Of a DNA stretch of 64,000 nt, positions 1-64,000 are shown one piece after another. The stretch spans positions 1-64,000 of the forward strand of contig NZ_JACJSJ010000020.1 of assembly GCF_014698115.1 (NCBI RefSeq). Direction: 5' to 3'. The notes beneath the pieces are model-generated. The model had not been told where the DNA came from. It saw only the letters and a list, made by a program, of their open reading frames with translations, and did not search any database. Numbering within the stretch: the first letter of the stretch is position 1; every line of letters begins with the position of its first letter. The translations under genes were made by a program, and so were the position numbers. The stretch comes from Nostoc sp. FACHB-973. GTDB lineage: Bacteria > Cyanobacteriota > Cyanobacteriia > Cyanobacteriales > Nostocaceae.

Positions 1-2
1 TG

Positions 3-1880
3 GGAATCAGAGATTATGAAGCAAGGTTGGTAGTTAGTGGTCAAGACGAGATATTAGCAATTGTGCGAGACATCACAGAACGCAAACAAGCAGAAATCGC
101 TCTGCAAAATCTTGCCCAAAAATTTGCTAAAGCTTTTAGTTGCAGTCCCGATTCAATTACCATTAGTACCCTCAAAGAAGGACGCTTCATAGAAGTTAAC
201 GATAGTTTTGTGAAACTTTCAGGTTATGAACGAGATGAAGCAATTGGGAAAACTTCTTTTGATTTAAATTTTTGGATTAATGCAGGCGATCGCCTGAAGT
301 TGATACAGGAATTACAAGCTACACGAGTTATCCGAAATTTAGAAATAGAATTTCGGCAAAAATGTGGAAAGATAATTACAACATTACTTTCAGCCGAAGT
401 TATTGATTTGGATGGTATTCCTTGCCTACTAGCAGTTCATCACGATATTACAGAACGCAAGCAGGTAGAAGCCAAATTACGCCTATCAGCACAACGCGAT
501 CGCTTGTTAGCAGAAACCCTAGTGCGAATTCGATCTTCCCTGAACTTAGAGGAAATTCTTCAAACCACAGTAACAGAAGTCAGGCAATTTCTGCAAGCAG
601 ATCGAGTCTTCATTGCTCTCTATAATGCCAATTTAGGAGTTAGAACTCTTGCCGAATCAGTAGACCCCAAATATCCATCAGTTTCTGGTTGGTCTACTAA
701 TGATGAAGCTTATCTACAAGAATTAAAAAACTTTCTCAAAGATAATGTTGTGCGTGTCGTTGAAGATATAACGCAAATGCCAGTATCTTCCAAAGTCACA
801 ACCCACTGTCAAAAATTTGGAACAAGGGCTGCTTTGGCAGTACCAATTATGTTAGATGAAGAATTATTTGGTGCGTTAATTGCCAATCAATGCTCAGCGA
901 CACGTCATTGGGAACCAATAGAAATTGATTTGCTACAACAAATGTCAGAACAAGTAGCGATCGCCATTCACCAAAGCCGGATTTACCAAGAATTAGCAGA
1001 ACTAAACATTAATTTAGAACATCAAGTACGAGAACGTACAGCACAATTGCAGCAGAAAATCCAAGAAGTTGAAGAATTACATCGTGTTAAAGATGTAGTT
1101 TTACACACAGTTGCCCATGATTTACGAACTTCTGTCATAGGTAACTTGATGGTGTTAAAGAATTTGTTAAATCAGGGACTGGGGACTGGGGACTGGGAAC
1201 AAGAGGACAAGGGGACAAGAGGAATAACCAGTCCCCAATCCCCAGTCCCCAATCCCCAGTCCCCAGTCCCCAGTCCCCAATCCCCAATTCCCGTATCTCG
1301 CTCAATAATTGAGCGGATGATTCAAGGTAACGATCGCCAACTGACGATGATCAACTCATTGTTAGAAATTAATTCTTGTGAAAAAGAGGGTCTTGAGATT
1401 AAACCCGAACTTGTGCAGTTTAGCACCTTACTGGGAGGAATCTTCGCCCAGTTGGAACCAATGCTGACACAAAATCAAGCGACTCTGAAGAACTTACTTC
1501 CCGCAGATTTACCTTTAGTGATGGCAGATAAAACTCGGTTGCAGAAAGTCGTGGCGCATTTAGTAACACATAGCTTGCAAAATAATCCACCAGGATTAAA
1601 TTTTACCCTGAGTGCCACCGTTGAGGCGGGAATGATTCGTACTCAGATTCAACATGACGGCGTAGCTATGAGTAAACTAGAGTGCGATCGCCTTTTTGAT
1701 CTCTATGTCCGCGATCCCCAAGATTGTTGTTCCACAAGTATTGGCTTAAAAATGTATCTTTGTCGGCAAGTTATTAAGGCACATGGCGGCGAAATTGGTG
1801 TGATTAATAATCGCAAACGCGGGTTAACTTTCTGGTTTACATTACCTTTAGCAACTCCATCTGCAACAAATTTCCCATAA
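3..1880 (+). CDS. Sensor histidine kinase, PAS-PAS-GAF-DHp with degenerate ATPase domain (5' partial)
   Basis: The frame is open from the first bases of the window and begins inside a PAS domain tail (visible as VRDITERKQAE), so the gene starts upstream; the TTG at 27 is not a true start. Visible order: end of one PAS, a full PAS (about 36-155 of the visible protein), a GAF domain (about 185-340), a short coiled coil, and a dimerisation domain with phospho-acceptor His in HTVAHDLRTS. A proline/serine-rich low-complexity insert made of the GGGGACT/CCCCAGT minisatellite splits the DHp domain. The ATPase domain is poorly conserved: the usual DNGVGI box reads HDGVAM and the GLGLGLYLC box reads SIGLKMYLC, so ATP binding is doubtful. 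It lies 75 bp ahead of a closely related kinase, probably its duplicate. Inference: a pseudokinase or modulator rather than an active kinase. Confidence 0.85.
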   Translation, partial: GIRDYEARLVVSGQDEILAIVRDITERKQAEIALQNLAQKFAKAFSCSPDSITISTLKEGRFIEVNDSFVKLSGYERDEAIGKTSFDLNFWINAGDRLKLIQELQATRVIRNLEIEFRQKCGKIITTLLSAEVIDLDGIPCLLAVHHDITERKQVEAKLRLSAQRDRLLAETLVRIRSSLNLEEILQTTVTEVRQFLQADRVFIALYNANLGVRTLAESVDPKYPSVSGWSTNDEAYLQELKNFLKDNVVRVVEDITQMPVSSKVTTHCQKFGTRAALAVPIMLDEELFGALIANQCSATRHWEPIEIDLLQQMSEQVAIAIHQSRIYQELAELNINLEHQVRERTAQLQQKIQEVEELHRVKDVVLHTVAHDLRTSVIGNLMVLKNLLNQGLGTGDWEQEDKGTRGITSPQSPVPNPQSPVPSPQSPIPVSRSIIERMIQGNDRQLTMINSLLEINSCEKEGLEIKPELVQFSTLLGGIFAQLEPMLTQNQATLKNLLPADLPLVMADKTRLQKVVAHLVTHSLQNNPPGLNFTLSATVEAGMIRTQIQHDGVAMSKLECDRLFDLYVRDPQDCCSTSIGLKMYLCRQVIKAHGGEIGVINNRKRGLTFWFTLPLATPSATNFP

Positions 1881-1955
1881 ATTCCCAAAAAATGGGAGAG
1901 TAAATACTAGCTAATTATATGCTAAGTATTACTAAGGAATGCTCAGCAATCCCAG

Positions 1956-3794
1956 ATGGCTAACCCATTTACAACAGTGCAAAAATGGTGGAGAAAAACC
2001 TTTTCTGCACCAAAAACAGATGAAATCACTATTCTTTACCAAGCTTGGCGCAACCGATTTTTGTGGCAGAGATTGCGTTTATGGTTGTGGCTGGCGCTGA
2101 TTTGTCTGTTGTCTTTTACTTTACGAGACATTTATGGCTTGTTTTTCCCTTTCCAAGAGTTCAAGAACCTGCCAGGATTACTTCAACCTAGAAGCCTTGT
2201 AATTAATTTTGCAATGCTCCTAAATATACTTATTTGCTTTGCCCTACACAAAACTCAATTCGGTCGTCATCGTCCAGATTTATTATTTTTGGGTTCTTCT
2301 TGGTCAATTGGTCTAGCATCACAGTTGTTTGCAACCCTTCGGGGTTTCGCGCTACCCGATCACATTGGTTGGTCACTGCTGTTCTTGAGTCAAGCTATAT
2401 TAATGCCCGTCTGCTGGACTCTTCACTTGCTGTCTCAAGCAGCTGTGCTGATTTACTATTTTGGTGTAAATACGATACTTGGACTAAAAACACCAATCCC
2501 AGAACACCCAGAAATATATAATGTAACGTTTATTTTATACATTTTTTGGTTTTGCACAATATGTGATATGGGCGTTTATCTGTACGATCGCCTGCAACGC
2601 TCTGAGTTTTTCGCCCGTCAAGAACTGGAATCTGCGTACCAAAAACTTAAAGTTGCAGAAGCAAAATATCGCACCATTTTTGAAAATGCCGTTGAAGGTA
2701 TCTTTCAAAGCACTCCCGATGGACGTTACATTACAGCAAATCCTGCTTTAGCACGTATTTATGGCTACTCATTAGCAGAAGAAGTGACAGCAAACTTCAC
2801 AGATATAGAACACCAATTGTATGTCGATCCAAGCCGCCGAGCAGAATTTGTGCGATTGATGGAAAAGTATGGCAGGGTTTCCGAGTTCGAGTCCCAAATT
2901 TATCGCCGAGACGGCAGTATTGTCTGGATTTCCGAAAAAGCCTACGCAGTCCGGGATGAACAAGGAAAATTGCTGTACTATGAAGGTTTAATTGAAGATA
3001 TTACACAACGCAAACAAACTGAAGAAGAACTACGAGTGTTTTTTCATGCAGTTTCCCACGACTTACGCAACCCAGTGCTGGGTACTTTGATGGTGTTGAA
3101 GAATTTGTTAAATCAGGGAGTGGGGAGTAGGGAATGGGGAGTGGGGGTAGGGGAGCAGAGGGGCAGGGGAGCAGAGGGGCAGGGGAACAGAGGGGCAGGG
3201 GAGACCAATAATGCCCAATCCTCAATTTCTGTGCCACGCTCAATTTTAGAGCGGATGATTCAAAGTAGCGATCGCCAACTTAGCTTAATTAATTCGTTGA
3301 TGGAAGCTCATGTCAGCGAGCTACAAGGTATTGTTTTACAACTTCAAGCCGTACAATTACTATCAATTGTCGAAGCGGCGATCGCAGATTTAGAGCCATT
3401 ACTGGTACAGAATCAAGCAACTTTGACAAATTTAGTAACCGCAGATTTGCCATTAGTGAATGCCGATCCGACGCAACTATGGCGAGTTTTTTCTAATTTA
3501 ATTGTCAATGCCCTCAAACACAATCCCCCAGGATTGCTTTTGACAATTAATGCTACTCCTAAGGATGACAAAATTTATTGTACTGTTAGCGATAACGGCG
3601 TGGGTATTACTCAACAACAAAGCGATCGGCTTTTTGAACTTTACTTCCGGGGTAGTAACATCCGCAATTCTGTAGGTTTAGGATTGGGGTTATATCTATG
3701 CAAGCAAATCATCAATGCTCATGGTGGCGAAATTGGTATTAATAGCAGTCCCCAAGCAGGGGCAACTTTCTGGTTTACATTACCTATAATTTAA
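1956..3794 (+). CDS. Membrane-anchored PAS sensor histidine kinase
   Basis: This 612-residue protein starts with about five to six hydrophobic helices (roughly residues 35-205), then a PAS domain (about 235-355, ending in GLIEDITQRKQTEEE), a DHp domain with the acceptor His in HAVSHDLRNPV, and a HATPase domain with intact N box (NLIVNALKHNPPG), DNGVGI and GLGLGLYLC motifs. The C-terminal half is clearly paralogous to the preceding partial kinase, including the wording around VLKNLLNQG. As in that gene, a glycine/arginine-rich minisatellite stretch (about 3116-3205) is inserted in frame between the two DHp helices. No response regulator is adjacent, so it is an orphan kinase. The ATG at 1956 gives a basic N-terminus followed by a membrane helix. 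The signal it detects is unknown. Confidence 0.88.
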   Translation: MANPFTTVQKWWRKTFSAPKTDEITILYQAWRNRFLWQRLRLWLWLALICLLSFTLRDIYGLFFPFQEFKNLPGLLQPRSLVINFAMLLNILICFALHKTQFGRHRPDLLFLGSSWSIGLASQLFATLRGFALPDHIGWSLLFLSQAILMPVCWTLHLLSQAAVLIYYFGVNTILGLKTPIPEHPEIYNVTFILYIFWFCTICDMGVYLYDRLQRSEFFARQELESAYQKLKVAEAKYRTIFENAVEGIFQSTPDGRYITANPALARIYGYSLAEEVTANFTDIEHQLYVDPSRRAEFVRLMEKYGRVSEFESQIYRRDGSIVWISEKAYAVRDEQGKLLYYEGLIEDITQRKQTEEELRVFFHAVSHDLRNPVLGTLMVLKNLLNQGVGSREWGVGVGEQRGRGAEGQGNRGAGETNNAQSSISVPRSILERMIQSSDRQLSLINSLMEAHVSELQGIVLQLQAVQLLSIVEAAIADLEPLLVQNQATLTNLVTADLPLVNADPTQLWRVFSNLIVNALKHNPPGLLLTINATPKDDKIYCTVSDNGVGITQQQSDRLFELYFRGSNIRNSVGLGLGLYLCKQIINAHGGEIGINSSPQAGATFWFTLPII

Positions 3795-3825
3795 AACTCA
3801 GATCAACACTTATAATTGTCATTGG

Positions 3826-3928
3826 TCATTAGTCATTGGTCAGTAGTCATTAGTCATTGGTTTTAGACAAATGACTACTGACAAAGGACAAATAACAAAT
3901 GACAAATAACAAATGACAAAGGACAAAT
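3826..3928. repeat. Short tandem repeats (GTCATTA / AATGACA type)
   Basis: This stretch consists of degenerate seven-base repeats around GTCATTAGTCATTGG, followed by their inverted form (ACAAATGACAAA). The two halves are partly complementary and could form a long imperfect hairpin between the kinase gene and the DUF2141 gene. Such repeats are a hallmark of Nostocales genomes. Confidence 0.8.
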
Positions 3929-3931
3929 TTT

Positions 3932-4387
3932 ATGGTGAGAGGATTGAGAGTTAGTATGCTGCTGTTGGCAGTCTTGGGAAATTTGGTATGGCCATTTACT
4001 GCCAAAGCTGGTTATAACGGCAAACTCACCGTAGAAATTGATGGATTAAAGAATAAAGAAGGACAAGTTTGTGCGAGTATATTTGCTAACAGTCAAGGAT
4101 TTCCTAACCAAGGCGATCGCGTTTTACAAAGCCAGTGTATCAAGATTAGTGATATTCCTTTGCTGCTTACCTTTGAGAACTTAAAACCAGGTAATTATGC
4201 CGTTGCTATCATGCACGATCAAAATAATGACCGTACTCTCAATAGTAATATTCTTGGTATTCCCGTCGAAGGTTTTGGATTTTCTAGCAACCCAGAAGTT
4301 AAAACAAGAGCGCCCAAATTTGGCGAAGCGGCATTTTTAGTAGCAGGCCCAAACACTAAAATTCAAGTCCAGTTGAAATATTTTTAG
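3932..4387 (+). CDS. DUF2141 family secreted protein
   Basis: This 151-residue protein has an N-terminal signal peptide (hydrophobic LLLAVLGNLVWPF, likely cleavage near AKA-GY). The mature part matches the DUF2141 pattern: a beta-rich domain with DGLKNKEGQVCASIF near the start, FENLKPGNYAVAIMHDQNND in the middle, and GFGFSSNP near the end. The family is widespread in bacteria, exported, and of unknown function. The gene starts directly after the tandem-repeat tract, so its promoter must lie in or before the repeats. Family assignment is from motif memory and fairly sure; function is not known. Confidence 0.82.
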   Translation: MVRGLRVSMLLLAVLGNLVWPFTAKAGYNGKLTVEIDGLKNKEGQVCASIFANSQGFPNQGDRVLQSQCIKISDIPLLLTFENLKPGNYAVAIMHDQNNDRTLNSNILGIPVEGFGFSSNPEVKTRAPKFGEAAFLVAGPNTKIQVQLKYF

Positions 4388-4435
4388 AGTATGTTTTAAA
4401 AGTAGGGGCTGAGGTATCCAAAACTTGAGATGCCT

Positions 4436-4527
4436 CTTATACCATTTCACGAAAATCTTGATACATATAGATTTAACGTAGGGTAGCACAGCTGTGCTAC
4501 CCTACCGAGGTATCTGTATGGTTAATA
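4436..4527. repeat. Palindromic MITE-like element, family B copy 1
   Basis: It begins with ATACCATTTCAC, continues with a conserved TGATACATATAGATTT block and carries a perfect 28-bp palindrome at 4478-4505 (core GTAGCACAGCTGTGCTAC). Related copies lie at 11226-11310 and 62110-62217, and the palindrome alone recurs at 42787 and 50441. The right terminal inverted repeat seen in the 62110 copy is missing here. Confidence 0.75.
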
Positions 4528-4661
4528 AATCTGTGTGTACACCGTAGAGAGAGAGGCTTTGAAACCCTTATTCCCTAAGAAGGGAATGGAGGCAACGGGG
4601 TTAGGTCGTGAGGCTTTTGGTGTTTCATAGAATACTTTCCAAATATCCTCTTAATTACGAA

Positions 4662-5813
4662 TTACAAATTACTGTGTGAATCTTCTGGTGTATTCTGTTG
4701 TTCCGGCAAGGCACGTATTCTATTCATCTGACTTAAAGCGTATCGTGCTGTTGCTTGCACTTCGGCATCTGGGTCTTCTAGTGCATGACATAGTATCTGA
4801 CTCATTTGACTCATCATGTCATAAACACGGATCAAGTCACGGATTGCATTTTGCCGTACTTGTGGACTTTCGTCTTGCATAGACATTACCAAAGCACGGT
4901 TCATCGGTTTGAGTGTGCGGGCGCCAATTTCCCCCAAAGCTGCCAAAATTAAACTGCTTTCTTGAGAATCAGCATCAATCATCAGGTCAACCATTGGCTG
5001 AATTGCCCGAGAATCCCCCTGCTGACCCAAATCCCAAATCGCCTTGCGGCGCTTCGTCGGGTCAGGACTGCCTAAGTCTTGAATTAATTCGTCAATGATA
5101 TTGAGTTTAGCAAGACGGGAAGTTTTTTCTGGTAGCAGCAATTGTGTAGTAGGTGATAGCTTAGCTGTTTGTGGAGTAGTTAAATTCTCTGGTGAAGGTG
5201 TTGTAATGGGGTCTTTTTTAACTTGATTCAAACTTTTACTATTTGATATTTCCGATTTTTGGAGTTGTTTGACCTGACGGAACCACCTTAGCAGGAAAAG
5301 AAATGCACCAATACTTCCTAGAACACCAACGGCAAATATTAACCACCATAGAAAACCTCTCTCGGTTGGCTGGGGTTTTGCAGTTGGCTTGGGAGTCGAA
5401 GCAGGAGAGGTGACAATTGGAGAAGTGACAATTGGAGAAGTGACAATCTGCTTTTTAGCTGCTAAAGCTGCTTGCAGTCTCTCCCTAGTCGCCAGACCAG
5501 CAAGACCATCTATTTTTAAGCCCTTTACTTTCTGGAATTTCGCTACAGCGACTTCCGTAGTGGCGTTGTACTGTCCATCTACCACGCCATTGTAGTATCC
5601 CAACTGCTTTAATTGAGTTTGTAGTCTCTGCACATCTGATTTTGGACTACCATATCTCAAAACATTCGGAGTAGCAGAAACCCTCGAATTAGCTTGTGCA
5701 AATTCTAAGATTTCAGGTACTGGGTTAGATGTAGCTGTGCTTGGGCGATTTAAGTAAAAACCCAGGCAAGAAAAACAGGTAAATACCAAGATTGAGGAAC
5801 GGCATAGCCTCAT
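4662..5813 (-). CDS. Peptidoglycan-binding domain / HEAT-repeat membrane protein
   Basis: This 383-residue protein has an N-terminal signal-like segment, then a PG_binding_1 domain (about 55-115, with LQTQLKQLGYYNGVVDGQYN and the FQ..KGLKIDGLAG pattern). A short tandem IVTSP repeat linker follows, then one transmembrane helix (FLWWLIFAVGVLGSIGAF, about 155-175), a basic/polar linker and a C-terminal HEAT-like region (about 245-370; DLGSPDPTKRRKAIWDLGQQ, ALEDPDAEVQATARYALSQM). Inference: the peptidoglycan-binding part faces the periplasm while the HEAT part is cytoplasmic. It may link the cell wall to an intracellular protein. Similar architectures are common in filamentous cyanobacteria, but no specific function is known to me. 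Confidence 0.82.
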   Translation of the reverse strand: MRLCRSSILVFTCFSCLGFYLNRPSTATSNPVPEILEFAQANSRVSATPNVLRYGSPKSDVQRLQTQLKQLGYYNGVVDGQYNATTEVAVAKFQKVKGLKIDGLAGLATRERLQAALAAKKQIVTSPIVTSPIVTSPASTPKPTAKPQPTERGFLWWLIFAVGVLGSIGAFLFLLRWFRQVKQLQKSEISNSKSLNQVKKDPITTPSPENLTTPQTAKLSPTTQLLLPEKTSRLAKLNIIDELIQDLGSPDPTKRRKAIWDLGQQGDSRAIQPMVDLMIDADSQESSLILAALGEIGARTLKPMNRALVMSMQDESPQVRQNAIRDLIRVYDMMSQMSQILCHALEDPDAEVQATARYALSQMNRIRALPEQQNTPEDSHSNL

Positions 5814-5905
5814 ATTGCAAGTTTCAGCCTGAACGTGCTTTTGAAGTCATCGATATTACAATACCTTCAAGACGCCCAAATGTTAACTGTTATTTGTCAT
5901 TTGTT

Positions 5906-6103
5906 ATGGGGATTGGGGATTGGGGATTGGGGATTGGGGATTGGGGATTGGGAAGAGGCAAAGGGGCAGAGGGGAAAGAGTCCAGCAACTTCTCCTCTAC
6001 TCCCCTCCCCTGCTCCCCTGCTCCCCTGCTCCCTTATCTCCCCAGTCCCCAGTCCCTAGTCCCCAGTCCCCAGTCCCCAGTCCCTATTCCCTAGTCCCCA
6101 CGG
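5906..6103. repeat. GGGGATT / CCCCAGT minisatellite
   Basis: There are five or more tandem GGGGATT units on the left, a G-rich then C-rich middle (CTCCCCTGCTCCCC), and CCCCAGT units on the right. The two ends are complementary and could fold together. The right end supplies the last codons and the stop of the minus-strand transporter gene that ends at 6084. Confidence 0.85.
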
Positions 6104-7124
6104 TATTAAATTTTTTAGCAGATGCTTCTAAAATTGGCTGTTGTATGTTGGCTTGTTCGCCGATATTAATGGTGTTATTCTGCCCCGCTAAAGTATCACG
6201 TTGATTAATGAGGTAGATGCTGATTAAAGTGAGGAAAACACCTAGCCATTGTAACGGGCTGAGGACTTCTGAGAGGAAGAGATTACCAAATAGTAAGGCA
6301 AAGATTGGTGTAAGAAAGGTGAGGGAACTCAGACTAGTGAGATTACCACTAGAGGCAAAGTAGAAGAATAATCCGTAAGCGATCGCACTGCCAAATACGG
6401 TAGCATAACCCAAAGCTACTAAATCAGATGCTCCTAAATTCTGCCATTGCTGGGATTCCACAACTGAGGAAATTCCCCATAATGGCAATCCTCCCAAAAT
6501 CATATGCCATCCTGTAGCGGTTACTGGGTCAGCATGTCGGCAGACAAACCGAATCAACACTGTTCCTACCGCCATTGATAGGGCTGCTAGCAGCATCAAC
6601 CACTCGCCACTAGCAAACAAATCTTGCCAGTTACCAATTGTAATATTTGCACCAGAGTCCAGAAGATGAAAAATCCACTCGTCTGGTAAGCCGATTAAAC
6701 TAATACCTGTGACTCCCAAGCCTAACCCCAGCCATCCCCAAAAACCAATGCGTTCCTGGAATAACCACAACGACAGCAAAGCCACAGCCAAAGGTTGGGA
6801 GTCAATCATCACAGACCCCAATCCAGCACTGGTTCTGACTAATCCTTCTGCCAAAAATCCTTGAAACAGTGTTCCATCGACCAAGGCAAATAAGGCAATC
6901 CATAGCCACGCAGTCCAACTTTTCGGCTGCGGTCTACCCATAAATGCTGCTGCTATCAAAATTAATACCCCAGCTGGCAACAGACGAACACCTGCCATAA
7001 ATAAAGGTGTAGTGTGGGGTATCACTCCCTTCATTGCCACCATTGCTGTCCCCCATAGGAAAAAGGGTGCAATTAACAAAAGAGGAGCGAAGGGAAGTCG
7101 GAATGCACTGAGTTTCAGTTGCAT
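6084..7124 (-). CDS. DMT superfamily transporter (EamA/RhaT type)
   Basis: This 346-residue integral membrane protein has about ten hydrophobic helices arranged as two EamA halves: N-terminal APLLLIAPFFLWGTAMVAMK, and second half starting near MLLAALSMAVGTVLIRFV and ending LSPLQWLGVFLTLISIYLIN. Members export or import small metabolites; the substrate cannot be told from sequence. The ATG at 7124 is preferred to a codon nine residues upstream because family members begin close to the first helix. The last residues (NTVGTRE) and stop codon come from the adjoining minisatellite, so the native C-terminus may have been replaced. Confidence 0.85.
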   Translation of the reverse strand: MQLKLSAFRLPFAPLLLIAPFFLWGTAMVAMKGVIPHTTPLFMAGVRLLPAGVLILIAAAFMGRPQPKSWTAWLWIALFALVDGTLFQGFLAEGLVRTSAGLGSVMIDSQPLAVALLSLWLFQERIGFWGWLGLGLGVTGISLIGLPDEWIFHLLDSGANITIGNWQDLFASGEWLMLLAALSMAVGTVLIRFVCRHADPVTATGWHMILGGLPLWGISSVVESQQWQNLGASDLVALGYATVFGSAIAYGLFFYFASSGNLTSLSSLTFLTPIFALLFGNLFLSEVLSPLQWLGVFLTLISIYLINQRDTLAGQNNTINIGEQANIQQPILEASAKKFNTVGTRE

Positions 7125-7275
7125 GGGTTTGCAGGTGCCTTTGTTTAACAAGCGTAAAAATTGCTTTACCCAATTTTACCGAATTATGTCGTTTTGTGAA
7201 GCAAAAATACTTATTTGTAGCTTCAAACACCTGATGCTAGCTGCTGGATGCCTTGATTTGAAGTGCTTTTAAATA

Positions 7276-7404
7276 TTAGGACTGACGCACACTCTACGAA
7301 TTCTTCTCTACGATAGGCTGCGCGTTCGCGTACCGTTCCGGAGGAAAGGCGTTCTTGGCAGTTCGATAAATTAAGCTTTTCAGCGATTTTTACGTAAGTC
7401 CTAA
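7276..7404. mobile_element. MITE-like element, family A (TTAGGACT ends)
   Basis: This is a 129-bp segment bounded by near-perfect inverted ends: TTAGGACTGACGCA at the left and the complement of TTAGGACTTACGTAAAAA at the right, flanked on both sides by ATA, a possible target duplication. There is no coding capacity. Ends of this type are frequent in Nostoc non-autonomous elements. A second, more degraded copy is at 42725-42857. Confidence 0.65.
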
Positions 7405-8078
7405 ATATAAAGAATTAAGGCTTCTTTATATCTATTAGCACAGCGTTAGCGACGCAGAACGGCGGTTTCAGCCATAGGCCCTTTGCAGGAAGACAGAGGC
7501 ATTTGAACTTTATAAGAAAGGAACATCACTTTTGAAAATAACTAATCGCCGAAAAACCCAAAACCAAACATACAAAAGGTTTTCTCCCCCTAGTCCCCAC
7601 TCTTTATTCCCTATTCCCTATTTTCAAGACAGAAATGAAGTTTTATGTATTCTTAGGTTTCGTTTCTTAACAAACTAACCCAGCCTAAACGAGAACTCGA
7701 AAAGAATGACTTTTGCAAGTACTCTCCTGAAGCTGAGCGCTAGTCAATAACTTAGCTACACGATCTGTGCTTTTTTAAATGTGGAACAACTAATATGCTG
7801 AAAATTGAGTATTGTTAAGTGCAAAATATTGATAAATATATATATACAAAAATGAGGATACCTCGGTTTCTCAAGCCCAGATATCCCCTTGCAACATAAC
7901 CTAACAGTAATGAAACTGTTAGCTATATTCTAATTGCTAATTTCCGTAATTCAAATACTTCTTAAGGAGATTTATATATTCTTTCTTAAGTAGGATGAAA
8001 ATGTAATGAAAGTGTGAAGTGCGTACTTGAATTATATTTATTTCGTCTAAACGTATATTTATGCGCTTATACTATATT
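7405..8078. other. Gene-free AT-rich stretch
   Basis: No credible reading frame is seen. It contains a short C-rich tract (CCCCCTAGTCCCCACTC, about 7586-7625) and GC-rich fragments of dispersed Nostoc repeats near 7440-7495, but nothing that looks like a tRNA or a conserved leader. Confidence 0.5.
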
Positions 8079-8114
8079 AAACAGGTGCATAAACGCTATG
8101 TAATGCACCTGTTT
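8079..8114 (-). terminator. Hairpin downstream of exopolyphosphatase gene
   Basis: Perfect 12-bp arms (AAACAGGTGCAT / ATGCACCTGTTT) with a 12-nt loop lie 9 bp after the ppx stop codon. The T run after it is weak, so intrinsic termination is likely but not certain. Confidence 0.55.
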
Positions 8115-8122
8115 ACTACTTT

Positions 8123-9775
8123 CTAGGAGAAATTAGCAACAGTAGACTTTTCTAAAGTCGCTACTAATTTCACGCGAAATTCTTCGTCAAACACTTCTTT
8201 TTTATAATCTAAACTCCAGAGTTCTAAGGCACAGTCATCATCAAGTTGGGATGGAAAAATCAACAGATTGACTTGCCGAAATTGTGGATAATACTCACAT
8301 TGCACTTGGGCGATGGCGCCAATTTGTCGTCTATCTAAGGCAACAGCTAATCTTAAGATGGCACTCAATTGGCTGACTATTTGTCGCTGATGTTTCGTCA
8401 GGAAACTCTGGTAATTTTCATGTTTTTTCTTGGGCGGCGATTTGCGATGATAACGCGCTAAATTGGCAATGATTTCAATCTCAGTTTCTGTATATCCGAG
8501 TAATTCACCATTGCGAATTAGATAGTAGGAGTGCTTGTGATGAGACGAATGGCTGACGTAATGACCGCAGTTGTGTAATATTGCAGCTGCCCAGAGTAAT
8601 TGTCGCTCGTCGGCTCCCCAATGGTGTAGGCTACCTTGCATTTGGTCAAATAAACTTTCGGCAAATTTAGCCACGCGATCGCTATGTTCTAAATTAATGT
8701 GGTACTTATTAGCAAGCTTTAGAACATTGCGTTCCCGAACTGAACTTTGATAGCGCAGTTTATCTTCAATTAAACCGTGGGAAAGCATCCAATCTACAAT
8801 TACGCCTTCCCTCAGAGAACGTTCACAGACTGTCACGGACTCAGCACCCAAAAGGGTCATGGCTTCCTGTAAAATTACTGCCCCTGCGAGTATTACTTCT
8901 GACCGTTTCTCTGGCATTCCAGGTACAGCAGCCCTTTCTGCATTACTCAGTTTCCGCAACCGATTTACCAAATCCCGTAAGTCTTTGAGACTGAACTGGT
9001 AGCCATTGAGAGTGGAGGGGATAGCACCTGACTTTTCCCGTGCATGAATCATCGCTAGGGTTTCAATAGTGCCAGCCGTACCCACCAAACGGGCAGATTC
9101 TCCAAACTCCAGATTTGCTAGTACTTCTTCTACAGAACGTTCCAACATTCCGCGTGCATAAGCTTGGAGATATTGAAACTCAGTATTGCTAATGGGATCG
9201 GTGGTGATTAACTCACTAGTGAGTCGCACTGCACCGACTTTAGTACTGGTAAGAGTGCGGGGTTCGTGACTGTCCCCCAAAATTAATTCTGTGGAACCGC
9301 CACCAATATCAACAATGATGTGGGGCTGGTTGTGAAATTCCATCCCCGACAATACGCCAAGGTAGATTCGTCGCGCTTCTTCTTGACCAGAAATCAAGTC
9401 AACGTTTAAACCCAACTCGGCTTGTATGGTGTGCAAAAAATCTTTACCATTGGGGGCTTCGCGCACAGCACTAGTTGCCACAGCAATGATAGTTTCAGCA
9501 TTGATAGTTTTGGCAACTTCTTGAAAGCGTCCCAAAGCAGCGATCGCCTTTGTGATTATCTCAGGTTTGAGTTCCCCTGTGGCAATATTGCGATCGCCTA
9601 GCCTGACGGTTTCTTTTTCTCTGGCAATAATGCTGAAAGCTGGTAGTGTGGGGTCAATCTTTACCACTACCATGTGTAGAGAATTTGTCCCCAAGTCAAT
9701 GGCAGCAATAATCCGGTGTTGGTCAACTGGTTGAGTTGGAATACTCTCCCAGCTAGCCGAAATGACGTTCTGCAT
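8123..9775 (-). CDS. ppx: Exopolyphosphatase / guanosine pentaphosphate phosphohydrolase
   Basis: This 550-residue cytosolic enzyme of the Ppx/GppA family hydrolyses terminal phosphate from polyphosphate and, in some members, pppGpp. The N-terminal ASKHA fold has the phosphate-1 loop AAIDLGTNSLHMVV (about 24-37) and phosphate-2 loop DIGGGSTELILG (about 155-167). The C-terminal third (about 340-500) is the HD-like domain (AAILHNCGHYVSHSSHHKHS). Length is normal for the long form. In cyanobacteria this gene helps control the polyphosphate store, fitting with the two phosphatase genes later in the window. A hairpin lies just downstream. Substrate preference between polyphosphate and pppGpp is not resolved by sequence. 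Confidence 0.93.
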   Translation of the reverse strand: MQNVISASWESIPTQPVDQHRIIAAIDLGTNSLHMVVVKIDPTLPAFSIIAREKETVRLGDRNIATGELKPEIITKAIAALGRFQEVAKTINAETIIAVATSAVREAPNGKDFLHTIQAELGLNVDLISGQEEARRIYLGVLSGMEFHNQPHIIVDIGGGSTELILGDSHEPRTLTSTKVGAVRLTSELITTDPISNTEFQYLQAYARGMLERSVEEVLANLEFGESARLVGTAGTIETLAMIHAREKSGAIPSTLNGYQFSLKDLRDLVNRLRKLSNAERAAVPGMPEKRSEVILAGAVILQEAMTLLGAESVTVCERSLREGVIVDWMLSHGLIEDKLRYQSSVRERNVLKLANKYHINLEHSDRVAKFAESLFDQMQGSLHHWGADERQLLWAAAILHNCGHYVSHSSHHKHSYYLIRNGELLGYTETEIEIIANLARYHRKSPPKKKHENYQSFLTKHQRQIVSQLSAILRLAVALDRRQIGAIAQVQCEYYPQFRQVNLLIFPSQLDDDCALELWSLDYKKEVFDEEFRVKLVATLEKSTVANFS

Positions 9776-10224
9776 CTAGTTTTCTCTCTAAATAGTGATG
9801 GCAAACGGTGGTATGTCGGGGTAGCTGGCACTGATATTTATTGCAACACACTAGCCCATACTCAGTGCTGAGTGCTGTTAGTGCTAGCGGGGCATTTAGC
9901 CTGTGTTCACTGTTGAGTATTGAGTAAAACTTAAAAATACTCAGCACTCGGAACTCCCAACTCAGCACTCAGTTTTGTCGAGATTAACTGAGCTAAGTAT
10001 ATTCACCCTACTGCTTACAACTCCAGTGACTATTTAAAGGTTTTTAAAGTTGCCACTTGAGGTTATGTTTTTACAAATAACAAATAACGTTATTCTATAG
10101 ATGTAAAGATCTGTGAATTAGGGAATAGGGAGTTGGGAGTCGGGACTAGAGAAAAATTTTCTTGATACGCAATTGTAACTACCCAATCCCCACTCCCCAC
10201 TCCTCACTCCCCACTCCCCACGCT
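9776..10224. other. Divergent intergenic region with short repeats
   Basis: This region separates the divergent ppx and prenyltransferase genes. It holds degenerate CTCAGCACTC / GAGTGCTGAG repeats (about 9858-9972) and a G-rich then C-rich minisatellite (about 10120-10222) that ends right at the prenyltransferase start codon. Promoters must lie here but none is convincing by eye. Confidence 0.5.
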
Positions 10225-11118
10225 ATGTTAACGACACCAGAACGTGACGAAAAGCCAATTTGGCTTGTGATTATGCGCCTTTTGCGCTGGCATAAACCTG
10301 AAGGACGATTAATATTGATGATTCCTGCCTTGTGGGCTGTCTTTTTGGCAGCTGCTGGGAAACCACCTTTACCTCTGGTTGGTGTGATTGTATTGGGTAC
10401 TCTGGCCACAAGTGCGGCTGGGTGTGTTGTCAACGATTTGTGGGATAAAGATATCGATCCAGAAGTGGAGAGAACACGCGATCGCCCCCTGGCTTCTCGT
10501 GCTTTGTCCGTGAAAGTTGGGATTGTTGTCGCTATAGTGGCACTGGCTTGTGCGGCGGTTCTGGCTTTTTATCTTAACCCCTTGAGTTTCTGGTTATCTG
10601 TGGCAGCGGTGCCAGTAATTCTACTTTATCCAGGGGCAAAACGAGTATTTCCTATTCCACAACTAGTACTTTCCATCGCCTGGGGTTTTGCGGTGTTGAT
10701 TAGCTGGAGTGCAGTAACGCAAACTATCTCCCAACCAACTTGGTTACTTTGGGGCGCAACTGTATTGTGGACATTGGGATTTGATACAGTTTATGCCATG
10801 AGCGACAAAGAAGACGATCGCCGCATTGGTGTTAATTCTAGCGCTCTATTTTTTGGTGATTATGCCCCTGCGGCTATTGGAATTTTCTTTGCTGGCACAA
10901 TCTTATTATTAGCTTGCTTAGGCGTAGTTATAAATCTTCACCTGCCTTTCTGGATTAGCCTTGCACTAGCTACTATTGCTTGGGTTTGGCAATCTCTGCG
11001 ATTAAGAGAGCAAAATTTACCTAACCCTGTTTATGGTGAGATGTTTCGCCAAAACGTCTGGATTGGTTTTATCTTACTTGCTGGGATGATTTTTGGCTGT
11101 TTAGATTTTAGATTTTAG
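10225..11118 (+). CDS. plqA: 4-hydroxybenzoate solanesyltransferase (UbiA family)
   Basis: This 297-residue, multi-helix UbiA prenyltransferase attaches the solanesyl chain to 4-hydroxybenzoate in plastoquinone-9 biosynthesis in the membrane. The first Asp-rich motif is NDLWDKDIDPEVERTRDRPL, the second is YAMSDKEDDRRIG; about eight hydrophobic helices follow the order expected. The N-terminus WLVIMRLLRWHKPEGRLILM closely resembles the Synechocystis Slr0926 type rather than ChlG or homogentisate transferases. The ATG at 10225 is chosen because the longer frame would translate the CCCCACT minisatellite (residues PTPHSSLPTPH), which is not protein-like. The frame ends inside a small TTTTAGA repeat. 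Confidence 0.87.
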   Translation: MLTTPERDEKPIWLVIMRLLRWHKPEGRLILMIPALWAVFLAAAGKPPLPLVGVIVLGTLATSAAGCVVNDLWDKDIDPEVERTRDRPLASRALSVKVGIVVAIVALACAAVLAFYLNPLSFWLSVAAVPVILLYPGAKRVFPIPQLVLSIAWGFAVLISWSAVTQTISQPTWLLWGATVLWTLGFDTVYAMSDKEDDRRIGVNSSALFFGDYAPAAIGIFFAGTILLLACLGVVINLHLPFWISLALATIAWVWQSLRLREQNLPNPVYGEMFRQNVWIGFILLAGMIFGCLDFRF

Positions 11119-11191
11119 ATTTTAGATTTTGTGGAAAGTCTGAATGCTGGAAACCCGCACAGACGGCAGAGGTTTCATGGTATGAAGGACG

Positions 11192-11227
11192 TAACACCCT
11201 GAAATCTTTTTCGCTTTCAGGGTGTTA
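11192..11227. terminator. Hairpin between convergent genes
   Basis: Thirteen-bp perfect arms (TAACACCCTGAAA / TTTCAGGGTGTTA) surround a 10-nt loop, 74 bp after the prenyltransferase stop and on the 3' side of the convergent gene at 11329. A bidirectional terminator is plausible. It abuts a family B repeat element. Confidence 0.5.
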
Positions 11228-11310
11228 TGCCATTTCACGAAAATCTTCATACATATAGATTTACCGTAGGGTAGCACAGCTGTGCTACCCTACCAAGGTC
11301 TTTGTGCTTC
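11226..11310. repeat. Palindromic MITE-like element, family B copy 2
   Basis: This has the same layout as 4436-4527: a TATGCCATTTCACGAAAATC start, the ATACATATAGATTT block, and the identical 28-bp palindrome at 11266-11293. The right inverted end is absent. Confidence 0.72.
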
Positions 11311-11328
11311 AATTGCCAGATGCTGAAG

Positions 11329-11745
11329 TTACTGAACATTAGACATCAGAAGCTTTGATATCTCCGCATGTGCCAACACAGCAGCGGGTTCGCTCTGGAG
11401 TGCGTTATAATACTTTCTTTCAAAGGTATTACCCGTCTCTAAGGGCACAATCAACGTGCGGACATCGGCAATCAACTTTTGCAAATCATCCAGGGCTATT
11501 GGTTCATCTGCTATCAGCATTTCATCAATTTGCACAACCATCTCAGAAATCCGATGTAGCCAAGCAAATTGTTCATGACCAATGACGAGTTGCAGGAGTT
11601 CTGTACTTGATACCCGTCCACTAATTTGTTCGTAGGCGATGCGTTCTGTCTCCAGCAACATCTTGTGAAGGTATAGTAATTTATTTCGTAAATCACGCAG
11701 ATATTGATGTTGACGGATTCTTTGTAAAAGTGTGTTAGAAGTCAA
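11329..11745 (-). CDS. Conserved hypothetical helical protein
   Basis: This 138-residue protein is soluble, almost entirely helical and without a signal or membrane segment. Features seen: RDLRNKLLYLHKMLLETER near the N-terminus, and FAWLHRISEMVVQIDEML in the middle followed by a loop and LIADVRTLIVPLETGNTFERKYY. The conserved-looking YNALQSEPAAVLAHAEISKLL tail argues it is a real gene. I recognise similar hypothetical proteins in cyanobacteria and proteobacteria but know no function. It is convergent with the prenyltransferase and divergent from the PadR gene 231 bp away. Confidence 0.7.
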   Translation of the reverse strand: MTSNTLLQRIRQHQYLRDLRNKLLYLHKMLLETERIAYEQISGRVSSTELLQLVIGHEQFAWLHRISEMVVQIDEMLIADEPIALDDLQKLIADVRTLIVPLETGNTFERKYYNALQSEPAAVLAHAEISKLLMSNVQ

Positions 11746-11976
11746 TGTTACCCATCCTCTTGTTACGATAGTCTTTAATAACTTGAATAGTTTCTGCTTC
11801 GGTATTTATCAACCGAAGTGCATGTATCGATTTTCTTACTAGGACACACTATAGTTAACATGTCTTTTTATAGCGGTCATCTTTCATATCTGACTAATCA
11901 TATATTAGCATAAACTTATAGCAAGTATATAGATAGAAGCGATCGAGTAAACAGTAATTATGGAAAAACCGTTTTC

Positions 11977-12543
11977 ATGTCGTTAGCACATGTAATTCTG
12001 GGTCTTCTTCAGCAGCAAGCAATGACAGGCTATGACCTTAAAACAAGCTGCTTCGACCAATGCATTGGCCATTTGTGGCCAGCAGACCAAGCACAAATTT
12101 ATAGAACCCTCGAAAAGCTAGTTGAGCAAGGCTATATTACTTGTACGATTGAGATTCAGCACGATCGCCCTAACCGCAAAGTCTACAGCATAACCGAATC
12201 AGGAAAAGCTGAACTGGTTCAATGGCTTGGTACTCACCAACCCTTACCAATTCTACGGGAACCAATGCTGATTCAGTTGCACTTTGCAGATGAATTGCCT
12301 AATGAAATCATTATTCATCTATTAGAGCAGCAATTGGCGGCTCGAAACGAAAAGCTTGCCAAATGTGAAAATATCGATTTACCACTATTGGGTGATGAGT
12401 CTGCCAGCCGCGAGGAGGTAATGCAAAGGCTGGTGCTGGAGTTGGTCATCCGTAGAGAACAGACTTATATTGATTGGTTGAAGACAGCAATCAATGTCAT
12501 TAGTCAGCAAAACCCACATTCATCACAATACCAAATTCTCTAA
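11977..12543 (+). CDS. PadR family transcriptional regulator
   Basis: This 188-residue protein has an N-terminal winged helix (about 1-85: LAHVILGLLQQQAMTGYDLK, then QIYRTLEKLVEQGYIT and the wing RPNRKVYSITESGKAEL) and a C-terminal helical dimerisation domain typical of the longer (AphA/Vir-like) PadR subgroup. PadR proteins usually repress a neighbouring gene and are released by small aromatic or lipophilic ligands. The stop codon is only 18 bp from the carotenoid oxygenase gene, so the two are very likely cotranscribed and the oxygenase or its apocarotenoid product may be its target or ligand (inference). Confidence 0.9.
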   Translation: MSLAHVILGLLQQQAMTGYDLKTSCFDQCIGHLWPADQAQIYRTLEKLVEQGYITCTIEIQHDRPNRKVYSITESGKAELVQWLGTHQPLPILREPMLIQLHFADELPNEIIIHLLEQQLAARNEKLAKCENIDLPLLGDESASREEVMQRLVLELVIRREQTYIDWLKTAINVISQQNPHSSQYQIL

Positions 12544-12561
12544 CTTTCATCAATCAAAACA

Positions 12562-13944
12562 ATGACAACAGTAGCAGTTAATCCCTATCTCGATCGCAAT
12601 TTTGCCCCAGTCCGCGAAGAAATCACCACTGACAAATTGTCAGTTATTGGTGAACTACCCCCTGAGTTATCCGGGATGTTTGTCCGCAATGGCCCTAACC
12701 CTCAATGGTCACCCATCGGTGAATATCACTGGTTTGATGGAGATGGAATGTTGCATGGTGTACAAATTACCAACGGTGTAGCAACTTATCGTAACCGCTA
12801 CGTCCAAACAAGGGGATGGAAAAAGGAACGAGAAGCGGGTAAGGCTATCTGGACTGGGTTATTAGAACCACGAGAAATGGATAATCCCCACGGTCCCCGG
12901 AAAAATACAGCCAACACCGCCCTAGTGTGGCACGCTGGTCAAATGTTGGCGCTGAACGAATCGGGTGGTCCTCACGCCATCAAGCTGCCAGAATTAGAAA
13001 CTATTGGCGAGTACACCTACGATGGCAAGCTGGTTTCTGCCTTCACAGCCCATCCCAAGGTAGACCCGGTGACAGGCGAAATGATCTTCTTTGGCTATTC
13101 TCCCTTGGTGCCACCATACCTGCAATATAGTGTGGTTTCAGCACAAGGGGAACTTTTACGGACAGTGCCAATTGACTTGCCAATTGGGGTCATGATGCAC
13201 GACTTCGCCATCACTGAAAACTACACCATTTTTATGGATTTGCCGGTGACTTTCAGCGCCCAAAGAGCGCAACGGGGAGAACCTATTATGATGTTTGAGC
13301 GCGATCGCCCTAGTCGTTTCGGCATTGTACCACGTCATGGTGATAACAGTAATATCCGCTGGTTTGAAAGTCTCCCTTGCTACGCCTTCCATACCCTCAA
13401 CGCCTACGAAGAGGGAGACGAAGTAGTGCTGATTGCTTGTCGCATGAGTTCGACTACAGTTTTGATTTCTGATGATTCACAACTCGACCCAGAAGCAAAT
13501 ATTCCCCGCCTGTATCGCTGGCGATTTAACCTGAGTACGGGGACAGTGCGTGAAGAAATGTTGGATGATGTAGCTTCCGAATTTCCCCGCGTCAACGAAA
13601 ACCTGTTGGGGCGAAAAACCCGATATGGCTACAGTAATAAAGCGGCAAACAGTCCCCTACCTTTATTTGAAGGTATCATCAAGTACGACTTTAGCAATGG
13701 AAAGTCCCAAACCCATGAATTCGGAGAAGGACGCTATGGCGGTGAAGCTGTGTTTGCGCCACGTCCTGGTGCAACGGTAGAGGATGATGGTTGGCTTATG
13801 ACCTTTGTCCATGATGAGGGTTCGGATACTTCAGAATTGGTAGTGGTGAATGCCCAAGATATAACTGCTGAACCTGTAGCGCGGGTGATAATTCCCCAAC
13901 GGGTGCCTTATGGGTTTCATGGTGCCTGGGTTGTGGGGGAATAG
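12562..13944 (+). CDS. Carotenoid cleavage oxygenase (RPE65/CCD family)
   Basis: This 460-residue soluble enzyme is a seven-bladed beta propeller that cleaves carotenoids or apocarotenoids at a double bond using Fe(II) and O2. The four iron-binding histidines are visible at about H164 (FTAHPKVD), H213 (MMHDFAIT), H277 (YAFHTLNAYEE) and H453 (YGFHGAWVV). Other family marks are FVRNGPNPQ, WFDGDGMLHG and GGEAVFAPRPG. Length is normal. Which Nostoc paralogue it corresponds to, and hence the bond cut, cannot be decided by eye. It follows the PadR gene by 18 bp in an apparent operon and is followed by a strong hairpin. Confidence 0.93.
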   Translation: MTTVAVNPYLDRNFAPVREEITTDKLSVIGELPPELSGMFVRNGPNPQWSPIGEYHWFDGDGMLHGVQITNGVATYRNRYVQTRGWKKEREAGKAIWTGLLEPREMDNPHGPRKNTANTALVWHAGQMLALNESGGPHAIKLPELETIGEYTYDGKLVSAFTAHPKVDPVTGEMIFFGYSPLVPPYLQYSVVSAQGELLRTVPIDLPIGVMMHDFAITENYTIFMDLPVTFSAQRAQRGEPIMMFERDRPSRFGIVPRHGDNSNIRWFESLPCYAFHTLNAYEEGDEVVLIACRMSSTTVLISDDSQLDPEANIPRLYRWRFNLSTGTVREEMLDDVASEFPRVNENLLGRKTRYGYSNKAANSPLPLFEGIIKYDFSNGKSQTHEFGEGRYGGEAVFAPRPGATVEDDGWLMTFVHDEGSDTSELVVVNAQDITAEPVARVIIPQRVPYGFHGAWVVGE

Positions 13945-13977
13945 GTGAGGTAGATAAGACTGTTCGGTTAAGGCAAC

Positions 13978-14042
13978 AGACGCGATGAATCGCCGTCTCT
14001 ACAAAGGGCTAACTATTGTAGAGACGGCGATTTATCGCGTCT
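13978..14042. terminator. Long hairpin between convergent genes
   Basis: Arms of 26 nt (13978-14003 and 14017-14042), pairing perfectly except for one G-T wobble, are separated by a 13-nt loop. It sits between the oxygenase gene and the convergent gene ending at 14064, so it probably terminates both. The AGACGCGAT..ATCGCGTCT core recurs at 39095 and 43656. Confidence 0.75.
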
Positions 14043-14063
14043 TTAAACCTCGACGTTGCACCT

Positions 14064-14429
14064 TTAGAGTTTTTCTAGGGAAACTAAACCATCGTCTTGA
14101 AAATCTATTTCTAGATGATATCCTGCCATTAGAGAAGTTCCAAGTATTGGTTTATAACCAGCAGCTAAAACTGGAACTAATTTTTCTATCCCGTCCCATA
14201 AAATTGTTGCCAAATGTATAGATAATAAAGCTTGACTACCATCAGCCAACCTTGCTTCGGTACTAGAATACAAGGGAAGATTCATCGCACTGACTGCCTG
14301 TGGTGGTAAAGTTAGATGGTCATTAAATCCAGTATCAATGACAAAATCTAGAGAAAAATCTGGTTGCGAAGGTAAACGAAAAACCACTGGAATTATTACT
14401 TTACCATTGATTACTTTGCCATAAATCAT
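14064..14429 (-). CDS. Clan AA (retropepsin-like) aspartyl protease family protein
   Basis: This 121-residue single-domain protein carries the clan AA active-site pattern FVIDTGFNDHLTLP (Asp at about residue 33), followed by ARLADGSQALLS and a late ILGTSLMAGYHLEIDF block, typical of small cyanobacterial homologues of retroviral proteases. Such proteins work as dimers if active. The start overlaps the stop of the upstream gene by ATGA, implying translational coupling with the 90-residue partner. Catalytic activity is inferred from the DTG motif only. Confidence 0.78.
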   Translation of the reverse strand: MIYGKVINGKVIIPVVFRLPSQPDFSLDFVIDTGFNDHLTLPPQAVSAMNLPLYSSTEARLADGSQALLSIHLATILWDGIEKLVPVLAAGYKPILGTSLMAGYHLEIDFQDDGLVSLEKL

Positions 14430-14698
14430 TCAGCAGTACGCTCAATCGCACCACCAAAACTTACAGCAACATCATAACCAATTCGGATGGTGAACAATCT
14501 AGCATTAGGGTTTTTCTGTTTTAACTTTAACGCTGTCTCTACACCAGTTGGATCTATCCCATATTCACCAGTTTCTGCATCAATCACAATCATCTTGCCG
14601 ATGTTGTCACCACACTCGACATTTTGACGAATACCGTTTTCGTAAAACTGTTTAGCTCTTAGGGCTACCTCTTCTATACTCCAGAAAATTGATTGCAT
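14426..14698 (-). CDS. Small conserved protein coupled to the aspartyl-protease gene
   Basis: This 90-residue acidic soluble protein reads MQSIFWSIEEVALRAKQFYE..., with IGKMIVIDAETGEYGIDPTG in the middle. No known domain was recognised. Its stop overlaps the start of the protease-like gene by four bases, so the pair forms a tight two-gene unit. The layout resembles an addiction or antitoxin arrangement, but nothing in the sequence proves that. The upstream side is the 21-bp tandem repeat array. Confidence 0.65.
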   Translation of the reverse strand: MQSIFWSIEEVALRAKQFYENGIRQNVECGDNIGKMIVIDAETGEYGIDPTGVETALKLKQKNPNARLFTIRIGYDVAVSFGGAIERTAE

Positions 14699-14740
14699 TA
14701 CAATTACACCTACTTTTGCTTCTTAAAGCATTGTAGTGCC

Positions 14741-14955
14741 TCAACATTGAGCCTCTGAACCTGAACGTTGCACCTTTTTGCTCGAACGTTGCACCTTTTT
14801 GCTCGAACGTTGCACCTTTTTGCTCGGACGTTGCACCTTTTTACTCGGACGTTGCACCTTTTTGCTTGAATGTTGAGCCTTTGAACCTCGAAGTTGCACC
14901 TTTGAGCCTGAACGTTGAGCCTTTGAGCCTCGAAGTTGCACCTTTGAACCTCAAC
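14741..14955. repeat. 21-bp tandem repeat array, about ten units
   Basis: Ten 21-bp units (for example CGAACGTTGCACCTTTTTGC plus one base) run without gaps from 14741 to 14950. Units 2-6 are nearly identical; units 7-10 diverge and alternate between two variants. Because the period is seven codons, both strands stay open: the plus strand reads NVAPFCS repeats, the minus strand SKKVQRP repeats. No convincing start codon or signal for translation was seen, so it is listed as repeat DNA. Confidence 0.85.
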
Positions 14956-15033
14956 TTAGAAATATATTTAACTATTCTTGAATTTACAGGGGTGAGCGTG
15001 TAGTAAAATTTGCTCACCTGTGTAAAGTGGAAC

Positions 15034-16935
15034 ATGGCTTTAGACTTTTCCGGTCAAAATCTCCAAGGACGCGACTTCAAAGGTAGACAAGACCTTGCGG
15101 GTGCAAACTTTAGCTATGCCGACATCCGAGGGGCAAACTTCACTAACGCTAACTTGAGAGGAGCAAACTTTAGCTATGCCAAAGCTTGACTGCAACGCCA
15201 TTGGGTAATTGGTGCAGCATTAGTAATAGTCTCATTAGTTTTTTCAGCACTATCGAAATCCTTAATTGTAGCTGTAGTATTAACTCTAGTGATATTCATT
15301 ACTGTAGCTAGGATTGCTTCTAGGTATAGTTGGGCTGTTCCTCTGACTGCAAATCTGGTTTTAGCTATAGCTGGGTGTATAGCTTTAGTTTTGGCTTTGG
15401 CTATCTCAGCAATTGAGACTGGTTCTATACGTTCCATACCTGTATTTAATGTTCTTTTAGCTGGTGGTGTACCACTTCTTTCAGCGTTTTTGGGGTTTAT
15501 ATGTTTAGCTGTAATTGGTTCTAAAGGCGCAATTATATCTACAGCGAGAGCTAGGGTTGAAGCTGGTATTATGTCTTTTTCCATAGCAATAGTTGACGAG
15601 TGTTTAAAGACTGTTATCACTAACACAGGTGGTACAAGTTTTCTCAGAGCTGATCTAACAGATGCTAATTTTACTGCGGCAACGCTGAAAAACACGAATT
15701 TTATAAACGCTAATCTAACTCATACTTGCTGGTTCCAAGCTAAGAAACTTAATCTTGCTCGTGTTGGTGCAACTTATCTTGAAAAGCCACAAATACGAGA
15801 GATAGTAATTACACGACGAGGACAAGACAAGAAATTTGATGGTTTATCACTGCGAGGCGTGAACTTACAAGGAGCAAACTTAGCAGATGCAAGCTTTATC
15901 CGTGCTGACCTCAGTGAAGCAAACTTACAAGATACCGATTTGTCAAGAGCAAAACTGAAGCAGACGCAACTAGATGCAACTGATTTCACAGGTGCAACCC
16001 TGACAGGTGCGTACATTGAAGATTGGGGCATTACAAATACAACTAAATTACATGGCGTGAGGTGTGAGTATGTCTTCATGCGCTTACCCACAAAAGAAGA
16101 CCCTCAACCCCTCCGCAAACCTGATAATAATGAAGAATGTTTCAAGGACGGCGACTTTGCCGACTTTATCCAGCCAATTTTTGACACCCTCGACCTTTAC
16201 CACAATCAAGGCGTTGACCCCCGCGCTGTTGCCATTGCCTTTAAAAACCTCACACAAAACCATCCCGAAGCCGAGTTAGAAATTGTGGCAATGGAGAAAC
16301 GCGGCAATGATAAATTCCTACTCCGAGCCAAAACCGCAGCAGGTAGCGATAAATCTCAACTTAGTGGAGAATATTTTGATGACTATAATCAACTTAAAGC
16401 TTTATCTCAGAGTCAACAATTACTGCTTGTAGAAAAAGACAATTATATTAGTGATTTAAAAAATATGGTAACGACTGCACTCCAGCAGCCAAAATTTTAT
16501 ACAGAAGGAGATACTCTTGTGTCTGATATCAGCGGCATCAATATTCAAGGTAGTAGTAATGTCAGCGGTATTGCTGGCGGTGGTTCTGTTGCTAACTTAG
16601 GAACCATCAGCGGTAATGTGACTATTGCCCTCAACCAATTGCCTGATTCAACAGAAATAGATAAGCCAGGAATTAAAGAATTATTGACACAGTTGCAAGA
16701 AGCAATTTCACAGTCTTCAGATTTGCCAGATGAAGAAAAAGCCGAAGCTTTAGAACAGGTGAAAGCTTTAGCAAAAGCGGGTAAAACTCCTGAAGAATCC
16801 ACCAAACAAAAGACTGCAAAAACCGCAATCACAATGTTGAAAGGAATATTTTCAGGCTTACCCGCTGTCGCCTCCCTGGTTGAAGCTGCTAATAAATTAT
16901 TGCCTGCGATCGCCAAGCTATTCAGTTTAGGATAA
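15034..16935 (+). pseudogene. Pentapeptide-repeat membrane protein, broken by in-frame TGA
   Basis: The frame starts with an ATG at 15034 and runs to 16935 (634 codons) with a single TGA at 15187. Codons 1-51 are pentapeptide repeats (LAGANFSYADIRGANFTNAN, LRGANFSYAKA). After the TGA the same frame continues with LQRHWVIGAALVIVSLVFSA and further hydrophobic helices, then a second pentapeptide block (GVNLQGANLADASFIRADLS), an acidic middle region and a C-terminal helix-rich part ending SLVEAANKLLPAIAKLFSLG. Related Nostoc proteins that I recall have AKAGLQRR at this place, so TGA most simply replaces a GGA glycine codon by one base change. Alternatives are a sequencing error, readthrough, or re-initiation at the GTG at 15289, which would lose the first repeats. 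The protein's role is unknown. Confidence 0.82.
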
Positions 16936-16977
16936 TCTCAACAGTATCCTTTCTCAATCTCAAATGTGCAACGCCTC

Positions 16978-17081
16978 ATAAAAAGACCTGTCCCTGGTTC
17001 TGCTACGCAAAACCTGTCCCTCTCCGACTCGCAGAGGGACAAACTTGAACTTTAGTTCAAGGCAGCGAGAGGTCTTTTTAT
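16978..17081. terminator. Complex inverted repeat after pentapeptide gene
   Basis: Outer arms ATAAAAAGACCT (16978-16989) and AGGTCTTTTTAT (17070-17081) enclose an inner region with its own small hairpins (CCTGTCCC..., TTGAACTTTAGTTCAA). The T-rich right arm fits a terminator for the plus-strand gene; the same DNA may serve the convergent CAP gene. Confidence 0.55.
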
Positions 17082-17090
17082 AAAAGAATA

Positions 17091-17121
17091 ATTACGAATT
17101 ACGAATTACGAATTACGAATT
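17091..17121. repeat. AATTACG heptamer repeat
   Basis: Four and a half tandem copies of the seven-base unit ATTACGA directly abut the 3' end of the CAP-domain gene. This is a typical Nostocales short tandem repeat. Confidence 0.85.
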
Positions 17122-17824
17122 ATTTCTCCTGATACCCTCCAGCGTAGTTAATCACGCAAATTGTTCTATATGATTTGTGAATTCCAAAAGCAACACCAGA
17201 GACTTTAAAAGCGCCGTTAAAAATGTTTTTTCGATGACCGCGATCGGGCACACCATCATCAATAATTAATTGCATAACGATATCTTGGGCGGTGTTTGGC
17301 CCATAACTGATATTTTCGCCTGCGGTTGTCAGCCATCTGCCATAGCGGTTGATGCGAGTAAACGGGTTGCTACCATCGCTACCATCATGACCTGTGGCAC
17401 CTTTTGCGCCTTGGTCTTTAACGTGGTCTTTTGCTGCCAAAGACATACCCTTAGAGGCACTCAGAGCTACTAGAGGACGTGCTGATTTGAGAAATGCGAT
17501 CGCCTCATCGACTGCTTTTACTCCTTCTTGAGTTCTCAAATAAGTATTATCAGAAATTTTGACTCGGTTACCTTGAAAGCGCTTTCGATAGTTTTCCAAA
17601 ATCGGCAGATATGCTTTAGGATTTGTTCTGACTTTATTTGTTTCAATAATTACCTGTTGTTCCAGCGGTGAAAGGTAATTTGCTTTTGCTAACAAAGTAG
17701 GGCTATTTTCTTGAACGACTGCTGGCTGAGATTTGGCTACAGTCGGGCTAGATTGAAGCAATTGATTTGAACAACCAAATATTAAGGTAAGGGGGAAAAG
17801 TACCCAAAATTTAATTCGCTGCAT
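17120..17824 (-). CDS. CAP-domain (SCP/PR-1 like) lipoprotein
   Basis: This 234-residue protein, starting at the ATG at 17824, begins with [18 protein letters not shown], a lipoprotein signal whose Cys would be lipid-anchored. The CAP/SCP domain (about 60-234) shows the His/Glu cavity motifs: [30 protein letters not shown], and RGHRKNIFN with a C-terminal [21 protein letters not shown] proteins are secreted or surface-bound with varied roles (lipid binding, protease-like activity, spore coat assembly), so no specific function can be given. The alternative GTG start four codons upstream is less likely. Confidence 0.85.
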
Positions 17825-18286
17825 TGATGACCTCACGATTTTTCTAGCAATTAGTTTAGTGAATTAGAAGGAATAGAAATTTTCAAACTACAGAACACTA
17901 TGTCAAAGCTTTTACAGCTTCCCCAAGGCGAGTCTAGATTAACACACTAGTCATATAGATAACACTACAATTATCTTTGTTCCTGAGATACTACAAAATT
18001 ATCACAACGATTTTTGGAACTTGAACGCTTCGTTGGAGGATTCCCCAGTCTGTAGTTCAAGTTGCCATCGTCACTCTATGCACTGATTATTAAAATTTCA
18101 ATAGCTGATAAACTTAAATTAGACAAAATAGAACTGAAAAAATAGCAACCATAACAATATAATTAGGTGTTGATAAAATGCATTTTGATAACTGCGATCG
18201 CACCTGAAAAAGTTTCTGATAGTTAAATTTAAGCTGAGTAAACAGATGCGGATGCTTGGACATATTAACTACAAAAGGTACTACCC
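17825..18286. other. Divergent intergenic region
   Basis: There is no credible gene. A 9-bp hairpin (AACTTGAAC 18018-18026 with GTTCAAGTT 18055-18063) encloses a GC-richer 28-nt loop. It could be part of a small RNA or leader, but nothing else supports that. Confidence 0.45.
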
Positions 18287-19171
18287 ATGAGTTCCCGCGC
18301 ACTGCTGTTAGTAAATCGTCATGCCCGCCAAGGGCAAAAAGGTCTGTCGGAAGCGATCGATTATTTGAAAACACTCGGCTTTATTTTAATTGAAGAGTCT
18401 ACAGAACATCCGAAACAACTTTCTGAAGTTATACTTCGCTATCAACATCAAGTTGATTTAGTAATAGTTGGTGGTGGCGACGGCACTCTGAATGCCGCAG
18501 TAGATGCTTTAGTTGAAACACAGTTGCCCTTAGGAATTTTGCCTCTGGGAACTGCCAACGACCTAGCAAGAACTTTAGGAATTCCCAACTCCCTCAACGA
18601 AGCTTGTAATATTATTGCCCAGAAAAATTTACACCGTATTGACTTGGGTTGGGTCAACGGCAAGCACTTTTTTAACGTTGCTAGTTTGGGATTGAGTGTA
18701 AAAATTACCGAACGACTTACCAAAGAAGTCAAACGCCGTTGGGGAATATTTGCTTACGCCGCCACTGCATTGCAAGTGATTTGGTCAGCTAGACCTTTTA
18801 GTGCCGAGATTGCTATCAATGGTGAATCAGTTCGCGTTAAAACAGTGCAAATTGCTGTAGGTAACGGTCGCTATTATGGTGGTGGTATGGCAGTAGCAGA
18901 TGATGCTGCAATAGATGACCAAAGACTAGATCTTTATAGTTTGGAAATTCAACATTGGTGGCAGATTATATTATTATTACCTGCAATGCGACAAGGGCGG
19001 CATATACATTGGGAGAGTGTACGCTCTCTTCAAGGTCAGGAAATACATTTATATACTCGCAAACCACGTCCCATTAATACAGATGGTGAAATCACTACTT
19101 ACACACCTGCCCATTTCCGAGTTATACCTAAAGCTATAAGTGTTTTAGTACCCGCAGAAGTTAAGAGTTAG
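18287..19171 (+). CDS. Diacylglycerol/lipid kinase family protein (YegS-like)
   Basis: This 294-residue cytosolic or membrane-peripheral kinase of the DAGK catalytic family phosphorylates lipid alcohols with ATP. Visible motifs: N-terminal LLLVNRHARQG, the nucleotide-binding VIVGGGDGTLNAAVDAL (about 62-78), LPLGTANDLARTLGIP (about 85-100), and a beta-rich C-terminal domain with GNGRYYGGGMAVADDAAIDD. Length is normal. The precise lipid (diacylglycerol, phosphatidylglycerol or sphingoid base) is not predictable. Its stop is followed by a repeat tract and then exoD on the same strand. Confidence 0.9.
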   Translation: MSSRALLLVNRHARQGQKGLSEAIDYLKTLGFILIEESTEHPKQLSEVILRYQHQVDLVIVGGGDGTLNAAVDALVETQLPLGILPLGTANDLARTLGIPNSLNEACNIIAQKNLHRIDLGWVNGKHFFNVASLGLSVKITERLTKEVKRRWGIFAYAATALQVIWSARPFSAEIAINGESVRVKTVQIAVGNGRYYGGGMAVADDAAIDDQRLDLYSLEIQHWWQIILLLPAMRQGRHIHWESVRSLQGQEIHLYTRKPRPINTDGEITTYTPAHFRVIPKAISVLVPAEVKS

Positions 19172-19320
19172 GAGTTAGGAGTTAAGAGTTAAAAGTTAGG
19201 AGTTAAGAGTTAAAAGTTAGGAGTTAAGAGTTAAAAGTTAGGAATTGTTCTCCCTTATCTCCCTCATCTCCCTCATCTCCCTCATCTCCCCCACTCCCCT
19301 GACTCCCCACTCCCCACTCC
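19165..19320. repeat. GAGTTAG heptamers and CTCCCTCAT/CCCCACT minisatellite
   Basis: Tandem GAGTTAGGAGTTAAGAGTTA-type units (19165-19235) are followed by CTCCCTCAT units and CCCCACT units (to 19320). The tract separates the lipid kinase and exoD genes and contains the end of the lipid kinase frame (KS, stop). Confidence 0.85.
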
Positions 19321-19341
19321 CTTTGATCAAAATCACGCCAA

Positions 19342-19947
19342 ATGCATCTGAGATTTTCTCAAGATATAAAGTCCCTGTTAGAACGCCTAGCCGAACAACC
19401 CCTGACTCTAGGTGATATTCTGGCAGAAACCTCAGAACGAGGGTTCAGCCTGGTAATTGCATTATTAGTATTGCCGTTTTTGTTTCCGATGCCACCGGGA
19501 TTAACTGGCCCTTTTGGTGCTGCTTGTTTGCTGTTGTCAGTACAAATGCTTTTAGGAAGGCGATCGCCTTGGCTACCGAAAAGAATCGCTAACTACAAAT
19601 TTCCTCGTGCCTTTGCCCAGTTACTTTTACAAAACTTGGGTCGTCTCACTAAAATATTACAAAAAATAGCCCGTCCCCGATTGGGAAAAATAGCCCATAA
19701 TCCCTTAATTTGGCGAATCAATGGGTTTTGCATCTCTTGGTTAACAATATTACTAATATTACCAATTCCCCTTACAAATCCTATTCCCACTGTAGGGATT
19801 TTACTTTTAACTGTTGCCACCATCGAATCTGATGGTTTATTAATTTGTATCAGCTATGTTATTACAGCCATGATTAGTTTGCTATTTGGATTTATTGGTT
19901 ATGGTCTGTGGTTAGCTCCCGGTTTGCTACCATCTATATTTAAATAA
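19342..19947 (+). CDS. Exopolysaccharide synthesis ExoD family membrane protein
   Basis: This 201-residue protein matches ExoD: an N-terminal amphipathic part (QPLTLGDILAETSERGFSLV), a hydrophobic hairpin LVLPFLFPMPPGLTGPFGAA, the basic LLGRRSPWLPKRIANYKF loop and two further membrane helices. ExoD family proteins are linked genetically with exopolysaccharide production and alkaline sensitivity in rhizobia; the biochemical role is unknown. The long downstream region carries three hairpin-bearing direct repeats, the first overlapping the stop codon. Confidence 0.87.
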   Translation: MHLRFSQDIKSLLERLAEQPLTLGDILAETSERGFSLVIALLVLPFLFPMPPGLTGPFGAACLLLSVQMLLGRRSPWLPKRIANYKFPRAFAQLLLQNLGRLTKILQKIARPRLGKIAHNPLIWRINGFCISWLTILLILPIPLTNPIPTVGILLLTVATIESDGLLICISYVITAMISLLFGFIGYGLWLAPGLLPSIFK

Positions 19948-20335
19948 TAAAAGCCCCAGACCAAAGGCTGAGGGCTGTGACATATGTGATTTATTAGAGT
20001 GCATCTACCATTTAATAATCCGCTTTAATTCTGCCTCTATCCGGGCAAGTTTGACTTGTTAAGAATATTTTTTTATTTCCAAAATCAAAATTATCAGTAA
20101 TAAATAAAGCCCTCAGCTAAAAGCTGGGGGCGAGAAATTTATTAAGGTGCATCTACCATTTAATGATCCGCTTTAATTCTTGCTCTATCCGGGTAAAATT
20201 GACTCGTTAAGAATATTTTTTTATTTCCAAAATCAAAATTATCAGCAATAAATAAAGCCCCCAGCTAAAGGCTGAGGGCTGTGATTTAATTAAGGTGCAT
20301 CTACTATTTATATATCCGCTTTAGTCCTCACTTCA
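19946..20335. repeat. Three direct repeats of about 150 bp, each with a hairpin
   Basis: Copies begin near 19950, 20106 and 20254 (periods 156 and 148 bp). Each starts with a hairpin of the form AAAGCCCTCAGCTAAAAGCT followed by GGGGGC, then a conserved block GGTGCATCTACCATTTAAT, then ATCCGCTTTAATTC...CTATCCGGG. The third copy is truncated after the ATCCGCTTTA block. Between copies the DNA is almost identical (GAATATTTTTTTATTTCC). No reading frame spans the units. They could be repeated terminators or a tandem small-RNA array. Confidence 0.85.
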
Positions 20336-20594
20336 TCAGGAAGAATTCAAAAAATAAGAGATAGCTGTGGCATTGATTTCGTTATCTATAACGTTAGTAT
20401 TAACCTCAACAAGGACAACCTGCGGTATTTAACTAAGTAAGCATTGGTCATCTTCACCATAATTTTACAAATAGTCCAATTTTCGCCTAAATAGACAAAG
20501 TTTTTGTTAATATCTCTAGCAGGATATCCGCAATAGTACGAATTTGGTTTACTAGTTAGGTATATGACTATGAAAATTAGACACACTTAATTTG

Positions 20595-21194
20595 ATGAAG
20601 CGATGTCTACGACGGGCTATGCCTACGCATTTTATCCAAGCTGCCATGATAGTTCTATTTTCCCTTGGCAGTCTTGGTATTGTTGGGGGAAGCTTTTTCC
20701 TCAGAAAAGCTTTTAGCAATACTAGTGAACCTGAAATAATAACTGATACAGCACGCTATCAAGAAATTCGGAATCAATTGTGGTCTAATTATGACCTACT
20801 AAGACATTTTCCGAATCAAATTCCCACTGATGCTAAATATTTTCGCATTGCTTATTCTCCTGGATTTTTACAAGGAGGTAGTTTTTTTCAAATTAGATTT
20901 AAACAGCCGCCAGAAAAAATAAAAAAATTACTCTCACAATACAGAAATAATGCAAAACATAAATATAGAGGTGGTAATACAAACGACCATATCAACCAGC
21001 CTAACGGTGTGCCAACAACTTTTTTCTACACCAGTGACTTTCCGGCGGAAACTTTTCCAGATGCATATGAAATATTAGTATTAAATGCAACAGACAGAGG
21101 TAGATATGGCTTCAAATGGAATCATGGAAATAGCTATGGTGTTGCAATTAATAGTTCTGCCTCAGAAATTATCTATTGGGCTGAACAATGGTAG
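20595..21194 (+). CDS. Hypothetical membrane-anchored protein
   Basis: This protein of about 190-199 residues has one N-terminal helix (MIVLFSLGSLGIVGGSFFL) and a larger extracytoplasmic domain (about 45-199) rich in aromatic residues (LRHFPNQIPTDAKYFRIAYS, FFQIRFKQPPEKIKKLLSQY, TTFFYTSDFPAETFPDAYEI, ending NSSASEIIYWAEQW). No known family is recognised; similar proteins occur in cyanobacteria. The first ten codons lie in a dispersed GCGATGTCTACGACGGGC-type repeat, so the true start may be the ATG at 20619 (MPTHFIQA). No operon partner. Confidence 0.68.
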   Translation: MKRCLRRAMPTHFIQAAMIVLFSLGSLGIVGGSFFLRKAFSNTSEPEIITDTARYQEIRNQLWSNYDLLRHFPNQIPTDAKYFRIAYSPGFLQGGSFFQIRFKQPPEKIKKLLSQYRNNAKHKYRGGNTNDHINQPNGVPTTFFYTSDFPAETFPDAYEILVLNATDRGRYGFKWNHGNSYGVAINSSASEIIYWAEQW

Positions 21195-21308
21195 TTAGTA
21201 CTGGATGCTGGTTTAACCCTTTTAGGTATATCACTTTAGATAGTTAAAATTTATATCCACTCTGGCTAATATTTATAATGTGCTGGAAAAACTATCTGAA
21301 TATGTAGA

Positions 21309-22085
21309 ATGTCAACTGCTTTAATTACTGGTGCCTCTAGTGGTATTGGTAAGGCTTTTGCCCAGGAATTAGCTGCACGCAAGACAAATCTTGTACTCGT
21401 TGCTCGTTCGGAAGATCAACTCAAAAAATTAGCTCAACAACTACAAGAGAAACACAAAATTGAAGTAGATGTTATAGTTAAAGACCTTACAGAAGCTAAC
21501 GCTGCCGCCGCTGTATTTGATGCCACAAAAGCAAAAGGATTAACGATTGATTTATTAATCAACAATGCTGGTTTTGGTTGCTATGGTGACTTTGCCGAGT
21601 CAGATGGAGAAAGACAAGTTAAAATCGTACAATTAAATATTGTGGCATTGGTAGATTTAACCCATAAATTTCTACCTTTGATGCGGCAACGTCGTTCTGG
21701 AAGTATTATTAACGTATCTTCAATTACTGGATTTCAACCGATACCATATCTTTCTGTTTATGCTGCTAGTAAAGCGTTTATTCTCAGCTTTAGTGAAGCA
21801 CTCTGGGCAGAAAACCGCCAATATGGTGTCCGTATCCTAGTTACTTGTCCAGGGCCTATAGAAACAAATTTTTTTGCAGAAGCTAATTTTCCTCCAGCTT
21901 TAGCAGGAAGCAGAGAAAAGGTATATTCCTCTGAAGAAGTAGTTAGTGAATCTCTCAGAGCTTTAGAAGAATGGCAGCCTACCGTTATTATTGGTGATAT
22001 TACTACTCAAATTAGAAGTACATTAGCTCGATTAGTACCGCGAAAAATTCTGCTGAATATTTTGGCAAAAAGGTTTAAAGTCTAA
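21309..22085 (+). CDS. Short-chain dehydrogenase/reductase
   Basis: This 258-residue classical SDR has a Rossmann cofactor motif TGASSGIG (residues 7-14), NNAG (LLINNAGFGCYG), and the catalytic triad Ser in NVSSITGF, Tyr and Lys in VYAASKAF. The C-terminal part (ARLVPRKILLNILAKRF) resembles DltE/YqjQ-type SDRs that act on lipid-like substrates. Cofactor specificity looks NADP-like (ARSEDQ after beta-2) but the substrate is unknown. Stands alone on this strand. Confidence 0.88.
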   Translation: MSTALITGASSGIGKAFAQELAARKTNLVLVARSEDQLKKLAQQLQEKHKIEVDVIVKDLTEANAAAAVFDATKAKGLTIDLLINNAGFGCYGDFAESDGERQVKIVQLNIVALVDLTHKFLPLMRQRRSGSIINVSSITGFQPIPYLSVYAASKAFILSFSEALWAENRQYGVRILVTCPGPIETNFFAEANFPPALAGSREKVYSSEEVVSESLRALEEWQPTVIIGDITTQIRSTLARLVPRKILLNILAKRFKV

Positions 22086-22171
22086 ACGATTTTGGATTTT
22101 AGATTTTACACCAGGATTCAGAATTCAGGAGTCATAATTCTGAATATAGTATATTTTTATTGGCTCAAAAA

Positions 22172-22951
22172 TCACATATACCTTGTTAATTGAACTCGAT
22201 AACGGTCTTTTTTAGTAACAGCAATTTCTCCTACTTCTAAACGTCCTTTAGAGCGAATGGCGATTAAGTCGCCTGATTTGACTTGGGAACTAGCTTGATT
22301 TACTTCTTTCCAATTGACGCGGACATCACCAGAGTCTATTAAATCAACCATTTTACTGCGGGACATGCCGAAACCAGCAGAGGCGATCGCATCTAATCGC
22401 AAAGACGCTTCCACAGTAGTTAATTCTTTTTTCTTCGGTTCTCGAACCTTTAACTCGGTAATCTCTATTTGTTGAGTTTTCACAGGAACCGATCGCACCT
22501 GTTTCAGGCTCATTTCCAAAAATTCCACCAACTCTGGGGCGACGATCGCCTGCGCCCCCCGTTCTCCCAAAACAATAATATCTCCTGTCTTTTCACGGAC
22601 AATTCCTGTCCCCAGCATTGCGCCTAAAAAGTCGCGGTGACTGGCGGTATCAAACAAGAAATTACCAGCAATTTCTACTGCAACAAGGCTGACTTGAGAT
22701 TGATCTAAAGGTAATTCCGAACGAGCGATCGCTATTCTTTGGCGTTCAGCTTGCGGATATCCACCCCACACAGCTAATTGCACCTCTGTTAATCGACTAA
22801 ACACCCGTTGAATTTCCGCCAATTCTGGAGGAGATAAAAAATCCGTTACAACCACTTCCCAAGTTTTAATAGCTTGCTCTGCTTGGTCAATTACACGAGC
22901 TACACTATCTCGATTTTCAACACCTTTTAAAAGTTCTTCTCGTGGCAACAT
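22172..22951 (-). CDS. Photosystem II S4 domain protein (YlmH-like RNA-binding)
   Basis: This 259-residue protein has an N-terminal helical/alpha-beta region (MLPREELLKGVENRDSVARV) and a C-terminal S4 RNA-binding domain (about 185-250: LRLDAIASAGFGMSRSKMVD, GDVRVNWKEVNQASSQVKSG). It corresponds to the cyanobacterial and chloroplast family named photosystem II S4 domain protein (Slr1646 type), related to YlmH, whose members bind RNA or ribosomes. The effect on photosystem II is by family name; direct function in this organism is not shown. Confidence 0.9.
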   Translation of the reverse strand: MLPREELLKGVENRDSVARVIDQAEQAIKTWEVVVTDFLSPPELAEIQRVFSRLTEVQLAVWGGYPQAERQRIAIARSELPLDQSQVSLVAVEIAGNFLFDTASHRDFLGAMLGTGIVREKTGDIIVLGERGAQAIVAPELVEFLEMSLKQVRSVPVKTQQIEITELKVREPKKKELTTVEASLRLDAIASAGFGMSRSKMVDLIDSGDVRVNWKEVNQASSQVKSGDLIAIRSKGRLEVGEIAVTKKDRYRVQLTRYM

Positions 22952-23050
22952 TTGGAAAAATTAGGAGTTAGGAGTTAGGAATTACAGCGGATTTCAATTT
23001 GCTGAAGTACACAGCTTCACTCTCAAAGCCAAGCATAGAGGTTGTCTTAC

Positions 23051-23081
23051 TTCTGAATTCTGAATTCTGAATTCTGAATTC
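23051..23081. repeat. TTCTGAA heptamer repeat
   Basis: Four tandem copies of the TTCTGAA unit lie directly beside the stop codon of the acetyltransferase gene. The inverse (GAATTCA) form recurs at 24182, 28929 and 50666. Confidence 0.85.
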
Positions 23082-23606
23082 CTATCTTGATTCTAACTTT
23101 AATTCCCATTTTATAAGGTTTTCATCTCTAGCAATTTGTTGCATTCTTAACTTTTCAAGAATGCGAATTGAGGCAGCATGATCATCTGGAGAATGAGAGA
23201 TAATTCTTTTGAGTTCCGGCTGAGTAAAAGCAAAATTCACTAATGCTTCTACAGCTTCAAAAGCAAATCGTTGCTGACGATACGCCGATATCACTTCATA
23301 ACCCATTTCTGTTGTTCCTTGCTCATTAGGTTTGCCACCGAAGCCCAAATCACCAATCAGGGTATTATCAGCAATGTGAATCATCAGCCACACACCCCAA
23401 CCCAACTGGGAAGGATCATCTATTAGCATCTGAGCATACATTGGGAAAAAATCTAACACCTCAGAGGCATACCATTCATCAGGAACACGTAACCCTAAGA
23501 GCCTTTCGACTTCAGATTTGTTTTTTGTTACAGCGGCTTGCGCCACTTTCAAGGAACAAGGAAGCAACTCAAGCCGCTGTGTTGTAATGTGTAAACTATG
23601 ATTCAT
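23082..23606 (-). CDS. GNAT family acetyltransferase (RimJ/RimL-like)
   Basis: This 174-residue protein has the GNAT fold of the RimJ/RimL branch: ITTQRLELLPCS at the N-terminus, a long helix, WGVWLMIHIADNTLIGDLGF (beta-4 region), the acetyl-CoA loop region EMGYEVISAYRQQRFAFEAV, and LKRIISHSPDDHAASIRILE near the end. It likely transfers an acetyl group to a protein N-terminus or a small amine. Its ATG directly follows the stop codon of the upstream gene (TAA then ATG), so the two are translationally linked. Confidence 0.87.
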   Translation of the reverse strand: MNHSLHITTQRLELLPCSLKVAQAAVTKNKSEVERLLGLRVPDEWYASEVLDFFPMYAQMLIDDPSQLGWGVWLMIHIADNTLIGDLGFGGKPNEQGTTEMGYEVISAYRQQRFAFEAVEALVNFAFTQPELKRIISHSPDDHAASIRILEKLRMQQIARDENLIKWELKLESR

Positions 23607-24116
23607 TTAGTACACGGTATTTGTGCCTGCATAACCCTGAATATTTTCTGGTTCAAATTGCCGTAATATTCTGGTTGCTTGTCGAGTCAGAGTTTCGGAA
23701 CCTTCAACTGCAATTAAATATTTACCCGCATCCAGACGGTTGCGATAAGGTAAAGCATCACCACTACCTACGAGTAAACCAACTCCGCCACCGACAAACA
23801 CGCCACCCATAGCACCACTAGCAGCACCTAGCAGTCCTCCAACGATGTGATTGCCAACTTCACCCGCCCAGGCAAAAGTATGCAAATCAGTAATTAGGCT
23901 GAAGGTAAAACCTGCAAAAAAGCCGAATGGTATTAGCCAGGTTGCCATGAGCTGTGCTTGCTTTTTGGCTTGGTCTTTGGGGTCAATTAAGCCAAACTCG
24001 TCAGCGGTTTTATAGCCCTTTCCTAGAATAGTACTGCTTATGCCTTCTTTTTCTAAAGCTAAGTAAGCAGCTTCAGCCTGAATGCGGTCTGGTAATACAG
24101 CAACAAGGTAATTCAT
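23607..24116 (-). CDS. Conserved membrane-associated protein with glycine-zipper region
   Basis: This 169-residue protein has an N-terminal ferredoxin-like half (MNYLVAVLPDRIQAEAAYLA, then LEKEGISSTILGKG), a central hydrophobic, glycine-rich segment (WLIPFGFFAGFTFSLI and GNHIVGGLLGAASGAMGGVF) likely to insert in a membrane, and a C-terminal beta-alpha part (YLIAVEGSETLTRQATRILR). This resembles the general-stress/DUF1269-like layout in cyanobacteria, but exact family membership is uncertain. Cotranscribed with the acetyltransferase, whose start codon follows immediately. Confidence 0.72.
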   Translation of the reverse strand: MNYLVAVLPDRIQAEAAYLALEKEGISSTILGKGYKTADEFGLIDPKDQAKKQAQLMATWLIPFGFFAGFTFSLITDLHTFAWAGEVGNHIVGGLLGAASGAMGGVFVGGGVGLLVGSGDALPYRNRLDAGKYLIAVEGSETLTRQATRILRQFEPENIQGYAGTNTVY

Positions 24117-24180
24117 TGATTCTACAATAGTTATTTAATAAAAGTTTTGCCTTAATTAACAGCGTATCAGTCCTGTGGGC

Positions 24181-24222
24181 AGGAGTCAGAATTCAGAATT
24201 CAGAATTCAGAATTCAGGAGTC
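24181..24222. repeat. GAATTCA heptamer repeat
   Basis: Five tandem AGAATTC units are flanked by inverted AGGAGTCA ends. It lies in a 250-bp gene-free stretch upstream of the minus-strand gene pair. Confidence 0.82.
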
Positions 24223-24367
24223 AAAATTTAGTATTACTTACGTATTGACATGCAATACCAAATATGAATCACTGAAAAAATCAGATTTGTGATAGGGGTT
24301 TAGTATTGCGCTTTACCTCTACAGTAATTTTTACGCTGATTACCCAATCCCCAATCCCCAATCCCTT

Positions 24368-24745
24368 TTACTTTAATGAATCCAGTGGCTCACAAAAATT
24401 GTTCACGCCTTGCTTGAGGACATAAATTAAAACTGGTGTTGCCAAAATCTTCGGAAACGTGGGCGTTGTTTTGAGATGTTCCATCATTTCCTGAAGGGAA
24501 CTATTGAGCAAATCTTCCCGATATTCTTGTTGACAAATAACCGCACGCCATTTTCTAGCCAAAGCATCCAACCATTCGGAATTTGCTCTTTCTGGTTCTT
24601 GTCCTGCGCGGATAGCTAGCGTCATCGCTGCATCCTCTAAATCTCCATCACAGTCTTCAATCAAGTCCAGCGCTTCCATATCGCTGGGATCATCTGCTAA
24701 TTGAGAGCGAAACTGTGCAATTTCTTTTGATGTTACTTTAGTCAT
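24368..24745 (-). CDS. Conserved hypothetical protein with UBA-like helical part
   Basis: This 125-residue soluble protein reads MTKVTSKEIAQFRSQLADDP..., with ALDLIEDCDGDLEDAAMTLA reminiscent of a three-helix UBA-like or CUE-like bundle, and a C-terminal helical tail (LLNSSLQEMMEHLKTTPTFP then ILATPVLIYVLKQGVNNF). The ATG at 24745 is preferred: a longer frame would translate a dispersed GAGCGATGCCTACGGCGGTA repeat. Function unknown; similar proteins are found across Nostocales. Confidence 0.7.
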   Translation of the reverse strand: MTKVTSKEIAQFRSQLADDPSDMEALDLIEDCDGDLEDAAMTLAIRAGQEPERANSEWLDALARKWRAVICQQEYREDLLNSSLQEMMEHLKTTPTFPKILATPVLIYVLKQGVNNFCEPLDSLK

Positions 24746-24832
24746 GGGTCTTTGACAAGGCGAGCGATGCCTACGGCGGTAAACTACGAACACTCAGTTA
24801 TGTTAGTTCAATTTTGACACTTCACATGAAAA

Positions 24833-24898
24833 TTGGGCATGGGGCATGGGGAAGATGAGGGGGATGAGGGAGCAGGGGGAGCAGGGGGAGCAGGGAGA
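24833..24898. repeat. G-rich minisatellite
   Basis: GGGGCAT, GGGGATGA and GGGGGAGCA units occur in tandem, downstream of the hgdD-like gene terminator. Same class as the tracts at 36398 and 59721. Confidence 0.8.
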
Positions 24899-24931
24899 GA
24901 AATAACCAATGCCCTATGTTCAATTTTTAGT

Positions 24932-24977
24932 AAAAAGCCTCATTTTGCAGTTTAATCACTGAAAAATGAGGCTTTTG
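24932..24977 (-). terminator. Terminator of the hgdD-like gene
   Basis: An 18-bp stem with one mismatch (AAAAGCCTCATTTTGCAG / CTGAAAAATGAGGCTTTT) and 8-nt loop is followed on the minus strand by a T-rich tail. It lies 57 bp after the stop codon and is the clearest intrinsic terminator in this part of the window. Confidence 0.75.
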
Positions 24978-25033
24978 AGGTTTTTTAATTAGAAATGCTA
25001 CTCATTTCTATGATAAAGTTTCATTTTGGGTAA

Positions 25034-27205
25034 CTAGCGTAGCCCTCTGAGGGTAACAGAGCGTTGCAGTTGAGCTAAAGCACGGTTGTAATCCAAAATT
25101 GCTGTGACTCGATTACCTTCAGCTCTTGTTAAGTCGTTTTCAGAGTTAATTACATCAGTTTGAGTGCCTACACCAGCTTGGAATCGCAAACGTGCTAAAC
25201 GTAGAGCTTCTCTTGCTTGTTCTAAGGCGGTATTAGCGGTTTGAACATTCTCCAAATTAGATCGCTGGGTAGAAAAGGCTTGTTCTACTTGAAAGCGAAT
25301 TTGGTTACGCTGTTCAGCAAATTGAGTTTCTGCGATCGCAATATTAACTTTCTGCTGAGCTGCCCTCGCTCTTGATGCTCCCCCATCATACAAATTTAGA
25401 GTTGCCCTAACTCCAAATGAATAACCATCTGTAACACTGACGCTATCATCAAACTGATCTAGCAGGTCATAGCTGGCTACCAAACTAATTTGAGGGCCTA
25501 GTTCTGCAAGGGCTTGTCGGCGCTGTTGATCGTTAATATTACGTTGTGCCAACTGTTGTTGGAGTTCCGGGCGGTTTTGAAAAGCTCGCACGATACTGTC
25601 TTCTAGCGTCAGATCCCAAAGACCAGCTAATTGTACAGGGTCGGCGGCGCTGATATTTATCCCCTGTGGCAAACTGATGCGAGTAGCCAACTGACGACGG
25701 GAAATTGTTTGCTGGGATCTAGCATTAGTTAGATCTTGTTGGGCATTTGCTAAATTCACCTGCGATCGCAGCACATCGAACCGCGTACCAACTCCAGCTC
25801 GCTCCAAAGCTTCTGCATCCCGTAAACTAGCCTCGGAGTTCTGTACAGCCGACTGGGCAATACGTACTTGTTCATCTGCTTGTTGTAAATTGTAGTAGTC
25901 AGTAGTCACATTCAAGCGAATTTCTTCGGACTGAGTTTCTACAGCCAACTCATTGAAGCGTACCTGTTCCCTAGCGGCGTTTCTACGGGCTTTACCTAAC
26001 CCAGAGGTATATAGGTCATAAGACAGTTGTGCTTGTCCAGAAAAAGCTGTGTTGGGTTCATCTGTAGAGCGTAAGCTGTTTGGCCCACTTAATTCATCCT
26101 GAAGCTGGTTAGTAGAAGATTGACTGCGAGTAAGATCCGCACTAATCCCAAGAGTCGGCAATAAACCAGCTTCCGCTTCTTTTAGGGCATATCGACTGCG
26201 TTGTAACTCCAATAACGCCACTTGTAAATCGTGATTGTTACGCCGTGCTAATTCTAAAGCCTGTCCCAAAGTAATCGGCTGATTTTCCTGGAGTGTCACT
26301 TCCCCCGGTTTAGTAGGAAATTGTAGGGGATTTGCATTGGGAATCAGGTTCTCAGGAATTTGCACCCCACCTGAGGGCACAGTGGGAGTCGGTGTCGAAC
26401 CTGCTGGTGCAGGAGTTACGCTTCCTGGTAAAATAGGAGTCGGCGTTGAATCTGTGGGAACCGTGGTATTGCTCTGAGCTAGGCGTTTGTCAACAGCATT
26501 TTGTTGTAAACAGGTGTTTGAGGTCACCAGCAAAGCAGCCAAAGAGTCAGTTTTAGTTTTTCCCAACTCCTGCTGTGGACACCTCTCGGCTGACAACAGC
26601 TTTGCTGCGCCTACACCTGTGGGTGAAGTTTGTAAAAATGTCTGCAACTGAGTAACAGTATTTATCTTTTGAACTGCTGGCTGCTGTGAAGCAGACAGTG
26701 ACAAAATTTCTTTTTGGGCAGAAGTTGGTTTAGAAGTGTAGTCAGGAACTACTATCTTCTTTAATTTCTGCCAATAAGGGCTTGAATTGCTCTGTTTTTG
26801 GTTGCTTTGAACAGAACGATTGATATCTGGCTGTTGGGAAGAACCAGAGGTAGGTGTTAAATCAGGAAGTCTACCTTCATCTTTTTGAGCTACTTGTTCT
26901 ATTGACACATCAGTATTCCCAGCCAGAAAAACTGGAATACTGTTATTACTTAAAGGCTTCACATTAAACTTAGTAAAACCAGGAGCAGGTAATAGGGTTG
27001 GAATACTAACATCTGCTGTTTTAGGCAATTGCGTATTCATGATGTCAACACCCAAGGTTTGACTATAGGTAGAAGTCAAAACACTCGGTGAAGACGCCAG
27101 CTGTACCCCACTTACTTTCACATTACCAGCCCACGCAGGCTGAGTTGTTAAGACCGCTGCTGTCACACCAGGCAAGAAGCTATGGAATAATTGCTGTCCT
27201 TTCAC
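25034..27205 (-). CDS. hgdD: TolC-family outer-membrane efflux protein, HgdD-like
   Basis: This 723-residue protein has a signal-like N-terminus (FLPGVTAAVLTTQPAWAG), a long low-complexity, proline-rich region (about 40-300) and two OEP (TolC) repeats (about 305-715; TLGQALELARRNNHDLQVAL, GVGTRFDVLRSQVNLANAQQ, AGVGTQTDVINSENDLTRAE). The start is GTG at 27205, preceded by a GAGGGG ribosome-binding site. TolC proteins form the outer-membrane channel of tripartite exporters. It follows kaiC on the same strand, matching Anabaena sp. PCC 7120, where I recall alr2884-2886 (kaiABC) followed by alr2887 (hgdD), the channel working with DevBCA to export heterocyst glycolipids. The symbol rests on this synteny and domain match. 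Confidence 0.82.
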   Translation of the reverse strand: MKGQQLFHSFLPGVTAAVLTTQPAWAGNVKVSGVQLASSPSVLTSTYSQTLGVDIMNTQLPKTADVSIPTLLPAPGFTKFNVKPLSNNSIPVFLAGNTDVSIEQVAQKDEGRLPDLTPTSGSSQQPDINRSVQSNQKQSNSSPYWQKLKKIVVPDYTSKPTSAQKEILSLSASQQPAVQKINTVTQLQTFLQTSPTGVGAAKLLSAERCPQQELGKTKTDSLAALLVTSNTCLQQNAVDKRLAQSNTTVPTDSTPTPILPGSVTPAPAGSTPTPTVPSGGVQIPENLIPNANPLQFPTKPGEVTLQENQPITLGQALELARRNNHDLQVALLELQRSRYALKEAEAGLLPTLGISADLTRSQSSTNQLQDELSGPNSLRSTDEPNTAFSGQAQLSYDLYTSGLGKARRNAAREQVRFNELAVETQSEEIRLNVTTDYYNLQQADEQVRIAQSAVQNSEASLRDAEALERAGVGTRFDVLRSQVNLANAQQDLTNARSQQTISRRQLATRISLPQGINISAADPVQLAGLWDLTLEDSIVRAFQNRPELQQQLAQRNINDQQRRQALAELGPQISLVASYDLLDQFDDSVSVTDGYSFGVRATLNLYDGGASRARAAQQKVNIAIAETQFAEQRNQIRFQVEQAFSTQRSNLENVQTANTALEQAREALRLARLRFQAGVGTQTDVINSENDLTRAEGNRVTAILDYNRALAQLQRSVTLRGLR

Positions 27206-27309
27206 CGCATCCCCTCACACGAAAATCAATCTAGCGGCAGAAAACCTTTCTTCACCACAGAATATAGCACGATACTAAGTTTAGGAAAGAATATACTACG
27301 ATACTAAAT

Positions 27310-28872
27310 TTAGGAATCGGAACTCTGTTTATCTTCAAAACGTCTGACGATGCGAGAAAGTTCCGCCTTTTCATCGATACTAACGCGAGTAGGAGCACCG
27401 CTAACAATCCGTTCGTAGTTCCGGAATGAATCTTTAATTTCTGGCCCATCGGCAGTGATATTATACTCGCGAATGCCCTTATCGTGCCAAGAGCCTCTCA
27501 TTTTAAATACGTTAATTGCCCGCGACATTTCTCCACGAATTTCTACGTACTGTAACATCAAAATTGTATCGGTAATCGTGGAAATATGAGAGTCTGTAAT
27601 GGAATGCGATCCCATAAATTGGTCGGTTGTGTTAGTAAAGAAACCCGTAATTTCTTCTTGTTTGGCATAACCTGTAACACCAATCACAAACTGCCGAAAT
27701 GCATTATTACTTACTCCCCTGGCTAGTGCTGAGAGTGAGTCAATGGCGATGCGAGCTGGTTTAAAAATCGCAATTTCCGATTTAATGATTTGTAAGTGGT
27801 CTTCTAAGCCAGTGGATTCCGGATAGGTACAAATTATTTTGAGTAAACCCTGATGTTCTAATTCCTCAAAATCAATTCCCCAAGAAGAAGCGTTACGAGA
27901 GAGTTGGGCGCGTGATTCTTCATAAGCAAATAAGATCGCCTGTTCTCCATTGAGACAGCCATCTTGAATAAACTTACTAACTAATAGGGTTTTGCCAGTA
28001 CCCGTGGCTCCTGTTGCTAAGATAATTGAATCTTTGAAGAAACCACCACCGCACATTTCATCTAATGTTTTGACACCAGAAGATACTCTGACATTAGAAG
28101 AACGTTGAGTCAAGCGCATTGCCCCCAATGGAAAAATGTTGACTCCTTCATTAGTAATTGTAAAGGGATACTCGCCTTTCATATGAGTTGTGCCGCGCAA
28201 TTTGAGAATTTCAATTGTGCGACGGCGGCGTTCTCCTTCTAAAACGTTGCGAACAATTACAACATTATCGGAAACAAATTCTTCGACTCCAAAAGATGCA
28301 ACAGGGCCATATTCTTCGCTGCGTTCAGTGGTAATAACAGTGGTGACACTCAGTTGTTTGAGACGTGCTACCAAGCGAAAAATTTCCCGCCGCACGACTC
28401 CCATTGCTTCATACTGTTGAAACACCGCTGTGATTGAGTCTATGGAAACTCGTTTGGCTTTATATTTACGAATAGCATATTGCAAGCGCTCAATCAGGGC
28501 AGAAAGGTCAAAATTCCCAACGATATCTTGTCCTTCTGGATCGGGAGATGCATCGAGAATAAATAACTTGCCTTCTTCAATTAAGCGTGGCAAGTTCCAC
28601 CCAAAAATATGAGCGTTTTTAATAATATCACTGGGCGATTCTTCAAAGGTGACAAATACTCCTGATTCGTCAAAGTAGGTAATACCGTTATAAAGAAACT
28701 GAAGAGATAATAAAGTTTTTCCCGTGCCTGACGTGCCACTAATCAAGGTAGTTCTACTAATGGGTAATCCACCATGACTAATGTCGTCAAACCCCTCAAT
28801 CATCGTGCGAATTTTTTCTACGCCCCCAATTAACGGCGGTTTTTTTGGTTCTCTTTGCTCGTTTTGACTCAT
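27310..28872 (-). CDS. kaiC: Circadian clock protein KaiC
   Basis: This 520-residue double RecA-like ATPase, autokinase and autophosphatase is the core of the cyanobacterial oscillator. CI domain: Walker A GTSGTGKT (46-53) and catalytic EE at 77-78. CII domain: Walker A GATGTGKT (288-295) and catalytic EE near 318-319. The phosphorylation pair is S431-T432 in DSHISTITDT, with T426 also present, exactly at the numbering of Synechococcus KaiC, which supports the ATG at 28872. The C-terminal tail SRIVRRFEDKQSSDS is the KaiA-binding segment. It lies 454 bp downstream of kaiB, a longer gap than usual, and 104 bp upstream of the hgdD-like gene. Confidence 0.97.
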   Translation of the reverse strand: MSQNEQREPKKPPLIGGVEKIRTMIEGFDDISHGGLPISRTTLISGTSGTGKTLLSLQFLYNGITYFDESGVFVTFEESPSDIIKNAHIFGWNLPRLIEEGKLFILDASPDPEGQDIVGNFDLSALIERLQYAIRKYKAKRVSIDSITAVFQQYEAMGVVRREIFRLVARLKQLSVTTVITTERSEEYGPVASFGVEEFVSDNVVIVRNVLEGERRRRTIEILKLRGTTHMKGEYPFTITNEGVNIFPLGAMRLTQRSSNVRVSSGVKTLDEMCGGGFFKDSIILATGATGTGKTLLVSKFIQDGCLNGEQAILFAYEESRAQLSRNASSWGIDFEELEHQGLLKIICTYPESTGLEDHLQIIKSEIAIFKPARIAIDSLSALARGVSNNAFRQFVIGVTGYAKQEEITGFFTNTTDQFMGSHSITDSHISTITDTILMLQYVEIRGEMSRAINVFKMRGSWHDKGIREYNITADGPEIKDSFRNYERIVSGAPTRVSIDEKAELSRIVRRFEDKQSSDS

Positions 28873-29326
28873 TGCTTGATAACAAATGGGTATAAAACCC
28901 TGTTTTTTATTACTAACATTATTGGATGAAGAATTCAGAATTCAGGAGTCAGAATTCAGAATAACTTTTGTACGACTGTTGGATGGCGGAGCTAAGCTGT
29001 GTCCGCGTACTCCTCCAAAGAAGCAAGCTACGCGTAGCGTCTCGTAGAGAGCATTTGAATTTTTGTTTAAAATCCCGCCCCTAGTGGGCAAAACTAGTAT
29101 TAAAAATTTTCCTTCTTAAAACTCTATTCCTGTTTTGAAAAGTTGAGTTCGCCCTTGACGTTGCCCCAGGTATCGCCCGAAAACATCACCCCAAGGCCAG
29201 TTGTTTGCCGACGCAAGGCCACAGGAACGCACTGGCTCGACTTTTTGCTTTATGGATAGAGTATTCTGAATTCTGGATTCTGTTAGCGCAGCAGGGCGTA
29301 GCCCATTCTGACTCCTGAATTCTGTT
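28873..29326. other. kaiB-kaiC intergenic region with dispersed repeats
   Basis: This holds a GAATTCAG repeat (about 28929-28960), a GC-rich dispersed repeat with GAAGCAAGCTACGCGTAGCG (29018-29055, locally palindromic CTACGCGTAG), and TTCTGAATTC units near 29258-29280 and 29310. No gene is seen. The insertion of repeats here separates kaiB from kaiC, which in many cyanobacteria are tightly linked; a separate kaiC promoter may exist. Confidence 0.6.
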
Positions 29327-29641
29327 TTATTCGGTAAAGTCTTCTTCACTTAATTCCTCATAAAGTAAATCTAATCCAATTAATACTCGTTCTCTATCTG
29401 AAAGATCGCCGATAATTTTGCGAACTGGTGGAGGCAAAATTTTAGACAATGTTGGCGTTGCCAATATTTTATCTTCTTCGGCGAGTTGCGGGCTTTTCAG
29501 GACATCGATCACTTTTAACGCATAAACACCTTCAAACTCCTGTTCTAAAATATTTTTGAGTGTTTTTAATGCCCGTACTGAATTAGGCGTGTTCCCTGCT
29601 ACATAAAGCTTGAGAACGTAGGTCTTTCTGGCTTTATTCAT
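29327..29641 (-). CDS. kaiB: Circadian clock protein KaiB
   Basis: This 104-residue fold-switching, thioredoxin-like protein binds phosphorylated KaiC and sequesters KaiA, driving the dephosphorylation phase. The sequence [20 protein letters not shown]..., [40 protein letters not shown] and GLDLLYEE is diagnostic. The ATG at 29641 gives the standard KaiB length; the longer frame adds 17 unlikely residues. It lies 105 bp downstream of kaiA on the same strand. Confidence 0.97.
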
Positions 29642-29746
29642 AAATTTACAGGCTAAATTATTACAAGAAAAATACAAGATGCAAACGCGCAATGAAAGTA
29701 AATAACAGTCGTAGCTTGTGCCGATTTCAACATCGATAAATTTAAT

Positions 29747-30328
29747 TTATTTAGAAATCGAAGATCTATAGACTTCGCACAAATGAGCGAGGATATCTAT
29801 CAACGTCAGACGGTAATCGAGTAAAGTTTCATCACTCCTTCCTTCTAATTTTAGCTGTTTGGAAAATTCATCAATTACTTCCATGTGAATTTCGATAATT
29901 TGGGGCACAGGAATATTAGCATAAAATATAGTGTTGATAAATTTATCAATTTTTTCTTTAAGGGTTTTATCTGTGGTAAAATAATCTATAAGAATATCGC
30001 TGTAATCTAATTTCAACTGGTTTAATAATTCTTGACGTTCTCCTAGAGTCATCTCCTGGAAATGCTGTTGCCTTTTTTGCGAGTAACTAGCAAACACATA
30101 AAAATGCTTGTCATTATCTGGTTCATTTGGGTGGCGTTGCAACCAATGTTGTGAAGAGTTGATTGTTCCAGAGGTAGTTACAGCAACAGGTCGATAGCAA
30201 AATTGGCCAATTTTACCGGAAATTAAATTATATATCCACGCAACTACACCATTTTGGTTGGCTAAATCAACTGGATTCTTTAAATATTTGTTAACATCAC
30301 GTTGCAAAATCAATATAGGTAATAACAT
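29747..30328 (-). CDS. kaiA: Circadian clock protein KaiA, shortened form
   Basis: This 193-residue protein has the complete C-terminal KaiA domain (about 75-190: FQEMTLGERQELLNQL, FVNT-like FINTIFYANIPVPQIIEIHM, EGRSDETLLDYRLTLIDILA), the four-helix dimerising part that stimulates KaiC phosphorylation. Unicellular cyanobacteria have about 284-300 residues with an N-terminal pseudo-receiver; Nostocales have shortened forms. The first 75 residues here (MLLPILILQRDVNK...) match only the last part of a pseudo-receiver. The ATG immediately follows a TAA in the same frame, and the upstream frame is open for another 63 codons (see next entry). First gene of the kai cluster. Confidence 0.93.
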   Translation of the reverse strand: MLLPILILQRDVNKYLKNPVDLANQNGVVAWIYNLISGKIGQFCYRPVAVTTSGTINSSQHWLQRHPNEPDNDKHFYVFASYSQKRQQHFQEMTLGERQELLNQLKLDYSDILIDYFTTDKTLKEKIDKFINTIFYANIPVPQIIEIHMEVIDEFSKQLKLEGRSDETLLDYRLTLIDILAHLCEVYRSSISK

Positions 30329-30331
30329 TTA

Positions 30332-30520
30332 TTGTCTATCTATCTCCTTGATCGACTTGACCAAGAAGCGTGGGCTAATAATTGTGGCAAACGCTTCTAG
30401 GGTAATACTGGGTGTGCAGTAAAGTTGTGGTTCCACCCCAAAATAACGCTCTGTGTCAACAGATAGTTCTAGCCACTCAACAACCTGGTGCAGCGACTGA
30501 GTGGTAGGACTGAGTAGGTT
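30332..30520 (-). pseudogene. Open stretch in frame with kaiA, possible fossil of its N-terminal domain
   Basis: 63 sense codons, bounded by TAA on both sides, sit directly before kaiA in the same frame; no ATG is present. The translation looks protein-like (QSLHQVVEWLELSVDTERYF, GVEPQLYCTPSITLEAFATI, RFLVKSIKEIDRQ). By eye it can be aligned in register with the Synechococcus KaiA pseudo-receiver: PQLYCTPSITLEAFA against QLQVCESGEMLLEYA, and KEIDRQ-stop-MLLPILILQRD against QQLCFEGVVVPAIVVGDRD, with about 14 residues (around DCLIL) missing. This alignment is weak and is inference. Alternatives: a small upstream gene with an unusual start, or chance. Confidence 0.35.
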
Positions 30521-30987
30521 TTAGATGAGGTATGTATCGCCAAAAAAATATTATTTGCATATGCATATCTATGTATACAGATAGATAGACTTTTTTATTT
30601 TGCTCCTTGATAAGATACTTAAACGAACTTAAAGGATTGTCGCATTCTAAATCATTATAATTCCTCAAGGTTCTAAAGCGAATCTTTGGAGCCATAATTG
30701 TTTTAGCCGTGGCTATCGATGAGGAGTTTAAATACCAGTAAGACACTGGTGAGGCTATTTACTAGAAACGAGGAGCGGCAAAAAGAAACGTTGCCTCTCT
30801 GTTAAAGGTCGGACGCCAGCAGGTGTCCGTGAGTGCAAGTCCCATTGTTTTAATGGCGTTGAATATCGTAACCAAAATTGCTTATATGAGTCTTCTTAGA
30901 GGATATGGCTTCAGGCGCAAAGAACATCGGCAGTTGGCAGATGAGAATGCCGGAGTTTTCCGCAGGAAGAATGACCCCCAAAGCCTT

Positions 30988-33900
30988 ATGTCAATGCTAG
31001 ATTACCCGCTTTATGACTTTCAAGCAACCGTACCTAGCTGCCCCCAAACAAGTACTCTGGCGGTGGTGCTGGAGATTTTTGAGAAAGAGCAGTGCGATCG
31101 CTTGGTAGTACTTAATCAACAGCAAGAGCCCGTCGGATTGCTGTACTCTGCCCGTTTAATCCAAAAATTATTAGGCCATAGTGACGATAAAAATTTAAAT
31201 TTACAGCAATCACTTTCCGTCTGGGATCAAGCTCTAATCGATCCAATACAGACAATACCAGTTTCTGAGCGCGTAGAGCAATTTAGCTGGCGTTTGTCTG
31301 AACAACTTGCCCAAAAACAGCAAAATTTGGATTGGGCGTTGATTGACTCCGACGGTAAATATTTGGGGCTAGTGGATACTTCAAGCCTGTTGCGATCGCT
31401 CGCTAAGGAAAAAATGGCTGGCTCCCTCAATTCTGATGCTGTACAAACTCACTCCCAACCGCAGACGCCAAATCAACCCCAGCCATCGGTACAAAAACCA
31501 TTGGTGAAGTTGCTGGAAAGACTGCCTTGGCCTTTGATGTTGGAAACGGGTAATGGCGAGGTGGTAGCCCAAAATCCAGCTTGGTGGCAACAATTAGGAA
31601 TTTTAAAAGACCCAGAAGGAGTCAGGCGTCAGGTAGAGGCAATACTTACCCCCTTCCGAGCCAAGAAAGCAGAATACGTTAAGCAACGAGGAATCAAAGT
31701 TCATCCCAATGGTGGTGAAGAACAACCAACGCCACGGTTGTTGGTTAAAAGTGAACCAGGCTTGTCTAGTCTCAACGACCTCACAGAAGCACATACATCC
31801 ACAGAAACTACATCCAGTCGCTGCTTTTTGGATGCTCAACTAGGTACTTGTACTTGCGTTGTGGAAGTGCAAAATGGTCAGGAACGAATCTGGCAATTTG
31901 CCAAAATTCCATTAGATAGTCCAGAACTGAAAGTCATGGGTGCTGAATCAGAGATTCCACTCAGCACTGATTTGTGGTTGGTTTTAGCGACTGATGTCAC
32001 TGAACAGCAGCAGCTATGCAAAGAATTAGCAGCCAAGAATGCCGATTTAATTCAACTAAATCGCTTGAAAGATGAGTTTTTAGCTTGTATTAGTCATGAA
32101 CTGAAAACTCCCCTCACTGCCGTTTTGGGATTATCACGATTGCTAGTAGATCAGCAATTGGGAGAACTTAACGAGCGTCAAGCTCGTTATGCGGGACTGA
32201 TTCATCAAAGCGGACGCCATCTGATGAGTGTGGTCAATGATATCTTAGATTTGACCAGGATGGAGACAGGACAAATGGATCTAACACTAGCCCCAGTCAA
32301 AATTCGGGCTGTGTGCGATCGCGCTTTATCCGAAGTCAAAGCCATTCACACTCAAAGCACCAAAGTCACAGTCGCGTCCCCAACTTCAAATACCCGTTCC
32401 TCTGCTCCCCAATTCAGCCTCTGTATTGAACCAGGTCTAGACCAAATTGTTGCAGATGAATTACGCCTGCGTCAGATGCTCATACATCTACTTTCCAACG
32501 CCTTCAAATTCACTGAAATATCAGGCGAAATTGGGCTGCGGGTGAGTCGTTGGGAAGGATGGATTGCCTTTACAGTTTGGGACACAGGCATTGGTATTCC
32601 TGAACACCAGCAACATTTAATATTTCAAAAATTCCAACAACTAGAAAATCCCCTCACCCGTCAGTTTGAAGGCACTGGTTTGGGGCTGGTATTAACTCGC
32701 GCCCTGGCTCGGCTGCACGGAGGAGATGTCAGCTTTTTATCTCGTGAAGGTAAAGGTAGCCAGTTCACACTGCTGCTACCGCCCAGTCCTCCAAAAGCAG
32801 GTTTTTCAGAGCCAGATATCGAAACTAGAGAAGACAGCCAAAAACGACACCAACAAACACGAGAAATTCTCCCAGCAGGTCGTCAGCATGTCACTAATTC
32901 TACACAGTATCATGCCGCTAGTTCCCAACGGCTGGTTTTGGTAGTGGAAGCAGTAGCCCGATATATTGAAGATTTGACCGAACAACTCAAAAGTGTAGGA
33001 TATCGCGTAGTGATTGCGCGATCGGGAACAGAAGCAGTAGAAAAAGCTCGACGCTTGCAACCAATAGCGATATTTCTCAATCCCTTGCTACCCTTGCTCT
33101 CCGGCTGGGATGTACTGACTTTACTTAAATCTGACGCCGCAACTCGTCATATATCTGTAATTCTGACAGCAACGGCGGCCGAAAAAGAGCAAGCATTTGC
33201 CAACCGAGCCGATGGTTTCTTAAGCTTGCCAGTAGAACATCAGGTCTTAGCACCACTCCTAGAAAAATTATGTACTGTACAAGGAGTTTTGCCGCTAGGG
33301 TCAGACAATAACGCCAGTCTCCCAATTCAAACGCCACTGCGAATTCTCAGGTTAGTGAATCCTGAGTTTGAATCAGTCAGTCCCCACTCCTCCCTGCGAG
33401 AACATCGGGTGATTGAAGTCGATGACCTAGATCAGGCAGAACTCTTGGCGCGGGTGTGGCAATTTGATGTAATTTTGCTAGATGTAGAGACTAGTACCGC
33501 CCAAACTTATTTGCAACAACTCATCCAACACCCACGTTTAGCAGCCATACCGTTGGTTACTTGCGATGTTGCAACTACACTAAAAGCCTCACAAATACCA
33601 GGGTTATCTGTATTTCCTTACTTAACACCATTTGGAAAAGACGCCAGCACTCCCACGGAGAAAACAGATGCCTTACTATCAGTATTGCAAATTGCTTCTG
33701 GTGTTTGCTGCCCTCCCAACATTTTGGTAGTGGATTTGGCTATGCTGCGTGATTTACCACAGGTAAGACGCAAGCAAGTCAAAGGCGATCGCACTGAAAA
33801 CAATTGTTCAATCAGTAGTGAAACTGCCGAACGGGGGTCTGAGTGGTTCCAAGCTTTAATTCAGTACCTACAAACAGCAGGCTTCAAAGCAGCGATGAGT

Positions 33901-34263
33901 CCCTGTTGGGCAGAAGTGTTACAACAAATTCGTCATCAAAGCGTTGACTTGTTATTAATTTGCTTAGGAGAATCAGCTATCCATAAAGACGTACTCAAAG
34001 CCTTGAAAACCTTGGGAGATTCGCCTTTGAAGTTACCACCAATTTTAGTACTCAACCAGCCATTGAATCGCCCGGAAAGTATTTCCCAGCCTGGGGTGTC
34101 TGACAAGGGAATTCACAAGCCCAGGAAGAATGGGTTGGAATCGGTGGAAACTATCGTCAGTGCGATCGCTACCCAGATATTACCGCGATCCATATCAATG
34201 GAAGATTTGTTAAACCAGATTAATCAAGCTTTAGCTATCAACAGTCAAAATGAAAAATGCTAA
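30988..34263 (+). CDS. CBS-domain hybrid histidine kinase with degenerate receivers
   Basis: A large cytosolic hybrid of about 1091 residues from the ATG at 30988 (the ATG at 30994 is equally possible; the GTG at 30823 would add an unconvincing leader). Order: CBS pair (about 10-140; CPQTSTLAVVLEIFEKEQCD), a PAS-like region, DHp with acceptor His in FLACISHELKTPLTAV, HATPase with HLLSNAFKFTE, DTGIGIPE and GTGLGLVLTRAL, then three receiver-like domains. Receiver 1 has Asn where the phospho-Asp should be (IFLNPLLP), receiver 2 keeps Asp (VILLDVE), receiver 3 lacks it (LLLICLGES). It diverges from kaiA, about 660 bp apart. Its location and pseudo-receivers recall CikA-type clock kinases, but GAF is absent; a clock role is inference. 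Confidence 0.85.
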   Translation: MSMLDYPLYDFQATVPSCPQTSTLAVVLEIFEKEQCDRLVVLNQQQEPVGLLYSARLIQKLLGHSDDKNLNLQQSLSVWDQALIDPIQTIPVSERVEQFSWRLSEQLAQKQQNLDWALIDSDGKYLGLVDTSSLLRSLAKEKMAGSLNSDAVQTHSQPQTPNQPQPSVQKPLVKLLERLPWPLMLETGNGEVVAQNPAWWQQLGILKDPEGVRRQVEAILTPFRAKKAEYVKQRGIKVHPNGGEEQPTPRLLVKSEPGLSSLNDLTEAHTSTETTSSRCFLDAQLGTCTCVVEVQNGQERIWQFAKIPLDSPELKVMGAESEIPLSTDLWLVLATDVTEQQQLCKELAAKNADLIQLNRLKDEFLACISHELKTPLTAVLGLSRLLVDQQLGELNERQARYAGLIHQSGRHLMSVVNDILDLTRMETGQMDLTLAPVKIRAVCDRALSEVKAIHTQSTKVTVASPTSNTRSSAPQFSLCIEPGLDQIVADELRLRQMLIHLLSNAFKFTEISGEIGLRVSRWEGWIAFTVWDTGIGIPEHQQHLIFQKFQQLENPLTRQFEGTGLGLVLTRALARLHGGDVSFLSREGKGSQFTLLLPPSPPKAGFSEPDIETREDSQKRHQQTREILPAGRQHVTNSTQYHAASSQRLVLVVEAVARYIEDLTEQLKSVGYRVVIARSGTEAVEKARRLQPIAIFLNPLLPLLSGWDVLTLLKSDAATRHISVILTATAAEKEQAFANRADGFLSLPVEHQVLAPLLEKLCTVQGVLPLGSDNNASLPIQTPLRILRLVNPEFESVSPHSSLREHRVIEVDDLDQAELLARVWQFDVILLDVETSTAQTYLQQLIQHPRLAAIPLVTCDVATTLKASQIPGLSVFPYLTPFGKDASTPTEKTDALLSVLQIASGVCCPPNILVVDLAMLRDLPQVRRKQVKGDRTENNCSISSETAERGSEWFQALIQYLQTAGFKAAMSPCWAEVLQQIRHQSVDLLLICLGESAIHKDVLKALKTLGDSPLKLPPILVLNQPLNRPESISQPGVSDKGIHKPRKNGLESVETIVSAIATQILPRSISMEDLLNQINQALAINSQNEKC

Positions 34264-34299
34264 TGGGGAATGGGGATGAGGGAGATAGGGTGAATAGCC

Positions 34300-34330
34300 A
34301 ATGCCCAATGCCCAATGCCCAATGCCCAAT
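34300..34330. repeat. AATGCCC tandem repeat
   Basis: Four tandem CAATGCC units lie between the convergent hybrid kinase and glycosyltransferase genes, preceded by a short GGGGATGAGGG tract. Confidence 0.8.
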
Positions 34331-36273
34331 TATGATATGTCTATTTTTTCCTTTTTCTTTTTCAAAAAAGGAACGCGAATCAAATTGTAAGCACCCTTAG
34401 TGGATAAATTCTTGTAATCATCTGGCTGTAAGTCCATTTGCAGAAGCTTTTTCTGTTCAGCCAAAAGCAGTAGCGAAGGGGGTTTTAGTGCCTTACCTGC
34501 CTGGTTTTGAAGATGTTCTAGAGCCTCTTGGGGAAATCTGAAATAATTGACGTGAGTTTGACTATAAAACACTACGCTTGGCTTTTTAAACCCAAGCATG
34601 ACCAGTTCTTCATTTGGTTGTTTGACCTGCTGTATGATTGCAGACAGTTGTCTTAAGGGTAATTGACGTTCCTGATCGATAAAAAACAAAGCGGGCGTCA
34701 GGAAAAAAATTAAAAACGCTACAAATCCCAGTACATTCATGGTGATAATATAGTCCCAGCGGCGACTCAGTAGTAAACCCGCAACCAAAACAGCACAAAG
34801 GAGCCAAATTACCCCACCAATGGCTGGTAAACCAGATTGTTTAATTAGTTCGTGGAAGTTAGTTATAGCTGGATCGCTACCTAATATATAGATGATGTTA
34901 AACAGCGCGGTTGCCAGAACTGATAAAAACACTACATTCACCCAACCACTCCAGAAGAGGAAAGACGCGGGGATGGAAGAGGACGCGGGGAGGGGGAGAC
35001 GCGGTGAGGCAGGGAGTAATTTCTCCGTGTATTCTTTCCCCGCGTCTTCTTTGCGCGTACCCAAAAAAAGGTCGCTCCACAACAGCGCTACTAAAATTGC
35101 TGCTGCTGGCATTAGAGGCAATACATAGCTAGGGAGTTTGGTGACAGCAATGCTAAAAAAGCCAAAGATACCAGCAAACCAGAACCAGGCAAATAAACTC
35201 AATTGCTGAAAACGTTCAAGGGATCGCCAGTGCGATCGCTGCCAAAATTTCAGTCTGAATATAGCTACTGGTAAATACACTGAGTATGGTGCAAAGCCCA
35301 ATAACACTATTACAAAGTAAAAATACCAAGGTGCTGAGTGACCATTAACTACTTCTGTAAAGCGTTCTAGGTTGTGATAACCAAAAAAGGCATTAATATA
35401 ATTCCAGCCATTGCGCCAAATCACTAATGCATACCAGGGCACTGATAAACCAAAAATTATCAGTATACCTACGACGGGACGCATTTCCCACAATACCTCC
35501 CGCAATTTTCCCACATATAGCAAAAAGGCGAAAATAATTAGCCCTGGCAAGACGATTCCCACCGGCCCTTTAGTCAAAATTCCGGCAGCAATCAGAACAT
35601 AACAACCTAAGTACCAGTTATTGGGGAATGGGGCATTAGTTATTCTTTCTCCCCCTGCTCCCCCTGCTTCCCCTGCTCCCCCTGCTCTCTTCCTCCCTCC
35701 CTTTGCGTACCCCAGAAAGAAACACAATAAAGCTGATGCCATGCAGCCGGTAAGCAACATATCAGAGACACCGGTTCTCGCCCAAATAATTGTTTCGCCA
35801 TTGAGCGCCATGAGTGCTGCTACTAAAAAAGATATTAAGTAGCGGCGAGTCGGACGTGAAACTTGCTCTAATTCGTCTTGTTTAGCCAAATACCACTGTA
35901 CAGTGTAAAAAGCTAAGCAAATTAAGCCAAATGCAGCGATCGCAGAAGGAAGGCGTACTGCCCACTCATTGACTCCAATAATTGCATAAGCGATCGCCTG
36001 ACACCAGTAAATTAAAGCAGGTTTATCGAAACGAGTGTCACCATTGAAAAATGGGGTGATCCAATCACCTGTAATGAACATCTGGCGGGAAGCTTCTGCA
36101 AACAGCGGCTCTGTCTCATCAATCAAGCCAATGGTGCCCAAATTCCACCCAAAAGCTATCCAGCCAATCACCATCAACCACAAAATCGACCCCGTTACAC
36201 CAAGGGTTGAATTCCTTCCCATTTTGTTGAACCACTGATTAACAGTGCCCTTAACACTCAATTTCATTCTCAT
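34330..36273 (-). CDS. Family 39 glycosyltransferase (ArnT/PMT-like)
   Basis: This 647-residue integral membrane protein has about 12 helices and the GT39 signature near the N-terminus: LIDETEPLFAEASRQM followed by WITPFFNGDTRFDKPALIYW, where the DE and DKP motifs bind the lipid-phosphate sugar donor. Such enzymes move a sugar from a polyprenyl phosphate to lipid or protein on the outer face of the inner membrane. Two extramembrane loops carry in-frame minisatellite inserts: GGAGEAGGAGGERITN (about 35627-35697) and a KLLPASPRLPLPASSSIPAS stretch (about 34958-35060). The C-terminal soluble end is KKKKEK-rich. The acceptor is unknown. Confidence 0.88.
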   Translation of the reverse strand: MRMKLSVKGTVNQWFNKMGRNSTLGVTGSILWLMVIGWIAFGWNLGTIGLIDETEPLFAEASRQMFITGDWITPFFNGDTRFDKPALIYWCQAIAYAIIGVNEWAVRLPSAIAAFGLICLAFYTVQWYLAKQDELEQVSRPTRRYLISFLVAALMALNGETIIWARTGVSDMLLTGCMASALLCFFLGYAKGGRKRAGGAGEAGGAGGERITNAPFPNNWYLGCYVLIAAGILTKGPVGIVLPGLIIFAFLLYVGKLREVLWEMRPVVGILIIFGLSVPWYALVIWRNGWNYINAFFGYHNLERFTEVVNGHSAPWYFYFVIVLLGFAPYSVYLPVAIFRLKFWQRSHWRSLERFQQLSLFAWFWFAGIFGFFSIAVTKLPSYVLPLMPAAAILVALLWSDLFLGTRKEDAGKEYTEKLLPASPRLPLPASSSIPASFLFWSGWVNVVFLSVLATALFNIIYILGSDPAITNFHELIKQSGLPAIGGVIWLLCAVLVAGLLLSRRWDYIITMNVLGFVAFLIFFLTPALFFIDQERQLPLRQLSAIIQQVKQPNEELVMLGFKKPSVVFYSQTHVNYFRFPQEALEHLQNQAGKALKPPSLLLLAEQKKLLQMDLQPDDYKNLSTKGAYNLIRVPFLKKKKEKIDIS

Positions 36274-36279
36274 TAGTCA

Positions 36280-36475
36280 ATAGTCAACAATTACTAGTCA
36301 ATAGTCGTTGGTTATTTATATTTTGTTCTTGTTCAAAAAAACAAGTGCTGAATAACTAATTGAGCAAAACTAATTATACGTGCTTAAGGGGAAGTTTGAA
36401 GGGGAGATGAGGGAGATGAGGGAGATGAGGGAGCAGGGGAGGCAGGGGAGGTAGGGGAGGCAGGGGGAGAAATAA
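36280..36475. repeat. GTCAATA repeats and GGGGAGGCA minisatellite
   Basis: ATAGTCAACAATTACTAGTC-type repeats (36280-36316) and GAGGGAGAT / GGGGAGGCA units (36398-36470) fill most of the gap upstream of the glycosyltransferase gene; its promoter must be within or next to them. Confidence 0.8.
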
Positions 36476-36504
36476 CCAATGCCCCATGCCCAATGCCCCG
36501 TCAA

Positions 36505-37140
36505 TTATGGACTCAGTACTAGTTGCCATTCTTTGGCTTGGGAATTCCACTTAGGTAGTTGAGTTTCTCCGACAACATAGGGACCCCAGTAACGACGGGA
36601 ACCATCTTGTGCAAAGGCAACTAAAATATCTCCCTTCTCCAGTTTCAAATTATTCTGAGGTAGAGATAAAATTAGTCCTTTGTCACTGCCTTCTTGGGGA
36701 GCAAAATCCCAATGTGCCGGGACATCATAGTTAGTTTGTTTACCACCAGAGCCTTTTGCTACAGACTCTCGCGCCAGTAAGGCTAGCCGCACAGGCTGAT
36801 CAGTTTGATTGCTCATCCGCAAAGTTCCTTGATCTTTGGTTTTGGTAGCTGATTTATCACGATTTGCCAAGACAGGATAAGTATTCTCTCTAGTGGTATG
36901 TTCTACTTCTTTGCTTGGGTTCGTTGCTACAGTCGATAGGTTACTAGGAGAGATACTTTTTTCAGGTGAAATCGGTGTAGATGAAGTTGTGTCCCACTCA
37001 GAAGTCTCAGGTGGCTGCGAAGATGTATCTGGGTTTGTGGACTCAAAGGATACACTCACTCCCAAGCATCCCACCAAAGCAACAAGCAGTCCAAAGCAAC
37101 AGGCTGTAACACCAAGGTGACGATACACTGAAGATTTCAT
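36505..37140 (-). CDS. Hypothetical lipoprotein
   Basis: This 211-residue protein has a signal peptide ending in LLVALVGC, a lipobox. A Ser/Thr/Pro-rich linker follows (about 30-100), then a compact beta-rich C-terminal domain (about 100-211) with TLRMSNQTDQPVRLALLARE, VPAHWDFAPQEGSDKGLILS and DGSRRYWGPYVVGET. No family name is certain. Predicted to be anchored to a membrane facing the periplasm. It is the only gene on its strand here. Confidence 0.75.
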   Translation of the reverse strand: MKSSVYRHLGVTACCFGLLVALVGCLGVSVSFESTNPDTSSQPPETSEWDTTSSTPISPEKSISPSNLSTVATNPSKEVEHTTRENTYPVLANRDKSATKTKDQGTLRMSNQTDQPVRLALLARESVAKGSGGKQTNYDVPAHWDFAPQEGSDKGLILSLPQNNLKLEKGDILVAFAQDGSRRYWGPYVVGETQLPKWNSQAKEWQLVLSP

Positions 37141-37708
37141 ATTGATTGATAGTTATTAGAAATAAATATTTGTTTAGGCTTGACCAAATAGTAGCCCACT
37201 ATCATAAAATGCGATCGCAGAAAGTAGCCTAATATAGATTTTCCTCAAATTATTGTGAGGAATGTATGATAAATATCATTTGAAGTGACAAACATTTTAA
37301 GGAAATAATTCCTTTGATGTTTGATTAACAAGGGGTGTAGAGACAATTTCTTTGGTATTTTGTCCGTAAGTTCGCATAAACAAAATAAAATTAGATACTT
37401 AATCAGGAAATTCATTTGTATAAAACAATAAAAATTTAGTGAAACCGCTAGCGGTTTCAACAAAGCGTCCATTGCCAAACCTAGAAGAAATCTAGGCTGT
37501 ATATTTCATCTTCCACTTGGAAAGGTTGCCTTTGAAGAGGCACTGTACTTCCCTGAAGATGATAAAATGTACGAAAAATTTGAATAAACACTGGCTGCCC
37601 AGTAGATATCTATAATATTAACAAACAAGCTGATGCTAAAACCAATTTTCTGGATTTGAATATTGATATATTTCAAGGTATGTTGACTTTTTCCCAAAAG
37701 TCCCTTTA
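37141..37708. other. Gene-free divergent region
   Basis: An AT-rich region without a convincing gene. One perfect 18-bp palindrome, GAAACCGCTAGCGGTTTC, lies at 37441-37458 and could be an operator or a short terminator. Its position far from both genes argues against a simple operator. Confidence 0.5.
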
Positions 37709-38041
37709 ATGCAAAACACACGTCTTAATAACTTGTTCAGTGCCATTGCTAGACAGTCGGGGCAATGGTTTCTAAATCCCTGGCGGCGACTATCGTTGCT
37801 GATAATTAGCTTTTTGTTCGGTTTTTTTCTGGGAAACGCAGTTTCTACCACAGCCGGTCAACGCGCAGAATTAGATATTGTGGCAGCTGGTTTTTTAGTA
37901 CTGTTAACGGAAATTACTAGCAGAATATTTTACAGCCAGAGTTTTTTCACCAGGCGATCGCTCTTGGTAGACTCATTAAATCTTTTGAAAGTTGGCTTCA
38001 CCTACAGCCTGTTTCTCGAAGCCTTTAAGTTGGGATCGTAG
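37709..38041 (+). CDS. ycf20: Ycf20 family (DUF565) membrane protein
   Basis: This 110-residue protein has two to three hydrophobic segments: RRLSLLIISFLFGFFLGNAV, AAGFLVLLTEITSRIFY and LLKVGFTYSLFLEAFKLG, matching the Ycf20/DUF565 family shared by cyanobacteria and plastids. In the alga Chlamydomonas and in plants a homologue affects non-photochemical quenching; in cyanobacteria the role is not settled. The stop codon abuts the minisatellite that forms the 5' end of the glycerate kinase frame, suggesting cotranscription. Confidence 0.88.
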   Translation: MQNTRLNNLFSAIARQSGQWFLNPWRRLSLLIISFLFGFFLGNAVSTTAGQRAELDIVAAGFLVLLTEITSRIFYSQSFFTRRSLLVDSLNLLKVGFTYSLFLEAFKLGS

Positions 38042-38075
38042 GATGGGGATGAGGGAGATGAGGGGGATGAGGGAG

Positions 38076-39071
38076 ATGGGGAAGCAAGAAGCAAGAGAAG
38101 CGGCGTTAGCAGATGGGTTGAGGGCAAAGGCTTTTGGGATTACGCCGGAAAATGTAGATGAGGTGATAGAAAAGCGATCGCATTTACTACAATCTATCTT
38201 GCCAGCTTTTAACGAGCTCTGCCAAACTACCCTCCAAAAAGAAGCCAAGGAAATGTTACAAGTTTTGTGGGACTTGTGGCTGCCTTTGGGGATCAAACTC
38301 GCATCGCACCGCCAACAGTTGGGACGACCTTTGATTCAGGGGATTTTGGGAGGACAAGGGACTGGGAAAACCACAATGTGCAAAATTCTCAGCTTGATTC
38401 TCGATCGCTTGGGATACCGAACTGTAAGTTTGTCTTTGGATGACTTATATAAAACTTATAGCGATCGCTTACTCCTAACACAGCAAGATCCCCGCTTGAT
38501 TTGGCGCGGCCCCCCAGGAACCCACGATGTAGATTTGGGCTTAAATTTACTAGATGAAATCCGCCAATTGCAAAGCCCAGTTATGGTTCCGCGTTTTGAT
38601 AAATCTGCCTATGGGGGTGCTGGCGATCGCACTAATCCAGAAATCTTTACAAACATAGATATTCTACTATTTGAAGGTTGGTTTGTCGGTGTCCGACCAA
38701 TTAACGCAGATTTATTTGATACTGCACCGCCGCCAATTGTTACAGATGAAGATAAAGCATTTGCCCGCGATATGAATGTTCGCCTCCACGATTACTTACC
38801 ACTGTGGGAGCGATTAGACAGCTTAATTGTCCTGTATCCCACCGATTACCGCTGTTCTTTGGAGTGGCGCAAACAAGCAGAACAACAGATGATTGCTGCG
38901 GGTAAATCGGGGATGAGCAATGCAGAGATAGAGCAATTTGTCAATTATTTTTGGCGATCGCTTCACCCGGAATTATTCATCAAACCCTTAGTAAAAGATG
39001 CAACAGCGGTTGATTTAGTAATTGAGATTAATGGCGATCGGAGTATTGGTACAATAATTCGTAATTCGTAA
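38076..39071 (+). CDS. glyK: D-glycerate 3-kinase
   Basis: This enzyme of about 331 residues has the P-loop kinase fold and phosphorylates glycerate to 3-phosphoglycerate, the last step of photorespiratory recycling. Motifs: Walker A GILGGQGTGKTTMCKIL, SLSLDDLYKTY, GPPGTHDVDLG, PRFDKSAYGGAGDR and ILLFEGWFVG. Start is uncertain: in-frame ATGs at 38043, 38048, 38058, 38067 and 38076 all fall within a GGGGATGAGGGAGATG minisatellite that would encode MGMREMRGMREM; the last is given as conservative. The final residues (IRNS) and stop come from the TTCGTAA repeat. Shares its transcript with ycf20. Confidence 0.88.
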   Translation: MGKQEAREAALADGLRAKAFGITPENVDEVIEKRSHLLQSILPAFNELCQTTLQKEAKEMLQVLWDLWLPLGIKLASHRQQLGRPLIQGILGGQGTGKTTMCKILSLILDRLGYRTVSLSLDDLYKTYSDRLLLTQQDPRLIWRGPPGTHDVDLGLNLLDEIRQLQSPVMVPRFDKSAYGGAGDRTNPEIFTNIDILLFEGWFVGVRPINADLFDTAPPPIVTDEDKAFARDMNVRLHDYLPLWERLDSLIVLYPTDYRCSLEWRKQAEQQMIAAGKSGMSNAEIEQFVNYFWRSLHPELFIKPLVKDATAVDLVIEINGDRSIGTIIRNS

Positions 39072-39114
39072 TTCGTAATTCGTAATTCTTGTAGAGACGC
39101 GATTCATCGCGTCT
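39056..39114. repeat. AATTCGT repeat followed by AGACGCGAT hairpin
   Basis: Tandem GTAATTC units end the glyK frame, followed by the hairpin AGACGCGATTCATCGCGTCT at 39095-39114 (9-bp arms, 2-nt loop). The hairpin belongs to the family seen at 13978 and 43656 and probably terminates glyK and the convergent remnant. Confidence 0.78.
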
Positions 39115-39119
39115 AACTC

Positions 39120-40072
39120 CTACGGATTTGACCCCGATTTAGAAGCATTACTAAACAACCAAGATAAAAGATTAGCAACCGTAGCAGCCCCAAAAGAGAA
39201 CAGCGCAATAATCGCATCACGAGGTAAAACACCATCTAACCAGCTACCCCGGATTCTCGAAACTGGAAAATCAGGATCTAGACCGATTTGAATCTCTGTC
39301 GTCTTCCCAAAAAACCGCGCTTCTATACCTTTTTTTTCTGGGAAAATTCCTAAATGTCGTATTTCTTCAATATTTAGAGGACTATTAGCATCTTCTCCCA
39401 TAAGAAACTGATTTTTTTTAACGTCCCTCTCCTGTTCTGCCATGCGGATTTTCCCTTCTACAATAGTAGAAATCTTTAAATCGTCTCTGGCATCTTTACC
39501 AGTTCTATCTACATTTAAAAATTGCAGATTTTCAGCTTTTATATTTCCTCTAAACCATTGTTCTGATTCATATCTGGGAGTTTTCGCTACAGTAATATTA
39601 AGACTGGCATCTTCCATTAACTCTAAATTAACTTTATTATTTGGAGTTAAATTAAATTCTAATGTTGTTGGGTTATCTTGTTGGTTTGGCAATTTTAAAT
39701 CTGGTAATTCATAACCTTCGACTATAACTTTGATTGGTTGCTGACCTAAAGATAAGTCTATTGTATTTGGCTTGATTTTCGGTTTTAAATTAGATTTCGT
39801 TTGCAGAGAAAAAGCCAGTTGATTACGATAAAAGTCATAACTGAGTCCAGTTACTTTTGTATTTGGCTGTAGCCGTAGTTATTCAAGGCTGATTTCACTG
39901 GACTCTTGAGGATTAACAGGACTAATAATCCATCTACTATCATCGTCTTTAAGTTCAATTTTTAAATAGTCTAACTTATTAAATTCTGGCTGAGTTTTAC
40001 TTTGAAAATTTCCTGTAAAAGTCAGGGTTTGTCTACCTTCATTTTCTAATTCTTTGATGCCGCGAATATTGC
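39120..40072 (-). pseudogene. Unknown-function gene, 5' deleted and broken by in-frame TAA
   Basis: Two open stretches on the minus strand (to 39882 and from 39878) lie in one frame, separated only by a TAA at 39879-39881. Read through, they give a continuous protein of about 318 codons: TLTFTGNFQSKTQPEFNKLD, SSEISLE-stop-LRLQPNTKVTGLS, VIVEGYELPDLKLP, and a C-terminal hydrophobic helix (DAIIALFSFGAATVANLLSW). The TAA most simply replaces GAA or CAA. The 5' side joins at about 40072 to a truncated Uma2 gene without any start of its own. No family was recognised; the beta-rich body plus C-terminal anchor suggests a membrane-tethered protein. Confidence 0.78.
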
Positions 40073-40393
40073 GGCTTGACTTACAGTCGATTCTTTTTTC
40101 CACAAAGGTTCATTCCCTAAATTTGGGCGATTGATTATTAATATATCTGGCGAATAAGCCGATTCACCTTCAAGTGCTTTGACTAATACAGTTTTTGGAA
40201 TGTAATAAGGTAAATTTAGACGTTTGATATCAGCAGATATTTCTAGTGCTAAAAAACCCACAATATCTTCATGGTCTCCAACTGGTTGTGCCATTTCAAC
40301 AATTACACCATCATGTAATTCGTATCTTCTGCCTTCGGGTCGCCACGCTGCAAAATCTTCAAAGGTTACTAGTTTGGGTATGGCTTGACTCAT
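40046..40393 (-). pseudogene. Uma2 family endonuclease, 3' truncated
   Basis: It starts normally (MSQAIPKLVTFEDFAAWRPE, GRRYELHDGVIVEMAQPVGD) and keeps the nuclease-fold core with SPDILIINRP, but leaves the family pattern after LWKKESTVSQAA (about residue 108). Intact Uma2 proteins have about 190-200 residues, continuing with a VIEVVST-type motif that is absent. The remaining codons belong to the fused downstream sequence. Uma2 genes are abundant in cyanobacteria and many are decaying. It lies 24 bp after the nuclease-like gene at 40418. Confidence 0.82.
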
Positions 40394-40417
40394 AAATTTT
40401 TGCCTTAATACTTGCTT

Positions 40418-41053
40418 TTAAAGTTGACAAATTGCTTTTAAAATTTGTAGCAACTGACTTGAACGCTCTCTTTCCATTAAATTTAATTCTGGCAACAGAT
40501 AATAAATAGGGGGATTTTCTTGTTCGATATAGATAAACTGATAACTTCTACCATTAGTCGTTAATCCCCAAACTGATTTTTGATTATCTAAATTTTTATA
40601 AGCATAAGTGAGTAGCTGAGGTAAACCTGTTGAAATATCAATTTGACAATTTTTAGATTCAATTAACAGTACCCAAAAATATGTTTTAGATTTTGTATGC
40701 TGAGCTTTACTAACAGCTAAAATATCAAATCTACCTTTAATTTTAATATCTTCATCTTCAATTTCAATATCAGCAATATTTTCCTCCAAAACAATCTCGA
40801 TCGGATAGCGATAAAAACCAGCTAATCTTAGTAAAGGCGCAACTGCCAGAAACTTTACCTGACCTTCAGAAACTTTGCCTATTGTAAGGTATCGATCAAA
40901 GTCATGCTGAATTTGTTTGAGTTCCTGCTGTTCTGCTTCCGTGAGAGGTTCCAGAGATAAATAGTTAGAAAATGAGTCATTGTACTGTCTTTGAAAACCA
41001 AACAGACGATGAACTTCTTCTAAGGAGAAATTCCGAGCGTTGAGAATTGTCAT
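40418..41053 (-). CDS. Type I restriction R-subunit N-terminal-like nuclease-fold protein
   Basis: This 211-residue stand-alone protein, common in cyanobacteria, resembles the HsdR N-terminal domain. The PD-(D/E)xK-like core is visible as KGRFDILAVS (Asp) then FWVLLIESKN (Glu-x-Lys). The N-terminal part (FSLEEVHRLFGFQRQYNDSF) is helical and the C-terminal part includes YAYKNLDNQKSVWGLTTNGR. No methyltransferase, specificity subunit or helicase is adjacent, so it is not an intact restriction system. DNA cleavage is possible but unproven. Confidence 0.75.
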   Translation of the reverse strand: MTILNARNFSLEEVHRLFGFQRQYNDSFSNYLSLEPLTEAEQQELKQIQHDFDRYLTIGKVSEGQVKFLAVAPLLRLAGFYRYPIEIVLEENIADIEIEDEDIKIKGRFDILAVSKAQHTKSKTYFWVLLIESKNCQIDISTGLPQLLTYAYKNLDNQKSVWGLTTNGRSYQFIYIEQENPPIYYLLPELNLMERERSSQLLQILKAICQL

Positions 41054-41152
41054 ATATCTTTGCTTGATTCAGATACAACTCAATCCGAATTCCCTATATA
41101 AAACCTATCTTAACCATTCTCTGGTTGTTGAGAAATGATTTTTGAAAGTCCC

Positions 41153-42652
41153 TTAGCGCTTGACGGGATTCATCCACGCTTCTAATCGGCTAAATGCTTG
41201 GGAAGAAAGTAGCGTCAAACATAAATAAACCACCGCTACACCCGCGTAAATTTCAAAGGCGCGATAGTTATCAGCAACAATTAGCTGTCCTTTGCGGAAC
41301 AATTCTTCAAAACCAATCACTGCAACTAAGCTCGTATCTTTTAATAAACTGATAAACTCATTACCCAAGGGTGGAATCATGCGCCGGAAAGCTTGGGGAA
41401 AGATCACATAACTCATGGTTTGCACAGAACTCAAACCTAGTGATTGTGCTGCTTCACCTTGTCCTACTTCAATCGATTGAATTCCAGCACGTACAACTTC
41501 TGCAATATAAGCGGCGCTATTCAAACTTAAAGCAATGACTCCAGCGACTAGGCGATCGAAACTAAATGTCAAACCAAGTTCTTGCAAAATTGCAGGTAAC
41601 CCAAAGTAAATCATAAAAATTTGCACTAGCAAAGGTGTTCCCCGAAAAAAATCTACATATGCCCTAGCTAACCAACGCAAAGGTGCAATATGAGAAAGGC
41701 GGATAATTCCAATCAAAGAACCGCCAATTAAACCAAATACTACCGAAAGTATCGTTAATTGCAACGTTACCAAAGCTCCCTGTAATAAAGTCGGAACAGC
41801 CTGTAAAATCACATTAATTGAGGTGACTATTCCCGGAACAACAGCGCTAGTTTGATTGTCAAATGGTGATTTAGCTGGTAATAATGGCGGTTGGGTCTTA
41901 AACCATTTTTGGTAAAGTTGGGAATAAGTGCCATTTTTCAAAACCTTATCCAAACCATCATTGATTAATGCGAGATTCGGCGAATTTTTAGCAGTAGCAA
42001 TTCCATAAAACTCCTCCGTCAGCAATTGCTGTACAACTTTAATTCCCTTCAAATTGCCTGTATTTATTGCATATAAAGTTACAGGTGCGTCATTAATTAC
42101 CGCATCTACATTACCATTGAGTAATTCTTGTAAAGCTAGAGGTGCTGAATCAAAACTGCGAATTTGTACCCCAGGAACACTCTTAGCCTTTGCGGCACCA
42201 GTTGTGCCAATTTGGACTGCGATTTTTTGATTTTTGAGACTATCAAAGCCAGTAATATTTTGATTATCCGCGCGAATTGCGATCGCCAACCCCGCTTTAA
42301 AATAAGGACGGGAAAAAGAAATCGTCTTCGCCCTCTCCTCTGTAATCGTAATGGAACTAATGGCCGCATCTACCGTTTTGGCTTGGAGGGCTGGGATAAT
42401 GCCATCAAAAGGCATACTTTGAAAATTTACTTTAAACTTAGCAGCAGTGGCGATCGCATTCATCAAATCAATAGAAAAACCTTGCAACTCACCACCTTGT
42501 CCTTGAAACTCAAAAGGTGGAAACGCAGGTTCAGTAGCAACCCGCAGAGTTTTTCCTCCACTAGGGTTCACAGCACAGCCAGCCAGTAACAAACAACTAA
42601 TACCAACAACCACACACCAACGCAGCCAACGCCCAAAACTAAATCCAGCCAT
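41153..42652 (-). CDS. Amino-acid ABC transporter, fused substrate-binding and permease protein
   Basis: This 499-residue fusion has a lipoprotein-like signal (VVVGISCLLLAGCAV), a family 3 solute-binding domain (about 35-260; FEFQGQGGELQGFSIDLMNA, ISSITITEERAKTISFSRPY) and a BPD_transp_1 permease domain (about 275-495; EAAQSLGLSSVQTMSYVIFP, LLKDTSLVAVIGFEEL). This GlnH-GlnP fused design brings polar amino acids such as glutamine or glutamate into the cell. The matching ATPase gene is divergent at 42878, so the transporter's two genes share one promoter region, which contains a MITE-like element. Exact substrate not predictable. Confidence 0.92.
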   Translation of the reverse strand: MAGFSFGRWLRWCVVVGISCLLLAGCAVNPSGGKTLRVATEPAFPPFEFQGQGGELQGFSIDLMNAIATAAKFKVNFQSMPFDGIIPALQAKTVDAAISSITITEERAKTISFSRPYFKAGLAIAIRADNQNITGFDSLKNQKIAVQIGTTGAAKAKSVPGVQIRSFDSAPLALQELLNGNVDAVINDAPVTLYAINTGNLKGIKVVQQLLTEEFYGIATAKNSPNLALINDGLDKVLKNGTYSQLYQKWFKTQPPLLPAKSPFDNQTSAVVPGIVTSINVILQAVPTLLQGALVTLQLTILSVVFGLIGGSLIGIIRLSHIAPLRWLARAYVDFFRGTPLLVQIFMIYFGLPAILQELGLTFSFDRLVAGVIALSLNSAAYIAEVVRAGIQSIEVGQGEAAQSLGLSSVQTMSYVIFPQAFRRMIPPLGNEFISLLKDTSLVAVIGFEELFRKGQLIVADNYRAFEIYAGVAVVYLCLTLLSSQAFSRLEAWMNPVKR

Positions 42653-42724
42653 ACTCTTTCATTTCTTCCTTCGCGCTCTTCGCGTTCTTTGCGGTTCGTT
42701 CCAAATATTACAATCAACTTTAGA

Positions 42725-42857
42725 GCAGGACTTATGCAAAATTATCAAAAAAACATCCCATCCCTGCGGGACGCTCCGCGAACGTAGGGTAGCACAGCTG
42801 TGCTACCCGAAAAATGTACAAATAATTTGGGATAATTTATTTTTTGGAAGTCCCTAA
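42725..42857. mobile_element. MITE-like element, family A, in the divergent transporter promoter
   Basis: Degraded inverted ends AGGACTTATGCA (42727-42738) and AAGTCCCTAA (42848-42857) bound a 130-bp segment. Inside it is the 22-bp GGGTAGCAC...-type palindrome (42787-42808) shared with family B elements and a GC-rich CCCTGCGGGACGCTCCGCG stretch. It ends 20 bp before the ATPase start codon. Confidence 0.55.
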
Positions 42858-42877
42858 CAGAGGAACTGACACAGCCA

Positions 42878-43642
42878 ATGAACAATTCCACCCCCGCAAT
42901 TATTTTTGACAATATCGAAAAAAGCTTTGGTTCCCTCAAAGTTCTCAAAGGAATCACAGGCGAAATCAAGCGGGGAGAAGTTGTTGCAGTTATTGGTTCT
43001 TCCGGCTGTGGTAAAAGTACTCTCCTGCGCTGCTTTAACCGTTTGGAAACCATCAACAGCGGACGGTTGATAGTCAACGGTATCAACTTATCCCAACCCA
43101 CTGTCAACTATAGCCAACTGCGGCAACTGCGAACACAAGTAGGCATGGTTTTCCAGCAATTCAATTTGTTTCCCCATCTCAGTGTCCTGGAAAATATGAC
43201 ACTTGCACCGCGTAAAGTACTGGGTAAAACACCGAAAGAAAGCGCCCAACTAGCGGGATTATATCTGGAAAAAGTTGGTTTATTTGACAAAGCCTCTGCT
43301 TATCCCGAACAACTTTCTGGCGGACAAAAACAACGAGTCGCGATCGCCCGTAGTTTATGTATGAATCCCCAGATCATGCTATTCGACGAACCCACCAGCG
43401 CCCTAGATCCGGAACTCGTCGGTGAAGTTCTCCAAGTGATGCAGCAATTAGCCGCAGAAGGGATGACAATGGCGATCGTCACCCATGAAATGCAATTTGC
43501 TAAAGAAGTAGCTCATCAGGTGATTTTTTTAGATAAAGGTGTTGTGGCAGAACAAGGTTCAGCTTACGAAGTTCTCACCAATCCCCAAAGCGATCGCCTA
43601 CGTACTTTCCTCAGTCGCCTTCAAATAATTCCTAATTCGTAA
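42878..43642 (+). CDS. Amino-acid ABC transporter ATP-binding protein (GlnQ type)
   Basis: This 254-residue cytosolic ATPase powers the polar amino-acid transporter. Walker A GSSGCGKSTLLRCF (about 39-52), Q-loop MVFQQFNLFPHLSV, signature LSGGQKQRVAIARSL, Walker B IMLFDEPTSALDPE and the switch His in AIVTHEMQFAKEV are all intact. The arrangement opposite the fused binding protein/permease gene supports a joint function. A hairpin of the AGACGCGAT family lies 13 bp after the stop. Confidence 0.94.
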   Translation: MNNSTPAIIFDNIEKSFGSLKVLKGITGEIKRGEVVAVIGSSGCGKSTLLRCFNRLETINSGRLIVNGINLSQPTVNYSQLRQLRTQVGMVFQQFNLFPHLSVLENMTLAPRKVLGKTPKESAQLAGLYLEKVGLFDKASAYPEQLSGGQKQRVAIARSLCMNPQIMLFDEPTSALDPELVGEVLQVMQQLAAEGMTMAIVTHEMQFAKEVAHQVIFLDKGVVAEQGSAYEVLTNPQSDRLRTFLSRLQIIPNS

Positions 43643-43655
43643 TACTTGGTCTTTT

Positions 43656-43675
43656 AGACGCGATGAATCGCGTCT
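43656..43675. terminator. AGACGCGAT hairpin after the transporter ATPase gene
   Basis: The 20-bp hairpin AGACGCGATGAATCGCGTCT with a 2-nt loop is followed by CTCTACA. It sits between the ATPase gene and a convergent small gene. Confidence 0.6.
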
Positions 43676-43689
43676 CTACATGAATGCTT

Positions 43690-43890
43690 TTATAAATATT
43701 CACGTAAGAAATCAAAGGGGTCATCCTCCCAACAAGGTTCAGGTATCAGCCAAAACAAATTAGTGTGGATGTCGGCTTCAATTTCATCACCATCATCTCT
43801 GTCAAATAATTCTATTAAAGCTGTCCAATCACGCTCTCTCAGTGATGTTAAAGATGGGGTATATACCTGGAAATTATCTGAGTAATTCAC
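43690..43890 (-). CDS. Small acidic hypothetical protein
   Basis: This frame of about 66 residues is very acidic with aromatic residues near the end: LRERDWTALIELFDRDDGDE, IHTNLFWLIPEPCWEDDPFD, FLREYL. There is no ATG; the GTG at 43890 or TTG at 43896 would be the start. Composition looks protein-like and the frame fills the space exactly, but no family is recognised. Could be a small regulator or an antitoxin-like protein; this is guesswork. Confidence 0.45.
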   Translation of the reverse strand: MNYSDNFQVYTPSLTSLRERDWTALIELFDRDDGDEIEADIHTNLFWLIPEPCWEDDPFDFLREYL

Positions 43891-44069
43891 GGGCAAATTT
43901 TGAATTTAGTGCTGTAAAAAAATAGCTTTATGGTTTATAAATAATTATTAGCTTTTATAAGCGCAATTTAAGAGTTACATTGATCCGATTAACTATGACC
44001 ATTATTATGAGTGTCTCACAACTTAAATGAGACTACTATAGTATTTCTTACATAATTACAAACTTAAAT

Positions 44070-44762
44070 TTACTCAGACTGGAAAAATTCTTCGGGCTGG
44101 GACTCTACTATTTCTACGCCAAACACTTCTGCAAAGCACTCTGCTACATGAAAACGCACTTCTTGGCAGGTAATATTTGGAACCCATTCGGCTAAACTGC
44201 CTACAGGTTTATCAGAGATACCACAGGGTACAATCCGCTCAAACCCTGTCATGTCTGGACAAACATTTAATGCAAAGCCATGCATGGTAATCCAACGGCT
44301 GACTTTAATGCCAATAGCCGCAACTTTTCGCCCTTGTAACCAAACACCAGTAAAAGCCGGAATTCTTTCTCCCTGCAATCGATAAACTGCTAATACGCGA
44401 ATTATGACTTCTTCGAGTTGGCGTAAGTACCAGTGCAAGTCTTGACGATAACGTTGCAGATTTAAAATTGGATACCCCACCAGTTGACCAGGACAATGGT
44501 AAGTCACTTCGCCGCCCCGTTCCACCCTATGCACATTATACTGACTTTTGTCAATATCAAATTTGAGAAAATCTGAGTTGGCTCCTTGTCCCAAAGTGTA
44601 GACGGGTGGATGCTCTAGGAGAATTAACACGTCATCTAGACTGGGGTCATGGATGCGTTGAGTCAGGAGCGATCGCTGCCATGCATGAGCGTCTAAGTAA
44701 GGCATTAATCCTTGGTTATACAGCAAACAACGGTTTTGGTGTGGTTTATTACTATGGATCAT
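44070..44762 (-). CDS. lipB: Octanoyltransferase LipB
   Basis: This enzyme of about 230 residues moves the octanoyl group from octanoyl-ACP to lipoyl domains, the first step of protein lipoylation. Motifs: [38 protein letters not shown], the catalytic Lys in [20 protein letters not shown] and the catalytic Cys in [12 protein letters not shown]. The ATG at 44762 is preferred over a longer frame that starts 13 residues earlier. No lipA is adjacent. It diverges from the hibernation-factor gene. Confidence 0.94.
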
Positions 44763-45378
44763 GCCAAAAATCAACTGTAAAACGAACGAAATATATTTCA
44801 AGTTAGAGGACTGGAGTCAACAAATGTCAAGCTTTGCAAAGGAATTTAAAGGAAAGTCAAGGGAACATGCATTAGAAAATACAAAGTGCTAGCTTGAATA
44901 TATAACCTTAATAGGTGTTGGGAGGAATTCTCTACAATCAGCATCAGGCCAAGAGAATAGAAATGAATGTACTGGCTGATGACTCTAATAACATTGTTTG
45001 CATTTCAAACAAAATCGACTTCCACAAAACTTGTGTTCTTGATCAACAGCAAGCAAACCTCAACCGGACGTACAAGGAGCAACTATCAAAAGTTCTGTAA
45101 GCCTTGCTTTAAAAGAGAAAGTAGTCACAGCTGCTACTGTTAAGATATCTTCATCAAAGAGTTCTAAGTCGATATCCAATTGGATATCAGCGCAGAGATG
45201 GGGAAGTAAATCAAGGATATACTTGGAAAAAACTCAGATGCAGCTAGCTCAGAGACAGCACAGCAGCAGTAAATGATAAAAGTTCACAATTTGTTTTGGC
45301 GGGAGTGATATACCTTACCGCAACTTCTTTTCATACAAAGCAAATTCACACATCCAAATATTCAGCGGGAGAGTTTAC
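44763..45378. other. Long region upstream of the hibernation factor gene
   Basis: This is a 616-bp gap between lipB and the hpf/lrtA gene. Cyanobacterial lrtA genes are known for a long untranslated leader that controls the light-repressed transcript, and such a leader would fit here. The candidate small frame at 44963-45100 is listed separately. No terminator or riboswitch fold is obvious by eye. Confidence 0.45.
44963..45100 (+). CDS. Candidate 45-residue small protein upstream of lrtA
   Basis: An ATG preceded by AAGAGAATAG opens a 45-codon frame: MNVLADDSNNIVCISNKIDF, HKTCVLDQQQANLNRTYKEQ, LSKVL. Codon choice resembles nearby genes. No family is recognised, so it may be chance or an upstream frame in the lrtA leader. 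Confidence 0.3.
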   Translation: MNVLADDSNNIVCISNKIDFHKTCVLDQQQANLNRTYKEQLSKVL

Positions 45379-46029
45379 ATGAAGCTTGTCATCCACGGCA
45401 AAAATATTGAAATCACCGATGCAATTCGTGAGTATGTACATCAAAAAATTGAAAAAGCAGTTAGTCACTTTCAGAGCATTACAAATGAAGTGGATGTGCA
45501 TCTTAGCGTAGCCCGAAATCCCCGAATTAATCCTAGACAAGCGGCTGAAGTAACTATTTATGCCAATGGCAGTGTGATCCGTGCGGAGGAAAGCAGCGAA
45601 AACTTATACGCCAGCATTGACTTAGTTGCAGATAAAATCGCCCGTCAACTGCGGAAATACAAAGAACGGCGTCAAGATCAGAAAACTCATGCCCAACCAA
45701 CAGAAGAAGTTGTTGCAGAGTCAGTAGTAGTCACAGATTTAATTGGCGATCGCACTCCCGAACTACCCAGCGAAGTCGTCCGCACCAAATATTTTTCGAT
45801 GGCTCCGATGACCCTTGCAGAAGCCTTGGAACAGCTGCAACTCGTAGGACACGACTTTTATATGTTCCGCAATGCTGAAACAGGCGAGATAAATGTCATT
45901 TATGAACGTAACCACGGCGGTTATGGCGTAATTCAACCCCGCAATAGTAACGGTCATACCAACGGCAAGAATGGCAAGTCAGCTCACGCGAATGTTGTGA
46001 TGGCGGAAAAGTCGCATTTGAGTAAATGA
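45379..46029 (+). CDS. lrtA: Ribosome hibernation promoting factor, long form (LrtA)
   Basis: This 216-residue long-form HPF has an N-terminal YfiA-like domain (about 1-105: [40 protein letters not shown]) and a C-terminal dimerisation domain (about 140-190: [40 protein letters not shown]). It binds the 30S subunit and pairs ribosomes into inactive 100S dimers in darkness or starvation; in cyanobacteria it was found as the light-repressed transcript lrtA. The start ATG follows a GGGAGAG ribosome-binding site. The tail is followed directly by a minisatellite. Confidence 0.93.
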
Positions 46030-46195
46030 AGGGAGTAGGGAGTGGGGAGTAGGGAGTAGGGGGATAAGGGAGATGAGGGAGATGAGGGAGATGAGGGAGA
46101 GAGGGAGAAAATTCTACCTTGTCTACCTTGTCTACCTTGTACTCTTCCCCATTCCCCATTCCCCATTCCCCACTCCCCACTCCCCATTCCCTATT
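46030..46195. repeat. Minisatellite between convergent genes
   Basis: GGGAGTA/GGGGAGT units, GAGGGAGAT units, TTGTCTACC units and CCCCATT/CCCCACT units follow each other. The left G-rich and right C-rich ends are complementary and could form a long hairpin between lrtA and the peroxiredoxin gene. Confidence 0.85.
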
Positions 46196-46649
46196 TCACA
46201 AGCTGTTGCAGCGTTTTTAGCGCTTCCTCAACGTGACCTTTAAAGTTAAACATTGAATCAAATACGTATTGCACAACTCCTTGTTGGTCAATGACGTAGG
46301 TAACGCGACCAGGGAATAAGCCAAAGGCGGCTGTTGCGCCATATAGCTTTCGTACTTGGTCGCCTTTGTCGGTTAATAGGGTAAAAGGTAGATTGTATTT
46401 GGCAGCAAATCGCTGGTGAGATTCGGCGGAGTCACCACTCACGCCGAGAACTTCAGCACCAGCGCTTTTAAAAACTTCATACTGATCGCGAAAGGCGCAG
46501 GATTCAGCTGTGCAACCGGGTGTGTCGTCTTTGGGATAAAAATATAGAACAACGGCTTTTTTGCCGCGAAAATCTTGCAGGCTAACTGTTGAGCCGTTTT
46601 GAGCAGGTAGACTGAAATTAGGAGCGGTATCTCCAAGTTTGACTGACAT
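46191..46649 (-). CDS. prxQ: Peroxiredoxin Q / bacterioferritin comigratory protein
   Basis: This 152-residue thiol peroxidase reduces hydrogen and organic peroxides using thioredoxin. Peroxidatic Cys46 and resolving Cys51 lie five residues apart in TPGCTAESCAF, the mark of PrxQ/BCP. Further motifs: VVLYFYPKDD, GVSGDSAESHQRFAAKYNLP and RVTYVIDQQGVVQYVF. Length is normal. The stop codon sits at the edge of the minisatellite tract. Confidence 0.94.
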   Translation of the reverse strand: MSVKLGDTAPNFSLPAQNGSTVSLQDFRGKKAVVLYFYPKDDTPGCTAESCAFRDQYEVFKSAGAEVLGVSGDSAESHQRFAAKYNLPFTLLTDKGDQVRKLYGATAAFGLFPGRVTYVIDQQGVVQYVFDSMFNFKGHVEEALKTLQQLVK

Positions 46650-46767
46650 AGCGAGTAGTGGTAGTTAGTTAACAAAATTTTACCTTGTATACAAGTCTAT
46701 AAATTTTGCTTGATTAGCTGCATCAGGCGGGTTAACTTAGATACTCATCAAAGAAAAAATTCCGCCT

Positions 46768-47895
46768 ATGCGCCTGACTTCACTGGATGTTTTTCGCGGT
46801 ATTACCATCGCTGGGATGATTCTCGTCAATATGATGGGAGTTGCAGATGATGTATATCCTCCCTTCGCCCACGCTGATTGGCACGGCTGTACACCAACTG
46901 ACTTGGTATTTCCTTTTTTTCTCTTCATTATCGGTGTAGCGATGACTTTTTCGCTGTCGAAGTACACCGAAGGTAATAAACCAAACTCAGCTGTTTACTG
47001 GCGGATATTACGCCGCGCCGCCATTCTCTTTGTTTTGGGATTGCTACTAAATGGCTTTTGGAATAAAGGTGTTTGGACTTTTGATTTAGGTAGCATCCGG
47101 TTAATGGGGGTGTTGCAGCGCATCAGCATTACTTATCTGCTGGCTTCTTTAATAGTTCTCAACTTGCCGCGCAAAGGGCAATGGATACTAGCAGCAGTGC
47201 TACTCATCGGCTACTGGTTAGCGATGATGTATGTACCAGTACCAGATTATGGGGCGGGAGTTTTGACGCGGGAAGGTAATTTCGGTGCTTATGTTGACCG
47301 CCTAATTATTCCCAAAGCACATTTATATAAAGGTGATGGTTTCAAGTTTATGGGAGATCCTGAGGGACTCTTCAGTAGCATTCCCGCAATAGTTAATGTC
47401 CTCGCTGGCTACTTCACTGGGCAATGGATACGCAGCCAGCCTGTACAGTCGCGCACAAGTATCGGGTTAGGATTATTTGGAGTCGGTTGTTTAATTATCG
47501 GTTGGGCGTGGGGGTGGACATTCCCCATTAATAAAAAATTGTGGACAAGTTCTTATGTGGTTTTTACAACAGGTTGGGCATTATTGTTGCTAGCAGCTTG
47601 TTATGAACTCATCGAAGTACGGCTGATACGTCGCTGGGGTAAAGCTTTTGAAATTATGGGTTTAAATGCGATCGCTCTTTTCGTTGCATCTGTTTTATTG
47701 ATTAAAATCTTAGTCAAAACCACTATTGGTACAGGAGAAAACGCCCCCAGTACCTACAATTGGATTTACCAGAATTTTTTCGCATCTTGGGCGGGGGCGC
47801 TTAATGGTTCCCTGTTTTTTGGCATAGCTACAGTGTTGTTGTGGTGGGTTGTTGGTGTTGTGATGTATCGCCAACGCTGGTTTCTGAAAGTGTAA
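46768..47895 (+). CDS. DUF5009/NagX-like membrane acyltransferase family protein
   Basis: This 375-residue protein has about ten helices and the N-terminal signature RLTSLDVFRGITIAGMILVN followed by HADWHGCTPTDLVFPFFLFI, which marks the family related to heparan-alpha-glucosaminide N-acetyltransferase. The conserved His in WHG is the presumed acetyl carrier. Human HGSNAT moves acetyl groups across lysosomal membranes; bacterial members probably acetylate sugars of the envelope or peptidoglycan fragments. Substrate here is unknown. Diverges from the peroxiredoxin gene, 118 bp apart. Confidence 0.87.
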   Translation: MRLTSLDVFRGITIAGMILVNMMGVADDVYPPFAHADWHGCTPTDLVFPFFLFIIGVAMTFSLSKYTEGNKPNSAVYWRILRRAAILFVLGLLLNGFWNKGVWTFDLGSIRLMGVLQRISITYLLASLIVLNLPRKGQWILAAVLLIGYWLAMMYVPVPDYGAGVLTREGNFGAYVDRLIIPKAHLYKGDGFKFMGDPEGLFSSIPAIVNVLAGYFTGQWIRSQPVQSRTSIGLGLFGVGCLIIGWAWGWTFPINKKLWTSSYVVFTTGWALLLLAACYELIEVRLIRRWGKAFEIMGLNAIALFVASVLLIKILVKTTIGTGENAPSTYNWIYQNFFASWAGALNGSLFFGIATVLLWWVVGVVMYRQRWFLKV

Positions 47896-48517
47896 AGACT
47901 GGAGAGTGCTGAGTGTAGATAACCATCTAATTTTTCCCTTACCCTTTACTTTGCCAAGACAACTTGGTGAACTACGAGTCTAAGTAAAGATTAAGTGATC
48001 GCACTTTGGAGAAACTTGAAGTGCGATCAATTACTTGAACGCCTACCAATTGGTGGATTGCTGATTTTTGATTTAGGATTTTTTATGCTGTTCTTAACCC
48101 ATTATGTATCGATGTAGCATAGTTTACCGCCGTAGGCATCGCTCTCAACCAACCAATAGAGCGAATTTCTATAGAAATGCTGTTTTGCGCTTTATACCAT
48201 TTTTCCCAAGCTGTTCTCCGTGGTGATGCCACTGAAGTTGTTCCTTATCTTGTAGACATCAAAAGCTCTTTGGATTAGTCAAAACCAGGCGTAAGCGTCA
48301 ATCTCAAGGGTGACGCTTACACTGAACAAATTTGGGCTTTATCTTCTTAAGTTGACACCAATGGGCATGGGGGGATGAGGGGCAGAGGAGAATAATTAAT
48401 AACCAACGCCCAATCACAAATGACAAAGGTTTTTAAGAATCTTTGTCATTTAGCTGTATCCTGATAAAAGGAAGCAAATTAAAACATAAGTGTAGTGCTT
48501 CAGAATAAGTCAATCAG
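47896..48517. other. Gene-free stretch with three hairpins and a dispersed repeat
   Basis: Three hairpins are present: TGATCGCACTT / AAGTGCGATCA (47996-48029), GTAAGCGTCA / TGACGCTTAC (48291-48320) and AAATGACAAAG / CTTTGTCATTT (48418-48451). A 25-bp repeat at 48120-48144 is the exact inverse of 24762-24786 (GAGCGATGCCTACGGCGGTA...). No gene is evident. The last hairpin is 66 bp ahead of the next start codon. Confidence 0.6.
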
Positions 48518-49234
48518 ATGATCGCACAATGGCTCTCAAAAGCTTTTGCACAAAGCTTCAAGATTTTCCTTGCCGTTACATTTGTCAGTACTGCATTTCC
48601 TGTAATTGCATCCGAAGATAAATCCATTTCCAGTAATCAACCTGATGTCCTTCAGACTGAGATTACACAGCAGGATCTCAAAATCATTGAGCAATTAGTA
48701 GGTATTGCTGAGCGCAACTCAGCCCAAGTGCTGGAAACAAAAGCTGCAATGGGATTGAATGCTTTTAGAGATATTGTAACTATTGAATTATCTCCAGCTC
48801 TAACTACGATTTCAACATTACCGGATTCTTCTTCTGAGTACTCAAACAGCTTTTCCTTGACTGTCACAGTTGACCCGATTAAATTTATCAGTACTTTTGG
48901 GCAACTTCCTGTTTTGCGAGCTCGTTGGCAGGAAGCTAGACAGCAAAAAAGATTAGCTATTGTGCAATACTATGTTGCCTATGTCCAAGCCCGCCATAAT
49001 GCCATAATTGCTACTTATAAAATAAGAAAATTTACTGAATATTCCCGAATTGTCAGCCTTGATTCTCAAGCCACTTCTCCTGAAAATATTAATCATCTTG
49101 CTAATCCTGATTATGTTGCAGCTGCAACGTCTATGTTAGATACGAACACACGTCAACAATTGGCATTGGAAGAATTGGCAGCTTGTGTCGGCTTATCTCC
49201 AAAAGAAATGATCGCCATCATCAGCAAACGATAG
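48518..49234 (+). CDS. Hypothetical exported helical protein, TolC-like fragment
   Basis: This 238-residue protein has a signal peptide (IFLAVTFVSTAFPVIAS), then a helical region TQQDLKIIEQLVGIAERNSA, QVLETKAAMGLNAFRDIVTI, a beta-like FSLTVTVDPIKFISTFGQ, and further helices (RARWQEARQQKRLAIVQYYV, AYVQARHNAIIATYKIRKF). The alternation of helices and a short beta part recalls half of an outer-membrane efflux (TolC) protomer. Cyanobacteria have many such proteins of unknown role. It is not obviously part of an exporter operon. Confidence 0.68.
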   Translation: MIAQWLSKAFAQSFKIFLAVTFVSTAFPVIASEDKSISSNQPDVLQTEITQQDLKIIEQLVGIAERNSAQVLETKAAMGLNAFRDIVTIELSPALTTISTLPDSSSEYSNSFSLTVTVDPIKFISTFGQLPVLRARWQEARQQKRLAIVQYYVAYVQARHNAIIATYKIRKFTEYSRIVSLDSQATSPENINHLANPDYVAAATSMLDTNTRQQLALEELAACVGLSPKEMIAIISKR

Positions 49235-49248
49235 ATAAGTAAGTCAAC

Positions 49249-49480
49249 CTAATTAAACATAAAATGCTCAACTTGATACTGACCTTGCTTGGCTCTATGA
49301 TTTATATCCTCAATAAGAGCGATCGCTAATTCATATTCATCTTCAAAAACTCGGCCGTCTTGCTGATCGCGCTTGAGATGCAACCATTCGTCTTCAATGC
49401 GATTCATTTGGGGACTATAGGGAGGTAAAAAAAGATGTACAAACGCAAGCTGAGTGCCAACGTTGATGCTGCTGGCGAAC
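49249..49480 (-). pseudogene. IS630-family transposase remnant (C-terminal part)
   Basis: About 75 codons match the end of an IS630 DDE transposase: LFLPPYSPQMNRIEDEWLHL, with the catalytic Glu in NRIEDEW, then RVFEDEYELAIALIEDINHR. The N-terminal two thirds with the first two Asp residues are missing; the 5' part (MFTKVIWFASSINVGTQ) does not fit the family. No inverted ends were found. Confidence 0.85.
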
Positions 49481-49567
49481 CAAATGACTTTTGTGAACAT
49501 ACTAACAATTAAAAAGTAAATTTAATTTTCATCACGGAAATAATCCAAATATTTGGTCGAATTTGTG

Positions 49568-49723
49568 ATGCGGATGCGTGCTATGGTGCTGAGTTTTTTA
49601 CCACCTCGTCAAACTTCTGGTTTATTTGTCGATCGCCCCTCTCGCACCTATCCATTAAATAACTATGATATGACAAAGCTTGGCCATCCAGAAAATAGCC
49701 TCAAGCAAAAACTTGTTTCTTAA
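49568..49723 (+). CDS. Candidate 51-residue small protein
   Basis: An ATG frame encodes MRMRAMVLSFLPPRQTSGLF, VDRPSRTYPLNNYDMTKLGH, PENSLKQKLVS. The composition is ordinary for a protein, but there is no clear ribosome-binding site and it lies beside a transposase remnant, so it may be a fragment of something lost. No family recognised. Confidence 0.3.
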   Translation: MRMRAMVLSFLPPRQTSGLFVDRPSRTYPLNNYDMTKLGHPENSLKQKLVS

Positions 49724-49755
49724 ATCAGCATCTCCAAAAGGGCGATACCTAGCAG

Positions 49756-50169
49756 CTAACTAGCTGTTTCTCCCCTTTGCCAAAACTGGTTTAAAATCTC
49801 TGTTGGCTTTCTGTCCCAAGTGTCAATATGTTCGTATATCAAATTATCTTTGTTGAGTTTATAAGTTGAATAGCCATTAAAAAGCAAAGGTGCCCTCCAG
49901 GGAACACGCAACACTCCCCGCACTGTCCAATTTACTAAAATTGTATCTTCAGCAGACTGTTTTACATCATGTACATCAAAGTAAATTTGGCTAAAAAATA
50001 GTCGGGCGTGAAATCGCAAAGTCCAAAAAATAATGCGATAATTAAATTTGTATTTAAATGTATTCACGGGGTCTTTAAAATAGATATCCTGTGTATAAAT
50101 ATCATAGGAAATATCTTTTTCAAAAAGCGTCGGTAAATCTTGTTTGAGAGTTTCAATTACTTGTTCCAT
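49756..50169 (-). CDS. DUF2358 family protein
   Basis: This protein of about 137 residues matches DUF2358, found in cyanobacteria and plants: MEQVIETLKQDLPTLFEKDI, YDIYTQDIYFKDPVNTFKYK, LVNWTVRGVLRVPWRAPLLF and the end YEHIDTWDRKPTEILNQFW. The fold is predicted to be NTF2/SnoaL-like (cone-shaped pocket). The ATG at 50169 is preferred to a TTG two codons upstream. Function unknown. Confidence 0.85.
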   Translation of the reverse strand: MEQVIETLKQDLPTLFEKDISYDIYTQDIYFKDPVNTFKYKFNYRIIFWTLRFHARLFFSQIYFDVHDVKQSAEDTILVNWTVRGVLRVPWRAPLLFNGYSTYKLNKDNLIYEHIDTWDRKPTEILNQFWQRGETAS

Positions 50170-50719
50170 CTGCAAATAACTGTGTAGTTTTAATTTTGGC
50201 CATCACCTCTAACTATTTTCACTTAGAGGCGATGTCTAGAACGGACTAGACTTACACACTTACATACATCTGTTGTCAGGGCACAGCAATGGTGTGCCCC
50301 TACAGCTTGGTCAATAACTGTAAGTCTTAAGATAATTTAATATAACTGTTAACCCCTAACATTAATGTAACGAATCAAGATTCACCAGAAAGCGGTTTTG
50401 AATTGAATAAAATACACATACTTGAAAATTAATTGTTGCAGGGTAGCACAGCTGTGCTACCCCCTTTATTGGTGCGCTTGTACTAAAAAAGCTCGTAAGC
50501 CTTGTTAGGCAATGATTTTACTGACATCAAGAGCAATATCTTCAACAGCCCTTGGCACAGTATCAACGATAATTGAGTCATGTAGTAGCGATCGCTAATA
50601 CAGCAGATTTCAAGAAGCGTGAAGTAAACTATCTAAATCTGGTAGCTACGCACAGAGCCTATTGTAATTCTGAATTCTGAATTCTGAATTCTGACTCCTG
50701 AATTCTCCTGTATTAACCT
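50170..50719. repeat. Gene-free stretch with palindromes and GAATTCT repeats
   Basis: Contains GGGCACAGCAATGGTGTGCC-type inverted repeat (50260-50280), the 22-bp GGGTAGCAC palindrome (50441-50462) and AATTCTG heptamers (50666-50706) next to the phosphatase stop codon. No gene seen. Confidence 0.65.
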
Positions 50720-52024
50720 CTATGACCTCTTCCAAGGACCCCAGATTGCAAAAGTAATACCGGGAGTTTGGATGTTGACGAACAAAGTTTTACCATCAGG
50801 TGAGAAGCAAGCACCGGCGAACTCGTTTGTATTTAAAGCATTACGGGCGAATTGATAGAGTTCACCTTTGGGAGTAACACCTACTAAGAACTGCTCATCA
50901 TCTCCATCTTCACAAAGGATGAGATCGCCATAGGGTGAGATAACTATGTTATCTGGATTTTCTAGTTCGGCAGCAGATGTAGACTCAACAAACAATTCAA
51001 TTGTTTCTTTCTCTGGAATGTAGCGCCAGACTTGACCAAGCCCTAAAGCACCACCACTCGTGCAGCAAAAGTAAAATTCACCGTTACCGTACCAGATACC
51101 TTCCCCACGGGCAAACTGGGCTGCTCCTTTTGCAAAACCTTCTTGTCTTACAGTATCTTGAGGCGGATTTGGCTCTGTAATAGTCACCCACTCTACTTTA
51201 AACGGCTTGCGTTTGGGGAAATCTGCAAATGTTTGTGCTTGATAGATGTCTTTGAATTTTAAAGCCTGAAGAGTACCTCCTTCTTTTAACTTGCCGGGCA
51301 CTTTCGGGATAAAACGGTAGAAAAGACTATTTCCCGAATCTTCAGTTTCATAGACAATTCCTGTCTTGGGGTCTACCGCAACAGCTTCATGGTTAAATCG
51401 TCCCATAGCTATGAGAGGTTCCGGCTTCACAGGAGTAGTGGTGCTAGCTGGAACTTCAAAGTTATAGCCGTGGAATTTCGAGACATAGTTTCTATTACCT
51501 ACCGGGAAGGAAGTTGGAGTAGAGGTGTTCTCTTCACAACTAATCCATGAACCCCAAGGAGTTATTCCACCTGCACAGTTACGATAGGTTCCACTTAAAG
51601 AAGCAAAGTGTTTGATTAGCTGGCGATTAGCTCCAACAACTAAGTTCGTCGTACCACCTTTGCAAAATGGGTCGTAAGGATGTGGCCCTTCGACTTTTGT
51701 CCCAGAAGTAGGACTAAGTTCGTGATTACGAACCAAAATAACTGTGCCTTTCGGACCAGGGAAAGCCGCCATACCATCATGACCACCAGGCACTTTAGTA
51801 CCATCGTTCATCAGCTCGTCTGTGAGAGAAAAAGTTCGATACTGAAATCCCGCTGGTAAATCTAACAAACCATTGGGATCTGGTACAAGTGGCCCGTAAC
51901 CTTTACCAAATACAGGGTGACCATTGGCTTGTCTAGCAAGAAGACCTTCTAAAGGAGAGGCTAGCAAAGTACCAGCAGCACTCGTGCCCGCTAATGTAAA
52001 GAATCTACGTCGAGATAATTTCAT
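50720..52024 (-). CDS. PhoX-like (DUF839) phosphatase family protein, Tat-exported
   Basis: This 434-residue protein has a twin-arginine signal (SRRRFFTLAGTSAAGTLLAS). The DUF839/PhoX beta-propeller includes DGMAAFPGPKGTVILVRNHE near the front, NCAGGITPWGSWISCEENTS (the PhoX Ca/Fe-site region), GRFNHEAVAVDPKTGIVYET, and LENPDNIVISPYGDLILCED. PhoX enzymes are Ca- and Fe-dependent phosphatases that act outside the cytoplasm on phosphomonoesters; shorter DUF839 proteins like this one may have other hydrolase roles. Together with ppx and PhoD it suggests a phosphorus theme, though the genes are not in one operon. Confidence 0.85.
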   Translation of the reverse strand: MKLSRRRFFTLAGTSAAGTLLASPLEGLLARQANGHPVFGKGYGPLVPDPNGLLDLPAGFQYRTFSLTDELMNDGTKVPGGHDGMAAFPGPKGTVILVRNHELSPTSGTKVEGPHPYDPFCKGGTTNLVVGANRQLIKHFASLSGTYRNCAGGITPWGSWISCEENTSTPTSFPVGNRNYVSKFHGYNFEVPASTTTPVKPEPLIAMGRFNHEAVAVDPKTGIVYETEDSGNSLFYRFIPKVPGKLKEGGTLQALKFKDIYQAQTFADFPKRKPFKVEWVTITEPNPPQDTVRQEGFAKGAAQFARGEGIWYGNGEFYFCCTSGGALGLGQVWRYIPEKETIELFVESTSAAELENPDNIVISPYGDLILCEDGDDEQFLVGVTPKGELYQFARNALNTNEFAGACFSPDGKTLFVNIQTPGITFAIWGPWKRS

Positions 52025-52385
52025 GAGGATTTTTTGGTTACTTAAAATGCTGACAAGAAATTATTCGATTTGGATTAAGTTTAGGTAATGCTTAATTTAA
52101 TTTGGGATTATTGCTTGTACTACTCCCATTATTAATTTATAAAAATGATGATTTTGCAGAAAAAACAGTATTTAGTTAAGAGAAGTTAAAGATTGATTTA
52201 AATTAAACACTATAATCTTTTTCAGAAAAAATATCATATTTTTGGTTTTTTTGCTAAAGAAAAAACTATAAACTATATGGATTAGATTTCATCTAATAAT
52301 ACAATCTGCCCAAAAGTGTTTTAGACCTTATTCAGGTCGAATGAGAGCTACAACAACATCAAAATTTATTGTTGTTATCAAGAAA
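52025..52385. other. Divergent promoter region of the phosphatase and PEP-CTERM genes
   Basis: An AT-rich region of 361 bp without a gene. CTTAAT-like words spaced irregularly (52060-52105) could be a weak Pho-box, but they do not keep the 11-bp period. Confidence 0.45.
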
Positions 52386-53000
52386 ATGAAAAGCATTCGT
52401 AACCAAATCAAAGCTACAGTAGCTGTTGCCGCTTTCAGTTCTATGGCTACTTTCATAAATGTCAATAGTGCTGATGCTGCTTCTTTTGAGCTTAATTGGC
52501 TCGGAGATAAAGGTTATTCAGCCAAGGGACAATTCAGCTATGACGATAGTTTTCTCTTAAGCATCGTCACCAAGGAACAACTGACTGATTTTGCCATTTC
52601 TTTCTTTGATCCACAAGGAAGTTTATTGCAAAATTTCCAATACGATTTTCCCCAAGCGGATAATAGTTTCAATTTCAATTTTGATACAGTTACAAAGACT
52701 GTTCTACAAACAGGCAACTTTGACACGCCGAATGGTTTTGATTTGGGAATTGACTTTGCAACAGATGTGACAGGGTTAGATTTCTATACCTACCTAAATG
52801 CCGAACAAGGATTGCCAACGGCTAAGATTTTCTTAAAAGATGATCTTTCACCGGAAGTATGCGACACATACCCAGACTGTAGGTTGGATTTTGGGGGTAA
52901 GTTGACAGCAACTGCGATTCCTGAACCTGGTGTAATTTCTGGACTTTTGGTAGTTGGTTTTCTGAGTAGAGTTCTCAAGAAAAAGCCAGCATCTACATAG
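52386..53000 (+). CDS. PEP-CTERM sorting domain protein
   Basis: This exported protein of about 204 residues has a signal peptide (MKSIRNQIKATVAVAAFSSM, cleavage near ADAA) and a C-terminal PEP-CTERM tail AIPEPGVISGLLVVGFLSRV LKKK, the PEP motif plus helix plus basic end recognised by exosortase systems. The body is beta-rich with aromatic and Asp residues (FDTPNGFDLGIDFATDVTGL). Such proteins are placed on the cell surface or in exopolysaccharide. The ATG at 52386 gives a proper signal; the longer frame adds 15 residues. A strong terminator lies at 53147. Confidence 0.85.
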   Translation: MKSIRNQIKATVAVAAFSSMATFINVNSADAASFELNWLGDKGYSAKGQFSYDDSFLLSIVTKEQLTDFAISFFDPQGSLLQNFQYDFPQADNSFNFNFDTVTKTVLQTGNFDTPNGFDLGIDFATDVTGLDFYTYLNAEQGLPTAKIFLKDDLSPEVCDTYPDCRLDFGGKLTATAIPEPGVISGLLVVGFLSRVLKKKPAST

Positions 53001-53146
53001 ACAGTAAATCTGAATAGTCGAAGCTAGCTTGATTAGAACTGTAATTGACAATTATTTTAGCTCTAACAACCGGGGATCTGAAAGATGGGCTAGAACTGTA
53101 TAAATTTTTAGAGAGTAACTACTCACTCAGATCGCAAACTTTAGAC

Positions 53147-53171
53147 CCCCGACTTCTTTAAGAAGTCGGGG
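53147..53171 (+). terminator. Intrinsic terminator
   Basis: A perfect 11-bp stem CCCCGACTTCT / AGAAGTCGGGG with a 3-nt loop is followed by the T-rich TTTTCAGTTTTTATTTTTTA. It lies 146 bp after the PEP-CTERM gene. This hairpin type is common in Nostoc and could also serve the convergent gene. Confidence 0.75.
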
Positions 53172-53256
53172 ATTTGATTTTCAGTTTTTATTTTTTATTC
53201 ATTTTTGTACCTGCACTGTCAAATTTGCCTGTGAACAATGAAGCTGATTATCTTGT

Positions 53257-54027
53257 TCAAAAAAACAACTTGAATCGTACTAGTTGATTTTCAATTGTTC
53301 GTGTCAGAATTTTATTCAGTTCTTTGATATCTTGAAATTGTAAAATTTGCTGTGTGGGTAAATCAAAGGGAAATTGCCCTTCAAAATCTGGGCGTTGCAT
53401 TTGCGCTAGTAGAATCTGTTCAGACCGTTTACTTTGGATGGCATAGCCAATTTCAATACAGACATTCGGACTGGGAATTAGTTGGGGAGTTTCTTTAACA
53501 TCAATACTAGCAATGGGCGTAGTATCAGCGATAAATAACAAACTCTTACGGATTTTTCGCATCATAGTGCGATTAATTCGGAAAGTAGCACCGCTGGGGC
53601 GCGAGGATTCTACTAATGTTAAAGGAAGGCGCGATCGCAAGTTTAAAGTATCCAAAGTTTTTCGAAGTTCTTCTCTGAGAAGATCACTCGCTGGGGCATA
53701 CTCACTTTGGTAGGAAAAAAAAATAGTTGGTTCTAACTGAGCTAACAGCGCCTTTTTAGTAAAATAAATTTCGTGACTAATCAAGTCAATGTTAGCTACG
53801 CAATAGCCACCACTACCCTCAACATAAAATTCAATATCTTCCCCTTCCAGATAGCGCCCAAACCAAGTTGATTTCTTAATTTCGTCACTTTCTTCTAAAA
53901 AGTCCGCTCGCAATGCCGATCTCAGCAGACTTTTTTTACTTAGGCGAATATCTGGTGGGCGTTTTTCCAATTCTGGAATCGGCTCATAATCCTGTATATA
54001 CCATGCTCTGAGCGCAATAATTGACAT
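53257..54027 (-). CDS. TIR-like / nucleotide-hydrolase-fold protein with N-terminal cyanobacterial domain
   Basis: This 256-residue protein has an N-terminal part (1-95: MSIIALRAWYIQDYEPIPEL, SALRADFLEESDE, FGRYLEGEDIEFYVEGSGGY) with no known function and a C-terminal alpha/beta domain (about 100-235). The latter shows IFFSYQSEYAPASDLLREEL (beta-A of TIR-like folds), LLFIADTTPIA, PSPNVCIEIGYAIQSKRSEQ with a likely catalytic Glu192, and FPFDLPTQQILQF. These marks occur in TIR-like proteins that bind or cleave NAD or nucleotides, including anti-phage effectors. No partner gene is next to it, so the signal or trigger is unknown. Function is inferred from fold motifs only. Confidence 0.65.
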   Translation of the reverse strand: MSIIALRAWYIQDYEPIPELEKRPPDIRLSKKSLLRSALRADFLEESDEIKKSTWFGRYLEGEDIEFYVEGSGGYCVANIDLISHEIYFTKKALLAQLEPTIFFSYQSEYAPASDLLREELRKTLDTLNLRSRLPLTLVESSRPSGATFRINRTMMRKIRKSLLFIADTTPIASIDVKETPQLIPSPNVCIEIGYAIQSKRSEQILLAQMQRPDFEGQFPFDLPTQQILQFQDIKELNKILTRTIENQLVRFKLFF

Positions 54028-54685
54028 AAGGCGCTATTTCAACTGTTTCTTGCTATTTAACTTCGTATCAAGCTTACACCCAGAGGAGTCCTCATTCTAA
54101 TTTCTTTTTAAACACAACAACACCCAACCATCTACTGACTTTAACATTCCCTCTCCTTGTTTATTCTAGCCAGGGATGTACTAACTTTCATCGCTTCTGT
54201 AAACAAGTAATGAAAATCAGTGACAGCGCCCCCTAATTTTCCACATTTGAGGAAATATAAGTTTTCGCGTTGGGTGTTGCCGTGTTTTGACGAGACAGAC
54301 TTAAATTAAACAGCGTTTTTTACCTCTTACTACATTCCATCATGCAGCTGTTGTATCTGCCAGGGAAGCTTTCTTAGTAGCTTCAATTACTAAATTAGCA
54401 CTACTGGATAAAAGTAAATTTTTTTGCAACTAAACTTTACTTTTGAAGTATTTTTTACCCAAATCAATATAGCACAGGCTTTAAATAGCTTTGAATTTTT
54501 TGTTTAGCCTATTGTTAAAAATTTTATCATCAAGATTTTGGAAGAATTGAGTAATTGCTAAGCCAATTTTTAAGTTTTGAAACTAACATTTTGTAATAAT
54601 GTGAAAAATTGTGTACTGGGTACTGGGTATTGGGAGTTAGGAGTTAGGAGTTAGGAGTTAGGAATTCTCCCCTCTGCTTCCCTAG
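54028..54685. other. Gene-free stretch
   Basis: A 658-bp region with no intact gene. A minus-strand fragment reading LLLSSSANLVIEATKKASLA (about 54345-54430) looks protein-like but lacks a start. GGAGTTAG heptamers lie at 54630-54662 beside the next gene's end. Confidence 0.45.
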
Positions 54686-57439
54686 TTACGGTTGACTATT
54701 AATCGTCGTTGGAGACTTGACGGGAATTTCAATCCAGAACTCTGTACCTTGGCCTGGTTCTGAAATGCACTCCATGATTCCAGCATGTTTTTCTACAATA
54801 ATTTGATAGCTGATTGCCAATCCTAGTCCTGTGCCTTTACCCACAGGCTTGGTAGTATAAAACGGGTCAAAAATTCGCTTTTTCACCTCTTGAGTCATTC
54901 CAGGTCCATTGTCACTAATACGAATCAACACACGAGAGTTGTCTGCTGAAACTTTAGTGGAAATGTGGATAGTGGGTGTTGGGCATTGCTTATTCTCCTC
55001 ATTTCCCCATCTCCCTACTCCCCACTCCCCATTGCTCATTACCAAAGCATCTATAGCATTGCTGATAATATTCATGAATACTTGATTCATTTGGCCGGCA
55101 TAGCATTCCACTCCTGGTATGTTGCCATAATCTTTGATGACTTCAATGCCTCGAAATTCAGGATTTGCTTTCAGGCGGTGTTGCAAAATTAATAAAGTGT
55201 TGTCAATGCCTTCATGGAGGTCAACGCGCTTGTTTTCAGACTCATCTAAGCGAGAAAAATTGCGTAACGACAGCACTATTGAACGGATGCGATCGCTTCC
55301 TACTTGCATTGAGTCCATGATTTTCGGGAGGTCTTCTACCAAAAAATCAAAATCGATCGCTTCGATGGCAGCGCGAATTTCACTATGGGGGCGGGGATAA
55401 TGTAATTGGTAGAGGCGTAAAATTTCCAGCAGTTGTTCAGTATATTCACTGGCGTGGCAGAGATTACCGTAAATAAAGTTAACGGGGTTATTGATTTCGT
55501 GGGCGATACCCGCCACCAACTGTCCTAAGGCAGACATTTTCTCAGTGTGAATCAATTTTGTCTGTGTTTCTTGGAGTTGATGCAGAGTATGTTCTAACTG
55601 TGCAGCTTGATTTCTGGCTTCAGTTTCGGCACTAGAAGTTTGTTCGTAGAGTTGTGCTTGTTGAATGGCGATCGCAGCCTGATCTCCTAGTTGTTGCAAT
55701 AAATCAATTTCTGCATCCTGCCAATTTCTGGGAGCGTCGCATTGATGGGCAATCAGTAATCCCCATACTTGCATACCTATGTTAATCGGAACAATTAAGT
55801 TGGCTTGCACTTGCAGACTTTGCAAAAAATCTCGATGACAAGCACTCAAAGAAAACGCTGATACATTGTTAACAGCCCGTACCCTACCCTGAAAGTATAG
55901 ATTAATAAACTCATCCGGAAAACAATCTGGCGGTGCTTTCACTCCTAAAACAGACTGCCAACTGCCATTAATTTCTTCCACAATCACTGATTTACTTTTG
56001 ATTTGGAAAATCAACACCCGGTCTGAATTGAGCAGCGATCGCACTTCCCGAACGATAGCTTGGAGGGTTGTCTCCAAGTCTAATGTACTGCGGATTTGGT
56101 CTGTGACTTGCTTGAGTACTTTGGTGAATAGTAATGATTTTTCTAGTTCAGCAGTTTGCTCTTGCACCCGCAGTTCTAGGTTCCAATTGAGCGCTTGTAC
56201 CTGTTTGTACATTTGCTGCTGCTGAATTGCCATTGAAAAATGATCGTACAAAGCTCGGGCTAATGAAATGTCTTCTGCTTTCCACTCACGCCCTTGCCCC
56301 TTTTTTTCCTCTCGCCAAACCTCAAAAGAAAGTTGCGGTAGTAATTGACGCCGATTGTCTTCACACCGTCCCGCCCACAAAATTTCTGTGTCAAATTCAG
56401 AGCGAAAAATGCTTAATACACCGAGAAATTTTTCGCGGTAGTGTAGGGGAATCACCATCAATCCCCGAATTTGAGTAGAACGAAACCCTAAAGCTAAAAC
56501 TCGCAAACGCGGTTCTTTATAAAGGTCAGCAGTTGTCCAAATATTACCCGGTTTAGACTCAGCCATCCAGTTTTGCCACATGGAATGCTGTTCGATAATA
56601 CTATTTCCTAACTCGAACGGTAGTTTCGGTTGCTCGCCCCAGGTGTATAATTCTTCGGTCTGTTCAATATAAAGCCTGCCACCTATACAATCGAAGGCAG
56701 TAATCACTTCTTCTAGTGCCCCCTGTAATTGAATTGTTGGCAGTTTATGTAATAGTGTGGTGACTCGGTTAATAGTAGCTTCTCGTTGTTGCTGGGCGAT
56801 CGCTTCAGTGAATAGGTGACTTTGAGCGATGGCGATCGCTACTTGGTCGGCAACTTGCTGCACTAATCTCAGTTCTCGCTTTAAAATCCTTCGGTGTTCG
56901 GCGTGATGAGATACCAACAATCCCCACAATTGGGGTTTTGCCGATTCTTCTTTGAGGTCGTAATTTAAAATTGGCACTACTAACGAAGACTGCACGCCCA
57001 TTGCTTTTAAATATTCAATATGGCAAGGGTCTACTTGGCGATAGTAAATATTAGTTTCTAGGCGTTTTCCAGTTTCTTTTGACTGTAGAGGTGATAGCCC
57101 AATTTTGCCATTAGTCACATCTACAATGGAACGTTGGCCTGCTACCAGAAACATCTCTCTGGCTTCTTGTGGAATATCATGAACTGGAAAGCGTAACCCC
57201 AATAAAGATGATAGACGTTGCTCATGAATAGATTCAGCAATAACTTCACCACTACCATCAGCATCAAACCGATACACCTTGACCCGATCTGTACCCAAAA
57301 ATAATCGTACTTGGGCAACCGTGGTGGTTAATATCTCTTGGAGATCCAGCGATCGCCTGATCTGTTTTGTCATCCGGTGCAGTAAACTTTCTTGGTCTAA
57401 GCTTTGCTGCAACCAATTTGGTTTATCGGTAAATGTCAT
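54686..57439 (-). CDS. Multi-GAF sensor histidine kinase, candidate bilin photoreceptor
   Basis: This 917-residue soluble kinase has GAF1 (about 20-190), GAF2 (about 215-400), GAF3 (about 435-600), a DHp domain (acceptor His in LVAGIAHEINNPVNFIYGN) and HATPase (NAIDALV, DNGPGM, GKGTGLGLAISYQI). GAF1 resembles phytochrome-type GAFs: GLRFPVHDIPQEAREMFLVA and the Cys-His motif VDPCHIEYLKAMGVQSSLVV, where phytochromes and cyanobacteriochromes attach bilin. GAF3 carries a second Cys-His (LSACHRDFLQSLQVQANLIV). A minisatellite insert reading SNGEWGVGRWGNEEN lies in the ATPase domain after NAIDALVM. No response regulator is adjacent. Light sensing is inferred. Confidence 0.85.
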   Translation of the reverse strand: MTFTDKPNWLQQSLDQESLLHRMTKQIRRSLDLQEILTTTVAQVRLFLGTDRVKVYRFDADGSGEVIAESIHEQRLSSLLGLRFPVHDIPQEAREMFLVAGQRSIVDVTNGKIGLSPLQSKETGKRLETNIYYRQVDPCHIEYLKAMGVQSSLVVPILNYDLKEESAKPQLWGLLVSHHAEHRRILKRELRLVQQVADQVAIAIAQSHLFTEAIAQQQREATINRVTTLLHKLPTIQLQGALEEVITAFDCIGGRLYIEQTEELYTWGEQPKLPFELGNSIIEQHSMWQNWMAESKPGNIWTTADLYKEPRLRVLALGFRSTQIRGLMVIPLHYREKFLGVLSIFRSEFDTEILWAGRCEDNRRQLLPQLSFEVWREEKKGQGREWKAEDISLARALYDHFSMAIQQQQMYKQVQALNWNLELRVQEQTAELEKSLLFTKVLKQVTDQIRSTLDLETTLQAIVREVRSLLNSDRVLIFQIKSKSVIVEEINGSWQSVLGVKAPPDCFPDEFINLYFQGRVRAVNNVSAFSLSACHRDFLQSLQVQANLIVPINIGMQVWGLLIAHQCDAPRNWQDAEIDLLQQLGDQAAIAIQQAQLYEQTSSAETEARNQAAQLEHTLHQLQETQTKLIHTEKMSALGQLVAGIAHEINNPVNFIYGNLCHASEYTEQLLEILRLYQLHYPRPHSEIRAAIEAIDFDFLVEDLPKIMDSMQVGSDRIRSIVLSLRNFSRLDESENKRVDLHEGIDNTLLILQHRLKANPEFRGIEVIKDYGNIPGVECYAGQMNQVFMNIISNAIDALVMSNGEWGVGRWGNEENKQCPTPTIHISTKVSADNSRVLIRISDNGPGMTQEVKKRIFDPFYTTKPVGKGTGLGLAISYQIIVEKHAGIMECISEPGQGTEFWIEIPVKSPTTINSQP

Positions 57440-57985
57440 TGCTTATAAACACCATGACTTAAGTATAAAAAAGTTTTTTTATAGTTGTCTTTGATGAGAA
57501 TTTTCAAATTACAGTTCCTTGTTTTTCATCCCATTTCACGAAATTCATGCTACAAATACGTTGATATAGCCATACACATTTTGCAAATATTTGGGAAAAT
57601 GGTATCGGATTTTATAAGTATCAGAATCCCTGTTCTGCCTTAAAATTGACTTAGGCAGATTTAAAACCGCTTTACCTGATCGCAAAGACTTTACAAATAT
57701 CCTTTCAAGTTTATACTTAAGAAAATTTTAATCATTGACAACTATTAATTTTATATTCTCAATCATTAAAATATTTCAGTAATATCACTCAACTTAGTAG
57801 CTGATTAAGTGCTTGAAATTAACAATATTTTTTGACCATTTTTACCCATTAAGCCAGTTAGTTAATATTTTTGCCGACTCAACAACTAATTAGAGGAGAC
57901 TCATTGAAAGGTTTTTAACTGGGGGAATTTGACTATTCCCCGTTGAATTGCTGATTTTATGTCAGATGTAACTTTTTTGATTAAA
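57440..57985. other. Gene-free stretch with a family B-like element
   Basis: A candidate element at 57532-57609 has inverted ends CCCATTTCACGAAATTCAT and GGGAAAATGGTAT, resembling the ends of family B but without the palindromic core. The rest is AT-rich with no gene seen. Confidence 0.5.
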
Positions 57986-58456
57986 TTATTCGTGAATTAC
58001 CGTTAAAGATAGCAACTTACGGATTTCTTCACGAACACTTATGAGAATTTTCCCGAGATGGTTTTGTCCAGTTTTATTAGCGCCACAACCCCAAAAATAA
58101 TCGGTTGGCGAGTTTTCAACCAATAACTCATCACCTGTCTTCAAAAGAACTTCTCTAATATCAGTATGAGTGAGAAACTTTTTGAGTACAGCTTCTCGCA
58201 TAACTTGAGTTTTAACCAAATCCCAGTCTCGACGTAGTTGGCGAGTACTACATCTTCCCAAAGCAGCAGCTTCTTCGGGGGTGGGGGCGGCATGAATTAA
58301 AGGTATAATTACTGCATCCTTACTGCCAACAAACTTTTGGGCTTGATAATAATGCTCAACTGTTGGCCAGTAAGCACCCTGGATGTGAATTCCGTGGCAA
58401 GAAAAGTTAGAAAAACAGCCATAAGGCTGCCAAACCTTATAAAAGTAAATGGTCAT
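57986..58456 (-). CDS. NADAR family protein (YbiA-like)
   Basis: This 156-residue protein has clear NADAR signatures: FYKVWQPYGCFSNFSCHGIH, WPTVEHYYQAQKFVGSKDA, LLKTGDELLVENSPTDYFWG then CGANKTGQNHLGKILISVRE. NADAR proteins bind ADP-ribose derivatives; known members act as N-glycosidases in riboflavin metabolism or remove ADP-ribose from nucleic acid bases. The gene stands alone. About 4 kb separate it from the TIR-like gene, which is too far to claim a functional pair. Confidence 0.9.
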   Translation of the reverse strand: MTIYFYKVWQPYGCFSNFSCHGIHIQGAYWPTVEHYYQAQKFVGSKDAVIIPLIHAAPTPEEAAALGRCSTRQLRRDWDLVKTQVMREAVLKKFLTHTDIREVLLKTGDELLVENSPTDYFWGCGANKTGQNHLGKILISVREEIRKLLSLTVIHE

Positions 58457-58534
58457 TTGAAAATTGCTCTTTTATATATTTTCAGGGTAACTGAGTACCT
58501 CAGGCATTGAGTAGGGCAAATTCAGCCGATGAAT

Positions 58535-58570
58535 TGGGACTGGGTACTGGGGACTAGGGACTGGGTACCA
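58535..58570. repeat. GGGACTGGGTACT minisatellite
   Basis: Degenerate GGGACT/GGGTACT units lie in the 281-bp gap between the NADAR and dehydrogenase genes; nothing else is seen there. Confidence 0.75.
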
Positions 58571-58737
58571 GAGAAGATTTGGATTTAAATTCTCGTTTCC
58601 ATTCCTGTTCCCTGCTCTTGGCTTGGAATTTTCCCTCTTCTAGCAACAAAATTTTTCCCTAACCCTCTCCTAAAAAAAGAAGATTGGGAGAGGCGGGAAG
58701 GGTCTAGGGAGTTAGGTTTGGCGTACTTGAGGAGGGA

Positions 58738-59517
58738 TTATTTTTCTGTGCGTCGGTTAACTAAGGTAGCGCTAGCTTGGTCAACAGGCATCAGCACAAC
58801 TTCATTAATATTGACATGGGGCGATCGCGTGACGCAGAAAAATATCACATCAGCCACATCATCTGCGGTCAGGGGGGTAAGTCCCTGGTAAACTTGATTA
58901 GCACGTTGACTATTCCCGTGAAACCGCACCTGGCTAAATTCCGTTTCTACCATACCAGGGTCAACGGAAGTTACGCGTACAGGAGTACCCAACAAATCTT
59001 GTTTTAAACCTTCGGAAATTGCCCTCACCGCAGCTTTCGTACCACAGTAGACATTACCACCAGGATAAGTTTGATGTCCGGCAATGGAACCTAAATTTAC
59101 CACATGACCGCGACTCCGACTTACCATTCCTGGAACGACATAACGGGAGAGATAAAGTAAACCCTTAATGTTGGTATCAATCATTTCTTCCCAGTCTTCA
59201 AAACTACCTTCATGTAACTTGTCTAAACCACGACTCAAACCAGCATTGTTAATCAGAATATCGATGTCAGACCAGGAGGGAGGTAGAGTAGAGATGGCAG
59301 ATTCCACAGCAGAGCGATCGCGCACATCTAGCTCTAACAAATGGACTTCAGTATTAAAATCTTGAGCAAGAGTATCTGCGAGTTGCTGCAAACGTTCTAA
59401 CCGCCGTGCTGCTAAGATCAGTTTTGCACCCGCACCAGCAAAGATTCTCGCACAAGCAGTACCAATACCACTGCTGGCACCAGTAATTAAAATAATTTGA
59501 TTTTCTAGGGAAGTCAT
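58738..59517 (-). CDS. Short-chain dehydrogenase/reductase (YdfG-like)
   Basis: This 259-residue classical SDR has the cofactor motif ITGASSGIGTACARIF (about 10-25), NADP-type ARRLERLQ after beta-2, ILINNAGLSRGLDK, the catalytic Ser in NLGSIAGHQTYPGGNVYC and Tyr-Lys in VYCGTKAAVRAISEGL. The C-terminal VTRSPHVNINEVVLMPVDQA matches the YdfG/serine 3-dehydrogenase group, which reduces malonic semialdehyde and related 3-hydroxy acids. Substrate is inferred from the subgroup only. Confidence 0.9.
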   Translation of the reverse strand: MTSLENQIILITGASSGIGTACARIFAGAGAKLILAARRLERLQQLADTLAQDFNTEVHLLELDVRDRSAVESAISTLPPSWSDIDILINNAGLSRGLDKLHEGSFEDWEEMIDTNIKGLLYLSRYVVPGMVSRSRGHVVNLGSIAGHQTYPGGNVYCGTKAAVRAISEGLKQDLLGTPVRVTSVDPGMVETEFSQVRFHGNSQRANQVYQGLTPLTADDVADVIFFCVTRSPHVNINEVVLMPVDQASATLVNRRTEK

Positions 59518-59847
59518 TGTTGGTCAAAAGTCAACAGTCCAGTGTCAATTGTCCAATAATTTGGAACTGATGCGAATTTTACTAACTCATAGTCACCCTT
59601 GCACCTGTATCTAGCAAAGCCATAATTTCCGCAGAGCGGGTTTTGTAGGTTAACGTCAGTGGTAGATACCGCATGGTAATAAAAAGCAATACGCTTGGGT
59701 TAAGGAAATTTATTTGTTAAGGCAGGCAGGGGAGGCAGGGGAGGCAGGGGAGGCAGGGGAGGCAGGGGAAGAGAAAAAAGCTTATTAGATTTAGCCTATT
59801 CTTGCAAAACAGCCTTTAAATCCTCTCAAAATAAGCAAATGTACAGT
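59518..59847. other. Intergenic region with GGGGAGGCA minisatellite
   Basis: The first part holds AGTCAACAGTCCAGTGTCAATTG-like repeats; 59721-59770 is a pure tandem of about five AGGCAGGGG units. No gene is seen. Confidence 0.7.
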
Positions 59848-59890
59848 TATTAAGCATTTGTTAAGTATTTTCTTAACTGTCTTAACTGTC
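59848..59890. promoter_or_regulatory. Pho-box-like direct repeats upstream of the PhoD gene
   Basis: On the minus strand CTTAACAA, three bases, CTTAATAA repeats with an 11-bp period (TTAAG at 59850 and 59861 on the plus strand), and on the plus strand CTTAACTGT occurs twice in a row at 59872-59889. Cyanobacterial Pho boxes are 8-bp direct repeats of CTTAACCT type with 3-bp spacers. Position about 300 bp before the phosphatase start is rather far. Confidence 0.4.
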
Positions 59891-60183
59891 CTTGCGTATT
59901 CATGTTAAGGATGAGACTATCTTGATAGATTCTGAGTAATTCAATTTTGAGGTTTCCCAAATAGGACACTTTAACCAAGTGGCAAGGTATGTCACTGGAA
60001 TAGTATTGTGCCTATTTTGGCTCACGCCAATTATTAAGCTTTTGGCTGAGGTTGATCTCCAAATCGGCTCCTCACGATTTTATTTGCGTCCTATCAACGG
60101 ACAAGATACCTGTTAACAGTAGATTTAAAATTTTGAATTTCTCAAATCCAACTTGTTTATTGATTTAATAATGTAAGGACAAG

Positions 60184-61680
60184 ATGACAGATAGCCTTTT
60201 TGTGCATGGCGTAGCAAGCGGAGATCCACTCGAAGATCGGGTTGTGATTTGGACGCGAGTCACTACACCCACACCTGAACCTGTAGAAGTTAACTGGAAA
60301 ATAGCCAGCGATTCCAACTTCAGCAAAATCATTGCTTCTGGCACAGCCTTAGCCCAAGCCGATGCAGACTACACAGTTAATGTTGATGTCACTGGTTTAG
60401 AACCTGCAAGCCGATACTTTTACCAATTTGAGGCACTAACTCAGACATCACCCGTTGGCAGAACCAAAACCTTGCCGAAAAACGGTGTTCAGCATCTGCG
60501 TTTTGCTCAAGTGTCCTGCGCGAAATTCAACGCTGGTTTCTTCAACGCCTATAGTTGTATTGCCGCACGCGATGACCTTGACTTTGTACTGCATCTAGGC
60601 GATTACATCTACGAAGCTTCAAACAAACCGCCAGCCAGCCAAACACCAGGTGCAGACATCGGTCGTCCATTTGAACCACTTCATGAGTGCAAGACACTTG
60701 AAGATTACCGCCGCCGCTACGCTCACTATCGCCGCGACCCCGACGTGCAACGTCTTCATGCAGCACTACCACTAATTGCTACCCTCGACGATCACGAATT
60801 TGCTGATGGTGCATGGCGTGATGGTGCTAGCGAACACCAACAAGAACGGGATGGTGATTGGGCTAGCCGTCGCGCTATAGCCTTCCAAGTACGCTGGGAA
60901 TGGTTACCAGCACGCAAGCCCGATCCCTCTGATTCCCAAAGAGTTTTCCGTAAAGTCTCGCTAGGGACTTTAGCCGATTTAGTATTGATTGACACTCGCA
61001 CTCGTCGTGATGAACCTGTGCCGCCACCAGCGATGTTTGATCCAGGACGGTCTGCTTTAGGTGTTGAACAACGTACTTGGTTGCTGGAACAGTTTGATAC
61101 ATCGGATGCTCAATGGAAGTTATTGGCAAATCCATCGGTGATGGCGACGACGTGGAGTAAAGATTTCCCACCAACAATTAAGCAAGCACTGCTGAAGCTG
61201 AAGCTGATCGATGTTGACGGCATTGGTCCAGATTACGATCAATGGGACGGCTATCCTGTTGAGCGCGATTTGCTTCTAAACCACTTGCGAGACAATGAAA
61301 TCAAAAATGTTGTTGTACTCAGCGGTGATGTCCACGTCGGGCTAGCGATTGAGTTAAAGCGAGATGCCTTTGACCAAAAAGAAGAACCAATCGCCGTCGA
61401 GTTTGTCACTGGTAGCTTAACTTCACAGAACCTTGACGACAAAATGGGTTGGGCAGCCCGCACGCAGTCTATTCCCATTGAGCAAGAGGTGATGAAGGCT
61501 TTCCCTCACATTCGCTGGTGTGACTTCGACAGTCATGGTTACAACATTATTGATGTCACTCCCGAACGAGTTACAGCACAATGGTGGGCTGTTGATACAG
61601 TATTGCGTCGCAGCAACACTGAGACATGCATGGCGTCATGGGCGGTTGAGTCAGGTAAGCCAAAGCTAATTCAAGCCTAA
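60184..61680 (+). CDS. phoD: PhoD-like alkaline phosphatase
   Basis: This 498-residue metallophosphoesterase has an N-terminal fibronectin-like domain (about 1-95: LFVHGVASGDPLEDRVVIWT, VTGLEPASRYFYQFEA) and a catalytic domain: VLHLGDYIYEA, PLIATLDDHEFADGAWRDGA, VVVLSGDVHVGLAIEL. PhoD enzymes cleave phosphodiesters and monoesters using Ca and Fe and are usually exported by Tat. No signal peptide is visible; the ATG at 60184 follows GTAAGGACAAG, a good ribosome-binding site, and upstream codons show no signal. It may be intracellular or use an unusual route. A terminator follows at 61703. Confidence 0.9.
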   Translation: MTDSLFVHGVASGDPLEDRVVIWTRVTTPTPEPVEVNWKIASDSNFSKIIASGTALAQADADYTVNVDVTGLEPASRYFYQFEALTQTSPVGRTKTLPKNGVQHLRFAQVSCAKFNAGFFNAYSCIAARDDLDFVLHLGDYIYEASNKPPASQTPGADIGRPFEPLHECKTLEDYRRRYAHYRRDPDVQRLHAALPLIATLDDHEFADGAWRDGASEHQQERDGDWASRRAIAFQVRWEWLPARKPDPSDSQRVFRKVSLGTLADLVLIDTRTRRDEPVPPPAMFDPGRSALGVEQRTWLLEQFDTSDAQWKLLANPSVMATTWSKDFPPTIKQALLKLKLIDVDGIGPDYDQWDGYPVERDLLLNHLRDNEIKNVVVLSGDVHVGLAIELKRDAFDQKEEPIAVEFVTGSLTSQNLDDKMGWAARTQSIPIEQEVMKAFPHIRWCDFDSHGYNIIDVTPERVTAQWWAVDTVLRRSNTETCMASWAVESGKPKLIQA

Positions 61681-61702
61681 TTCCAAATTTTAAGTTCCAG
61701 TA

Positions 61703-61733
61703 TCCCAACCAGAACACCCTTGACTGGTTGGGA
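61703..61733 (+). terminator. Hairpin after the PhoD gene
   Basis: Perfect 10-bp arms TCCCAACCAG / CTGGTTGGGA around an 11-nt loop lie 22 bp after the stop codon, with a weak AT-rich tail. Confidence 0.65.
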
Positions 61734-61949
61734 GTAAATTATTCAGTCGATTGTTCCAGCCAGAAATGTGATTCTACCAAGGATGTTGGCACAACTTGAA
61801 CAACAAGTCTTTATCTGGAGAATCATCTTCAATATTTTTTGATTGATTTAGTCCGCAGAATTGTAAGCTCACCATCAAAAAGGCACTCTCGACAATCTCC
61901 CAACATCGCTCAATTTGATTAGTAGTCAGTCAAGCGAAAATCTGTTCAT

Positions 61950-62109
61950 ATTAGCTGATTTTTACACTGTTAAAAACCGTACTCTATCCAAGTTCTCAAA
62001 CCATAGTTATTACCAATTACTGCCGGAGATATATCTGGTAAGTTAGTCATTACATACCAAGTTGAATTATCAGGTATAGGACTAGTATTTGATTTTTGAA
62101 ATACTACGT
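61950..62109 (-). pseudogene. IS701-like transposase remnant with in-frame stop
   Basis: The minus strand reads PDNSTWYVMTNLPDISPAVI then GNNYGLRTWIEYGF-stop-QCKNQL, which fits the family wording YGLRTWVEYGLKQSKNELGW that I recall for IS701-type transposases. Homology continues past the TAA at 61970, so AAA (Lys) probably became TAA. Only about 50 codons remain. The upstream side ends where the MITE-like element begins. Confidence 0.65.
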
Positions 62110-62217
62110 AATACCATTTCACTAAAACCCTGATACATATAGATTTCGCGTAGGGGCAGGGCATTGCCGTGCCCCTACCAACGTATTTGTATCATAATTA
62201 AAGTGAAACGGTATAAG
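62110..62217. mobile_element. Complete MITE-like element, family B
   Basis: This is the most complete family B copy: about 107 bp with inverted ends ATACCATTTCACT and AGTGAAACGGTAT and a central inverted repeat GTAGGGGCA (62150-62158) / TGCCCCTAC (62170-62178). It shares GATACATATAGATTT with the copies at 4436 and 11226, but the central palindrome has a different sequence. No coding capacity. Confidence 0.75.
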
Positions 62218-62587
62218 GTGCATTAGCGCCGAGGTACGGCACCAAAAGCTTGAGATGCTGCGTTACGGCTTACGCCTAAAACACCCTACAAATACTTAGA
62301 TTTTTTCAGAAATCAAATACGATTCCTATAGCTTGATTGTGTTGTTATTTGCCAATACCTAATAGAAGTATGCTGTTATCACTGTTTGGATCTGAAAGTG
62401 CGATCGCCTAAAAATTTTCTTTGATTAATTATATTTAAGTATTAGTTATACCATACAGCACTCACATCATAAAAACACAAAATATTTAAAATTAGTTGGC
62501 TTAACCTAGCTTTTAACTAAGGCTAATGTTATTTGTTTAAAACTTTTACATATACTCCATTGCTAACAACAAACATACAAGAAAATC
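62218..62587. other. Upstream region of the FG-GAP gene
   Basis: A 370-bp region that starts with a GC-rich dispersed-repeat fragment (62221-62285) and becomes AT-rich. No gene or clear promoter is recognised by eye. Confidence 0.45.
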
Positions 62588-64000
62588 ATGGCTAATCCCT
62601 TATCCAACTTTTCGTCTCTAGACGGCAACAACGGCTTTGCCATCAACGGCAATGGCTTTGACTCCTTAGGAAACTCAGTCAGCAATGGCGGGGACGTTAA
62701 CGGCGACCACATCGACGACCTCATTATTGGCGCACCAGGAACAGGAAAGAGCTACGTAGTGTTTGGCAGCACTAGCGGCTTCAATGCCAGCCTCGACCTC
62801 TCGAACCTCAACGGCAGCAACGGCTTTGCTATCAACGGGAATGCCAGCGACTTTTTTGCCGCCTCAGTCAGCAGCGCTGGGGACATTAACCATGATGGCA
62901 TCGCTGACCTCATTATTGGCGCTCCTGGTGCGGCTTTGGGTGCAGGGCAAAGTTACGTGTTGTTTGGCAGCACTACCGGTTTTAATGCCAGTTTCGACCT
63001 CTCGAATCTCAACGGCAGCAACGGCTTTGCCATTAACGGCATCAATGGCCGGAACTCAGATGGCCTCTCAGACTCCTCAGGTAACTCAGTCAGCAATGCC
63101 GGAGACATCAACCATGATGGGATCGACGACTTAATTATTGGCGCATCTAATGCGGCTTCTGGTGCAGGGCAGAGCTACGTGGTGTTTGGCAGCACTAGCG
63201 GCTTTAATGTCAGCTTGAACCTCTCAGACCTCAACGGCAGCAATGGTTTTGCCATTAACGGCAATGGCACTGACTCCTCAGGCAACTCAGTCAGCAGTGC
63301 TGGGGATGTTAACCATGATGGCATCGCCGACCTAATTATTGGCGCACCAGGTACAGGAAAGAGCTACGTGGTGTTTGGCAGCACTAGCGGCTTTAATGCC
63401 AGTCTAGATTTATCTAGCCTTAACGGCAGCAACGGCTTTACTATTAACGGCAATGCCAGCGACTTTTTTGGCAGCTCAGTGAGCAATGCCGGAGACATTA
63501 ACAACGATCGCATTGACGATCTAATTATCGGTGCATACAATGCTGCTTCGGGTGCAGGAAAGAGCTATGTGGTATTTGGCAGTACTAGCGGCTTTAATGC
63601 CAGCTTAGATGTATCTAGCCTTAACGGCAGCAACGGCTTTGCAATCAAAGGCATTAATGAAAACGATGTCTCAGGCTACTCAGTCAGCGCTGCTGGGGAT
63701 GTTAACGGTGACAACATCGCTGACCTAATTATCGGCGCACCTTTTGCTTCATCTGGTGCAGGGCAGACCTACGTGGTCTTTGGCAGCAGTAGCGGCTTTG
63801 GTGCCACCCTCGACCTCTCCAATCTCAACCCTAGCAAGGGCTTTGCCATCAACGGTATTAATGGTACTGACTTCTCAGCTATTTCAGTCAGTGCTGCTGG
63901 GGATATCAACGGCGACAACATCGACGACTTGATTGTTGGCGCACCTGGTGCTTCCTTGGGGGCTGGGCAGAGCTACGTGATCTTTGGTACAAAAGCACAA
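62588..64000 (+). CDS. FG-GAP/integrin-alpha-like repeat protein (3' partial)
   Basis: The ATG at 62588 opens a frame that runs without a stop to the window end (471 codons). It is made of about seven repeats of 63-72 residues, each with the FG-GAP pattern: a Ca-binding loop such as GDVNGDHIDDLIIGAPG or GDINHDGIADLIIGAPG, then SYVVFGSTSGFNASLDLSNL and NGSNGFAINGN. The repeats form a beta propeller with Ca in the DxNGDxxxD loops. No classical signal peptide is present at the start (MANPLSNFSSLDGNNG); large cyanobacterial proteins of this type are often secreted by type I systems through a C-terminal signal, which would lie beyond the window. Adhesion or surface role is inferred. Confidence 0.88.
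   Translation, partial: MANPLSNFSSLDGNNGFAINGNGFDSLGNSVSNGGDVNGDHIDDLIIGAPGTGKSYVVFGSTSGFNASLDLSNLNGSNGFAINGNASDFFAASVSSAGDINHDGIADLIIGAPGAALGAGQSYVLFGSTTGFNASFDLSNLNGSNGFAINGINGRNSDGLSDSSGNSVSNAGDINHDGIDDLIIGASNAASGAGQSYVVFGSTSGFNVSLNLSDLNGSNGFAINGNGTDSSGNSVSSAGDVNHDGIADLIIGAPGTGKSYVVFGSTSGFNASLDLSSLNGSNGFTINGNASDFFGSSVSNAGDINNDRIDDLIIGAYNAASGAGKSYVVFGSTSGFNASLDVSSLNGSNGFAIKGINENDVSGYSVSAAGDVNGDNIADLIIGAPFASSGAGQTYVVFGSSSGFGATLDLSNLNPSKGFAINGINGTDFSAISVSAAGDINGDNIDDLIVGAPGASLGAGQSYVIFGTKAQ

Follow-up and report, generated by a model that had tools for sequence, protein, structure and literature searches.

We find that the 193-residue KaiA encoded in the stretch of Nostoc sp. FACHB-973 DNA analyzed here (64,000 nt, hereafter the window) begins in the middle of the pseudo-receiver (PsR), with a start codon just before the LLP strand, because residues ~1–51 match the second PsR half of long KaiA proteins collinearly. 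A start at this position makes the locus an intermediate of N-terminal KaiA loss, evident from the protein itself. This part of an earlier note on the same DNA stands, while its reading of the 63 open codons directly upstream as a recognizable fossil of the lost PsR does not. We put at about 0.78 the probability that these codons are a piece of untranslated leader open by chance and that KaiA was truncated stepwise, with the second PsR half kept as a tail. This reading builds on what the data show directly, i.e. the homology of the tail, its relaxed constraint, the relics found in other genera, and the failure of profiles to match the 63 codons locally. Transcription of the leader, and a start move rather than a deletion as the first truncation step, are what we infer beyond these data.

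The features referred to below are:

27310..28872, minus strand: kaiC, 3′ of kaiB (ORF table)
29327..29641, minus strand: kaiB, 3′ of kaiA, with its ATG at 29641 (ORF table)
29747..30328, minus strand: kaiA, 193 aa, with the KaiA C-terminal domain PF07688 at residues 79–192 (E 3e-43)
30176..30328, minus strand: remnant of the second PsR half, from strand LLPxxI to the last helix (kaiA codons 1–51), still coding, with relaxed selection (hhalign, dN/dS)
30329..30331, minus strand: stop codon TAA abutting the kaiA ATG (sequence)
30332..30520, minus strand: 63 open codons, a piece of the kaiA leader without sign of coding (profiles, codon positions, codon usage, relatives)
30334..30345, minus strand: 3′ arm AGATAGATAGAC of a predicted 12-bp pairing in the leader RNA, adjoining purines of possible ribosome binding
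30579..30590, minus strand: 5′ arm GTCTATCTATCT of the same predicted pairing (folding prediction)
30591..30749, minus strand: promoter-like block 5′ of kaiA, highly conserved (diversity in Nostoc, nhmmer)
30608..30603, minus strand: AAGGAG, in the promoter-like block
30659..30654, minus strand: TATAAT, within an invariant 20-base stretch of the promoter-like block

The N-terminal tail of KaiA

The gene at 30328..29747 belongs to KaiA by its C-terminal domain, which scores 147.3 bits against a curated cut-off of 22.2 for PF07688. The 2 genes that follow are presumably kaiB and kaiC, names we assign from the kaiABC operon order. On the other side, a divergent gene for a hybrid histidine kinase (30823–34263; CBS, HisKA, HATPase, and receiver domains) has its intergenic region in common with kaiA.

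Profile alignment with long KaiA proteins, one of the checks proposed in the earlier note, succeeds for the N-terminus of KaiA itself. When the N-termini of 75 KaiA proteins of ~200 aa are compared with 50 long KaiA using hhalign, the score is 32.9 (P = 1.7e-5, probability 79%), against a maximum of 17.8 in 100 column shuffles and 11.3 for the reversed profile. The homology holds separately for Nostoc alone (32.3) and for other genera alone (31.4), and an initial set of long KaiA gave 29.3 (P = 1.1e-4, probability 57%; maximum of 13.5 in 60 shuffles). The match is single and collinear, and runs from the LLP strand into the last PsR helix. Codons 1–51 can as such be assigned to the second PsR half by their profile similarity to long KaiA, so that the missing first half must once have lain upstream of those residues. 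Among the matches listed from a single-sequence hmmsearch with the long-KaiA profile, none to the LLP start of the tail is significant.

The tail evolves differently from the clock domain, with a dN/dS of 0.51 over kaiA codons 2–72 vs 0.14 over codons 73–193 (32 Nostoc sequences), which points to relaxed selection on the tail. AlphaFold2 gives no confident receiver-like fold for codons 1–51 (pLDDT <50 over residues 1–86), though half of the domain would not be expected to adopt the receiver fold.

KaiA is present in 139 of the 140 genomes of the family search, and the open frames among the 139 best matches fall into 69 of 188–212 aa and 70 of 163 aa or less (hand count). An intact or less decayed first PsR half is not found in these relatives: no open frame exceeds 212 aa among the best matches of the 139 family genomes, or 138 aa in 15 genomes of f18, another family. 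In the KaiA-core tree (167 rows, few columns, 87 of 157 inner branches unresolved), a supported branch has long KaiA on one side. Left out were L001, which duplicates the window, L009, whose locus meets a contig end and holds no kaiA, and, from the tree, L063 and L066 of other families (broken frame or contig end). On this poorly resolved tree the ~200-aa label needs 8 changes, at least 3 of them forced by supported branches, and the second truncation step thus probably happened several times.

Relics of the tail lie upstream of kaiA in 10 of 32 loci with a short KaiA (28 from Nostocaceae and 4 from f18, with L118 set aside for its open 200-aa frame). These score 13.3 to 71.7 bits, compared with 6.0 for the best of 10 blockwise shuffle sets and 2.5 for the reverse strand, while the remaining 22 loci have nothing above 6 bits upstream of kaiA. 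All 10 (L097, L098, L102, L106, L120, L124, L125, L129, L130, and L136) come from Nostocaceae genera other than that of the window, and each is interrupted by stops or shifts frame ahead of the KaiA core. True fossils of the second PsR half thus exist, one loss step later than the locus studied here. The loss of the KaiA sensor half can be traced stepwise, from the long protein through the half-PsR form, as here, to a short form with broken relics upstream, and this series allows the remaining clock role of the half domain to be tested in heterocyst-forming cyanobacteria.

The 63 open codons and the kaiA leader

As the earlier note had reported, 63 sense codons (30520..30332, minus strand) lie in frame with kaiA and directly 5′ of it, separated by TAA at 30331..30329 and bounded upstream by TAA at 30523..30521. 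The run contains no in-frame ATG, and an in-frame GTG leaves its last 35 codons. Its opening is not clearly more than chance, i.e. ~3% by composition (0.029 at 45% GC and 0.039 at 48% GC; the run itself has 46.6%). Codon usage scores −0.02, where the 33 coding ORFs of the window have a minimum of 0.016 and a mean of 0.141, and the run ranks 11th of 65, itself counted, among the intergenic open stretches of at least 45 codons in the window.

Searches with tblastn match the 63 codons in 33 of 59 genomes, the window's own among them. All 33 come from the same genus (33 of its 35 searched members), and none of 24 genomes from other families gives a match. Within a set of 75 leaders, weak matches (E ≤ 1e-3) occur in 9 of 42 loci from other Nostocaceae genera. 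The matching DNA lies directly 5′ of a 192–193-aa kaiA in all loci from L002 to L031 except L009, whose kaiA is missing at a contig end. The upstream regions of relatives, to which the earlier note had also pointed, do not preserve the frame: of the 33 Nostoc loci, just 2 have the full opening, namely L002 (which is the window) and L003, with the next longest reaching 45 (L004) and 41 codons (L005), the best match is interrupted by a stop in 22 of 33 genomes, and the similar peptide beside kaiA is out of frame with the gene in 25 of 33 loci (hand count).

Diversity at the 3 codon positions is 0.160/0.218/0.161 over the 63 codons in the 33 Nostoc loci, compared with 0.088/0.056/0.224 over kaiA codons 73–193 and 0.173/0.195/0.225 over codons 1–72. 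The run thus has no third-position excess, and codon-level conservation is absent. In 3 sister pairs, with few changes, dN is about equal to dS, and no relevant match is found in Pfam, NCBIfam, PDB sequences, or plasmid DNA. Given the diversity pattern, the dN and dS values, and the lack of a Pfam, NCBIfam, or PDB match, we see no sign of protein-level conservation of the 63 codons in the sequences of any relative, and the fossil claim thereby fails on the refuting condition set in the earlier note itself. They are most likely an ordinary stretch of non-coding leader DNA.

The alignment with the N-terminal domain of Synechococcus KaiA that had been made by eye is likewise not recovered by profile methods. 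Aligned with hhalign to the first PsR half, the profile of the 63 codons scores 10.6 against 30 long KaiA and 10.3 against 50, values reached by 37 of 150 and 34 of 100 shuffles, respectively. In hmmsearch, translated leaders have a mean best score of −0.28 against the first PsR half (10 shuffles, −0.53 to −1.11; reverse strand, −1.21), an excess that is not convincing given the related rows.

The register-fixed score is a point in favor of the earlier note, as an open hint. Over the last 16 codons before LLP, the window scores −7.6 bits, while 43 control gene starts of the window average −23.1 (sd 8.1) and 2 of them score as high; with 21 and 29 codons the corresponding counts are 0 and 3 of 43. 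Mean 16-codon scores are −6.0 in Nostoc (n = 33) and −17.0 in other genera (n = 42). In other genera, 13 to 15 of 42 loci lie above the 90th percentile of the controls. Among the loci listed, L006 (+0.3), L140 (+8.9), and L141 (+0.9) have positive values, but the means stay negative. In a 17-codon version, the predicted register ranks on average among the top 16% of its leader, and for the window among the top 3%. In L006, the register that best fits the PsR reads the homologous DNA in another frame than the window does. In other genera, the codons leading up to the start often read Y-K-Q-stop-M-LLP (Y in 20, K in 22, Q in 12, and the stop in 39 of 42 loci), where the long-KaiA consensus at the corresponding place is Y-E-Q-G-T-LLP. 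Part of the excess stems from the start region, whose Y-K-Q-stop resembles Y-E-Q-G; we take this as a possibility rather than a result, and the 63 codons may have a weak hidden relationship to the PsR.

The 63 codons sit between kaiA and the promoter-like block (30749..30591), which is nearly invariant among Nostoc. Its TATAAT is a candidate −10 box, and a consensus promoter scan did not select it. Using nhmmer, the block is found in 103 of the 104 Nostocaceae loci examined (all except L076), and f18 gives weak hits at 4 of 13 loci. None of 50 long-KaiA loci yields it at E ≤ 0.01 (best 0.23), so it cannot be shown to have preceded a full-length gene. The block end lies a median of 278 nt from the kaiA ATG in Nostoc (33 loci) and 268 nt in other genera (41 loci). 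In 49 long KaiA, the likely start lies a median of 74 codons (222 nt) before LLP, which is near the leader length, not equal to it.

We also considered a constant distance from the block to the end of KaiA, whatever the length of the protein. This was rejected: 810–880 nt is seen in 55 of 75 Nostocaceae loci with a ~200-aa KaiA and in just 6 of 28 with a short KaiA, which slightly reduces the likelihood that the leader is former PsR coding DNA.

Some Nostoc strains carry ~90 to 220 nt of extra leader DNA (L017, L018, L019, L022, L023, L028, L031, L071, and L093), perhaps small mobile repeats. A stop codon (TAA or TAG) immediately before the kaiA ATG is maintained across Nostocaceae though the upstream frame is not, being present in 72 of 75 loci with a ~200-aa KaiA and in 69 of 74 of an overlapping set of named loci; it may serve as start context or as a block to read-in. 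In a Mojavia/Calothrix-like group (L132, L135, L229, and L246), this stop is lost, and the kaiA frame stays open for ~17 codons upstream.

Origin of the leader and rival explanations

Under the preferred reading, an untranslated leader of ~320 nt would run from the kai promoter to the kaiA start, with chance leaving the 63 codons free of stops here and in a sister strain. At the base of Nostocaceae or earlier, translation would have come to begin directly ahead of the LLP strand, at a start that either moved there or newly arose, and the C-terminal clock domain would have kept the second PsR half as an N-terminal tail under weak constraint. Several other lineages of the family would later have shifted the start further downstream and so lost the tail, of which broken relics remain.

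It seems distinctly unlikely to us that the first PsR half instead survives in the 63 codons as a genuine fossil that can still be read. They do occupy the place directly before the retained half, on the right strand, and both the register-specific scores above control gene starts and the Y-K-Q-stop pattern of other genera would fit. As a recognizable PsR fossil they were nevertheless rejected for the missing local profile signal and codon-position pattern, the stops and frame changes among relatives, a best-scoring frame that varies by strain, and the rarity of the full opening; in addition, passages of PMC8113500 date the truncation to ~1.5 billion years, an age at which a readable neutral relic is unlikely. 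A looser version is rather unlikely, in which the leader before kaiA in Nostocaceae once encoded the first PsR half and KaiA was truncated by two relocations of the start that each left the old coding DNA in place. Of the first half, Y-K-Q-stop before M-LLP alone would still be recognizable, because those codons became the new translation start region.

We consider it highly improbable that the 63 codons, or the last 35 from the in-frame GTG, encode a small expressed protein coupled to kaiA through TAA-ATG: the stop right before the ATG is widespread and the frame is open in both the window and its sister L003, but the stops and frame changes in most Nostoc relatives, the absence of a third-position excess, the similar dN and dS, and the lack of a family match all argue against it. 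A leader that acts as a structured regulatory RNA controlling kaiA translation is unlikely. Predicted folding is strong in the window (z = −3.22, with none of 100 shuffles as stable, and the 12-bp pairing beside the start) and in the close strains L172, L173, and L176 (z = −2.6 to −3.3). Over 24 leaders, however, the mean z is just −1.26, with several near or above zero (including Nostoc L178 and L190), a two-sided (compensatory) change supports 1 of 26 consensus pairs, and no Rfam family matches, and the predicted pairing is not general among relatives.

Comparison with known KaiA proteins

Truncated KaiA classes have already been published (PMC5520375; PMC8113500). Three KaiA lengths are described in passages of the former (PMC5520375), while passages of the latter give single-domain KaiA of Chroococcidiopsidales and Nostocales as mostly 89–202 aa, with an N-terminal domain that is missing or truncated and an origin ~1.5 billion years ago (PMC8113500). 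The short Anabaena KaiA is functional according to passages of PMC8064755. In searches of the main texts of open-access papers, we found no report of the half-PsR boundary or the upstream relics.

The window KaiA falls in the same protein class as the ~200-aa KaiA of Nostocales, with a truncated N-terminus and an intact C-terminal clock domain. Passages of these papers speak of an N-terminal region that is shortened or truncated (PMC5520375; PMC8113500), whereas for the window KaiA we set the boundary at the LLP strand and assign the tail to the second PsR half. The ~100-aa KaiA of PDB 1r5q (102 aa) has the same C-terminal domain as the window KaiA (E 2.5e-45). This chain, which we take to be Anabaena KaiA, is without the tail that the window KaiA has, and the broken tail relics occur upstream of kaiA in 10 of the 32 short-KaiA loci examined. 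Full-length KaiA is represented by PDB 1r8j and 4g86, both presumably from Synechococcus elongatus. Residues 166–281 of 4g86 match residues 77–192 of the window KaiA, and compared with these full-length proteins, the first PsR half is missing in the window, while the tail is detectable by profile comparison only.
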